From the IMG/VR virus record IMGVR_UViG_3300009537_000076, positions 1-36,758 of that record: a stretch of DNA of 36,758 bases; one strand, written 5' to 3'. The notes under the pieces are model-generated. The model had not been told where the DNA came from. It ran no database searches and saw only the letters and a program-made list of their open reading frames with translations. Below, one piece after another: positions 1-36,758 of the stretch (its first letter is position 1; each line of letters starts with the position of its first letter). The DNA comes from a virus. A program made the position numbers and the translations under genes.

Positions 1-1
1 G

Positions 2-193
2 CTTTTAGATTGTCACCGTATAGTAGAGGGAAAAGATGGTGGAACTTATCATCCGCGAAATACATTGACTGTTTGTTGCAAATGTCATAGAAAAATTCAC
101 ACAGGGATAATTAAAATTCATGGCAGGTATTTTACAAGCAAAGGTAAATGGGTAGTTCATTATACTGAGAATGGGGAAGAGGGGTGGAGGTAA
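2..193 (+). CDS. HNH endonuclease, C-terminal part (cut by window edge)
   Basis: An open frame runs in from the left edge and stops with TAA at 191-193. It encodes the end of an HNH nuclease: DCHRIVEGKDGGTYHPRN, then LTVCCKCHRKIH with the second CxxC zinc pair and the terminal His of the beta-beta-alpha-metal fold. The usual N-terminal CxxC half lies outside the window. HNH proteins of this size in phages are mostly free-standing homing endonucleases, and a second HNH gene lies 1 kb away on the other strand. The start is not visible. The HNH family call is firm; the homing role is inference. Confidence 0.75.
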   Translation, partial: LLDCHRIVEGKDGGTYHPRNTLTVCCKCHRKIHTGIIKIHGRYFTSKGKWVVHYTENGEEGWR

Positions 194-199
194 CCATTA

Positions 200-532
200 T
201 CATACCTCTTCATTAATTGGCTTGCCGCAATGAGTAGGAATTTGTTCACCACCTATAATCCACAATTTACCATCGTTATTTAAGAAAATTTTCTCTGCTT
301 GACATGAAGCCCATTGATAATCGGGCACATATTCATTTCCACCTTGAACACAGATGTTCAAAATTCCAGTTTTAGCCAACATAGAAATTAATGGGGCAAA
401 TTCCTGCACTAAGTCAGATTGTAGAGATTGATATTCTTCTGGAAGTTCTGTATTATCGCTATCCAAAAATCGAACATTGATTAGAGTGGCACGATCAATT
501 TTTTCTTGTGTTTGTCTGTCAATTTGTATCAT
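200..532 (-). CDS. Hypothetical protein, 110 aa
   Basis: I do not recognise this protein. It is acidic in its N-terminal half, has no obvious membrane segment or signal peptide, and ends in a segment with WIIGGEQIPTHCGKP. The ATG at 532 is preceded by an AAAGGA ribosome binding site about 9 bases upstream, which supports the start. It converges on the HNH gene to its left with a 6-base gap. The neighbour upstream (635-1216) is on the same strand about 100 bases away. Confidence 0.55.
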   Translation of the reverse strand: MIQIDRQTQEKIDRATLINVRFLDSDNTELPEEYQSLQSDLVQEFAPLISMLAKTGILNICVQGGNEYVPDYQWASCQAEKIFLNNDGKLWIIGGEQIPTHCGKPINEEV

Positions 533-561
533 CGCTAGGATTCCTTTAAGTTAAGTAAAAG

Positions 562-573
562 TTATACGTATAA
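562..573. promoter_or_regulatory. Perfect 12-base palindrome TTATACGTATAA
   Basis: TTATACGTATAA is a perfect inverted repeat about 30 bases upstream of the minus-strand gene starting at 532. It could be an operator or a promoter -10 region. The only support is symmetry and position. Confidence 0.25.
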
Positions 574-634
574 TAACATCTGCATAAAGTTGATGCAATA
601 GGAAAGAGAAGATGGGCGAGAACCTCTATTTGTT

Positions 635-1216
635 CTACTTCAATCTTTCTACAGTAAATCGACCATATTTAGGACGCCAATCAAAAGCACCGCATTGTTC
701 TCCGCAAGCCTTTAGCCACTGGAAAATCTGTTCTGAATTGCACATTTCTACATTATAACAAAGTTCAATATCCACACTCCATTCTGGAAAATATGGACGG
801 GTTCTCATTATACGAGATTTTTGTACTTTAACACCAGTTGTTATTCTGAAGTTATCATCCTTCCACAAGCTATCTGCTTCTTGAGGCCCTTTGTATTTCA
901 ACAAAGATGCTTTAGGACAATAAACAGATGCCTTGGCTATTTGTCCTTCTTTGCTTTTTTTAGCTCCTGCAACAATCATTGCTTCGATACCAGAAGCAGG
1001 CATTATAGGTCTTTTCTCTTCATCTACATAAAGACCACCTTTATATTCTAACTCTGCCATTCTCTCAAAATCGGCATCAGTTTTATTTCGTTTTCCAGAT
1101 ATTTTTTTAAGTTCTTTAGCGAACCAATTTAAAGGATCACTGAGTTGTCCGTTGTGGAAAATTATCCCGCACGTCCCTGTAAGGCGGAATTTCAATGTTT
1201 GCCATACACTGTCCAT
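635..1216 (-). CDS. Conserved phage hypothetical protein, 193 aa
   Basis: The protein has the layout of a conserved phage/prophage family of unknown function that I know by pattern: a beta-rich start (LKFRLTGTCGIIFHNGQLSDP), a central ISGKRNKTDADFE stretch, IMPASGIEAMIVAGAKKS, and the C-terminal FDWRPKYGRFTVERLK. Length (193 aa) is normal for that family and it looks intact. The ATG at 1216 has AAAGGT about 9 bases upstream. The first 80 bases overlap the 3' end of the HNH gene that precedes it on the same strand. No function should be assigned. Confidence 0.7.
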   Translation of the reverse strand: MDSVWQTLKFRLTGTCGIIFHNGQLSDPLNWFAKELKKISGKRNKTDADFERMAELEYKGGLYVDEEKRPIMPASGIEAMIVAGAKKSKEGQIAKASVYCPKASLLKYKGPQEADSLWKDDNFRITTGVKVQKSRIMRTRPYFPEWSVDIELCYNVEMCNSEQIFQWLKACGEQCGAFDWRPKYGRFTVERLK

Positions 1217-1505
1217 TGTTGTTTACCTTTCTTATGTCATCTTTAAAAGTTTCTAAAATAATAGGCTGTTTGCTGTACCGTAATTCACGTATACGATTGG
1301 TAATAAGTTCATGACACTCAACACAAAGAGTAGTCAAATCATCTTCTACAGATTCATTTGGAATTTTGGAGTAACTATCTGGTTTATGATGGACTTCTAG
1401 ACAATTCTTGGTACCACAAAGTCTGCATTCAAATTTATCAATTTCTAATCGTTTTAATCTTTTGTTAAACCAAAGATTGCTTTCCATATATTCTTTATAA
1501 AGCAT
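1137..1505 (-). CDS. HNH endonuclease, 122 aa
   Basis: This is a small HNH nuclease of the McrA type. It has a first CxxC pair in CRLCGTKN, the HH of LEVHHK near residue 40, and the second zinc pair and last His in LTTLCVECHELI near residues 57-68. The nuclease fold is complete by about residue 75; the remaining 45 residues run over the start of the next gene (80-base overlap). A purine-rich tract, TGGACTGGACTGGAAAGG, ends just upstream of the ATG at 1505 and may act as its ribosome binding region. It is probably a free-standing homing endonuclease; the strange repeat array upstream may belong to the same insertion. Confidence 0.75.
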   Translation of the reverse strand: MLYKEYMESNLWFNKRLKRLEIDKFECRLCGTKNCLEVHHKPDSYSKIPNESVEDDLTTLCVECHELITNRIRELRYSKQPIILETFKDDIRKVNNNGQCMANIEIPPYRDVRDNFPQRTTQ

Positions 1506-1600
1506 TAAAAGCCTTTCCAGTCCAGTCCATTCCGCTCCATCCCTCTCCTTTCCCCTCCGCTAAAAGTAAAATATAAAAATAGGCAATTTAATGCAATAGT

Positions 1601-1637
1601 AAAAAATAAAAACCCCAGATTTTTACATCTGGGGTTT
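1601..1637 (-). terminator. Hairpin terminator, copy 2
   Basis: AAACCCCAGAT (1610-1620) pairs perfectly with ATCTGGGGTTT (1627-1637) around a 6-base loop. Read on the minus strand the stem is followed by a run rich in T (1601-1609), as in a Rho-independent terminator. It lies between the gp13-like gene and the HNH gene. Confidence 0.7.
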
Positions 1638-1720
1638 GTCCTTTCCACTCCAATCCACTCCGGTCCTGTCCCATCCCGTACCATCCGGACCATTAAATTC
1701 AAATATACTAAAACCACGTA

Positions 1721-1757
1721 AAATAAAAAACCCCAGATTTTAAAAATCTGGGGTTTT
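1721..1757 (-). terminator. Hairpin terminator, copy 1
   Basis: AAAACCCCAGATTT (1727-1740) pairs perfectly with AAATCTGGGGTTTT (1744-1757) over a 3-base loop. The minus strand continues into TTTTTTATTT. It is the first terminator downstream of the gp13-like gene and a near copy of the hairpin 117 bases further on. Confidence 0.75.
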
Positions 1758-1839
1758 GCCGATCCATTCCCATCCCGTACCATACGTTAAAGGCATGATA
1801 AAATAATTCTAATTTATTTACAATATTGTTATTGCAAAA

Positions 1840-2742
1840 TTAATCCATCGTCACGGCAGGTAAATCACCAAATCTATAAACTAAATCTTCTTTCCATTTT
1901 TGCAATTCTTCTTTACCTTCTTGTAAAAGCTGTTGACCATCAAGTTGTAAACCACCTTGCGGACCTGGAATATTTGTCCATTTTCCCCTAATCCTTCCCA
2001 GTATTAATTTTGCGTGAGCCAAAGCCCCAACTTGCATCGCTTCAACAACTTGTTTAAAATCAGGCTTTTTTTGCAAATAATGAACAATAACCTTTGAACA
2101 CCTGCAAGGAATTGGATATAATTTAATAGTACAGTATCCATCAATCCATTCCCAGCCACCTAAATTACTAGCTAGACGATTGTACATCTGCTCATACTGT
2201 TTATATAACACCCATTCTCCAGCACGTCCGTAAATCGGTGTATTAGGATCAAGCAGCCCGCCCTGAATACTAGCATAACTTCCACCTGGGTAGTAATATT
2301 CTACGGGCAGAGCCCCTCCTAAATCAGCGGCATTAAAGAACAGGCCTGGTTGTTCTTTATAGAAAACATTTCTTACAAAGCCAACATCAGCAGGTAATTC
2401 ATATACACTTTTACCAGGAACTGTATTAAAGACAAAGTATGTAAAGTATTCTCGCGGGGCGTACTCTTCAAATATTTGCAGTGCAAAGTCAACAGCACCG
2501 TCTAATTGTTGATCATCCATTTCAATTCTGATGACAGGTGCTCCAAGCATAAGAAGAACATAATCTTTAATTTGTTCTTTTACTTTATCTCTAAAAGGTC
2601 GTTTACCTATTTTGCCGCAACCAACAGGATCAGTAAGACTTAGAGGACATTTAGTTGGACAGCAGGCGTCTGCATCCTGCCTATTAGGTCGTCTTATAAA
2701 AAGAGTTCTAGTATCGCAATTTCCACCACCACAATTATCCAT
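1840..2742 (-). CDS. Neck protein, T4 gp13-like (head completion)
   Basis: The 300-aa protein resembles the gp13 neck family of T4-like phages, which closes the filled head and prepares it for tail joining. Signs are the helical start around residues 50-95 (VKEQIKDYVLLMLGAP, then IRIEMDDQQLDGAVDFALQI), the alternating strands around YFTYFVFNTVPGKSVYELP, and a beta-rich middle ending in CTIKLYPIP. The Cys-rich first 40 residues (several CxxC-like pairs) are an extra N-terminal part. The start at 2742 is the first ATG in frame and lies 22 bases from the divergent start at 2765. The gp14-like and gp15-like genes nearby support the call; similarity is recognised by pattern only. Confidence 0.55.
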   Translation of the reverse strand: MDNCGGGNCDTRTLFIRRPNRQDADACCPTKCPLSLTDPVGCGKIGKRPFRDKVKEQIKDYVLLMLGAPVIRIEMDDQQLDGAVDFALQIFEEYAPREYFTYFVFNTVPGKSVYELPADVGFVRNVFYKEQPGLFFNAADLGGALPVEYYYPGGSYASIQGGLLDPNTPIYGRAGEWVLYKQYEQMYNRLASNLGGWEWIDGYCTIKLYPIPCRCSKVIVHYLQKKPDFKQVVEAMQVGALAHAKLILGRIRGKWTNIPGPQGGLQLDGQQLLQEGKEELQKWKEDLVYRFGDLPAVTMD

Positions 2743-2764
2743 AGTAGCTTATATATATTTAGTA
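2743..2764. promoter_or_regulatory. Divergent 22-base promoter region with TATA elements
   Basis: Only 22 bases separate two divergent ATGs. They hold TATATATA, with CTAAATA on the minus strand. No Shine-Dalgarno site is visible on either side. TATATATT on the plus strand ends 5 bases before the ATG at 2765 and matches TATAAATA at 6 of 8 positions, so it may be a late promoter giving a leaderless or near-leaderless mRNA. Confidence 0.45.
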
Positions 2765-5700
2765 ATGACAGAATTGCCTATTAAAGATTTTGAGTTTGCT
2801 AATTTTTTTGAAAGAGATTGGTTCAATTGGAGATTGGACCATCTAGAAACTCTTATTATTGAAGGTAAAGAAAAAGGAACCGGAGAGGCCCCAAATCTTC
2901 CAATTATATTTAAAGGTGCTGACGCTCATTTTAATGCTCCTGAAGGAAAAGAGCATGAAACTCACAGTGATTGGAGATTTCTTTCACAATTCCATCCTGA
3001 GCATTGGAAGTTCGCACTGCATTGGAGATATAATGAAGGGTTAAAACAAGCCCATAAATTAAGAAGAGAGCATCCAGAAAAAAGGTTAACAGATTTTGAT
3101 TATGTAGATAAGTTTGTCTTCAATGTTCCTTCAGGTAAAGGAGTAGCTAAAGACCCAATTGTACAAGTAGAATATCTTCCTACCACAAAACATCCTATAA
3201 CGGGTAAACCAGCCTTTTATGTAGGTTTAGAAAGTTTAATAAAAAGACTCGAACATCCACCTTTTGTTAGACAAGATCATAAAGAACAACTTGTAGATCG
3301 CCACGGAGAGGATTATGAATTTGGTGATAAATCATTGTCTGAAATTGATCCAAACCAACATGATCCTAACCATCCTGAATGGCATGGACACTACAAAGGT
3401 GGTCTTTATGGTTTTGATATTAGCAATCTAAGTCAGCTGACACCAGAAGCTATCGATGCAATACCACCCGAGGAACTTGATCTGCCTAAAGAACTTGAAG
3501 ATTTAGACGAAGACCATCCAAAAAAGCAAGAAGCAATTAGAAAAAAGAAAGCTTATTTAAAGAAAAATCTTGAGACTTATTTTGGCGGTTTTTCAGCATT
3601 AAAAACTCCTGAAGCAAAAAGCTCGCTTCAAAATTGGATGAAAGCCGTAGGTTTAGGCATCATTAGACCAGATGAGCTTCCAAAGAATATAGTAGACCCT
3701 AATACCAAGTCGCAACATGATATCGAATATCTTACTGGAAAAGAGATTCACGACAAAATGCAAACCAAAGATTTTCATCATGATGTGGGACATGGAACTG
3801 GCAGATGGCGACTCACTAGAGAAGAAGCCAGGACTAAAAGAGAAGAGGACCTTAAAAGAAAGGCTCAAGAACGCTTGGAGAAAAAAGAAGAGGAAATAAG
3901 AAAGCGACAAGAGAAAGAGCGGGAAGAAGCAAGAGCAAGAGCAGAATTATTGGGAGGGCCTGTAGAAGAATGGCTTATATTTATTGAGAATGAAGAAGAG
4001 CCTGCTAGTTACAAAATCAAAAATTTAGATGGAAGTGAACAAGAAGTAAAAGGCAGAAATATTCCACTAACAGTACCTGCTATTAGGAAGAAGTTCAGAT
4101 TCTATAATATTCGTAAATCAGGAGCAAGGGAATATCAGGAAGTTGATGCTTACGTTCCTGTTCTTACGGATGGAAAATTGACTCCTACGATGGGCGGACA
4201 AAAAGCAATGTCCCCTGAACAATTGGCAGCTATTGGAACGAGAAAAAAAGGTGAAGAAAAGATGGTGCGTGTAGAAGATGTGCTTGACCATCTTGATCTT
4301 CTCACTCCAGATCAGTTAAACAGAATAATGGATAAATCACGACATAAGAGTGAAATTCATCGTCTCGTCCATCAGTACAATAGAATGGGAGAACGATTAG
4401 CGGGGGGAGCACAATATGAATTTCTAACTATGGGCGGTTTCTGGCCTACTAGAGGTTCATTATCTGTAGCATCGCCTTTACCACCAAAATATCGAGATGC
4501 AATTATAGAAAAATATCGTCCATTGATAAACCAAGAAGTGGCAATAAATATTGGTAAATGGATTGAATCACAAGAGAAGAAAATAGCAAGGAATGATCCA
4601 GCAGACCCAGCCACTGTAGATAGAAATGGACTTAACACACTTCGGGAAAAAGAGGATCAACTAAGAGAAGAAATAACTGATATTATCATGGAGCGATTAA
4701 ATCATCCGACACATGGCATTAGAGATGAAAAACTCGGATTAAATATGGCACCTGGAGGTGAAGAAGCTGAAAAAATGACCAAGCAATTTAGAAGAACAGA
4801 AACCATTTACCTGCTAAGGGATGCAGCAAAATCTCTAGGTATTCCAATACAAGGTCGAATGCAAGCATTAGATGCTCCTGTGGGTAAAGGTGAAGAAGGA
4901 GAGCCTACAACTAGGGGTGCTTTCCTTGATACTGGTGCAGGTGCAACAAGGGTTGGCCATCGGACTGAAAGACCACATAAAGAAGGTGAACCTATATTAG
5001 GAAAGCAAAAGGCTCGCAAAGAGAGAATTCAAGATTTAACAACGGATACAGAAGAAAGACTGTTCGATAGAGCAGTTGATTTCATCAATGCTCAAGGTGA
5101 TAAGCTTGGCACATTGTACACAATGCATAGCCAAAGACTCCAAGCCCAAGGAATGACTGACAAACAAAAAATAGACAGTCAGGCAAAAGAAGCTGCTATG
5201 CAAGCAATAAAGCAAGAGATGATAAAGAGAATTCCTGCTATAGCTAATCTTGGAGAGAGATTACAAGAATTAAGACCAGATTGGGAAGGAATACTTGGAA
5301 GGAAAGAAAAAATGGCAACCTTGGCAAGTGGACTTAGACGAGGACCAGCAGCGTTACATGATGAGGCAATGGAGGAGTTTATTGACAACCTGTGGGAGAA
5401 GGGGGAAGGATTACTCCCAACATATAGTAGTGAAGCGGGAGAGTACATTGGAACCAAAAAGATTGTCTTGAAAGACTTGTATCCAATTCCAGCAGGGAAT
5501 AAAGAAGAAATCGGTGTGCAAATGGCTAGAAAAGCCATTGAATTTATTGAAACCTTATGGGGCAAAGGAGCTATAGAAAAAGATTGGGGAGATTTGCTCT
5601 TGCAAGCTATCTATAAAGTTCATGGTCGTGATCTAGGTGAGGATAAAGCTGAACGTTATATTCAAATGGCAAAGGGACAAATTGCACCAACTACTACTCC

Positions 5701-5941
5701 AACTCCTCGCCCTGTTGCTGCTCCTGCACCGTCAACCAAAGCGGCAAGACCACTTTATGATTTATTCCAGAATATACCTGCTAACATGGAAGAATTAATA
5801 ACTAGAAAAGAGGAAATCAAAAGAGACCCAAAGGCTTTAGCTGAAGTTGAAAAACAATTCGCTATCAGTCAATTTAGAGGAGATGAAGAAACTGAAGCAG
5901 AAATAGAACAATTATTGAGGGCGATAGGTGTTACTATTTAA
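2765..5941 (+). CDS. Large unknown phage protein, 1058 aa, probably virion-associated
   Basis: I do not recognise a family. The protein is hydrophilic and highly charged. Residues roughly 345-395 form a long Lys/Glu/Arg-rich coiled coil (EEARTKREEDLKRKAQERLE and on). A Pro/Thr/Ala-rich linker (TTTPTPRPVAAPAPSTKAA) lies near residues 980-1000, and the C-terminal 60 residues are acidic and helical. No signal peptide or membrane segment is seen. The frame is open further upstream, but those codons lie inside the divergent gp13-like gene; the ATG at 2765 is preferred. It sits between neck genes and overlaps a small capsid-targeted gene at its 3' end, so a structural or internal-head role is likely, by inference. 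Confidence 0.75.
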   Translation: MTELPIKDFEFANFFERDWFNWRLDHLETLIIEGKEKGTGEAPNLPIIFKGADAHFNAPEGKEHETHSDWRFLSQFHPEHWKFALHWRYNEGLKQAHKLRREHPEKRLTDFDYVDKFVFNVPSGKGVAKDPIVQVEYLPTTKHPITGKPAFYVGLESLIKRLEHPPFVRQDHKEQLVDRHGEDYEFGDKSLSEIDPNQHDPNHPEWHGHYKGGLYGFDISNLSQLTPEAIDAIPPEELDLPKELEDLDEDHPKKQEAIRKKKAYLKKNLETYFGGFSALKTPEAKSSLQNWMKAVGLGIIRPDELPKNIVDPNTKSQHDIEYLTGKEIHDKMQTKDFHHDVGHGTGRWRLTREEARTKREEDLKRKAQERLEKKEEEIRKRQEKEREEARARAELLGGPVEEWLIFIENEEEPASYKIKNLDGSEQEVKGRNIPLTVPAIRKKFRFYNIRKSGAREYQEVDAYVPVLTDGKLTPTMGGQKAMSPEQLAAIGTRKKGEEKMVRVEDVLDHLDLLTPDQLNRIMDKSRHKSEIHRLVHQYNRMGERLAGGAQYEFLTMGGFWPTRGSLSVASPLPPKYRDAIIEKYRPLINQEVAINIGKWIESQEKKIARNDPADPATVDRNGLNTLREKEDQLREEITDIIMERLNHPTHGIRDEKLGLNMAPGGEEAEKMTKQFRRTETIYLLRDAAKSLGIPIQGRMQALDAPVGKGEEGEPTTRGAFLDTGAGATRVGHRTERPHKEGEPILGKQKARKERIQDLTTDTEERLFDRAVDFINAQGDKLGTLYTMHSQRLQAQGMTDKQKIDSQAKEAAMQAIKQEMIKRIPAIANLGERLQELRPDWEGILGRKEKMATLASGLRRGPAALHDEAMEEFIDNLWEKGEGLLPTYSSEAGEYIGTKKIVLKDLYPIPAGNKEEIGVQMARKAIEFIETLWGKGAIEKDWGDLLLQAIYKVHGRDLGEDKAERYIQMAKGQIAPTTTPTPRPVAAPAPSTKAARPLYDLFQNIPANMEELITRKEEIKRDPKALAEVEKQFAISQFRGDEETEAEIEQLLRAIGVTI

Positions 5942-6077
5942 AGATTGGTTGAAAATAAATGAGTTAGTGGGTACTGGTGCCATAGTTGGTAGTTGTAAAC
6001 CAGGCAAGTCTTATAATGTCTGGGGTGCTTGCAGTGACTTAAAGCCTAGAAAAAAGAAACCAAAAAAGAAAAAATGA
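5928..6077 (+). CDS. Small basic protein with capsid-targeting-like N-terminus, 49 aa
   Basis: This short gene begins at GTG 5928, overlaps the end of the 1058-aa gene by 14 bases, and its TGA overlaps the next ATG as ATGA; such double coupling is good evidence for a real gene. The product starts LLFKDWLKINE, close to the T4 capsid-targeting sequence MKTYQEFIAEA, with a possible prohead-protease site after INE. It then reads LVGTGAIVGSCKPGKSYN and ends in the lysine tail RKKKPKKKK. After cleavage it would be a small basic peptide suited to lying against packaged DNA. The targeting and cleavage are inference. Confidence 0.65.
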   Translation: MLLFKDWLKINELVGTGAIVGSCKPGKSYNVWGACSDLKPRKKKPKKKK

Positions 6078-6367
6078 GAAAAGACGATCAATTATTTGAA
6101 TACTTACAAAACCCTAAAGCTATGATTTTGAAGAAATTCATGGCTGAATTTCTTTACACAAAATACTACGAATATGAAGATTTACTAAGCAGACTTGGAA
6201 CGCAACTTATAACAGAAAGTGACATAAATCGCTTTGGAAGCATGATAAATGAAATTTATCAATTAGGTTATGCCAAAGCTGTAGATGATTACAAAAGTGA
6301 GTTAGCCAAGATGGGTATTCAAGTTAATGTGAAGACTACTGAGAAAAACTTGGATGAAAATCGCTAA
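6074..6367 (+). CDS. Hypothetical protein, 97 aa
   Basis: A helical, charged protein with no recognised family. Its middle (LSRLGTQLITESDINRFGSM, then INEIYQLGYAKAVDDYKSEL) looks like paired helices. The ATG overlaps the stop of the 49-aa gene (ATGA), so it is the third gene of a coupled plus-strand set starting at 2765. Its last 32 bases overlap the 3' end of the convergent gene at 6336-6866. Confidence 0.65.
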   Translation: MRKDDQLFEYLQNPKAMILKKFMAEFLYTKYYEYEDLLSRLGTQLITESDINRFGSMINEIYQLGYAKAVDDYKSELAKMGIQVNVKTTEKNLDENR

Positions 6368-6866
6368 TAGTACCTTTTAATCTGTATATTCCATCCTCAG
6401 AAGAAACAGAATAAATCCTCCACCACCTCTTATCTTCGTTTCGTGGAAATATAACAGACCCTTCGGTCACTAAGGTATCACTCCAAAGAACTATATAGAA
6501 ATCGGCTTCATCTTCAACTATCGCATTAAAAATAAATTTATTTCCATATTTAACCTTGGTATATTTTTCCTCATACAGTGGGTCAACTGTTTCTTCAACC
6601 TTTGCTGGCAAGCACCAAACTTGAATAGCATTTTCCAAAATAGGTTTAGGCTCCTCTCTAGGCTCTTCTGGTTTTTCTTCTACGACTCTTGGCTCAGGCT
6701 GGTGAATTACAGGCTCTTCTTCTGTATCAAATGACCAAGAAGTAACATATCCAAAACTATTGTGGATAGTATACTTTTCTTTTTTTGTCCACAAAGTTTG
6801 ATCGAACATTAAATGATTAGGTCTTCTAAGGCGATAAAGAGAACCATCTTTTCTTTTGAGTGTCAT
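6336..6866 (-). CDS. Hypothetical protein with Pro/Glu-rich linker, 176 aa
   Basis: No family is recognised. The first 45 residues are beta-rich with many aromatic residues (LYRLRRPNHLMFDQTLWTKK). A linker rich in Pro and Glu (EEKPEEPREEPKP) follows at about residues 60-75. A beta-rich C-terminal domain contains ADFYIVLWSDTLVTEGSVIF. This two-domain layout with a flexible linker is common in virion decoration or connector proteins, and the gene lies among neck genes, but the role is a guess. The 15-base gap to the divergent gp14-like gene leaves no room for an ordinary leader. Confidence 0.6.
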   Translation of the reverse strand: MTLKRKDGSLYRLRRPNHLMFDQTLWTKKEKYTIHNSFGYVTSWSFDTEEEPVIHQPEPRVVEEKPEEPREEPKPILENAIQVWCLPAKVEETVDPLYEEKYTKVKYGNKFIFNAIVEDEADFYIVLWSDTLVTEGSVIFPRNEDKRWWRIYSVSSEDGIYRLKGTISDFHPSFSQ

Positions 6867-6881
6867 TTATCTATATAATAC
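6867..6881. promoter_or_regulatory. Divergent 15-base AT-rich start region
   Basis: Two divergent ATGs are only 15 bases apart, and the gap is ttatctatataatac. It has TATATAAT on the plus strand and no Shine-Dalgarno site for either gene. It may be a bidirectional late promoter, or the promoters may lie inside the neighbouring genes. Confidence 0.3.
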
Positions 6882-7490
6882 ATGTCGATTAAAAATTGTG
6901 ATGGTACGCCATTTCAACCCTCTGGTACATTAAATCAGTTTGATCCTGATAATCCAGACCTTAATCTGATTAATTCATTTGATGCAGAGATAATTGAAAT
7001 ATCGGGCACACCGATTTTTTACTTTGAAATTTTTATACAACTTAACAACACAATTGATCAGTTATACCGAGAAGACAGGGGTAAGATTTGGTCTAACAAT
7101 CCAATTGAACTTAGAGGATTTTACGAACCAATTCCATCACAAAATTATCTCAATATGTGGGGCATTGACGCTCCTGATGAGATTAAATTCCAATTCAACT
7201 ACAGGGAAGTATTACAAGTATTGGGTCGTCCACCCAAAATTGGTGCAAGACTTTTCACGCCTCATAAACGAGAACACTGGGTTGTGATACAGCGTAATGT
7301 CGGTGATTTCTTCCTATGGGGTGAATTAAGACTAACAGTCATAGCACAACGATTTCAGGAATCTCTTACTACTGGTGAAGGTAGAGTTAGTCAGGGTGGT
7401 GTAACTGCTGGAGGTGTTAACAATGAAAGCCAGTTGTTCAGCGAAGGAGGTCTTAGTCCTCGTAACATAAATACAGGCACCTGCAAGTAA
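6882..7490 (+). CDS. Neck protein, T4 gp14-like
   Basis: The 202-aa product fits the gp14 neck family, which joins the completed head to the tail. It shows the family pattern of a charged segment predicting an unusual structural loop (YREDRGKIWSNNPIELRGFY), a central IDAPDEIKFQFNYREV, a strand pair in IGARLFTPHKREHWVVIQR, and the closing FFLWGELRLTVIAQRFQES. The last 30 residues are Gly/Asn-rich and probably disordered. A gp13-like gene and a gp15-like gene flank it within 5 kb. The start is the first ATG; no ribosome binding site is visible. Assigned by family pattern only. Confidence 0.6.
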   Translation: MSIKNCDGTPFQPSGTLNQFDPDNPDLNLINSFDAEIIEISGTPIFYFEIFIQLNNTIDQLYREDRGKIWSNNPIELRGFYEPIPSQNYLNMWGIDAPDEIKFQFNYREVLQVLGRPPKIGARLFTPHKREHWVVIQRNVGDFFLWGELRLTVIAQRFQESLTTGEGRVSQGGVTAGGVNNESQLFSEGGLSPRNINTGTCK

Positions 7491-7556
7491 CTTTTGCCCA
7501 ATGAATATTCTTAAAAAATCTGAGAGGTATCTTTACCTTCGGCAACCCTTGGCTTA

Positions 7557-7583
7557 TTTCTGTAAAGAAAACAGACTTTTTTT
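7557..7583 (+). terminator. Weak hairpin with T-run after gp14-like gene
   Basis: TCTGT (7559-7563) pairs with ACAGA (7571-7575) over the loop AAAGAAA, followed by c and seven T. The 5-bp stem is short. It lies 67 bases after the gp14-like stop, in the convergent gap. Confidence 0.35.
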
Positions 7584-7616
7584 GGGTATTCTTCTTTAGT
7601 TTTATTTTATAGTGTT

Positions 7617-8492
7617 TCATTTAACTGATAAGAAAGTTTCTTTTGTTTTAATCCTCTTTGGCACAAAGATTCTTTTCATTTTATTGACGACTAATTGATG
7701 TTCAATTTCTTTACTATTTTTGTATTTCATTTCACAATCTAATAGAAATTCCTTAACCCCTCCCAATCCCTTTTTAGCAAAAACACTGCCAGCAACTTTG
7801 TATTTGTCGTTAAAATGATGTCCTGTATTATCTATCCATCTCTTTTTTGCCATGTGCTGATCTGCTTTATCAAAAATAGTTTCAAACTTACTCCGTTCTT
7901 TAATCTCATTTTCAGTCATTGGAACAATATCATAATCTACCTTCTTAGGGACAATAAGAATTTGAGCATAAGGCTCTGATTTTCTAAATATATGATATTG
8001 ACCGTCAGGTGGTATTTTAAAGACTATGAAGAATATACGAGACCACCACTCTGCCTGTATGTGTCCAGGAACAACACATGGCGTTGTATAAGACATATCT
8101 GTGAAATATTTAGGATGCGGCTCAAGTCTGACTACATATCCTTCAGGTACATTTAAATCTAAGGATGAAGTAAAACCATAATGACTGGGTGCAAAAGCTA
8201 AAAACGGTGGCCATTTAACTTCCATATTTGGTCTTTCTTTTTCAAAGTCTCCTTGAAATTCAACTTTCCCATTATTGTTAAATACTTTGCATTCAGTTTC
8301 AAAAGGATAGATCAATTCCAATCCATATGTTGATCCTTCTACAAAAGGTAGACAGTGCCAAGGTTGCGGTTTAGCTCCACTTCTATAGTCATGTGAATCT
8401 CCAGCCCATCCATCTTCGCCTATTTTTAATTTAATTTTTCTTGGAACTATCCCTTTATACCATGTGCGGTATTTCAGTGTAATTTTATCCAT
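7617..8492 (-). CDS. Conserved protein, possibly DUF6065-like, 291 aa
   Basis: The order of motifs resembles the uncharacterised DUF6065 family: a start with PQPWHCLPFVEGSTYGLEL, a SHYGFTSSLDLNVPEGY strand pair, then LEPHPKYFTD and TTPCVVPGHIQAEWW, and finally IFRKSEPYAQILIVP. The function of that family is not known to me. The C-terminal 90 residues are basic and helical (HMAKKRWIDNTG onward). It is transcribed against the structural genes on either side. The start is the first ATG; the upstream gap of 44 bases is shared with the gp15-like gene. DUF6065 membership is a moderate guess from pattern. Confidence 0.6.
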   Translation of the reverse strand: MDKITLKYRTWYKGIVPRKIKLKIGEDGWAGDSHDYRSGAKPQPWHCLPFVEGSTYGLELIYPFETECKVFNNNGKVEFQGDFEKERPNMEVKWPPFLAFAPSHYGFTSSLDLNVPEGYVVRLEPHPKYFTDMSYTTPCVVPGHIQAEWWSRIFFIVFKIPPDGQYHIFRKSEPYAQILIVPKKVDYDIVPMTENEIKERSKFETIFDKADQHMAKKRWIDNTGHHFNDKYKVAGSVFAKKGLGGVKEFLLDCEMKYKNSKEIEHQLVVNKMKRIFVPKRIKTKETFLSVK

Positions 8493-8512
8493 AGTACTCT
8501 TAAATAATCTAG

Positions 8513-8529
8513 TATAAATCTAAAGGAAG
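8513..8529 (+). promoter_or_regulatory. Late-type promoter element and ribosome binding site
   Basis: TATAAATC (8513-8520) matches the T4 late promoter TATAAATA at 7 of 8 positions. AAAGGAAG (8522-8529) is a good Shine-Dalgarno site 7 bases before the ATG at 8537. Confidence 0.55.
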
Positions 8530-8536
8530 CAACGTT

Positions 8537-9550
8537 ATGACGAATATGAAAGGTGAAAATTTAGAAAAGCATCTAACTGAGTGTCAACCAGCAGGAAATA
8601 ATCCGACGAATATTGATCCACCTCCCAAGGAATGTGAGGATGATAACTGGCCATCTCAAAAGAGAGTTTTAACTAATCCGCCTGATGCATGGACTGCGAG
8701 AAAAACCTTTAAAAAAGTAGGTCCTCCTTTTGGATGTGGTCAACACGCTTTATGTGATCCCATACAAACTGGTCAGATAGTTAATGATTTAGATACTCCA
8801 AATCGCCAAGTCATTTACCGATATGCTAAGGGTATCCGATGTGCTGACGAAGCAATGTGGGATATGTTTAAAAATGTAATTGTAATTGATGAAGAAGGTA
8901 AAGAACACATTGTTCCAATTATATGGGCAAGTCAAGAAAAAGCAGTTGCAGCTTTATTACAAGACAATGTAAGGAAGGATAACAGTTTAGTAGTTGACAG
9001 GATTAGATTGCCGATCATGTCTATTTGGAACAATTCAATCCAATTCGATCAATCACGGTTCACATATCAGCAAGCTTATTCATTAATGCCTTGGATTGAT
9101 CCAGAAGGTCAATTCGGATTTCATCAAAGAGAAAAATTCTGCAAGGATACTGTATTCGGAGTGACAAGGGGCATACCTGTTAATATTGGTTACACGCTTT
9201 ATGTTTGGACTTTATATCAAGAAGATATGAATCAAATATTAGAACAAGTTTTGTTAAAATTTTCTCCAGTTGCATACATAAGAATGAGAGGCGTTTGGTG
9301 GGAAGTTATTGTAACTTTAGATAGCACTGGCAACAATGCTGAACTGGAGCCAGGTGATGCTAAGATTAGGGTTTTAAAATATCAGATTAATATGACAGCT
9401 AAGACTTATATTCCACAACCTATTTTCAGAATTAAAGAACTCGAACCTTCATTATGTGAGCTCAAAAATGCTGGAGACGAAGAAACTCTAGCAATAGTAA
9501 AAAAACTTAAAAAGACCATAAAAGAATTCGAGGAAACAATAAATATTTAG
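8537..9550 (+). CDS. Tail completion / sheath stabiliser protein, T4 gp15-like
   Basis: The C-terminal 230 residues follow T4 gp15, the hexameric protein that caps the tail tube and sheath and docks to the neck. Matches include IVPIIWASQEKAVAAL (T4: RVPITYASKE), LPIMSIWNNSIQFDQSR, the diagnostic IGYTLYVWTLYQEDMNQI followed by LEQVLLKFSP (T4: YELSIFTRYEDDMFQIVEQI), and the strands ending NMTAKTYIPQP. About 90 N-terminal residues, Pro- and Cys-rich, are extra compared with T4. The start has a good ribosome binding site and a late-type promoter element. It is followed by the tail-tube genes, as expected for a tail module. Confidence 0.75.
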   Translation: MTNMKGENLEKHLTECQPAGNNPTNIDPPPKECEDDNWPSQKRVLTNPPDAWTARKTFKKVGPPFGCGQHALCDPIQTGQIVNDLDTPNRQVIYRYAKGIRCADEAMWDMFKNVIVIDEEGKEHIVPIIWASQEKAVAALLQDNVRKDNSLVVDRIRLPIMSIWNNSIQFDQSRFTYQQAYSLMPWIDPEGQFGFHQREKFCKDTVFGVTRGIPVNIGYTLYVWTLYQEDMNQILEQVLLKFSPVAYIRMRGVWWEVIVTLDSTGNNAELEPGDAKIRVLKYQINMTAKTYIPQPIFRIKELEPSLCELKNAGDEETLAIVKKLKKTIKEFEETINI

Positions 9551-9607
9551 AGACTGCAAACTTCTGAAAAGTAATTGGATATATAAGTGCAAAAAGGGAG
9601 AATGTAA

Positions 9608-10264
9608 ATGGCTTGTACACTAACTCTTGATACTGCTGACATCGGAGCCAATTGTCCCATTGATATGGGTGTTGGTCTCATAGGTGGTGATAGAATAATT
9701 TTTAAGAGAAAATTCCGATGGACATTTGAAATTGAGTTTTGTTGCAAGGAAGGTGAAACTCCCAGGGTAGTTGCAAAGGAATTTGTTAAAATAGGTGCCC
9801 GTCCATCAATTGAAATTGAAGAAGTAGAAATCAATTACTTAAACGGTAAGTTCTGGATTCCGGGCAAAGCAACCTGGCAAACCATTACAGTCACGTATTT
9901 TGACGTTTCTGGCGAAACTGGTCTTGCAGGTGTATCCACATTAAGCTTATTTGCTTGGATTGCCACTATTTATGATATTACCGATCCAGTTAGGCTGGAG
10001 ATGAACAGTTTACCAGAGTGTTACGAAGGGGTCGGTAGATTAATTTTATATGATGGTTGTGGTCATCCACTTGAAGGCTGGCTGTTGAAGAAGATGTGGC
10101 CAACAGCGGTTAACTGGGGAGACTTAGACATGGGAAGCTCAGAGGAAGTTACTGTTGAACTAACTCTTCGTTATAGCGAAGTTGAATATAGAAGTTTCTG
10201 CCCAGATACTTCTGTGGACAAATGTCCTTGCTGCGAGTGTCCAACAGGAAGCATTTGCTCGTAA
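9608..10264 (+). CDS. Tail tube protein, T4 gp19-like (copy 1)
   Basis: The 218-aa protein fits the T4_gp19 tail-tube family, whose hexamers stack to form the inner tube. It has the N-terminal strand FKRKFRWTFEIEFCC, the VKIGARPSIEIEEVEINYLN segment, ITVTYFDV before the long helix, LYDGCGHPLEGW, and the WGDLDMGSSEEVTVELTLRY end that defines the fold. It is longer than T4 gp19 (163 aa) through inner insertions and a Cys-rich tail (DKCPCCECPTG). AAGGGAG lies upstream of the ATG, and TATATAAG at 9580-9587 may be its late promoter. A strong terminator follows. Confidence 0.8.
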   Translation: MACTLTLDTADIGANCPIDMGVGLIGGDRIIFKRKFRWTFEIEFCCKEGETPRVVAKEFVKIGARPSIEIEEVEINYLNGKFWIPGKATWQTITVTYFDVSGETGLAGVSTLSLFAWIATIYDITDPVRLEMNSLPECYEGVGRLILYDGCGHPLEGWLLKKMWPTAVNWGDLDMGSSEEVTVELTLRYSEVEYRSFCPDTSVDKCPCCECPTGSICS

Positions 10265-10288
10265 CAAAATTATCGTATATTTATATTA

Positions 10289-10320
10289 TAAGGGTAGTGT
10301 TAAGTCACTACCCTTATTTT
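10289..10320 (+). terminator. Rho-independent terminator after tail tube gene
   Basis: TAAGGGTAGTG (10289-10299) pairs perfectly with CACTACCCTTA (10306-10316) over a 6-base loop, followed by TTTT. It separates the two tail-tube-like genes, which suits high expression of the first. Confidence 0.85.
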
Positions 10321-10335
10321 CTAAGATGAGGTTAT

Positions 10336-10974
10336 ATGGGAATTCCAATGGGATTCGCCCAAGATGAATGGGGCGATATCAACAAAACCTGTTTTAAGAG
10401 AAAGTTTCGTTGGAAATTTAAGATAAAAGATGTAATGGGCGAAGGTGTTTCTGCTTTACCTCACTATAAAGGAGCAAGACCTGGATTAAACTTCAGAGAA
10501 ATGAATGGCGAGCATCTCAACGAAACAATATTCTTTCCATCTAAACCTGAATGGAAGCAAATCCCGATGACCTTATACGATATTGTTAAACCAGATGAAA
10601 ACCCAGTATTTTCTTGGATCAAAAGAGCTTATAATCCCAAAAATTGTAGTGGTTGGTTTCCTGCTGTATCTCCAGAGTCACTGAAAGCAATCGCAACTCT
10701 TGAATTATTTGATGGTTGTGGTGAACTATTAGAAGTATGGACAATTGAACATGCATGGCCTCAAAATGCTGATTTTGGTGACTTAGAAATGAATAACAGT
10801 GAGATTGTTACAGTAGATGTTAATCTTAGATATGATAGAGCTTATATAACCTGTCCAACTACAGAAACTCCTATAAGTTTTATAACTGATGCAACTGACG
10901 CTTGTCCAACACCAATTTGTTCCCTAATTAACTTCCAAGCAGTTGATGCTCCAGACTTTTCGTTGGTGTGGTAA
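10336..10974 (+). CDS. Tail tube-like protein, T4 gp19-like (copy 2)
   Basis: This 212-aa protein is a clear paralogue of the gene before it: CFKRKFRWKFKIKD, YKGARPGLNFREMNGE, MTLYDI, LELFDGCGELLEVWTIEHAW and FGDLEMNNSEIVTVDVNLRY line up with copy 1. T4 itself uses tube-like paralogues at the tube base (gp48, gp54); this copy may have a similar special position, or form part of a mixed tube. It lies directly after the terminator of copy 1, so it probably has its own promoter or depends on read-through. Its last 47 bases overlap the 3' end of a convergent glycosyltransferase gene. Confidence 0.75.
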   Translation: MGIPMGFAQDEWGDINKTCFKRKFRWKFKIKDVMGEGVSALPHYKGARPGLNFREMNGEHLNETIFFPSKPEWKQIPMTLYDIVKPDENPVFSWIKRAYNPKNCSGWFPAVSPESLKAIATLELFDGCGELLEVWTIEHAWPQNADFGDLEMNNSEIVTVDVNLRYDRAYITCPTTETPISFITDATDACPTPICSLINFQAVDAPDFSLVW

Positions 10975-11755
10975 TACTTAAATCAACTTTCATAGCTTCT
11001 TTAATTGTTATGCCCAACTTGGCTGCTAAGACTCTAAAAATAGTATAATTATATTTTTGTTTTCTTTTAAATCCGTTATACCACTTTAGAACTTCCTCAA
11101 TTCTCCTTGGATTTACAGTATCTCCTCTGCCTCTTTTAATCTTTTGTCTTAATTCTGGTAAACTACGGTAAAAATAATGATTTAATTGAATTTTACTATA
11201 CAAAGGTCTTGAGTATGACCCTAATACTTTATTTTTTAATTCATTTACACAATATTTATTATTTTTAAACCCCCAAGAGTGTGGTGTTAGTGGTCTAATC
11301 ACATCATCTAATTTAACAATACATTTAACATGACTATTTGGCGACGACATTAAAGATTTTTTTATTTGTGATTTATTTTTTTCATCACCCATTCCAAACA
11401 TAATCCAATTAATTGCTAAACCACCAAATTGAGAATACTCAGTCATGAAGTAATTTAAATCGTAAGGTGGAGTACTTGGCACAATAAACTCATCAACATC
11501 AATAAAAGCACAATAGTTATAGTACTTAGAGAAGCGTTTTATGAAATCTTGATATGCTGCAAGTTGGACTGCCCTTCCAGGAAATTTGTATATATTGACT
11601 TTTGAATGAACAATATTTATAGAGTTGCCATTGTTATAGATGTGAATTTCTTTAATACCAACTAGAAGATGCCAATTTATCCATTCTGATATATAAGCAG
11701 GTTTTTCATTTTTAATTATTGCACAAATAGCTATGTTTTTTTTAGGTTTAAGCAT
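10928..11755 (-). CDS. Glycosyltransferase, GT-A type (Glyco_tranf_2_4 / GT92-like)
   Basis: The 275-aa protein starts with the hallmark of this family: CAIIKNEKPAYISEWINWHL, then GIKEIHIYNNGNS, then AAYQDFIKRFSKYYNYCAFI and DVDEFIV at about residues 88-95, where the DxD metal motif would bind the nucleotide-sugar. It probably transfers a sugar to a virion protein, DNA or the host envelope; the acceptor cannot be told. About 25 C-terminal residues overlap the end of the tail-tube-like gene. Two further glycosyltransferase-like genes lie within 5 kb, which suggests a modification cluster. Confidence 0.75.
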   Translation of the reverse strand: MLKPKKNIAICAIIKNEKPAYISEWINWHLLVGIKEIHIYNNGNSINIVHSKVNIYKFPGRAVQLAAYQDFIKRFSKYYNYCAFIDVDEFIVPSTPPYDLNYFMTEYSQFGGLAINWIMFGMGDEKNKSQIKKSLMSSPNSHVKCIVKLDDVIRPLTPHSWGFKNNKYCVNELKNKVLGSYSRPLYSKIQLNHYFYRSLPELRQKIKRGRGDTVNPRRIEEVLKWYNGFKRKQKYNYTIFRVLAAKLGITIKEAMKVDLSITTPTKSLEHQLLGS

Positions 11756-11765
11756 TTAAACCTAG

Positions 11766-11990
11766 TTACAACTCTTTCAGTATATTTTTGCAAGCTTCTA
11801 AAGCATCTTCCAATTGCTTTGTTTTCCATCCCAATATTCTGCAAGCACCACTTTTATTCAATCTTGATTTCTTTGTGTAACACTTTTGCTCATTAGACAA
11901 TAAAATATCAACTAATTCACTATATCCTGCATCCTTTAATTTCTGAATCATTTCTTGTTGCTCAATTATATCTGTAAAACTTTTAGTCAT
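11766..11990 (-). CDS. Hypothetical protein, 74 aa
   Basis: A small helical protein. The second half (SRLNKSGACRILGWKTKQLE) looks like a helix-turn-helix, in which ACRILGWKTKQLEDAL would be the turn and recognition helix, so it may bind DNA; this is only a pattern. The start is the first ATG; TATAATATAAG lies a few bases upstream on the minus strand and may be its promoter. It lies between a glycosyltransferase and a homing-type nuclease, all on the minus strand. Confidence 0.5.
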   Translation of the reverse strand: MTKSFTDIIEQQEMIQKLKDAGYSELVDILLSNEQKCYTKKSRLNKSGACRILGWKTKQLEDALEACKNILKEL

Positions 11991-12021
11991 ATCTTATATT
12001 ATAAAATTAGCAATTAAAAAA

Positions 12022-13191
12022 TCAAGGCATATTATTAATGAAACTTATTAATAAGCTTTTTATATTTTTAAACTCCCAATATGGAATTTCTAATAAAGGA
12101 ATTTTATTATCTTTACAATATTGTCGTTTAATTTGATCATTTATTTGTGTTGCAGCTAACTTTTTTTTGCCTTTAGGAGAATTATACATTATTTTATAAT
12201 GGTGCCTTCCTTGATATTCTATTACAGCTATAACTTCTCCATAGTTTATTATGGCAAAATCAAAAGGCAGCAGACGTTTGTTTAAGCAATTTTTGAACTT
12301 ATATTGTGGAATAAAACTTAAATCCATTTCTGCCAATATTTTTTTGATCATTTTTTCAGCATATGATGAACGACATAAAGGACAACTGTCTCCTCTCGTT
12401 CTTGCATATATTTTTGTCTGCCATTCGTGTCCCTCACTGCATTTCCACCATACTTTCTTGTTCGAAGCATAAGTTACTTGCGATGGAGTGATGTTATTTT
12501 TATCATAATTCCATTCTTTTATAACGTCTGGGTGAGTTGTCATTAAGCAATTAGAATTAACGACTTTTTTGCCTAAACAACAGGGACATCCTGTTTTTAA
12601 AACAGTCCTGTTATATACAGAACACTTCCATTTGTGATCATAAGCTCGCTTACATTTCCACCAAACTTTCTTTCTGCTTGTATAAACCACATCAGCAGGA
12701 TTTATACCATTATTTTCAATATAATCCCATTCCTTAAGTAAATTTAAACACTTATTAATAAGTGAATTATCTAGAGATGCTCTTTGATTGCTGCAATAAG
12801 GACAACCAGTACCAGTTTTATCTCTTCTGCCTTCCGTCCTGTGTCTTATCATGGTTTGCCATTCATGGCCTTGATTACATTTCCACCATACCTTCTTTCC
12901 AGATTTTGGTGATGTAGCATATGGGTCTAAACTATTTTTCTCGTAATTCCAGTCATTGAGTAAATGAGGGTATTTACTGCCAACGGAATCTTCTCTTAAA
13001 AATTTCTTTCCAGTACAAAAAGGACATCTTGCTCCTTTTCTTCTTGAAAAAATCCTTGCTTCCCATATATGGGCTTTGTCCTTCTGGCATTGCCACCATA
13101 CCTTTTTTGCAGAAGATTCAGAAAAGTCACTCAATTTTAGGTTGCCGTTTTTCTCAAAATGCCATTCTAGCTCTAAAACATTGCTTATCAT
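12022..13191 (-). CDS. EDxHD (Vsr-like) nuclease with four zinc-ribbon repeats
   Basis: The 389-aa protein carries four treble-clef repeats of the DUF4379 type, each with a KKVWWKC core, a HEW or HKW motif and a CPxC knuckle (near residues 29-59, 99-133, 174-205 and 245-273). The C-terminal 110 residues are a Vsr-like nuclease with residues matching the EDxHD set: E279 in YAEKMI, D311 in PFDFAI, H330/H331 in QGRHHY, and D352 in NDQIKRQYC. Such proteins (the I-Bth0305I type is the known model) are free-standing homing endonucleases; the zinc repeats would read the DNA. It is complete, with lower GC than the rest. Confidence 0.75.
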   Translation of the reverse strand: MISNVLELEWHFEKNGNLKLSDFSESSAKKVWWQCQKDKAHIWEARIFSRRKGARCPFCTGKKFLREDSVGSKYPHLLNDWNYEKNSLDPYATSPKSGKKVWWKCNQGHEWQTMIRHRTEGRRDKTGTGCPYCSNQRASLDNSLINKCLNLLKEWDYIENNGINPADVVYTSRKKVWWKCKRAYDHKWKCSVYNRTVLKTGCPCCLGKKVVNSNCLMTTHPDVIKEWNYDKNNITPSQVTYASNKKVWWKCSEGHEWQTKIYARTRGDSCPLCRSSYAEKMIKKILAEMDLSFIPQYKFKNCLNKRLLPFDFAIINYGEVIAVIEYQGRHHYKIMYNSPKGKKKLAATQINDQIKRQYCKDNKIPLLEIPYWEFKNIKSLLISFINNMP

Positions 13192-13211
13192 ACACTAATA
13201 TAGTAACGTAA

Positions 13212-13772
13212 TTAAAATTTTTCATTTATTTTTGAGAAATTATTTTTGTTCAGCTTGTTTTGAATCATAGCTTTTTCCAGCTTGTTTATTAAATGGTCTT
13301 GATATTTTCTTTTCAATTCGTTATAATTGCGAGCGGTTCTATAAAGCTGTCTAAAGTGGTTAAAAATGCAAGTTGTCATATAGTTAAATGCTTTTCCTTT
13401 ATTTTTATCAAACTTATCTATTTTCTCGAAACAAATCATGACTCCTTCCTGTATAGCATCATCTATGTCTATCAGGTTAAACTTGGCATACTTAGCTAAA
13501 TTTTCTGACAATATATAAAAATTTACAGCAAGTTGTTTCTTTAAATCATCAAAATTATTTAATTCTGAATTGTAATCTCTGACTTTATTATCGAGTTTTA
13601 GTCTGATCTTTTTGTTTTTCGCATATGACTGTCTCAAATCCTCTAATAACAGTTCATACCTAACTTTCAGCTGTTTTGATTTTTGGAAGTTTATAATTAC
13701 TTTTTCGAAAAGCTCATTGTTTAAATACTCTGTGGTCAACACGCTCCAAGATAGAAAAAAGGCACATATCAA
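13212..13772 (-). CDS. Late-transcription sigma factor, T4 gp55-like
   Basis: The region DIDDAIQEGVMICFEKIDKF, with FDKNKGKAFNYMTTCIFNHF and RQLYRTARNYNELKRKY after it, has the pattern of sigma region 2 (promoter -10 recognition and core binding), as in T4 gp55, the small sigma that directs RNA polymerase to late promoters. The N-terminal half is a charged helical stretch. At 186 aa it is the size of gp55 (185 aa). The frame opens at TTG 13772; an alternative TTG (VLTTEYLNN region) has GGAG just upstream and may be the real start. TATAAATA-like elements elsewhere in the window would be its targets. Confidence 0.65.
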   Translation of the reverse strand: MICAFFLSWSVLTTEYLNNELFEKVIINFQKSKQLKVRYELLLEDLRQSYAKNKKIRLKLDNKVRDYNSELNNFDDLKKQLAVNFYILSENLAKYAKFNLIDIDDAIQEGVMICFEKIDKFDKNKGKAFNYMTTCIFNHFRQLYRTARNYNELKRKYQDHLINKLEKAMIQNKLNKNNFSKINEKF

Positions 13773-13799
13773 TTTCTTTTCTTTCTTGCGAGCTTATAT

Positions 13800-14669
13800 T
13801 TATTCAGTTTCTTCTATAATTAGCTCCTTTTTCCATGCCATTATTCTTTCAAGTGCTTCTTTTCTTGCTTCTCTAAACCATACTTTCGCTTGTTCGAAAT
13901 AATGAGGGCTATAAAGTTTCCCAGAGGTATAACTCCTTATATGATCAATATTCTCATCAACCTGTCTAGCAAAATTCTGTTCTGACCCTATTAAATAAGG
14001 TTTAATCTTATGATATCTTAGTATATAATTGCCTAAAATTTCAGTATCTGGCCAATTTGGCTTCAATGGGCTAGGTTTATAATCCTTGATATTATACATA
14101 TTACACAATCGTCTAAGACTCCACCCAAAACCAATTTTGTCCATAGTCGGCATATGATAGAGAGTTGCAGTATGTGAAACCATTCCTTTCCAATCATTAT
14201 GTGCCCTTGGACTCATTTCATAGCCCACCACTGGAGAATCTTTTTCTTTAGATAAATTCACTAAATTTTCCAAAAAATCACGTTTTCTCAAAAAGCAGTC
14301 TGCATGGGTAGCAAAAATATATTCGGTTCTGCAAATGGCAAAGGCGGCATCCATAGCCATAGCAGGAAAATCAGAAGGATGTAAAACGCCATTTAATCTA
14401 AGGAAATGAACTTCACAATCGTCCGCTTGAAATTTTTGCATTCTTTCAAATTGTTCACCCATACTTCCAGTATCAATTAGCAAAATATAAGGTTTTTCAG
14501 TTTGTAATCTTAATAGTTCTATACATATCTCAATGGTTTCTGAACTGTCAACACAAGGAATTGCAGCACTAATTTTATAATTCCAAGGCTTTTTATCACA
14601 ACTTCCTTCCCAAGGCTGCTTAGTGGTATTAATTCCTTCTCCGCGAAGAGGTGCTATATCTTTTTTCAT
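13800..14669 (-). CDS. Glycosyltransferase family 2-like protein, 289 aa
   Basis: After about 30 extra residues the protein has a GT-A fold start: YKISAAIPCVDSSETIEICI, LLRLQTEKPYILLIDTGS, then AMAMDAAFAICRTEYIFATH with ADCF in the place of the DxD motif (HADCF), near residue 120. Later parts (GFGWSLRRLCNMYNI, KPNWPDTEILGNYIL) suit the acceptor side. It resembles phage-encoded glycosyltransferases of unknown substrate. The divergent start is 19 bases from a plus-strand gene at 14689. It probably works with the other two transferase-like proteins nearby. Confidence 0.7.
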   Translation of the reverse strand: MKKDIAPLRGEGINTTKQPWEGSCDKKPWNYKISAAIPCVDSSETIEICIELLRLQTEKPYILLIDTGSMGEQFERMQKFQADDCEVHFLRLNGVLHPSDFPAMAMDAAFAICRTEYIFATHADCFLRKRDFLENLVNLSKEKDSPVVGYEMSPRAHNDWKGMVSHTATLYHMPTMDKIGFGWSLRRLCNMYNIKDYKPSPLKPNWPDTEILGNYILRYHKIKPYLIGSEQNFARQVDENIDHIRSYTSGKLYSPHYFEQAKVWFREARKEALERIMAWKKELIIEETE

Positions 14670-14688
14670 TTTAAACTATCTTCTATAT

Positions 14689-14883
14689 ATGAACAATCCA
14701 GTTCAATCTTTTTTAAGCCTGATAGAAAACCCTTTAATTCCTAAGTTTTATAGGGAACTATCAGAATATTATGACAAAAAAGGAGAAGAGAATATTTCTT
14801 CCGCTTTAAGTAATTTAATTGAGCTAAAGTTTAACAAAAATGATACAAACACTCAAAATAATTTTATTAGTGGAGAACGATGA
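14689..14883 (+). CDS. Hypothetical protein, 64 aa
   Basis: A short acidic, helical protein starting MNNPVQSFLSLIENPLIPKF. I chose the ATG at 14689 over longer in-frame starts because those lie within the divergent glycosyltransferase gene. Its 3' end overlaps the next gene by 44 bases in another frame, which indicates coupling. The function is unknown; a TPR-like helical pair is possible (YRELSEYYDKKGEENISSAL), matching the TPR end of the next protein. Confidence 0.5.
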   Translation: MNNPVQSFLSLIENPLIPKFYRELSEYYDKKGEENISSALSNLIELKFNKNDTNTQNNFISGER

Positions 14884-15802
14884 GGCACTGTTACCAGAAA
14901 CTTTAGACTCAATAATTCCTCTACAGCCAGATATTGTAATTGGAAATCTGACTAATAAAACTTTAGACATCTGTAGAAACTATAAGATAAATATACTCAG
15001 AATTAAATTTAAAAGCAGAGCAGAAGCTTGCAATAAACTAATAGAAACTACAGAAGGAAATTGGTTCTTTTACCTACAGCCAGGAGAAGTACTAATTCAA
15101 GGATATGATGAAATTCGAGAGGTAATATCTAATAATGAAACAAAAACTTATAGTATAAACATATTGCAATCTGATATTATCACCAAACAACCTAGATTAT
15201 GGAATAAATCGCAAAATCTATATTTCAAAAACCCTGTTTTTGAAAAGTTAGTATGCAATAATTCTAGTTATTTAGATGTAATTCTATATTCTAATTTACA
15301 AAGAAATGATTTAAAGACTAGTAGAATAATTGAAGATTGGGAAAAAGCGAATCCTTTTGATGCTGAGCCATACTATTACAAAGCATTCATAAAGCTCCGT
15401 GAAAAAAAGTTTGAAGAGTTTAAGCTATTAGCTAACAGGTATTTGTTTAAAAATACTAATAACAATACAATGGCATTGAGTATGATTAGGTACTATTTGG
15501 CTATTATCGAATGGTTTAATTATAAGAATTTCCGAAAATCTATTGAGAATTTAATTCATTGTTTAACTGTAAATCCACTTATGGCTGAATATTGGTGTTT
15601 GTTAGGAGATATTCATGTTGATTGCAATGAATTTGAAAAAGCAATTAGTTTTTATGAAAATGCAATAATTCTAGGAAGTCATAGGCTTAGGGAAGATCAA
15701 TGGCCCATGCAGATTACAAAGTACAAAGAATATCCCGAGGAGATGAAACAAAAATGCAAAAAATTACTTGAAAATAAATCTAATTATAATCCAATTCGTT
15801 AA
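14840..15802 (+). CDS. Glycosyltransferase-like protein with C-terminal TPR repeats
   Basis: The N-terminal 110 residues look like a degenerate family 2 glycosyltransferase: LKIILLVENDEALLPETLDS, then IVIGNLTNKTLDICRNYKIN, and GNWFFYLQPGEVLI in place of a DxD-containing strand (no DxD is seen, so activity is doubtful). The C-terminal 150 residues are TPR-like, with AEYWCLLGDIHVDCNEFEKA and ISFYENAIILG as the best repeat. The layout resembles bacterial GT2-TPR proteins. It overlaps the small gene before it and ends 23 bases inside the convergent gene at 15780. Confidence 0.65.
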   Translation: MIQTLKIILLVENDEALLPETLDSIIPLQPDIVIGNLTNKTLDICRNYKINILRIKFKSRAEACNKLIETTEGNWFFYLQPGEVLIQGYDEIREVISNNETKTYSINILQSDIITKQPRLWNKSQNLYFKNPVFEKLVCNNSSYLDVILYSNLQRNDLKTSRIIEDWEKANPFDAEPYYYKAFIKLREKKFEEFKLLANRYLFKNTNNNTMALSMIRYYLAIIEWFNYKNFRKSIENLIHCLTVNPLMAEYWCLLGDIHVDCNEFEKAISFYENAIILGSHRLREDQWPMQITKYKEYPEEMKQKCKKLLENKSNYNPIR

Positions 15803-16154
15803 TGACAACGGTAACTTCGTCTTGCCACCTGGCCATTTGCACCTGCTTTCTCCCTGGTGCAAGTTCCTTCAATTTATTTTCCAATTCATCAACATGACAA
15901 TTTATTACGTGCCAATGGTTTTCCATAAGTGGTGGTAACTCAATATCTGGATTGATAATATCTTTTCCTGGATAAAATTCCTTTAGCTGTTTTACTCCAT
16001 ACTTTAGAATTTTTCTATAGATGGATATATTGCAAGGGCATCCTGGATTTTGCTCATATTTAGCTATATCTTCTTTAAGTTCGAGTGGAAGTGATTGCCT
16101 AAATTTAGCATCTCTTAATGCGTTTTTAACTTCCTGAATTGAAACTTTCTTCAT
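15780..16154 (-). CDS. Conserved hypothetical protein, 124 aa
   Basis: Function unknown. The protein has a helical start (IQEVKNALRDAKFRQSLPLE), a CPC motif in YEQNPGCPCNISIYRKILK, and a beta-rich end with ARWQDEVTVVINELDYN. I recall the CPCN-x-YRKIL pattern from T4-like phage hypothetical proteins but cannot name a family. It overlaps the upstream zinc-ribbon gene by 29 bases and the convergent gene by 23 bases, so it is the last gene of a coupled minus-strand group that begins at 17067. Confidence 0.6.
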   Translation of the reverse strand: MKKVSIQEVKNALRDAKFRQSLPLELKEDIAKYEQNPGCPCNISIYRKILKYGVKQLKEFYPGKDIINPDIELPPLMENHWHVINCHVDELENKLKELAPGRKQVQMARWQDEVTVVINELDYN

Positions 16155-16404
16155 TTTGTTTATTGGAGTTTGGTTCAGGAATTTTTTTCGGTGTAATTAA
16201 GCGACCGCATTTTGGACACCTAAATTGTTTAGTTTGGGCTATGGGCTCCTTTTTAACTACTTTTCCAGTTACCGCATCAATCTTAGGAACTGCTGTATCT
16301 ATTTTACTTCGCTTACTTAAATACAAATCTTCAACATCTGTGCCATCTGTTATTCGATTATAGTTACAGAATTCGCAGTATAATCTGTAGAATTTAATGC
16401 TCAT
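16126..16404 (-). CDS. Zinc-ribbon protein, 92 aa
   Basis: Two CxxC pairs (LYCEFCNYN near residue 11 and FRCPKCGRLI near residue 63) are placed to bind one zinc. Between them lies a linker with IDAVTGKVVKK. The C-terminal tail is Asn/Ser-rich. It could bind nucleic acid or a protein partner; nothing more specific can be said. It overlaps the membrane protein gene upstream by 11 bases and the next gene downstream by 29. Confidence 0.55.
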   Translation of the reverse strand: MSIKFYRLYCEFCNYNRITDGTDVEDLYLSKRSKIDTAVPKIDAVTGKVVKKEPIAQTKQFRCPKCGRLITPKKIPEPNSNKQNEESFNSGS

Positions 16405-16699
16405 CTAGATTAATTATAGATCGAGCCTCCAAATAATTAAAAAGTATGGCACCAAAATTTGCAAGAGAGCTTCCAGCAAATCCAGCTATCAAGATTTGCA
16501 AATAACTTATATTATCAAAACAAGCCCATCCACAAAAAAGGCCAGCCCAAAATCCAAAACATTGATAGCAATTAACCATATAAGATATTTTCTCTGGAAA
16601 CCATTTTTGCATGGCATTCCTAAACGGCTCCATAATAGTGCTATCGACAATTATATGTGTAAGTCCAACTACGCCTAAAGCAAATAAAAATAAACTCAT
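16394..16699 (-). CDS. DUF1360-like small membrane protein, 101 aa
   Basis: The protein has the DUF1360 pattern seen in phages and Bacillus: an N-terminal hydrophobic segment with GLTHIIVDSTIMEPFR, a cytoplasmic loop, then NCYQCFGFWAGLFCGWACF and a third hydrophobic segment (YLQILIAGFAGSSLANFGAI). Three membrane helices are likely. The function of the family is unknown to me. The start has GAGG about 8 bases upstream. It is in a coupled minus-strand set with the zinc-ribbon gene. Confidence 0.7.
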   Translation of the reverse strand: MSLFLFALGVVGLTHIIVDSTIMEPFRNAMQKWFPEKISYMVNCYQCFGFWAGLFCGWACFDNISYLQILIAGFAGSSLANFGAILFNYLEARSIINLDEH

Positions 16700-16710
16700 G
16701 CATTACCTCA

Positions 16711-17067
16711 TTATCGCCAAAAAGTGATATAAATTTTATCAGAGTCTCGACTTAAAGTAAAGTTATTAAATCCATCAAAATCAGAAAGATTTTGACCTAA
16801 ATCTATTGTAATGTTTTTAACCAGATTATAATCTAATTTATTGATAGCTATGGTTTCCTTAAAATAAGCTTCTAGAATTTTTATTTCTTTTTCACTGAGA
16901 TAATTGATTAGGTCTAGCTTGGCCTGTTGTCTAAGATTGCGTAGGAAAGGCAGACGATAACTCATCAACCATTGATCAAAAATATACTTTAGGTCTGGAA
17001 GAAGGTTGTGAATTTCTTTATTCTTTAAAATTAAAGTTTCTACATTATTCATATTTAACAATATCAT
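16711..17067 (-). CDS. Hypothetical protein, 118 aa
   Basis: Not recognised. The first 80 residues are helical (IHNLLPDLKYIFDQWLMSYR, LSEKEIKILEAYFKETI), the last 35 are beta-rich (NFTLSRDSDKIYITFWR). Small proteins of this kind are often phage chaperones or structural parts, and it is divergent from the gp26-like gene, but there is no direct evidence. TTAAATA lies 7 bases before the ATG on the minus strand; an internal ATG five codons later is also possible. Confidence 0.55.
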   Translation of the reverse strand: MILLNMNNVETLILKNKEIHNLLPDLKYIFDQWLMSYRLPFLRNLRQQAKLDLINYLSEKEIKILEAYFKETIAINKLDYNLVKNITIDLGQNLSDFDGFNNFTLSRDSDKIYITFWR

Positions 17068-17100
17068 ACTATTATATTTAAGTAAAACTAAGGAGATAAA

Positions 17101-18150
17101 ATGCCAGATGATACTTTTAAATCAGCTAGACAACCAGACTCACCTATAAAGTTCATTGGAACTCCACCTCCAGGCATGAAACAAGCGTTAAAAGGTGTCA
17201 GGCAAGAAAAGGAACAAGAAGCTAAAATAGTAAAAGAAGGTAAAGAAGCTGGTGAAAATGTTGCAAAAATAATAAAGGAAGGAAAAGAGGCTATTGTTGA
17301 TGTTCCTCCTCAGATTCCAAGTCAAGCACGTCCGGTTGGAAGTAGCGATCTGGAAAAATTGCTAGAAGGACTTCAGCCAGTATCATATGTTTATGATGAA
17401 ATTAAATTACCATCATTAGGCATCTTCTATGATAACAAAAACGGACCCTCTGATGGAATATGTCATCTAAGACCTATGACCGGAGAGGAAGAGCAGATAT
17501 TGGCCACTCCGCGATATGTTCGTAAAGGTCATGCCATCGATTTAATCTTTCAACGCTGTATGAAAGAACACTTTCATACAGATTCTTTCCTTTCACAGGA
17601 CAGAACTTATATGTTGATATTCCTGAGGTTAATATCTTATGGACACGAGTATGCTGTAGAAGTCAAATGTCCTGATTGTGAGAAGAAGTTCAATACTGAC
17701 ATAGATTTAAATCAGTTATCTGTTAATTACTGTCCACCTGATTTTAGACCTCCACTTAGCGATACTTTGCCAAAATCAAATTACAAAATAAATTATAGGT
17801 TACCGAGGGGCAAGGAAGAGAATTTAATACAAGAATACAGAGATAAGAATTTAAAAATGTGGGGAGATTCTGGTACAGATGAATCTTTAATTTACAGAAC
17901 TGCAATGTTGATTGATGATATCGAAGGACTGAAAGATAAACAAGAGTTAATGATCCTTTTAAAGAAGCTTCCGATTCAAGATGTTGCTCATATTAGGAAT
18001 CTGACTACAGAACCTCCATTCGGTGTGGATACAAGAAGTGAAATAATTTGCCCACGTTGTTTACGTGATTTTGAAGTAGATTTGCCATTTGAAGCAAATT
18101 TTTTCTTCCCAAGGGCGAGACACCGCAAGAAAGAACCAGAATCAGTCTAG
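17101..18150 (+). CDS. Baseplate hub protein, T4 gp26-like (T4_baseplate family)
   Basis: After an 80-residue Lys/Glu-rich, probably flexible start, the protein follows the T4 baseplate-hub family: IKLPSLGIFYDNKNG, HLRPMTGEEEQILATPRY, AIDLIFQRCM, and MLIFLRLISYGHEYAVEVKC. It then has two zinc-type pairs, CPDCEKKF (about residue 196) and CPRCLRDF (about 322). In T4, gp26 takes part in hub assembly. Residues between the pairs look like an inserted helical domain. A strong AAGGAG site lies before the ATG. The small gene directly downstream matches the usual partner position of a short chaperone-like protein. Confidence 0.7.
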   Translation: MPDDTFKSARQPDSPIKFIGTPPPGMKQALKGVRQEKEQEAKIVKEGKEAGENVAKIIKEGKEAIVDVPPQIPSQARPVGSSDLEKLLEGLQPVSYVYDEIKLPSLGIFYDNKNGPSDGICHLRPMTGEEEQILATPRYVRKGHAIDLIFQRCMKEHFHTDSFLSQDRTYMLIFLRLISYGHEYAVEVKCPDCEKKFNTDIDLNQLSVNYCPPDFRPPLSDTLPKSNYKINYRLPRGKEENLIQEYRDKNLKMWGDSGTDESLIYRTAMLIDDIEGLKDKQELMILLKKLPIQDVAHIRNLTTEPPFGVDTRSEIICPRCLRDFEVDLPFEANFFFPRARHRKKEPESV

Positions 18151-18167
18151 AGTTTTGGAACTATCTT

Positions 18168-18323
18168 ATGGAAGAACAGTTTTTCTTTACATATCATTTG
18201 CGGCGTTCAAGAAAGGAGTTTCTATCGTACCCGATTAATGAAAGGAAGTGGATGATAGCTAGGTTCCTTGAACAAAGGGAAATGGAAGAACGAGCAATAG
18301 AGAAAGTTAAGAATAAAAAATGA
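18168..18323 (+). CDS. Small protein, 51 aa, likely tail/baseplate assembly factor
   Basis: The protein reads MEEQFFFTYHLRRSRKEFLS and then YPINERKWMIARFLEQREME. Short proteins with this layout (helix, then P[IM]xERxWxIxRFxEQ) follow gp26-like genes in other T4-like phages and are taken to be assembly chaperones; that role is inference. It starts 17 bases after the gp26-like stop and its TGA overlaps the ATG at 18320 (ATGA). Too short for most gene callers but well conserved in pattern. Confidence 0.65.
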   Translation: MEEQFFFTYHLRRSRKEFLSYPINERKWMIARFLEQREMEERAIEKVKNKK

Positions 18324-18358
18324 AAAACTATTGGCTGGATATAACAGCCCAAGATTAA
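18320..18358 (+). other. Twelve-codon mini-ORF, MKNYWL start
   Basis: The ATG overlaps the previous stop as ATGA and the peptide is MKNYWLDITAQD. The first residues match the starts of the next two genes (FLKNYWL at 18388, MKNFWL at 19280). It may be a leader peptide or a remnant of a duplicated gene. Confidence 0.3.
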
Positions 18359-18387
18359 ATAATAATAGCTAGAGAAAGTAGACGACA

Positions 18388-18516
18388 ATGTTCCTAAAGA
18401 ATTATTGGTTGAATAAAAAGAAATCCAAGGAAGAGGAACAGTCAAAAGATGAAAAGATTAAAATTATAGTAAACAATATAATGAAAAGAAAACTTTTGCA
18501 AAAGATTAAAAAATGA
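18388..18516 (+). CDS. Small basic protein, 42 aa, KNYWL start
   Basis: The product starts MFLKNYWLNKKKSKEEEQ and ends in RKLLQKIKK. It is highly charged and helical. It lies between the gp26-like set and the 246-aa structural gene, 13 bases before the latter's ATG. The KN[YF]WL start is shared with the mini-ORF upstream and with the tube-like protein at 19277, so the three may share a docking signal or a common origin. No ribosome binding site is obvious. Function unknown. Confidence 0.45.
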   Translation: MFLKNYWLNKKKSKEEEQSKDEKIKIIVNNIMKRKLLQKIKK

Positions 18517-18529
18517 TCAAGGAGGATAA

Positions 18530-19270
18530 ATGATTAAAGATAGATATCAAAATCCGACCATCGGAGATACGGTTAAGCTACAGTTATTTTCGTGGAATTC
18601 AAATACTTTCACAAATGTAGACACCATAAGTAAAATAGACATATTCTTTCTTGATCCTGGTGTAGCTACTCCTGCAAATCCACTTGGCAAAGTCTTAGTA
18701 CAAACTATTCCTGGAGCTTCTGTAGTAAACCCATCCGAAGGACATTATGAATTAGACTTATTTCTAGACCCAGGCCTTTACATTGATACAGGAAGGTATA
18801 TTGATTGTTGGACAATAGAATTTGAGTCCGGTGACCCAGATTCAGAAATAGATCAATTGTTCGAAGTCTTTCCTGACTTGTGGTATACCAGTCCTATACC
18901 AGTAGTTTATGACTTTGAATTCTATTTTCAACCTAATAAAATACGTTTTGGTTCTAAAAAGTTTATTGAAATTGAAGTCATACCTAATGTGCCACGAGCT
19001 ACCGACCTGGCAGCATATTATACTAACTTAATTATTTCTGCTAATTTGAAAGTGTTTATTGCCTTAAATTGTAGCGAATGCGTGCCTTGTGAAAATGATT
19101 TAAGAGTGGTTGTCGATGGAGAACTGACACAATTTAGAGAAAAAAATAGAGCTTTTTACTTTATTGATACAACGAAGTTTGATTGCGGGGTTTTCGACAT
19201 CTGGTTTGAATTGGATTTTGGAGGTAATGTTTATGTTTCGCCTGTCAATCAATTACAAATATTCAATTAA
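18530..19270 (+). CDS. Beta-rich phage structural protein, 246 aa
   Basis: No Pfam name comes to mind, but the pattern (IGDTVKLQLFSW, ISKIDIFFLDPG, GHYELDLFLDPGLY, then FPDLWYTSPIPVVYDFEFYF, IEVIPNVPRATDL, CGVFDIWFELDFGGN) is that of a conserved protein found beside tail genes in large phages. It reads as two or three immunoglobulin-like beta domains, which suits a tail or baseplate part. One CSECVPC pair may bind a metal. It has the best ribosome binding site in the area, AAGGAGG 4-5 bases before the ATG, and is followed after 6 bases by the tube-like gene, so the two form an operon. Confidence 0.65.
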   Translation: MIKDRYQNPTIGDTVKLQLFSWNSNTFTNVDTISKIDIFFLDPGVATPANPLGKVLVQTIPGASVVNPSEGHYELDLFLDPGLYIDTGRYIDCWTIEFESGDPDSEIDQLFEVFPDLWYTSPIPVVYDFEFYFQPNKIRFGSKKFIEIEVIPNVPRATDLAAYYTNLIISANLKVFIALNCSECVPCENDLRVVVDGELTQFREKNRAFYFIDTTKFDCGVFDIWFELDFGGNVYVSPVNQLQIFN

Positions 19271-19276
19271 AGGGGG

Positions 19277-19750
19277 GTGATGAAAAATTTTTGGCTATCC
19301 GGATCGGAAAAATTTGAAGAAAAACCGGTTAACATGGAGATAGGAAAACTCGGTTCGGCTGAACTTATTCTTCCAAGAAAGTTCCGTTTTCAATTAATAT
19401 CAAAAGATTGCGAAGATGTTCAAATATTTACAAGAAAAATTGAGTTGGATTTCTTCGATAAAATAATGAAAGCTAGTTTCTACGATGACCAGTATGGCGA
19501 AATTTACAGATGGATTAAGAACGTAGGACTACCATCGGAAGTTCAATTAAAACACTACGATGGTATTGGCTATACACTTTCAACTTTTACAATAAAGGGA
19601 CTAGATGTACAAAAGCACACATGTTCATATGACTACCAAGATAGCAATGTACTAACGCACGAAGTAGAATTTTCCTACCAAGAAATCAAAAGGAAAGATA
19701 AGCCTAGAAAACGACGAACAAAAAAGACACAAGTCGTTACTGACAAATAA
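19277..19750 (+). CDS. Tail tube-like protein (gp19/gp54-like paralogue 3)
   Basis: After the start KNFWLSGSEKFEEKP the protein has the tube-fold pattern: LILPRKFRFQLISKDC, the long-helix region YGEIYRWIKNV, LKHYDGIGYTLSTFTIKGLD and the closing strand LTHEVEFSYQEIKRK. In the two gp19-like proteins of this window the same order holds (FKRKFRW, YDGCG, ELTLRY). At 157 aa it is the smallest and has a basic tail (RKRRTKKTQ). It may be the tube initiator at the baseplate, like T4 gp54 or gp48, as it lies near the gp26-like gene. AGGGGGG precedes the start. Confidence 0.6.
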   Translation: MMKNFWLSGSEKFEEKPVNMEIGKLGSAELILPRKFRFQLISKDCEDVQIFTRKIELDFFDKIMKASFYDDQYGEIYRWIKNVGLPSEVQLKHYDGIGYTLSTFTIKGLDVQKHTCSYDYQDSNVLTHEVEFSYQEIKRKDKPRKRRTKKTQVVTDK

Positions 19751-19771
19751 CTTAAGAAAATTTACTTTACA

Positions 19772-19818
19772 ATCCTGCCGTTTCGACGTATACTTACTGC
19801 GAACGGCGGGATTTTTTT
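19772..19818 (+). terminator. Strong terminator closing the structural operon
   Basis: ATCCTGCCGTTTCG (19772-19785) pairs with CGAACGGCGGGAT (19800-19812) with one bulge and one G-T pair, followed by seven T in 19812-19818. It marks the border between the AT-rich structural genes and the GC-richer operon to the right. Confidence 0.85.
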
Positions 19819-19844
19819 GACCCTTTCACGCAAGGTGGCATTCT

Positions 19845-21071
19845 ATGTCCAAGCGAAGTAAGCGTCAACAACGTTTGATAACGACTTATAATAAAGATAA
19901 CCAGCAGGCAATATTGGCAAGTATTCACGAGAATACTCCTGAAAAGCCAAGTATCGGTCAACTGGTAATGCAGCGAATGCAAAAGATGGGTTTGACCGAA
20001 GATGCAGCAAAACCACCCATCAGAATAGCAGATATGCCCTTGGGGGATGTTAAGACAGTAGTGCTCCCTCCTGAGGAAGAGCAGGAAGAGTGGCCAATTC
20101 ATTGGGCAAAGTGTCCTGCTACCTGCAATCCAATGGAATGGCGGCGTGCTTCAGAGCACAGGGATTATTACCTAGATCAGCAGAGAAAGGACGAAAATCG
20201 CAGGCCCTGGTTCCAGTATCCCAAATACAATTACCAATACTCAGAATTCGTCTATTGCACTCCTGAAATGATGGAAGTGCTGCTTCGGTATATGCCCATC
20301 AATCGTGGCTGCAAGGATCATTGGGTTGATGCAATTGCTCGTGATGTCTTGAATGAACGTTGGCTGCAAAGTCACGAAAGCCTTGCGATAAATACAATCG
20401 GCAATTTCCACGATGGGCAACATCGTGCAAAAGGAATCATCAAGGCAAACAAGTCGTGGCCGCTCTATGTAACTTGGAATGTTCCTCCAGAGGCTGTTTT
20501 TGTCACTGATTCTGGTGAAAGGCGAAAGGTTAACGAGAAATTGTCGTTCCTTTTCCCCGATTCCAAGATTACCAATAAGACAGCAGCACTCTGCCGCTCC
20601 ATGATGTGGGGTCTCTCCAATCGTGGCATCAAGTACAGTGAATCAGAAATCGCAGATTTTGCTATCAAGCACCAAAAGGTGGTTCAGTGGGTTACCCACC
20701 ATATCAGAGGGTTTCGTGCTGATGTTCAAGCGGTCGTCGCAAAATCCCTTCTTTGGTGGGGAGAAGAAGCCCTTCTGCCCTTTGTTGAACGGCTCAAGTC
20801 GGTTCAATTTGTTGGTGATGGCGATCCTGCCAAGGCACTCTATCTCTGGCTCCAGAAATCCAAAAATGAAGGAACCAAGAGCAAGAGTTATACTGGCCCC
20901 CTGATTTACTACAAAAAGACTCTTGCCGCTGTCCATGCCTACATTTACGATAAAGGTGCGAATCGCTTGCACGCCAAGGAGGACGATGTTTTTGAATGGA
21001 CGCCAGGTTGGGATGTTCCAGCAAATGCTCCCGCCAGAGGGAAAGTTTTTCAGGATGATGAGGAGGAGTAA
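19845..21071 (+). CDS. ParB/Srx-like phage protein, 408 aa
   Basis: Residues 140-235 have the pattern of ParB/sulfiredoxin-like phage and plasmid proteins: YMPINRGCKDHWVDAIARDV, ERWLQSHESLAINTIG, the core HDGQHRAKGI (about 189-198), VTWNVPPEAVFVTDSGERRK. In the ParB fold such a motif binds nucleotide; in this branch the function is not known. The last 140 residues (from about 268) are a separate helical domain, found again alone in the gene at 24317. The gene is GC-richer than its left neighbours. GGTGG precedes the ATG. It heads a coupled operon of seven genes after a strong terminator. Confidence 0.65.
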   Translation: MSKRSKRQQRLITTYNKDNQQAILASIHENTPEKPSIGQLVMQRMQKMGLTEDAAKPPIRIADMPLGDVKTVVLPPEEEQEEWPIHWAKCPATCNPMEWRRASEHRDYYLDQQRKDENRRPWFQYPKYNYQYSEFVYCTPEMMEVLLRYMPINRGCKDHWVDAIARDVLNERWLQSHESLAINTIGNFHDGQHRAKGIIKANKSWPLYVTWNVPPEAVFVTDSGERRKVNEKLSFLFPDSKITNKTAALCRSMMWGLSNRGIKYSESEIADFAIKHQKVVQWVTHHIRGFRADVQAVVAKSLLWWGEEALLPFVERLKSVQFVGDGDPAKALYLWLQKSKNEGTKSKSYTGPLIYYKKTLAAVHAYIYDKGANRLHAKEDDVFEWTPGWDVPANAPARGKVFQDDEEE

Positions 21072-21075
21072 AAAA

Positions 21076-21297
21076 ATGGCAAAGAAACAAAGTGAAGCTG
21101 CTAAAAAGGCGTGGAAGAAACGTGGTGAAAATATAATCAAACGAAAAATAAAGACCACTTTTCCTCTTCGTAATGAAAAGCACGACATAGAGATCATAAT
21201 CAACCTTGAAAAACAACAAATCCGCTTCAAGCGTCAGGGTAAGAAAGGCATTGGAGGGGATTTGTGGTTTGTCTATGAACTCCTGGGTGGTGAGTGA
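21076..21297 (+). CDS. Small basic protein, 73 aa
   Basis: The product begins MAKKQSEAAKKAWKKRGEN, a very basic helical stretch, followed by a short beta region (HDIEIIINLEKQQIRFKRQG) and GGDLWFVYELLGGE. The ATG at 21076 has AGGAGGAG 7 bases upstream, inside the end of the previous gene, which fixes the start. The stop overlaps the next ATG (TGATG). It may bind nucleic acid. The SEAAKKAWKKR pattern occurs at the start of many small phage proteins of unknown role. Confidence 0.65.
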   Translation: MAKKQSEAAKKAWKKRGENIIKRKIKTTFPLRNEKHDIEIIINLEKQQIRFKRQGKKGIGGDLWFVYELLGGE

Positions 21298-22439
21298 TGG
21301 AAAAATCAGCACTGCAACGAATGGAAAACCTTCTAACTAAACAGGAAGACCTTCATCCTGATCTAAAGGAATATCTTTGTCAGTCTCATGATTGGGAATG
21401 CCTAAAGCACCCTCTTGTCTTTGCAGTTCCCTATACTCCAGGCATGAATGCATTTTACAACGAGCAGTACAGATACAAAAAAAATGCAATCGAGAAGGCA
21501 GAGGAAGATAAAAAATGGGGAAGCTATATCTTTCTTCATGAAAGGCCACACCGCATTGAATCATTTGCATACAAAGCAATCTTAATGCCCGATGATGTTT
21601 ACTGGGAATTACTAGGCTCAATTTGGTCAGATAGTGAAAATATTTGGCAAATGACAGTGTTCCTCCCTAGTTTGCTCAATAGTAAAAGACCTGGCAAAGA
21701 AAACATGATGGATCAAAGTGAAAGAGAAACGTTAGAGCAGATGCCAGATGAATTTATTGTTTATCGCGGGCATCAAGAGTATAACAAAATTGGATATAGT
21801 TGGACATTAAGTTTTTGGAGGGCAAAGTGGTTTGCTCAAAGATTTAGTCAAAAAGAATCTGAATCTGTTGTTTCTGCCTGGGTAAAAAAGGAACACATCC
21901 ACGCCTTACTGTTAGGAAGAAATGAGTTCGAAATTGTAATCGGTCCAGATAAATTAGAAAATGTCAAAACAGTAAGAAAACCAGTTCGACCCAAGTTCTT
22001 TCAGCTATTACTCGATGAAGCATTAAATTCCTTTGTTTTAGGCAAAAGGTCTTTTCACGGTAAATGGCATTGGGAAAAGGTTGAAAGAAATGCTTTAGCC
22101 CTTTGTCAACGAGTAATTCATGCAGACTCGAAGGTTTGCAGGCTCTTTGCTATTCTCCACGATTGTAAACGAGAAAACGAGGATAATGATCCAAGGCATG
22201 GGCATCGAGCCGCAGATTACATTCTCCAGCATAAAGAAATAAAAGAAGCTTTATCCAAAGAACAGATGGATAAGCTGACATTTGCCTGTCGCTATCACAA
22301 TGATGGACAGGTATCAGATGATCCGACAATCGGTGTTTGCTGGGATGCAGATCGACTTGATCTGCCAAGAGTTGGCATCACTCCTGATCCCAAATATCTG
22401 TCCACGGAATGGGCGAAAAAATTAATCTGGAAAATCTGA
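21297..22439 (+). CDS. Predicted ADP-ribosyltransferase-HD phosphohydrolase fusion
   Basis: Two domains can be read in this 380-aa protein. Residues 150-225 match an ART-like domain of R-S-E type: IVYRGHQ (R157), GYSWTLSFWRAKWFAQRF, and the ExE of RNEFEIVIGP (E210, E212), preceded by a strand-helix VVSAWVKKEHIHALLL. Residues 250-370 match a bacterial HD family: FHGKWHWEKVERNALALC (H254), RLFAILHDCKREN (H288-D289), DPRHGHRAADYI, ACRYHNDG, and CWDADRLDLPRVGITPDP. The first would move ADP-ribose from NAD to a target; the second would hydrolyse a phosphate bond. Whether the HD part reverses or limits the ART part is open. Start chosen at ATG 21297 (TGATG overlap). Confidence 0.65.
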   Translation: MEKSALQRMENLLTKQEDLHPDLKEYLCQSHDWECLKHPLVFAVPYTPGMNAFYNEQYRYKKNAIEKAEEDKKWGSYIFLHERPHRIESFAYKAILMPDDVYWELLGSIWSDSENIWQMTVFLPSLLNSKRPGKENMMDQSERETLEQMPDEFIVYRGHQEYNKIGYSWTLSFWRAKWFAQRFSQKESESVVSAWVKKEHIHALLLGRNEFEIVIGPDKLENVKTVRKPVRPKFFQLLLDEALNSFVLGKRSFHGKWHWEKVERNALALCQRVIHADSKVCRLFAILHDCKRENEDNDPRHGHRAADYILQHKEIKEALSKEQMDKLTFACRYHNDGQVSDDPTIGVCWDADRLDLPRVGITPDPKYLSTEWAKKLIWKI

Positions 22440-23539
22440 TGGCGATAGACATGACCACCTTTCTGCCAGAGAATGTTATAAAACCTCTTGCATGGCTTGG
22501 TAAATTCAATTGGTTGCTTTTCGAGCCGCTTGATGATAGGTTTCTTATCTCTCCAGACAAGGATGTTTGGAAAAATGCTACCCTCATAGAGAAGCGAAAA
22601 CAAAGACAGCCAGATGAATTCTGGTCAAGGGTTAAAAGTATACTTTATACTCCACCTTTTGGCGACAAAGAGCAATTGTTTGAATATGCTCTTAGTCGTG
22701 CTTTGGCGTTTGGTCCAAAAATATTCCGACCTACTTCTATGCAATGTCAAGCATTTGAAAATACTGCGGTGAACATTCCGTTCGAACAGTATGCACAACC
22801 ATATGAGACTCTGTTAATTGAGTTTCCAGAAGAATATCGAAGACTCAAATTACAAGAATTCTCACGCTGTCCACGATTCCTGATTGCTTGGTATAACCGT
22901 AAGCTAAAAATTATTATGGTATCTTGTCAATTCGATTCACAGGATGACAAGATAGTTGGAGTCCTTACGGGTAATTCTCAAGAAAATGGTTTGGAAACCT
23001 TACTGACGAATTCAACTTGCCGTGAACCAGATGGCACTCTTGCAACAAAAGTAGAAGACTTTCAGATTTCATTGCTGTTTGAAAGAATAGCAATCAATCT
23101 GAATATGCTCATGATGTATGGCGGCAGCAAGATCATTGCTTCTCCAGCGAATCGTCATGCATGGGCACACTATCGGGAACTCAAAAGTCGATATAAGAAA
23201 AACCGAGATAAGAGAGGGTTGGAACGTATCAGACAACAAGAGCGAGATGCAGCACTTACTCTTATTGACGAAATAAAACTTGAACAGGAGATCGGTTTCA
23301 AGGTTCAGTTCAATGAACCATTGCCACCAAATGCGACAGACAAAGATGGCGTTTCCCCAAAACCACACTGGAGGCGTGGACACTGGGCAAATCAACCTTA
23401 TGGTCCTGGGTCTGTGCTTAGAAAACCAGTGTTAAGGCCACCAGTTTATGTCGTGGGTAAAGCCTACAAGAGTATCGATATAAACCTTGAAAGGACCTCT
23501 GTTGTTTACACGCAGGAAGGGGAATATTATCAGCCATGA
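22439..23539 (+). CDS. Unknown protein with AcrVA2-like PHxRRGHW C-terminus, 366 aa
   Basis: The C-terminal part has KPHWRRGHWANQPYGPG and, after a short gap, RPPVYVVGK. As I remember it, anti-CRISPR AcrVA2 (which lowers Cas12a production) ends in a similar PHIRRGHW stretch followed by a WQPAVFV strand; related proteins of unknown role are common on plasmids and phages. The middle also has a long charged helix (HYRELKSRYKKNRDKRG). The N-terminal 140 residues show no clear match. I take ATG 22439, which overlaps the previous stop as TGATG like the junction before it; an ATG at 22409 is also in frame. The relation to AcrVA2 is a motif match, not proof of an anti-CRISPR. Confidence 0.6.
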   Translation: MAIDMTTFLPENVIKPLAWLGKFNWLLFEPLDDRFLISPDKDVWKNATLIEKRKQRQPDEFWSRVKSILYTPPFGDKEQLFEYALSRALAFGPKIFRPTSMQCQAFENTAVNIPFEQYAQPYETLLIEFPEEYRRLKLQEFSRCPRFLIAWYNRKLKIIMVSCQFDSQDDKIVGVLTGNSQENGLETLLTNSTCREPDGTLATKVEDFQISLLFERIAINLNMLMMYGGSKIIASPANRHAWAHYRELKSRYKKNRDKRGLERIRQQERDAALTLIDEIKLEQEIGFKVQFNEPLPPNATDKDGVSPKPHWRRGHWANQPYGPGSVLRKPVLRPPVYVVGKAYKSIDINLERTSVVYTQEGEYYQP

Positions 23540-23859
23540 TCTACGATATTCAAGCGTCTCAAGAAGTTTTGAAAATAGCAAATTGGGAAGAACTAAAAGA
23601 TATTTGTAAAGGTTATGAACCAACCATCTCCCAAAAGTCTTTTACTAATCTCGAAAAGGCTAAACAAAAAGATGGTCGGGTTCAGGCTATGATAATCGAA
23701 TGGAAAGGCGACCTCTTTACGGCACTGCTTCTAAAGGATAGTAATGGTCCCTATTTTAGCTTCATTTTAGCATCAGAAATGGGCAAAGAAGAAGAGATTA
23801 GAGAAGGTATGAAGCACGCTAGTATGCAAGGTATTAGAACAGGACAATTTAGAATTTAA
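23536..23859 (+). CDS. Hypothetical protein, 107 aa
   Basis: Not recognised. Mixed alpha/beta with a central strand pair (VQAMIIEWKGDLFTALLLKD) and a C-terminal helix (KEEEIREGMKHASMQGI). Its ATG overlaps the stop of the AcrVA2-like gene as ATGA and its stop overlaps the next ATG as TAATG, so it is firmly part of the operon and is probably made in fixed ratio with its neighbours. No motif gives a function. Confidence 0.65.
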   Translation: MIYDIQASQEVLKIANWEELKDICKGYEPTISQKSFTNLEKAKQKDGRVQAMIIEWKGDLFTALLLKDSNGPYFSFILASEMGKEEEIREGMKHASMQGIRTGQFRI

Positions 23860-24224
23860 TGAACAGAACAATTTATCTAAGTGAACGAGACATTCCCTTG
23901 GTTTACTACGGAGAGCCACCACCAAAAAGTAAGTTTTATTTAACAGTGGAAAATTACCTTAAATGGTATCATATTTACCGCATTACTCCTGAGGGGAAAG
24001 TACGAATATTGCCAGAACATTTTAGCAGAAAGTTTGAAGCAGAAAATGAGGGCTGTTGTGCGTGGGGAGATCATATTCCTTTCCCTCAGTTTTGTGCTTG
24101 GCTGACTAAATTTCCAAACAATATTTGGTGTGACCAATCCTTGGAATTAATCATTGGGCGGTGGATACTCGAAGGAAGATCGCTCGCAGCTATTTCTGAA
24201 CTCGTGCCAAAGGATTCTGTGTAA
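23859..24224 (+). CDS. Hypothetical protein, 121 aa
   Basis: Not recognised. It starts with a beta-rich part (RTIYLSERDIPLVYYGEPPP), has many Trp and Cys residues (GCCAWGDHIPFPQFCAWL), and ends with a helix (LELIIGRWILEGRSLAAI). The ATG overlaps the previous stop (TAATG). A different frame stays open beyond its stop and encodes two Cys-rich pairs (LCKFVHGK, ICQTCIKN), so a frameshift product cannot be excluded, but nothing shows one. Confidence 0.6.
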   Translation: MNRTIYLSERDIPLVYYGEPPPKSKFYLTVENYLKWYHIYRITPEGKVRILPEHFSRKFEAENEGCCAWGDHIPFPQFCAWLTKFPNNIWCDQSLELIIGRWILEGRSLAAISELVPKDSV

Positions 24225-24316
24225 ATTTGTTCATGGAAAAATTCAGGAACCTATTTGCCAAACTTGCATCAAAAACCTAGAATATCCTAGACGAAACACG
24301 AACACAGGAGATACAT

Positions 24317-24796
24317 ATGTCCACCAAACGAGAACAACGATTGGAAATGATCGCTAACCAAATGATGAAGGGAATCAATGGTAAGAATATCTCGCCTGAG
24401 CAAGCCCAACGATTTAGAGAAAAATACAGTGATATAATCAATTGGGTTGAAGAAAGTATGCCCAAGGAAATCAGCACTGGAGCCTGTGGTGCAATTGGCA
24501 AAGCAGTGTTATTTTATGGTAAAGACAGAATGGAGAACTTCTGCAACGCCATCAAGAATTGTGAGTTTAACGGTGTTGATGACCCAGCACACGTTCTCTG
24601 GCTTTGGTTAACTAGAACTTCCAGAGATACAAAGGATGTTTATAAAAGGACTGCCAAAGCTATTCGGTGCTACATAAATTGTCGTAAGTTATCTAATAGG
24701 AATTTTGAGCCATGTAAGATTGACATTTTTGAATGGAATGAAGATTATACTGAAATGGTGGTGCCAAAGCAGAAAAATCAATTTACTAGGGTGTAG
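24317..24796 (+). CDS. Paralogue of the C-terminal domain of the ParB-like protein, 159 aa
   Basis: Residues 35-150 align with residues 270-392 of the 408-aa protein at 19845: KYSDIINWVEESMPKE with KHQKVVQWVTHHIRGF, GAIGKAVLFYGKDRM with AVVAKSLLWWGEEAL, FNGVDDPAHVLWLWLTR with FVGDGDPAKALYLWLQK, and IDIFEWNEDY with DDVFEWTPGW. The DGQHR domain is absent. It is thus a stand-alone copy of the helical domain, possibly a regulator or partner of the longer protein. AGGAG lies 7 bases before the ATG. It closes the operon; its 3' end overlaps the convergent gene by 11 bases. Confidence 0.65.
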   Translation: MSTKREQRLEMIANQMMKGINGKNISPEQAQRFREKYSDIINWVEESMPKEISTGACGAIGKAVLFYGKDRMENFCNAIKNCEFNGVDDPAHVLWLWLTRTSRDTKDVYKRTAKAIRCYINCRKLSNRNFEPCKIDIFEWNEDYTEMVVPKQKNQFTRV

Positions 24797-25325
24797 TACC
24801 TCTAGCGGCAGCAGCCTGCCGACCTGCTTGGCTCATACCAGCAATCATTCGTTGACTTGCAGCTTGTTGCTGCTGTTGCTGTTGCCATGCGGCTAACCGT
24901 GCCATCATATCACTTTTTTCTTCAGGTTCTTGTTGTTGTTGTTCAGGTTCTTGTTGCTGTTGTTGTTGTTGAGGTGCATATGCCGTATAGCGATCAAGTA
25001 ACTTATTCAAACTATCGATTCCTTTCCCCCATTCGTTGCTTTGTAAGCGATTTAAGACTGCTCTTCTTAAACCATCATCTTGGATGTTATTAGCACGAGT
25101 CCAGAAAGCATTTAGGTGTTTCTTGAATTTTTGAGCCTGTGCAATCGCTTCTGGAGTAATGCCCCATAACCCTCTCCAGCCACCAGCAGCAGCTTGTTGA
25201 ACGCCACCCTTAATAGCTCCGCCAAGCTGTTGCATCCACGCTGGAGTTTTGAGCAATTCATTAAAAGCAATATTAAGTTCTGAAAATTCTTCCTCTACTA
25301 ATAACCACTCTCTGAAACCCGTCAT
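24786..25325 (-). CDS. Gln-rich protein with capsid-targeting-like start, 179 aa
   Basis: It starts MTGFREWLLVEEEFSELN, which fits the T4-type capsid-targeting sequence, with a [L/I]-x-E site at LVE. A helical middle follows (ITPEAIAQAQKFKKHLNAFW). Residues 118-153 are poly-Gln runs broken by EPE, written with mixed CAA/CAG codons, and the tail is Ala/Arg/Gly-rich. After cleavage it could be an internal head protein; this is inference. CTAAATA ends exactly 5 bases before the ATG, the spacing that would give a leaderless late mRNA. Divergent from the gene at 25340 by 14 bases. Confidence 0.6.
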   Translation of the reverse strand: MTGFREWLLVEEEFSELNIAFNELLKTPAWMQQLGGAIKGGVQQAAAGGWRGLWGITPEAIAQAQKFKKHLNAFWTRANNIQDDGLRRAVLNRLQSNEWGKGIDSLNKLLDRYTAYAPQQQQQQQEPEQQQQEPEEKSDMMARLAAWQQQQQQQAASQRMIAGMSQAGRQAAAARGTTP

Positions 25326-25330
25326 AAGAG

Positions 25331-25337
25331 TATTTAG
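25331..25337 (-). promoter_or_regulatory. Late-type promoter element CTAAATA for leaderless start
   Basis: On the minus strand CTAAATA is followed by CTCTT and then the ATG at 25325. In T4 the late element spans -13 to -6, so transcription would begin at the A of the ATG. There is no ribosome binding site. Confidence 0.5.
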
Positions 25338-25339
25338 CT

Positions 25340-25810
25340 ATGTTTTATTCATTTCCAACAGGTGAATTGAAGAAGGATTATTACAATCTCAAAACTGAGA
25401 ATGTTACGCTTGAAGTAGTTGGAGGTAAAAAGCACACGGACATAGCCAATAATTTCTTAAATGGAACTTACCAAATAAAAGGCATTTTAGATAATGATTG
25501 TATAAAAGATCACTCTAAAATCCTACCTGGAAGTATTTGGAAGCTTACGGTAGGATATGAAAACAGATATAGTACTGTTGATGTTATTTTTATAGACATC
25601 CTCGATATTGTAAATAGTCCTTACCCAAGACTCAGAAGATATAGTTGGCTATTCGGTGTAATCAAGAAGCCCACCAAAGACCAAATTGGTTTTATGCCAC
25701 AAAATGATGGAGAGATTACATTGGATGAATTGTTAGAAGAAATAGGTTCAAACAGAGCAGAAATGAGTACCAGCAAAAAGAAATTTACATCTGAGGGAGG
25801 ATTTTTCTAA
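25340..25810 (+). CDS. Hypothetical protein, 156 aa
   Basis: Not recognised. The first 110 residues are beta-rich (NVTLEVVGGKKHTDIANNFL, LPGSIWKLTVGYENRYS, VDVIFIDILDIV), the rest helical with DGEITLDELLEEIG and a Lys/Gly-rich tail. The pattern of strands could suit a small baseplate or tail protein. The ATG is 14 bases from the divergent Gln-rich gene and has no visible ribosome binding site, so it may be leaderless too. Confidence 0.6.
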   Translation: MFYSFPTGELKKDYYNLKTENVTLEVVGGKKHTDIANNFLNGTYQIKGILDNDCIKDHSKILPGSIWKLTVGYENRYSTVDVIFIDILDIVNSPYPRLRRYSWLFGVIKKPTKDQIGFMPQNDGEITLDELLEEIGSNRAEMSTSKKKFTSEGGFF

Positions 25811-25818
25811 GCAAATAT

Positions 25819-25826
25819 TATAAATA
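25819..25826 (+). promoter_or_regulatory. Perfect T4-type late promoter TATAAATA
   Basis: TATAAATA is followed by AAAGC and then ATG at 25832. The 5-base spacing puts the expected transcription start on the A of the ATG, so the mRNA would be leaderless. Confidence 0.65.
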
Positions 25827-25831
25827 AAAGC

Positions 25832-26143
25832 ATGAAGACATTTGCTGAATATACAAGAGAAAGGAATGCACTTTCTGAAGCTGGTGTGGGGGCACCTGAT
25901 CCTAGATGGGACCCTATGACTTATTTTCAGAATCTACCCCCACAAGAACAAGCTACTGTACAAGCTCGTGCAAAAGAAATGGAAAAATATATTCCCAGAC
26001 CAGATGCTGCCTTAAAGGCTGCGGCATCTGAACATCGCATGAGGGTGATGCACCAACCAACAGACCCTATGGCTGGTGATCCAAGTGCTCGTGGAGGTGA
26101 ATTGGGAGCTCTCCCAAAAAGAGAAATGCGTCCTATGGGCTAA
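25832..26143 (+). CDS. Small protein with capsid-targeting-like start, 103 aa
   Basis: The start MKTFAEYTRERNALSEAG resembles MKTYQEFIAEA of the T4 internal proteins, with a possible prohead-protease site after LSE. The rest is hydrophilic, Pro/Ala-rich and partly helical (PPQEQATVQARAKEMEKYI) and ends in REMRPMG. No enzyme motif is seen. A perfect TATAAATA lies 5 bases before the ATG. It converges with the next gene, sharing 4 bases at the ends. An internal head protein is the best guess. Confidence 0.6.
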   Translation: MKTFAEYTRERNALSEAGVGAPDPRWDPMTYFQNLPPQEQATVQARAKEMEKYIPRPDAALKAAASEHRMRVMHQPTDPMAGDPSARGGELGALPKREMRPMG

Positions 26144-26418
26144 AAAGGAATACCAGCTACTGGCGGCGTTTTTCCTCTTACGTTAAGAAGATAATTCATA
26201 ACTTTATTGTAAATTTCAGGCTTAAATTTTATTTGATCCAAAACATCCTGTCGTTCTTGATCAGAAAGTTCAGCTACCTGTCTTAATGCTTGTCCAATTA
26301 TTTTAGGATTGGGATTTAACAAGCTCATTGCTAATCTTTCTGAAGATGTGGGCACATAGTCATGCATAGCAAAACCGCTGTCATCTCTAGCTTCAAGCCA
26401 TTGTGCAAAACTTTTCAT
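26140..26418 (-). CDS. Small protein with capsid-targeting-like start, 92 aa
   Basis: Read from the ATG at 26418 it starts MKSFAQWLEARDDSGFAMHD, again like a capsid-targeting sequence. Then come helices (LLNPNPKIIGQALRQVAELS, ERQDVLDQIKFKPEIYNKVM). A frame start five codons upstream (26433) exists and lies 1 base after the previous stop, but the element CTAGATA sits 5 bases before ATG 26418, the same spacing as in the sister genes, so I favour 26418. Helical bundle; role unknown, internal head protein by analogy. Confidence 0.6.
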   Translation of the reverse strand: MKSFAQWLEARDDSGFAMHDYVPTSSERLAMSLLNPNPKIIGQALRQVAELSDQERQDVLDQIKFKPEIYNKVMNYLLNVRGKTPPVAGIPF

Positions 26419-26423
26419 GAAAA

Positions 26424-26430
26424 TATCTAG
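26424..26430 (-). promoter_or_regulatory. Late-type element CTAGATA before the 26418 start
   Basis: CTAGATA differs from CTAAATA (25331-25337) at one base and is placed at the same 5-base distance from ATG. Supports the 26418 start and a leaderless mRNA. Confidence 0.35.
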
Positions 26431-26434
26431 CATA

Positions 26435-26959
26435 TCACTTGAAAAACTTATCTGGTAATTTAAATATCTGATCTAAAGCAATCAAAGACCAATCCCTATA
26501 AATAAACCTATATTTCCAATTAAAATGGGGCAAATCTTCTGTTCTGATAAAACACATCCAAGATTTATAATCTTTTTTCCATATTATCATTGGCTTTCTA
26601 CCACATCTTTTACTCTCCAAAAGCACCTGCTCTATAAACTCATCAATCTGTGCATTTCCTTCTGAAAGTGCGGAGTAAAGATCAATATCATTATAGCCCT
26701 TTTTGCTTTCAATTACAAATTTGAAACCCTCTGGAGTAACTATATCTCCAGTAAATGTATCTTGGGCGTGTTTAGGTAGATAACTTACTTGTCCGAATCG
26801 ATTTCCAGAACCAATTGTTCGAGAGAAGCCTTCGCCAAACCTTTCTACAAACAGCTTTACTAAGGCCCTCTCGGAACGCTTACCTTTTTTACTTGAATCT
26901 ACTTTCTTTTTTCTTTTAGGTTTAAGAAGTTCCTCGCCATCATTTAGAATATCTTCCAT
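26435..26959 (-). CDS. PD-(D/E)XK nuclease, resolvase-like, 174 aa
   Basis: The core has KKGKRSERALVKLFVERFGE, RTIGSGNRFGQV, then TGDIVTPEGFKFVIESKKG: D in GDIV and the ESK of VIESKKG form the PD-(D/E)XK metal site near residues 90-110, and NAQIDEFIEQVLLESKRCGR follows. This order (basic helix with Glu, D, ExK, then a long helix) is that of Holliday-junction-resolvase and restriction-type nucleases of phages. The target cannot be told. The ATG at 26959 is chosen over GTG 26968; the start overlaps the amidotransferase gene by 20 bases, so the two are co-transcribed. Confidence 0.65.
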   Translation of the reverse strand: MEDILNDGEELLKPKRKKKVDSSKKGKRSERALVKLFVERFGEGFSRTIGSGNRFGQVSYLPKHAQDTFTGDIVTPEGFKFVIESKKGYNDIDLYSALSEGNAQIDEFIEQVLLESKRCGRKPMIIWKKDYKSWMCFIRTEDLPHFNWKYRFIYRDWSLIALDQIFKLPDKFFK

Positions 26960-27881
26960 ACAACTCACTCATTAGATTATCAAATTCAACTCTAACTATA
27001 CTAGTTAGTTGGGTCTTACTTCTTCTATTAGGCTCTTTAAATATTAGTGTTTTTAATTCTTCAAAAATAATTTGTATTTCTCTACCTTGTTCTGTTGAGC
27101 GTTGGACTGGAAAGTAATCACTATTGTTCCATTCTTGTAAATCGCCATCAAATTGAACATCATAACTATTAAATCCTCCATCGGATTCAAATCGCCACAC
27201 TTCTTCGGTTGGAACTTCTATTAGCTTTTGTTTTTTAAAATTTAAGGAACAAACAGCGTGTGCCCAGATATTAGCTGTCGAACAGAAGAAGATTTGCCCT
27301 AGCTCTTCTCTTAGGTCAATTACCCAAAGCGAACGATGTCTGTTTCGAAAAAGCCATAATGTTTTCTTATCTGCTACTATTTCCCCTAAAGCAACTGCCA
27401 TATGTCCATAATTAATTAACGAAAAAACATTAGCTATTCCAACAGTTCGATCTTGTTCTGCTTCGATTATCCTTAGGATAATCTCAGAATCGCACTCCGA
27501 TAAAACTTGAAAATTCTTCCTAAGTACATTGAACTCAAATATTCGGCCATTATGAATTAAACACAGGCTTTGATTATCGTTGGTAAAGGGATGATTATTT
27601 ATGTTTATTACAGGATGACCGACGCCAAGGCTAGCTTGTCTAGCGTGCAAAAGTAAAATATCTGGATTAAAATCTCTCAAATCCCACCAAACTTTCCTAG
27701 TAGTGAGAATGGAGGATTTAATAGGTTCTTTGTGATAATGAATTTGATTAAATTCATTCGCTGCCCAAAACCCAGCAGCATCTATTCCCCGTGCCTCTAG
27801 TTCACAAAATAAATTTGTGGCTATATCAAAAGTTAAATTGGGATGTTTTGATTTACCTATAAAACCTGCAATTCCGCAAAT
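26940..27881 (-). CDS. Class II glutamine amidotransferase with an ATT start codon
   Basis: The frame continues upstream of its first TTG/ATG to give the missing N-terminus of a class II (Ntn) amidotransferase: (M)CGIAGFIGKSKHPNLTF, where Cys2 is the nucleophile, then LEARGIDAAGFWA, LLLHARQASLGVGHPV with the HxR motif, and CLIHNGRIFE with the NG of the oxyanion hole. Just before the Cys codon the only possible start is ATT at 27881, since TGA lies two codons upstream. GAGGTG lies 6 bases before ATT. The protein would have 313 residues. It would free ammonia from glutamine; no synthase domain is seen, so the acceptor is unknown. Confidence 0.7.
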   Translation of the reverse strand: MCGIAGFIGKSKHPNLTFDIATNLFCELEARGIDAAGFWAANEFNQIHYHKEPIKSSILTTRKVWWDLRDFNPDILLLHARQASLGVGHPVININNHPFTNDNQSLCLIHNGRIFEFNVLRKNFQVLSECDSEIILRIIEAEQDRTVGIANVFSLINYGHMAVALGEIVADKKTLWLFRNRHRSLWVIDLREELGQIFFCSTANIWAHAVCSLNFKKQKLIEVPTEEVWRFESDGGFNSYDVQFDGDLQEWNNSDYFPVQRSTEQGREIQIIFEELKTLIFKEPNRRSKTQLTSIVRVEFDNLMSELYGRYSK

Positions 27882-27947
27882 ATTTCACCTCTTTTGCAAA
27901 ATAGCTCTATTATATACTTTACTTAAAATTTAGCAATATATTTTCTA

Positions 27948-28448
27948 ATGGCACAAAGGAGAGATGACAGAACATTAGGCGAGAAGATTGCCGATTTGAT
28001 TACTCACATGGCTGGCTCTTGGACATTCATTATTAGTTTAGGAGTGTTTCTAGGAGTGTGGATATGTATAAATACTCTCGTTTTATTTGATATTATAGCA
28101 TTTGATAAAAAGCCTTATATTTTGCTAAATTTAATACTTAGCTTTATTGCTGCCTTTCAAGCTCCGTTCATTCTTATGTCTCAAAACAGGACAGAAAAGA
28201 AACAAGATCAAGCTTACAGGATATTGTTTCAGGAGCTTAAAGAATTGCTTGAACAAGATATTGAGCACGAGCAAGAAATTGCTAATTTGGAAAAGGAAAT
28301 AAAGAAAGATCAGGAGTTAGTAAGGTATCAATTAAATAAACTCTTAATTTCTCTGCAACAAGCAATTTCACTTGAGCAACTTACTAGAAAGGATATTGCT
28401 GAAATTCTTGAATTCTATGAAGAACAGGAAAATCAAGAAGAAAGTTGA
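27948..28448 (+). CDS. DUF1003-like membrane protein, 166 aa
   Basis: The N-terminal 90 residues fit DUF1003: HMAGSWTFIISLGVFLGVWI as the first membrane segment, an FDKKPYILLNLILSFIAAFQ second segment, and APFILMSQNRTEKKQDQAYR after it. The last 75 residues are a coiled coil (EHEQEIANLEKEIKKDQELV). The family is bacterial and of unknown function; phage copies are few in my knowledge. It sits alone on the plus strand between minus-strand genes and ends 16 bases inside the convergent gene. Confidence 0.75.
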   Translation: MAQRRDDRTLGEKIADLITHMAGSWTFIISLGVFLGVWICINTLVLFDIIAFDKKPYILLNLILSFIAAFQAPFILMSQNRTEKKQDQAYRILFQELKELLEQDIEHEQEIANLEKEIKKDQELVRYQLNKLLISLQQAISLEQLTRKDIAEILEFYEEQENQEES

Positions 28449-28858
28449 TTTTTATACCATTCCTCTAATCTATCTAGAGCACTTGGAAATGTATCGTTAA
28501 AAACTTCGGTAATATCTCTTTTCATTTCGTTATAATCCATTTTAATTTCTTCTGGGGATGATTTTGGAATAGGACCAAATACTTTTTCTAATAATTGCTC
28601 TTCCTTTGTTGGTGATTGTTCCTTTGGCGGCGGCATTTCTTGCATTTCTTGCAAATGGAACTCATCCCAATACTTGGGATAAATGATTTTGACATAAGGC
28701 ATAGGCAATAGAGCTTCTAAGTCATGCAATAATCCACAACTACAAAATTTATAGGGAAGCCCTCGAAATATGCGACAATCACCAAAATGATGAATTTTAT
28801 TTCCCCAAAAGTACCTATATCGGATGGCATTTAGATGTGTCTGTTGTGCATGGCTCAT
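28433..28858 (-). CDS. Hypothetical protein with Cys/His motif, 141 aa
   Basis: The segment HHFGDCRIFRGLPYKFCSCG followed by LLHDLEALL (residues 23-50) is a pattern I know from phage hypothetical proteins; the Cys and His residues could bind a metal. The remainder is a Pro/Glu-rich linker (EMPPPKEQSPTKEEQ) and a helical end. The ATG overlaps the stop of the capsid-targeted gene upstream (ATGA), so they are coupled. Role unknown. Confidence 0.6.
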   Translation of the reverse strand: MSHAQQTHLNAIRYRYFWGNKIHHFGDCRIFRGLPYKFCSCGLLHDLEALLPMPYVKIIYPKYWDEFHLQEMQEMPPPKEQSPTKEEQLLEKVFGPIPKSSPEEIKMDYNEMKRDITEVFNDTFPSALDRLEEWYKNQLSS

Positions 28859-29223
28859 TCAGCTTCTCCTTGAGCGGGTGCAGCAAGTTTGTGAATTGGG
28901 GTTCCCAACTTCTTACCCAAACGCTCAAGTTCTACTCTAGCACTATTGAGGATTTCTTTCAAGTCGCCTTTTTCGTCAATAGCTTTCGCCAAAGCGACAC
29001 CTACTTTTTGCAGCACTTTCAAAAACTTATATTCTGACCGAGGCCATGTGCTATGAAGAATTTTACGGATTTGATTGACCATATAGTCACAATTCTTAAC
29101 TAACTGCCTAGCTCCAATTTGTTTACCACCCACCAATAGTTCGTGAATACCAGTAAGAACATCACCTACTCTTTGTCCTAAATATTCACGTTGCTCTAAT
29201 AATAAATATTCCTTAAATTTCAT
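28855..29223 (-). CDS. Helical protein with capsid-targeting-like start, 122 aa
   Basis: The start MKFKEYLLLEQREYLGQRVG fits the same targeting pattern, with a possible cut after LLE. The rest is a long helical bundle (VLTGIHELLVGGKQIGARQL, EYKFLKVLQKVGVALAKAI) ending in the Ala/Glu-rich PAQGEAE. It resembles an internal head protein in size and layout only. CTACATA lies 6 bases before the ATG. The next gene starts on its stop codon. Confidence 0.6.
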   Translation of the reverse strand: MKFKEYLLLEQREYLGQRVGDVLTGIHELLVGGKQIGARQLVKNCDYMVNQIRKILHSTWPRSEYKFLKVLQKVGVALAKAIDEKGDLKEILNSARVELERLGKKLGTPIHKLAAPAQGEAE

Positions 29224-29246
29224 ATAAATTATGTAGTAATATCAAA

Positions 29247-29417
29247 TTAATAATCAATCCAACTATCCGTAATTCGCCAGTAAACCTCTAGTTCAGCTTC
29301 GTTAGCATTCTCTATTTTTTCTATCATATCATCATAATATTCTGGATTATGTCCAATATGATACTCATCCCTATACCATTTAACGAGCTCGATAAGGCAT
29401 TCTTTACTTTCAGGCAT
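29247..29417 (-). CDS. Small acidic protein, 56 aa
   Basis: The protein starts MPESKECLIELVKWYRDEYH and ends VYWRITDSWIDY. It is acidic and helical, without known motif. The ATG at 29417 overlaps the last 8 bases of the CTP synthase gene and has AAAGGAAA 5 bases upstream, inside that gene, so it is coupled to it and ends the long minus-strand operon. Confidence 0.6.
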   Translation of the reverse strand: MPESKECLIELVKWYRDEYHIGHNPEYYDDMIEKIENANEAELEVYWRITDSWIDY

Positions 29418-31026
29418 TTGATTTCCTTTCTAAAGCAGCGGAAACCAATCCATTAAACAGAGGTGCAGGATTGCCCAATCTGCTTTTAAATTCAGGATGT
29501 GCTTGAGTTCCAACAAAAAATGGATGATCAATAAGTTCCATCATTTCCACTAAATTTGATTCAGGATTTATTCCAGAAACTTTAAACCCAGCTTTTGACA
29601 AAACTCCAATGTAATCTGGGTTCATTTCAAACCTGTGCCTATGCCTTTCACTAATCAACTTCTTCTTATATAGGTTGGATACCATACTATCTTTACTTAA
29701 TTCACAATCGTAAGCCCCTAGTCTCATTGTTCCAGATTTCTTTCTGATAGCTTCTTGTCCTGGAACAAAGTGGATTATAGGACTTTCAGTGTTTTTATCA
29801 AATTCAGAACTATTGGCATCTTGTATATTACAAAGATTACGGGCAATTTCAATTGCTGCACACTGAAGACCAAGACAGATACCAAGGAATGGAATCTTCT
29901 TTTCCCTTACGTATTTAATAGCCTTGATTTTTCCTTCAACGCCACGAGAGTCAAACCCTCCAGGTACGATTATACCATCGACATCATCAAAATATTTCCA
30001 AATTCCTCTGGCATCCTTGGCTTGTTCAAGTTCTTCAGCAGCGATCCATTTAATTGTCACTCTAGCACTATTAGCAACAGCAGCATGGTAAATTGCTTCT
30101 TTTAGGGAGAGGTAAGCTTCGTCGCAGTTGTCATATTTTCCCACCATAGCAATTTGAATAGAAGGAAGTTCGTGGTTATTTACATATTTTTCTACTAAGT
30201 CTCTATATTTGTAAATTCGGCATGGATTTCTACCAAGTCTTAATTTATCGGAAATAAGATCATCAATATGTCTGTTATAAAATTCAATCGGGACTTGATA
30301 AATGGTTTGAACATCAGGTGCTTCAAAAACTGAATCTCTTGGAACATTTGTTAGACTTGATATTTTATCAAGCATTTTTAAGGGGATTTCACGATCAATT
30401 CTACAAAGCAAAACCTCTGGTTGTAGTCCAAAAGATTGTAAATCCTTCACACTTCTTTGAAGGGGTTTTGTTTTAAATTCTTTGATTGTAGGCACCCAGA
30501 GGATTGGGGCAACAAGAATGATTAGAACTTCTTCATTATTCTTTTGTTTAAATTGTCTAATTGCTTCAAGAAAAGGTCCACTTTCCAAATCACCGACTAC
30601 GCCACCAATTTCACAAATTACAATCTCAGCTTCCTTGCCTAACGATAGAAATCTTTCTTGAATTTTATTAGTAACATGAGGAATTACTTGCACGGTTGTT
30701 CCAAGATATTTTCCGTCCTCATCATCTTGAATGATTTCTTTGTATATTTGCCCGCTGGTAACGATATTTTTTTCTGATACCCTGCAACCTATAATACGTT
30801 CATAATGCCCTAAATCTAAATCACACTCTTTTCCATCATCGCAAAGGAAGACCTCGCCATGTTCCCGTGGAGCAAGAACACCTGCATTACTATTTAAATA
30901 ACCATCACATTTAAGAGGTTGGATTTTATGTCCACGAAGAGAAAGAAGTAGCCCGATACTGGCAGCTGCAATTCCTTTACCAGTACCACTTATTACCCCA
31001 CCAAGAACAAAGATGTATTTGACCAT
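29410..31026 (-). CDS. pyrG: CTP synthase
   Basis: A full two-domain CTP synthase (538 aa) that turns UTP, ATP and glutamine into CTP. The synthase domain has KYIFVLGGVISGTGKGIAAA (P-loop), EHGEVFLCDDGKECDLDLGH with the Mg-binding Asp, and ICEIGGVVGDLES. The class I amidotransferase domain has PGGFDSRG, the nucleophile C384 in GICLGLQ, and H510/E512 in GTQAHPEF. Catalytic residues are present. It departs from the usual type at KCDGYLNSNAGVLAP, where bacteria nearly always have DPYLN and GTM, so it belongs to a divergent branch. No ribosome binding site is clear before the ATG. It would raise CTP for phage DNA and RNA. Confidence 0.92.
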   Translation of the reverse strand: MVKYIFVLGGVISGTGKGIAAASIGLLLSLRGHKIQPLKCDGYLNSNAGVLAPREHGEVFLCDDGKECDLDLGHYERIIGCRVSEKNIVTSGQIYKEIIQDDEDGKYLGTTVQVIPHVTNKIQERFLSLGKEAEIVICEIGGVVGDLESGPFLEAIRQFKQKNNEEVLIILVAPILWVPTIKEFKTKPLQRSVKDLQSFGLQPEVLLCRIDREIPLKMLDKISSLTNVPRDSVFEAPDVQTIYQVPIEFYNRHIDDLISDKLRLGRNPCRIYKYRDLVEKYVNNHELPSIQIAMVGKYDNCDEAYLSLKEAIYHAAVANSARVTIKWIAAEELEQAKDARGIWKYFDDVDGIIVPGGFDSRGVEGKIKAIKYVREKKIPFLGICLGLQCAAIEIARNLCNIQDANSSEFDKNTESPIIHFVPGQEAIRKKSGTMRLGAYDCELSKDSMVSNLYKKKLISERHRHRFEMNPDYIGVLSKAGFKVSGINPESNLVEMMELIDHPFFVGTQAHPEFKSRLGNPAPLFNGLVSAALERKSNA

Positions 31027-31157
31027 AAATCTATCATAGTAGATAGTGAAAAACAGGACAAGCTTATTCCATAGATGGAAGCTTCAAATTAGTAAACTCT
31101 TTTGGTTCTAGGTGGTTCTTTAACTACATCAATCACACTACTGGAATGTAGTCTTCT

Positions 31158-31736
31158 TTAAATTTTTACAAAGTAGGAACTGATAGCTTGATCATAAGCA
31201 GTAATTTTCGCAAAAGCAGTCCTCGCCAAATTCTTGCGAGTTTCTAGACTCAGACCTTTTTGTTCCTGGAGTTCGGTGAGAATTTCTGCGTATTGTGTCG
31301 GATCGGTCACAATAGCCACATCATGGTAGTTCTTGGCTGCCGCCCTTACTAGCGTAAAACCGCCAATGTCGATGTTCTCAATAATCTCTTTGTGAGAGCT
31401 TCCTGATTGGGCAACAATTGCCTCAAATGGATAGAGATTACATACAACTAAATCAATGGGTACAATTTTGTGTTCACTGAGCGTTTGTTGGTGTTGTTCA
31501 TTGTCACGCAGAGCCAGGATTCCGCCGTGAATATGAGGATGGAGCGTTTTTACCCGACCATCCAAGATTTCAGGGAAGCCAGTGACATCAGATATATCAC
31601 GTACCAATAACCCTGCACCCTTCAGGGTTTTACATGTACCGCCCGTTGAAATCAATTCAACACCTAGTTCGCTCAAACCTCTTGCCAGTGGTATTAATCC
31701 TGTTTTGTCGCTGACGCTAAGTAATGCTCGATTCAT
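31158..31736 (-). CDS. purH: Stand-alone IMP cyclohydrolase domain of PurH
   Basis: The 192-aa protein is the N-terminal, MGS-like half of PurH, which closes the ring of FAICAR to IMP: NRALLSVSDKTGLIPLARGL, ELISTGGTCKTLKGAG, VTGFPEILDGRVKTLHPHIH GG, VCNLYPFEAIVAQ, ENIDIGGFTLVRAAAKNYHD. It ends neatly after AFAKITAYDQAISSYF, at the boundary where the AICAR transformylase half (about 320 residues) would begin. I choose ATG 31736, which has AAGGAG 7 bases upstream. Base composition is clearly GC-richer than the genes around it, a sign of recent gain from a bacterium. Whether a phage or host transformylase completes the step is open. Confidence 0.9.
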   Translation of the reverse strand: MNRALLSVSDKTGLIPLARGLSELGVELISTGGTCKTLKGAGLLVRDISDVTGFPEILDGRVKTLHPHIHGGILALRDNEQHQQTLSEHKIVPIDLVVCNLYPFEAIVAQSGSSHKEIIENIDIGGFTLVRAAAKNYHDVAIVTDPTQYAEILTELQEQKGLSLETRKNLARTAFAKITAYDQAISSYFVKI

Positions 31737-31747
31737 TCGGAGTCTCC

Positions 31748-32194
31748 TTAACCATAATGAGGAACTGCAAATTGTTCTTTGCAAGAACGATCAACTGCAT
31801 CACTAATTTTCTTCAAAGTTTCAATTTCAACAATAAGGTGGGAAAAATAATGAGGAACATCCCCACCAAAACTGGTACAACTGGATTTAATCAATTTGAT
31901 ATACTTTTCTTTATAAGCGTATGCTTCAATTAAATTTTCGCCAAAAGACCATCCTCTTGGCGGAACAGTTCCTGTCCAAAAGGGCTTGCGACCACTTGGC
32001 TTTACTGCATTTTCGTATGCATCTAAAATTTCTCTAAAATGATGTTTTTCCAACTCGATATAATCATGTTCTGTGTAAATCGCAAAATTGCCATGACTGA
32101 CCCAATCAAGTTTTATTTTAAATTTATTATCATCATCTTTTATTTTTAAAATATGTTCTGACTCAAACTCTTCAATTAAAAAATTCATTGTCAT
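31748..32194 (-). CDS. Hypothetical protein, 148 aa
   Basis: Not recognised. The first 60 residues are beta-rich (HILKIKDDDNKFKIKLDWVS, NFAIYTEHDYIELEKHHF), the rest is helical with PFWTGTVPPRGWSFGENLIE. It lies 11 bases upstream of the PurH-domain start. Its ATG follows 2 bases after the stop of an 8-codon leader ORF with a strong ribosome binding site, so its translation probably depends on reading of the leader. Confidence 0.55.
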   Translation of the reverse strand: MTMNFLIEEFESEHILKIKDDDNKFKIKLDWVSHGNFAIYTEHDYIELEKHHFREILDAYENAVKPSGRKPFWTGTVPPRGWSFGENLIEAYAYKEKYIKLIKSSCTSFGGDVPHYFSHLIVEIETLKKISDAVDRSCKEQFAVPHYG

Positions 32195-32196
32195 TT

Positions 32197-32223
32197 TTAT
32201 TCACTCGCTTTAAGTGCTTTCAT
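32197..32223 (-). other. Eight-residue leader ORF MKALKASE
   Basis: ATG 32223 follows TAGGAGACCCCAA, the start context shared by several genes here. The frame ends after 8 residues, 2 bases before the ATG at 32194. It may drive translation of the next gene by coupling. Confidence 0.4.
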
Positions 32224-32233
32224 TTGGGGTCTC

Positions 32234-32437
32234 CTATATAAAACAAGTATTCTCCAGACATCCACTACAGAATGTTCCAAGAATAAGTTTTCTGCCATTA
32301 GGGAACACGAGAGTAAGTTGTTTAGTATTTCTGTTTTTACTCTCCCCAATTTGGCCATTTTCGTCCAAATTTACTAAATCAAATGATTGAATTGTGCCAT
32401 CAGCAGCTAATTCGTTTAGTTTAGCTTCAACATTCAT
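32234..32437 (-). CDS. Hypothetical protein, 67 aa
   Basis: The product starts MNVEAKLNELAADGTIQSFD, has a strand LTLVFPNGRKLILGTFCSGC and ends ENTCFI; the two close Cys residues could bind metal. I choose ATG 32437, which has AAAGGTGG 5 bases upstream, over a GTG three codons earlier. Two very short frames precede it. Function unknown. Confidence 0.5.
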   Translation of the reverse strand: MNVEAKLNELAADGTIQSFDLVNLDENGQIGESKNRNTKQLTLVFPNGRKLILGTFCSGCLENTCFI

Positions 32438-32466
32438 CTTTACCACCTTTCATTGCTACGTAATAC

Positions 32467-32493
32467 TTATTTAATTGCTTCTCTTCGGTTCAT
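32467..32493 (-). other. Eight-residue mini-ORF MNRREAIK
   Basis: ATG 32493 overlaps the stop of the 54-aa gene (ATGA) in the context GACCCCGAATGA, close to the start context of its neighbours. It has the same length as the leader at 32223. Whether it is translated is unknown. Confidence 0.25.
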
Positions 32494-32654
32494 TCGGGGT
32501 CAACCAAATAGCCATCAGGTAATTTTAGCCTAAACTCTTTAACTTGTGACCATTTAAGGTTCGCTTCTTGCATATCATCAGCAAAAAAATCATAACAATG
32601 AGAAAGCATGTTGCCAGCATCACTGGTTAAAACATGAACTTCAACTTCGTTCAT
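32490..32654 (-). CDS. Small protein, 54 aa
   Basis: A short gene reading MNEVEVHVLTSDAGNMLSHC, YDFFADDMQEANLKWSQVKE, FRLKLPDGYLVDPE. It is acidic and probably alpha/beta. The ATG at 32654 follows AAGGAAACCCCAA, the same start context as its neighbours, which supports it as a real gene. Function unknown. Confidence 0.6.
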   Translation of the reverse strand: MNEVEVHVLTSDAGNMLSHCYDFFADDMQEANLKWSQVKEFRLKLPDGYLVDPE

Positions 32655-32665
32655 TTGGGGTTTCC

Positions 32666-32842
32666 TTAATATGTCTTTATAAAAGCATCACATTTTTTAT
32701 CTGACTCATCAACGTCTTCTATTTCTAAAAGGTCAAAAATATAAGAAATCTCTCCAGTTTTGCCATCTGAAACTTTTACTGGCGATGTACGTATTTCTTC
32801 GGGCATAGCTAAAATACGATCCGCTAGTTGCTGCCAAGTCAT
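32666..32842 (-). CDS. Small conserved phage protein, 58 aa
   Basis: The protein starts MTWQQLADRILAMPEEIRTS and continues PVKVSDGKTGEISYIFDLLE. The MTWxQLAxxIxxMPxE start is a pattern I know from small phage proteins of unknown function. I choose ATG 32842, with TAGGAG 7 bases upstream, rather than an ATG six codons earlier that overlaps the ribosome binding site. The site itself lies on the stop codon of the previous gene. Confidence 0.6.
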   Translation of the reverse strand: MTWQQLADRILAMPEEIRTSPVKVSDGKTGEISYIFDLLEIEDVDESDKKCDAFIKTY

Positions 32843-32852
32843 TTGGGGGCTC

Positions 32853-33056
32853 CTATGCATTCTTATCTATTATTTTTATTTTTCCAAACCCCTCTGGATT
32901 TCTAACCTTCTCAACAACTTCTTTTGCTTTTTTCATACTAGAGGCAGTAATTAAATCTATATTCCATAGTTTATGCGGCCCATCTGCTGATAAGCAGACT
33001 GGATCAACATAATCGTGATTACCCCATTTCCACCAAGGAACAGAATATATTTTCAT
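32853..33056 (-). CDS. Hypothetical protein, 67 aa
   Basis: The product has MKIYSVPWWKWGNHDYVDPV, a middle with LWNIDLITASSMKKAKEVVE and a basic end (KIKIIDKNA). It resembles small phage proteins with an alpha/beta sandwich, without known function. The ATG follows TAGGAGACCCTAA, where TAA is the stop of the previous gene (TAAATG). Confidence 0.6.
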   Translation of the reverse strand: MKIYSVPWWKWGNHDYVDPVCLSADGPHKLWNIDLITASSMKKAKEVVEKVRNPEGFGKIKIIDKNA

Positions 33057-33479
33057 TTAGGGTCTCCTAAGTCTAATCCCATCCCTCAATCTTTGATTTT
33101 CCTCTTCAAGTTTTTTAATGTAATCTTCTACCGTGCAATCATCTCGCCCCCACTTGCAACCATGAATTGGGCAACAACGTTCGGGAGTTGATAATTCCCG
33201 CAATGCATCAATTGCCACCTGATGCCAAATTTCATTTTTATTTTCACCTAAACAAACTTTAATTAGCTCAACAGCATCTGCATGGAAAGGATGGTTCTCA
33301 TACCACATTATCCAACAGTGAGGACATCTGCCAGTAGGTTTTCTTACAGCCTTATATTTTTTGTGTTTGGGGCAAGTAGTTTCTTTTACCTCAGCCATCA
33401 TTTTCATTACTGCCTCATGAGTATCCTTATATTCTTGTCCTGATGTTTTTCCAAGCATCGTTAGGTTTTCCTTTTTCAT
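33057..33479 (-). CDS. Cys/His-rich hypothetical protein, 140 aa
   Basis: Two metal-type clusters are visible: CPKHKKYKAVRKPTGRCPHC near residues 36-55, and CCPIHGCKWGRDDC near residues 102-115. A coiled-coil end follows (VEDYIKKLEEENQRLRDGI). The protein might bind nucleic acid through its zinc sites. The ATG comes directly after the TGA of the upstream gene. The last codons hold the ribosome binding site of the next gene. Confidence 0.6.
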   Translation of the reverse strand: MKKENLTMLGKTSGQEYKDTHEAVMKMMAEVKETTCPKHKKYKAVRKPTGRCPHCWIMWYENHPFHADAVELIKVCLGENKNEIWHQVAIDALRELSTPERCCPIHGCKWGRDDCTVEDYIKKLEEENQRLRDGIRLRRP

Positions 33480-33926
33480 TCATTGTCTTGCCTCGATTTT
33501 TTCATCATTTTCTTGCCTATAATGTCTCATATCTGGATAATCTAAGAAATCACCTTCATCCGTTTCATAAAAACAACCATCCAATAATTTAATCTTTAAA
33601 TCATGATGACGAATCTTGTAATCCTTAAAAATTGTATTACCATTTTCATCTTTTTTGTGCTTGCCATCCTCATCATATTCATAGATGCGAAAGGCAACAA
33701 TGGTATCTTTGCATTCTACAATATCTTGACCAAACTTATTCTTTTTTCCTGTTGAAGTTGCAGTTGAAAAATCAGGATAAATTAGGAGAAAACCTTCGGT
33801 TTCTGCTGCATTAAATGTTTTCATTTTTGTTTCCATCAAAGGGTTTGTCTGTGCGACAAGGTATTTTTCACCATTTTTAGGTAGTGGAGTACAGTTGCAA
33901 CCATGTTTTTTGAACCATTTAAACAT
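33480..33926 (-). CDS. Hypothetical protein, 148 aa
   Basis: Starting MFKWFKKHGCNCTPLPKNGE, it has a beta-rich middle (EGFLLIYPDFSTATSTGKKN, CKDTIVAFRIYEYDEDGK) and an acidic, His-rich end (EGDFLDYPDMRHYRQEND). I choose ATG 33926, with AAGGGG about 6 bases upstream; a frame start five codons earlier lies deeper in the upstream gene. The gene overlaps the end of the previous one by 8 bases. Function unknown. Confidence 0.55.
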   Translation of the reverse strand: MFKWFKKHGCNCTPLPKNGEKYLVAQTNPLMETKMKTFNAAETEGFLLIYPDFSTATSTGKKNKFGQDIVECKDTIVAFRIYEYDEDGKHKKDENGNTIFKDYKIRHHDLKIKLLDGCFYETDEGDFLDYPDMRHYRQENDEKIEARQ

Positions 33927-34725
33927 TATTCCCCTTAACATAATCAGGTATTATATTGTCAATGTGTTTGTGTTCACGCTCATCAAGTTCTTTTTTAGTC
34001 ATAAACTTGGCAGGTTCTTGATTGAGCATTTTTGGCACCCAATCACTGCCACCACCAATAGAAACTGTACCACAGTTTTGGCACCAATCTATTGGGTCAG
34101 GCAAATTACTAAGTCTTCTCCATTCATGTGCTTGGCAAATCATTTTCTTTTCAGTCTCTCCAATTTTAGTTAAACTCTGTTCACTACAATACAGACATGA
34201 ATAGGGCGACATATTTTTAGTTTGATCTAACTTAACTCTATAAAAAGTACGGTTATGTCCTCCACAGTGTCCATCTTTATTGATTATTGTTCCAATCCCA
34301 GATGTTTCACTTTTTACTCTATCTCCTGATTTGAATTTATCGGTGTAATGTGGAATGCCATTTATACGGCAATGTATTTGAACATCTATTTTTTCTTCAC
34401 ACTTTTGGCATACCATAGTGTCTAAAGAATAAAACTCATTCGGAAGGTACGTATAATGATCACATTTTGGCTTCTCAAGAAATTCAATAAGTAAATCTAC
34501 TGTATTGAAATGCCGTATTAGAAATCCTTTTCCTAAACCTTTTTTATAATATTCAAAACCAGATACAGTTCTAGCAATTTGTTCTTGATTTTTTTTAAAA
34601 TTGCCATATGGTTCTTTTTGCAAAATATTTGAGTGGTAGATTTCTTCTTTCCACTCAAATCCCATACTTCTGATCTTGTGATATTGTTCGTGAGTAAAGT
34701 CAGTGATCTTGAGTGTCACAGACAT
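33919..34725 (-). CDS. Zinc-cluster hypothetical protein, 268 aa
   Basis: The first 85 residues are alpha/beta (LKITDFTHEQYHKIRSMGFE; LLIEFLEKPKCDHYTYLPNE). Then come several CxxC pairs: MVCQKCEEK (about 105), SCLYCSEQ (about 177) and WCQNCGTV (about 215), with a strand region FKSGDRVKSETSGIGTIINK in between that looks like a small SH3-type barrel. It may bind nucleic acid, but no family is recognised. AAAGGAAAC precedes the ATG, inside the mini HAD-like gene. Confidence 0.55.
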   Translation of the reverse strand: MSVTLKITDFTHEQYHKIRSMGFEWKEEIYHSNILQKEPYGNFKKNQEQIARTVSGFEYYKKGLGKGFLIRHFNTVDLLIEFLEKPKCDHYTYLPNEFYSLDTMVCQKCEEKIDVQIHCRINGIPHYTDKFKSGDRVKSETSGIGTIINKDGHCGGHNRTFYRVKLDQTKNMSPYSCLYCSEQSLTKIGETEKKMICQAHEWRRLSNLPDPIDWCQNCGTVSIGGGSDWVPKMLNQEPAKFMTKKELDEREHKHIDNIIPDYVKGNNV

Positions 34726-34728
34726 GAT

Positions 34729-34818
34729 TTAGTTTCCTTTCATATAATCCAAGATAGTACTGCCTAAATCAATAAAAATTGTTGTTGATGCCCAGCATTT
34801 ACATTCTTTTTCATTCAT
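34729..34818 (-). pseudogene. Truncated copy of the HAD-like gene start, 29 codons
   Basis: The short frame reads MNEKECKCWASTTIFIDLGS then TILDYMKGN. Its core matches [20 protein letters not shown] of the HAD-like protein at 35067-35432, and the DNA is also similar (CCAAGAT..T.C.GCC.AAATCAATAAAAATTGTTG on the plus strand in both). It therefore looks like a partial duplicate that kept only the first strand of the fold. Its ATG overlaps the end of the gene upstream and its stop lies 3 bases before the ATG at 34725, so it may still work as a coupled leader. Confidence 0.6.
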
Positions 34819-35077
34819 ATCTTCCACCTTCATTTTCCCATTCTTCTATTGCACGTTGTTTTTCAATAGGATAAGGACAATAAAAATATCCAGTTTCTGG
34901 TTCTGTGCATCCAAGTACCATTTTTAAAAAGCCGATAGTTTCTTCCTTGGATACAACATCGGCTTGGTCTTTTTCTAAATGCTCAATGGCACCTTCAAGT
35001 AATAATTTTATTGTAGGCACCACCTGTTCTATGTTTATTGGATGAATAATGCCTTTATAACCTAATTTATAACTCAA
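34811..35077 (-). CDS. Hypothetical protein, 88 aa
   Basis: The protein has a helical middle (VVPTIKLLLEGAIEHLEKDQ) and a Cys/Tyr-rich end (TGYFYCPYPIEKQRAIEEWE). No family is recognised. It overlaps the HAD-like gene upstream by 11 bases and the mini copy downstream by 8 bases, so it lies between a gene and its partial duplicate. Confidence 0.55.
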   Translation of the reverse strand: MSYKLGYKGIIHPINIEQVVPTIKLLLEGAIEHLEKDQADVVSKEETIGFLKMVLGCTEPETGYFYCPYPIEKQRAIEEWENEGGRYE

Positions 35078-35432
35078 TGTCTTTCAATCCTTCATTTTTC
35101 TTAACATTAATAGCAACTGCCATAGGAACATCTGGAGTAGCACCATTAAGATCATTGATTAGAATCCTTTGACCACTCCCTACATCCATAATTATTTGGT
35201 CATAGGAAATCCCTACTTCTTGCAATTGCTTTTCTGTAATTTCTCGCATTTCTTCTGGCCTACCTGTAACAATAATTATCCTATAACCATCTTCGTGCCA
35301 TTCACTAAACTTTTCGACCACACCATCCAGAGCAACAGGCTTACTCGCAATTTGCTTTTCTCTACCTCCCATATGATCCAAGATGGTGCCGCCCAAATCA
35401 ATAAAAATTGTTGGGCTTGACGTTTTTTTCAA
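35067..35432 (-). CDS. HAD-like phosphatase with altered motif I, 121 aa
   Basis: The layout is of a small cap-less HAD phosphatase: motif I in [16 protein letters not shown], a helix with [20 protein letters not shown] (motif II Thr), [20 protein letters not shown], and motif III/IV in [20 protein letters not shown] followed by NVKKNEGL. The first Asp of motif I is kept, but the second (DxDGT in active members) is Gly (DLGGT), so normal phosphatase activity is doubtful. The start is a TTG that overlaps the stop of isocitrate lyase (TTGA), so translation is coupled. It may act on a sugar phosphate or nucleotide, but the substrate is unknown. Confidence 0.7.
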
Positions 35433-36667
35433 AACTGTTCATCCTCTGTAGACCCGCTTAAAGCCAAATTGAACGAACCAATCGTTTCGGCCACAAGGTC
35501 AAAGTATCCAACACCAACCTCTCTTTGGTGTTTGACTGCGGTATATCCTTCTGACTCGAAGGCAAATTCACATTCTTGCAACTCAGAATAAGCAGTCATG
35601 CCAACTTTCTTATAATCCTGTGCCAACTTAAACATACTGTAATTTAAGCAGTGGAAACCAGCCAAGGTAATAAACTGGAACTTATAACCTAATTCGCCAA
35701 GTTCTCTTTGAAAATCACTAATTTCTACGTCAGATAAGTGTTTTTTCCAATTAAACGAAGGTGAGCAGTTGTACATCAGCATTTTGCCAGGATACTTTTC
35801 ATGAATAGCATTGGCAAAAGTTTCTGCTTCTTTTAAATCTGGTGTAGAAGTTTCGCACCAAATAAGATCGCAATAGGGAGCATAGGCAATTCCACGGCGA
35901 ATCGCCATGTTCAAGCCGCCAGTTATTTTGTAAAATCCTTCTGATGTTTGATCAAACCCTTTTGCTCCACCTGTAATAAATTTTTTATCTTCTTTATCTA
36001 TATTAGATGTAAGCAACTTGGCACTCTGAGCATCTGTCCTGGCAATAATCACGGCAGGAATATTCAGTACATCGGCAGCCAATCTTGCAGCTACCAATGT
36101 CTTAATGTGTTGAGATGTAGGAACGAGAACCTTGCCGCCTAAATGACCACACTTTTTTGCACTAGCAAGTTGGTCTTCAAAATGAATTCCTGCTGCCCCA
36201 GCTTTAATAAGACTTTTTGTAAGCTCAAAAACATTTAGGATGCCTCCAAATCCAGCCTCTCCGTCTGCCACCAGTGGAACTAACCAATCTCTAATAGCTC
36301 TGCCATTTTCCATCCATTCAATCTGGTCCGCTCGCCTTAAACAATTATTGATTTTTTTAACAAGTAAAGGCATCGAGTTTACAGCATATAAGCTCTGATC
36401 AGGATACATTTCAAATGAATCATTATTATCTGCTGCAACCTGCCAACCTGAACAATAAATAGCCTCTAGTCCAGCCTTGACCATTTGCATAGCCTGGTTG
36501 CCTGTAACTGCTCCTAGAGCATGAACATATGGCTCTTTATTTAATTTTTGCCAAAGTTTTTTAGAAGTTAGTTTTGCTAAGCTACATTCTTCTACAAATG
36601 ATCCTTGTAGTCTTTTAACTTGCTCTTCAGTATACGGTCTTTTAATACCAACCCATCTATCAGTCAT
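35429..36667 (-). CDS. aceA: Isocitrate lyase
   Basis: A full-length (412 aa) isocitrate lyase, which splits isocitrate to glyoxylate and succinate in the glyoxylate shunt. Segments [60 protein letters not shown] (active-site C173 in KKCGH), [36 protein letters not shown] and [13 protein letters not shown] follow the E. coli enzyme closely. Nothing essential seems missing; a loop near residue 120 is shorter. AGGAG lies 7 bases before the ATG. It is the first whole gene of the minus-strand operon. An aceA gene among phage genes is unusual. No malate synthase is present in the window. Confidence 0.93.
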
Positions 36668-36697
36668 TAATTAATCTCCTGTAAATCTTGATTAAAT

Positions 36698-36757
36698 TTA
36701 TAACGGTATATCCTTCCAATCCCTCTTAGATTCACAATTATCTAAAAATTGTCTATA
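36698..36757 (-). CDS. C-terminal end of an upstream gene (cut by window edge)
   Basis: An open frame enters from the right edge and stops with TAA at 36698-36700. The visible end is YRQFLDNCESKRDWKDIPL. It lies 30 bases before the isocitrate lyase start, so it would be the preceding gene of the same operon. Too short to identify. Confidence 0.4.
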   Translation of the reverse strand, partial: YRQFLDNCESKRDWKDIPL

Positions 36758-36758
36758 A

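Follow-up and report, generated by a model that had tools for sequence, protein, structure and literature searches.

Four short genes in the stretch of viral DNA analysed here (36,758 nucleotides; hereafter the window) are probably part of a regulon whose cargo proteins bear a capsid-targeting signal of the T4 type and are made late in infection, from mRNAs that are leaderless or nearly so. Each would be an otherwise unrelated cargo protein with an N-terminal signal, or tag, of about 10 to 15 residues that resembles those of T4 internal proteins (M-x(1-3)-F-x-[EQD]-[WYF]-[LIV]-E..., in most cases followed by an E at about +2 to +5), and the four genes are predicted to belong to a large regulon that occurs in one clade of huge phages related to T4. 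That the proteins are packaged and cut by a protease, and where exactly their mRNAs begin, we infer from homology and from position.

Late in infection, a gp55-like sigma factor would bring RNA polymerase to the NTA[ACGT]ATA boxes that lie 4-6 nt before the ATG codons, and at this distance transcripts would therefore start at, or a few nucleotides from, the A of AUG. The resulting leaderless or near-leaderless mRNA is predicted to be translated without a Shine-Dalgarno (SD) site. During assembly, the aromatic pair of the tag might dock the protein on the prohead core, as suggested by positions 4 and 7 of the T4 capsid-targeting signal (CTS). In a large fraction of the proteins, a gp21-type prohead protease would then cut the tag off at [LIV]-x-E. 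The cargo would stay in the head and would probably be ejected together with the DNA, for early takeover or counter-defence.

Four tagged genes and their late elements

The window represents part of the genome of a huge, uncultured virus of bacteria and is syntenic with LR756511, a 595-kb uncultured huge phage. The four starts, their late elements and the spacers between them, as given in the preliminary description, were confirmed by direct reading of the sequence (Table 1), as was the absence of an SD site ahead of any of the four starts. An [L/I]-x-E site is found early in three of the four proteins (LVE, LSE and LLE), also as first described; the protein beginning with MKSF is without one. 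For gene 3, the mechanical open reading frame (ORF) begins at 26433, 15 nt upstream of the ATG at 26418; transcription is predicted to start downstream of the ATG at 26433, which the element overlaps.

Table 1. Features of the window. A slash follows the [L/I]-x-E site.
Feature	Coordinates	Strand	Description
Untagged divergent gap	2743..2764	.	22 bp with TATATATA; serves ATGs 2742 (-) and 2765 (+) in near-leaderless geometry
Divergent gap	6867..6881	.	15 bp, TTATCTATATAATAC; between ATGs 6866 (-) and 6882 (+), with overlapping TATA elements, one for each side
Divergent sigma, T4 gp55-related	13212..13772	-	Candidate late-promoter recognition protein; phrog_351 E=4e-7, phrog_234 (late sigma) E=5e-5
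Tagged gene 1	24786..25325	-	179 aa, MTGFREWLLVE/EEFS..., C-terminal half Q-rich; start MTGFREWLLVEEE
Late element CTAAATA	25331..25337	-	5 nt (CTCTT) ahead of ATG 25325; read in sequence
Late element TATAAATA	25819..25826	+	Exact T4 consensus; 5 nt (AAAGC) ahead of ATG 25832
Tagged gene 2	25832..26143	+	103 aa, MKTFAEYTRERNALSE/AGVG...; start MKTFAEYTRERNALSEAG
Tagged gene 3	26140..26418	-	92 aa, start MKSFAQWLEARDD..., no clear [LI]-x-E
Late element CTAGATA	26424..26430	-	5 nt (TTTTC) ahead of ATG 26418
Tagged gene 4	28855..29223	-	122 aa, MKFKEYLLLE/QREY...; start MKFKEYLLLEQRE
Late element CTACATA	29230..29236	-	6 nt (ATTTAT) ahead of ATG 29223

Pfam and PHROG searches with the four tagged proteins returned no meaningful match, and IMG/VR yielded no homologs of tagged protein 1, of tagged protein 2 or of the neighbouring gene (25340-25810). 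Tagged genes 1, 2 and 3 are without a counterpart in LR756511. Orthologs of gene 4 occur in LR756511 and in three other huge phage contigs (G001, G005 and G006), and all retain the tag; in a four-sequence alignment, M1, F3, K4, L7, E10 and Q11 are invariant, and the LR756511 ortholog has CTACATA at 5 nt. An AlphaFold model of the gene 4 protein, built from 3 sequences (pLDDT 83), shows a simple bundle of helices in which the tag lies within helix 1, and comparison of this model with the PDB gave no significant match.

Coupling of tag and late element

For counting, the tag was defined as M-x1-3-aromatic-x2-aromatic and the late element was placed 4-8 nt ahead of the ATG. The window has 263 ATGs followed by at least 50 open codons, of which 10 match the tag pattern and 9 are preceded by NTANATA at 4-8 nt; both occur together four times, compared with about 0.34 expected (Fisher p=1.2e-4). 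The motif search proposed in the preliminary description was run on LR756511 and yielded 48 ORFs with tag and element, or about 8 per 100 kb (odds ratio 20, p=8e-37), against a chance level of 1.15 +/- 1.08 (2000 position shifts, maximum 7). Only the i,i+3 spacing of the aromatics is enriched, with 48 cases versus 3-14 at other spacings. The spacer is 4-5 nt in 43 of 51 tagged cases in LR756511, and SD-like words are depleted (4/51 tagged genes versus 213/473 other genes).

The tag as a probable capsid-targeting signal

Residues 4 and 7 of the T4 CTS have a role in targeting, and residues 8 and 10 in processing (PMC9026906). The CTS of T4 internal proteins IPI, IPII and IPIII is an N-terminal propeptide of about 10 residues with two aromatics three apart, followed directly by a hydrophobic residue and E; the mature parts are unrelated, and the protease is the T4-type gp21 (PMC9026906). 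All four window genes have two aromatics three apart at the extreme N-terminus. The tags differ from the T4 signals in their preferred F-x-[EQ]-W-L-E, in a promoter that abuts the ATG, in hardly any SD sites and in number, with 48 tagged-plus-element genes in LR756511 and three IP proteins plus Alt in T4.

Within offsets 1-8 behind the tag, sites of the form [LIV]-x-E are in excess (46/141 versus 125/1335, p=1e-12), and no excess is seen further on. Fewer than half of the tagged proteins (61/141) have such a site within about 13 residues; [LI]-x-E behind the tag is a statistical property rather than one common to every member. The window, at 37 kb, stops short of the capsid and protease region and is without these genes. 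Because LR756511 is syntenic with the window, its capsid and protease presumably have equivalents in the window phage. In LR756511, a T4-type prohead protease gene lies beside the gp23 capsid gene (PF03420 E=7e-28; PF07068 E=5e-87), and gp23 is also adjoined by three tagged ORFs, of which one probably starts with GTG. Among 19 records from which tag-hit or relative loci came, 12 also contain a protease gene of the gp21 type.

Perhaps the tag is real and its genes co-regulated, and the proteins dock to some other late structure, such as the baseplate, the tail or phage-modified host machinery. Packaging is a prediction for these proteins, and the bodies of the tagged LR756511 proteins tested mostly match no known family, as this alternative would permit. 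We nevertheless regard it as unlikely: the aromatic pair, the hydrophobic residue and the E correspond to positions that have a function in the T4 CTS, the excess of [LIV]-x-E is confined to the region just after the tag, and both the distribution of the protease and the tagged ORFs beside gp23 point to the capsid.

Candidate late promoters and predicted leaderless messages

T4 late promoters consist of a gp55-read TATA box, NTANATA, about 10 bp before the expected start. In the elements described here, a TATA-type box lies roughly one turn of the helix ahead of the predicted start, and a gp55-type sigma gene is encoded in the window. Its ortholog in LR756511 (464.3-464.8 kb) is 58% identical and matches phrog_234 with E=7e-8. 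This sigma is highly diverged from that of T4: the gp55 match is weak in LR756511, G001 and G005 and was not found in the contigs G006 and G009. The T4 gp45 clamp model (phrog_223) also has no match in LR756511, where a diverged clamp could escape detection. A further difference from T4 is that a box 4-6 nt before the ATG leaves no room for a leader with an SD site. Where the spacer is 4 nt, it falls 1 nt below the classical T4 -6/+1 spacing. As in T4, leadered versions precede core genes: in LR756511 the element is 18 nt upstream of gp20, which also has AGGAG, and 33 nt upstream of gp23.

The geometry extends beyond the tagged genes. In LR756511, 112 ATGs have an element at 4-8 nt, and 64 of these (some by chance) are untagged, which makes this class of promoters broader than the class of tagged genes. 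In the window, near-leaderless geometry is also found ahead of a head-tail adaptor gene and at two divergent gene pairs (Table 1). The ATG at 2742 is that of the adaptor Ad2 (phrog_211), and the ATG at 2765 begins a protein of 1058 aa. The LR756511 pair orthologous to that at 6867..6881 has a 22-bp gap and the same layout.

It is quite improbable that the element is an AT-rich, translation-related signal and that transcripts arise elsewhere. The promoter role is read from sequence and the gp55-like sigma is weakly matched in the clade, which leaves this explanation some room. However, the box agrees with the TATA box of T4 late promoters, the boxes of gp20 and gp23 lie well upstream of their start codons, and boxes occur on both sides between divergent ATGs that are just 11-35 bp apart.

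Distribution in other huge phages

The coupling of tag and element recurs in four other phage contigs of 320-380 kb: G001 (p=1e-21), G005 (p=2e-15), G009 (p=4e-15) and G006 (p=6e-12). The GC content of G005 is 56%. Ortholog pairs retain the tag and spacing at 33-79% body identity; in one set (LR756511 413518, G001 79113, G005 126305 and G006 36981), the spacers are 4, 4, 6 and 4 nt. An IMG/VR scan that used tag codons alone gave element distances that peak at 4 nt (11 cases) and 5 nt (9 cases), with 0-3 cases at other distances. A second scan, with MLNFKEW, gave only 14 stretches and is weak.

The central idea of the preliminary description, a T4-CTS-like start coupled to an element placed for leaderless transcription, holds genome-wide in LR756511 and in these four contigs. 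The geometry is not exclusive to tagged genes, and not every tagged gene has it: some orthologs of tagged genes have leadered or SD-type starts, and in G008, a 352-kb huge phage contig, the late box lies about 20 nt upstream of the ATG of tagged genes. G008 shares the tag family, the T4-type protease and late boxes before tagged genes, and differs in its leaders and in its strong gp55 match (E=3e-42). Coupling of the tag with a near-ATG element is absent from T4. A universal T4-like trait is ruled out by T4, G008, CM1 (300 kb), and P-SSM2 and Atu_ph07 (50 kb each, partial).

Conservation might also be imposed at the level of nucleotides, if certain bases are needed in the part transcribed first or where a leaderless message begins, with the peptide as a by-product. 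The block CTAGATAGGGCATGAARACNTTY, which is nearly identical ahead of unrelated genes in one phage group, is the kind of observation that such a constraint would produce. We consider this very improbable, given that across LR756511, G001, G005, G009 and G006 the first aromatic is encoded by TTT and TTC and the second by TGG, TTT, TTC, TAT and TAC, that the residues in between vary widely (D, KT, LN, EG, VRE...) at constant aromatic spacing, and that G008 has the tag in leadered genes. Chance association of AT-rich upstream regions with a loose peptide pattern, to which two short motifs and only four window cases might lend themselves, has next to no probability in light of the genome-wide tests, the comparison of open with closed ATGs, the shifted-position and reversed-pattern controls, the other aromatic spacings, the 56% GC contig and the control phages.

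With the capsid-targeted regulon as the preferred reading, it is conceivable, and we suggest only tentatively, that late box, start codon and tag form one portable cassette of about 45 bp. By landing ahead of a coding sequence, such a cassette would make its protein late, leaderless, packaged cargo, and these huge phages might use it to exchange cargo. Ten genes of one phage group are alike around the start and unrelated upstream of about -40 and downstream of about +30 (pairwise identity 0.26-0.31); the shared block had itself been partly selected for. The three-gene tagged cluster of the window occupies a site at which LR756511 has nothing.

Relation to known systems and implications

Giant phages of the phiKZ/SPN3US type carry many head ejection proteins that are trimmed after E by a gp21-related protease (PMC9026906, PMC7411985), which the predicted packaging and trimming of the tagged proteins would resemble. 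Those phages use phage multisubunit RNA polymerases, in contrast to the T4-type capsid, late sigma and uniform short N-terminal tag of the present group. No description of the coupling of tag and element was found in the open-access literature searched.

Huge phages have hundreds of genes of unknown function, and the DNA signature of late box, 4-6 nt, ATG and tag would flag about 20-50 likely virion-carried proteins per genome. A T4-type late transcription system may also be able to express an entire functional class mostly from leaderless messages, with leaders retained by core capsid genes; standard gene finders that seek SD sites may therefore choose wrong start codons for these genes. Counter-defence and takeover factors are expected among the proteins that a virion delivers along with its DNA. 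The cargo predicted in LR756511 includes one NADAR-domain protein and one C39-type peptidase.

Tagged genes and their origin

Four genes in the window (a virus record of 36,758 bp with 36% GC and dense coding on both strands) encode proteins that begin with a tag resembling the capsid-targeting sequence (CTS) of T4. The N-terminal peptides, MTGFREWLLVEE, MKTFAEYTRERNALSEA, MKSFAQWLEARDD and MKFKEYLLLEQ, carry one aromatic at position 3 or 4 and a second three residues on. A late element (T4-type TATA box, NTANATA) lies just ahead of each ATG, and the starts, elements and spacers match the preliminary description exactly, as do its claims that a Shine-Dalgarno (SD) site is absent (0/4) and that an early [LI]-x-E occurs in three of the four proteins. 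Within the window alone, tag and element at 4-8 nt are found together four times, compared with about 0.34 expected (p=1.2e-4).

Locations of the tagged genes, divergent pairs and additional features
Feature	Location	Strand	Element, spacer or gap
Tagged gene 1	window, start 25325	minus	CTAAATA-5-ATG
Tagged gene 2	window, start 25832	plus	TATAAATA-5-ATG
Tagged gene 3	window, start 26418	minus	CTAGATA-5-ATG
Tagged gene 4	window, start 29223	minus	CTACATA-6-ATG
Divergent pair	window 6866/6882		15-bp gap
Orthologous divergent pair	LR756511 468317/468340		22 bp
Divergent pair	window 2742/2765		22-bp gap
CTP-synthase-like gene (phrog_28378) and PurH-like fragment	window 29410-31026, 31158-31784		
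Class II glutamine amidotransferase domain (Pfam), TTG-started ORF	window 26940-27680		
bS21 homologs	LR756511 332226-332384; G005 326-457, 88286-88447; G006 143297-143419		
Second S77-type (gp21-like) protease match (L006)	LR756511 242621-242989	minus	

The uncultured phage LR756511.1 (595,163 bp) turned up in a tail-tube search. Homologs of most window genes form a single block there (450-473 kb), with order kept and orientation reversed. Because gene order is shared with this block and further tail and connector families agree with the relationship, the window is a piece of a huge phage genome. LR756511 has no counterpart of tagged genes 1-3 or of the gene at 25340; the homologs of the flanking window genes 24317 and 26435 abut there (at 453,949 and 453,961), so 24786-26433 is an accessory cluster. 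The LR756511 ortholog of tagged gene 4 (58% identity) retains both the tag and the same element, here with a 5-nt spacer. The CTP-synthase-like, PurH-like (both recognized by eye) and amidotransferase regions of the window are possibly nucleotide-metabolism genes, some perhaps incomplete.

Coupling of tag and late element

ATGs with 50 or more open codons behind them were examined in LR756511, with closed-frame ATGs as the control. Elements 4-8 nt upstream are in sharp excess at open-frame ATGs, with no such excess at closed-frame ATGs, and occur at 48 of 225 tagged versus 64 of 4,852 untagged ATGs (OR 20, p=8e-37). The genome motif search proposed in the preliminary description, run on LR756511, yields 48 cases, against a mean of 1.15 and a maximum of 7 in 2,000 shifts of the element positions. 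Coupling is restricted to aromatic spacing i,i+3; other spacings give 3-14 cases. In the 51 tagged cases that start with ATG or GTG, spacers are 5 (27), 4 (16), 8 (4), 7 (2) and 6 (2), and SD-like words accompany 4/51 such genes versus 213/473 others.

The same coupling is found in the huge-phage contigs G001 (28 cases, p=1e-21), G005 (20, p=2e-15), G009 (22, p=4e-15) and G006 (19, p=6e-12). AT-richness is ruled out as its cause, because G005 is 56% GC. G001 was entered through the tagged gene 4 ortholog and the other three through tag codons, with no promoter requirement, so the choice of contigs did not select for the promoter association. A tag-only IMG/VR scan found upstream elements at 4 nt 11 times, at 5 nt nine times and at other distances 0-3 times each; 16 of 19 records have the tag-plus-element pattern and none of the 19 its reverse. 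In one phage group (L062, L036, L056, L060, L063), many genes open with a near-identical CTAGATAGGGC-ATGAARAC block, after which their bodies are unrelated.

Orthologs across phages retain the tag and mostly the geometry. Those at LR756511 413518, G001 79113, G005 126305 and G006 36981 have bodies 33-62% identical and spacers of 4, 4, 6 and 4, and LR756511 364431 and G001 31705 each have a spacer of 6. Four aligned tagged gene 4 sequences have invariant M1, F3, K4, L7, E10 and Q11, and residues 8-10 are LLE, ITE, LTE and LLE. The G001 and G006 orthologs of this gene have no box, and because some orthologs of tagged genes carry SD-type starts instead, the geometry can be lost.

Predicted leaderless geometry

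In T4, a late promoter consists of a TATA box of 8 bp placed roughly one helical turn ahead of the start (PMC2988020), so a box ending 4-6 nt before ATG should direct initiation on or beside the A. We infer that the boxes serve as promoters of leaderless messages. Near-leaderless starts are favored by the near absence of SD sites, by coexisting leadered late genes in LR756511 (gp20, box 18 nt upstream and AGGAG ahead of ATG; gp23, box 33 nt upstream) and by divergent ATGs as close as 11-22 bp whose TATA boxes are usable both ways. Between such a box and the start codon, there is no room for a leader and SD site. Divergent pairs of this kind also occur in LR756511 (8), G001 (4), G009 (3), G006 (6) and G005 (2), compared with one in T4 and none in the 352-kb phage contig G008 or Stenotrophomonas phage CM1. 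In both window pairs, the intergenic DNA consists solely of a near-palindromic TATA box, and these might be bidirectional leaderless late promoters. The geometry that the preliminary description ascribed to the tagged genes is therefore present but not exclusive to them: divergent untagged pairs also have the box at the start codon, including that of the head-tail adaptor (1840-2742). Three leaderless-type phages have homologs of ribosomal protein bS21, which might be tied to leaderless translation.

G008 also encodes the protease and has numerous tagged genes (MKSF..WL.EA, MNTF.EYI), but its boxes lie about 20 nt upstream of the tagged ATGs. The gp55 match is strong in G008 (E=3e-42) and CM1 (E=1e-31), weak in LR756511, G001 and G005 (E about 1e-7 to 1e-8), and not found in G006 and G009. 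G008 is tagged but leadered and gp55 match strength differs, so the combination of tag and late promoter seems to be common to a broader range of large T4-related phages. Moving the box up against the start codon, by contrast, is a trait of some members, whose late sigma has diverged. The tie to the sigma is a correlation only.

Putative cut site, protease and proposed cargo

Ten N-terminal residues of T4 IPIII are enough for targeting, and within the CTS positions 4 and 7 set targeting and 8 and 10 processing (PMC9026906). Among 141 tagged proteins, L, I or V follows the second aromatic in 67% (background 23%), E comes next in 38% versus 6%, and E is at +5 in 31% versus 7%. [LIV]-x-E at offsets 1-8 is enriched (46/141 versus 125/1335, p=1e-12), with no enrichment beyond these offsets. 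In LR756511, the gp23 capsid gene (PF07068, E=5e-87) has as neighbors a prohead protease of T4 type (PF03420, E=7e-28) and, directly beside it, tagged genes. A prohead protease is encoded in 12 of the 19 records from which the tag and relative loci come. Tagged proteins would enter the head, be cleaved and be ejected. The CTS, gp21 and late promoters are known from T4; searches of the open-access literature turned up neither a CTS-like regulon this large nor one coupled to leaderless late promoters.

Among the tagged LR756511 cargo, a NADAR domain protein (E=2e-19), a C39-type peptidase (E=5e-14) and a HAD-type protein (E=2e-15) could be identified; most other tagged proteins there have no family match. 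A counter-defense role for the NADAR cargo is plausible, because NADAR enzymes undo guanine ADP-ribosylation (PMC11125620). In LR756511, the second S77-type protease match and the capsid genes are some 280 kb apart.
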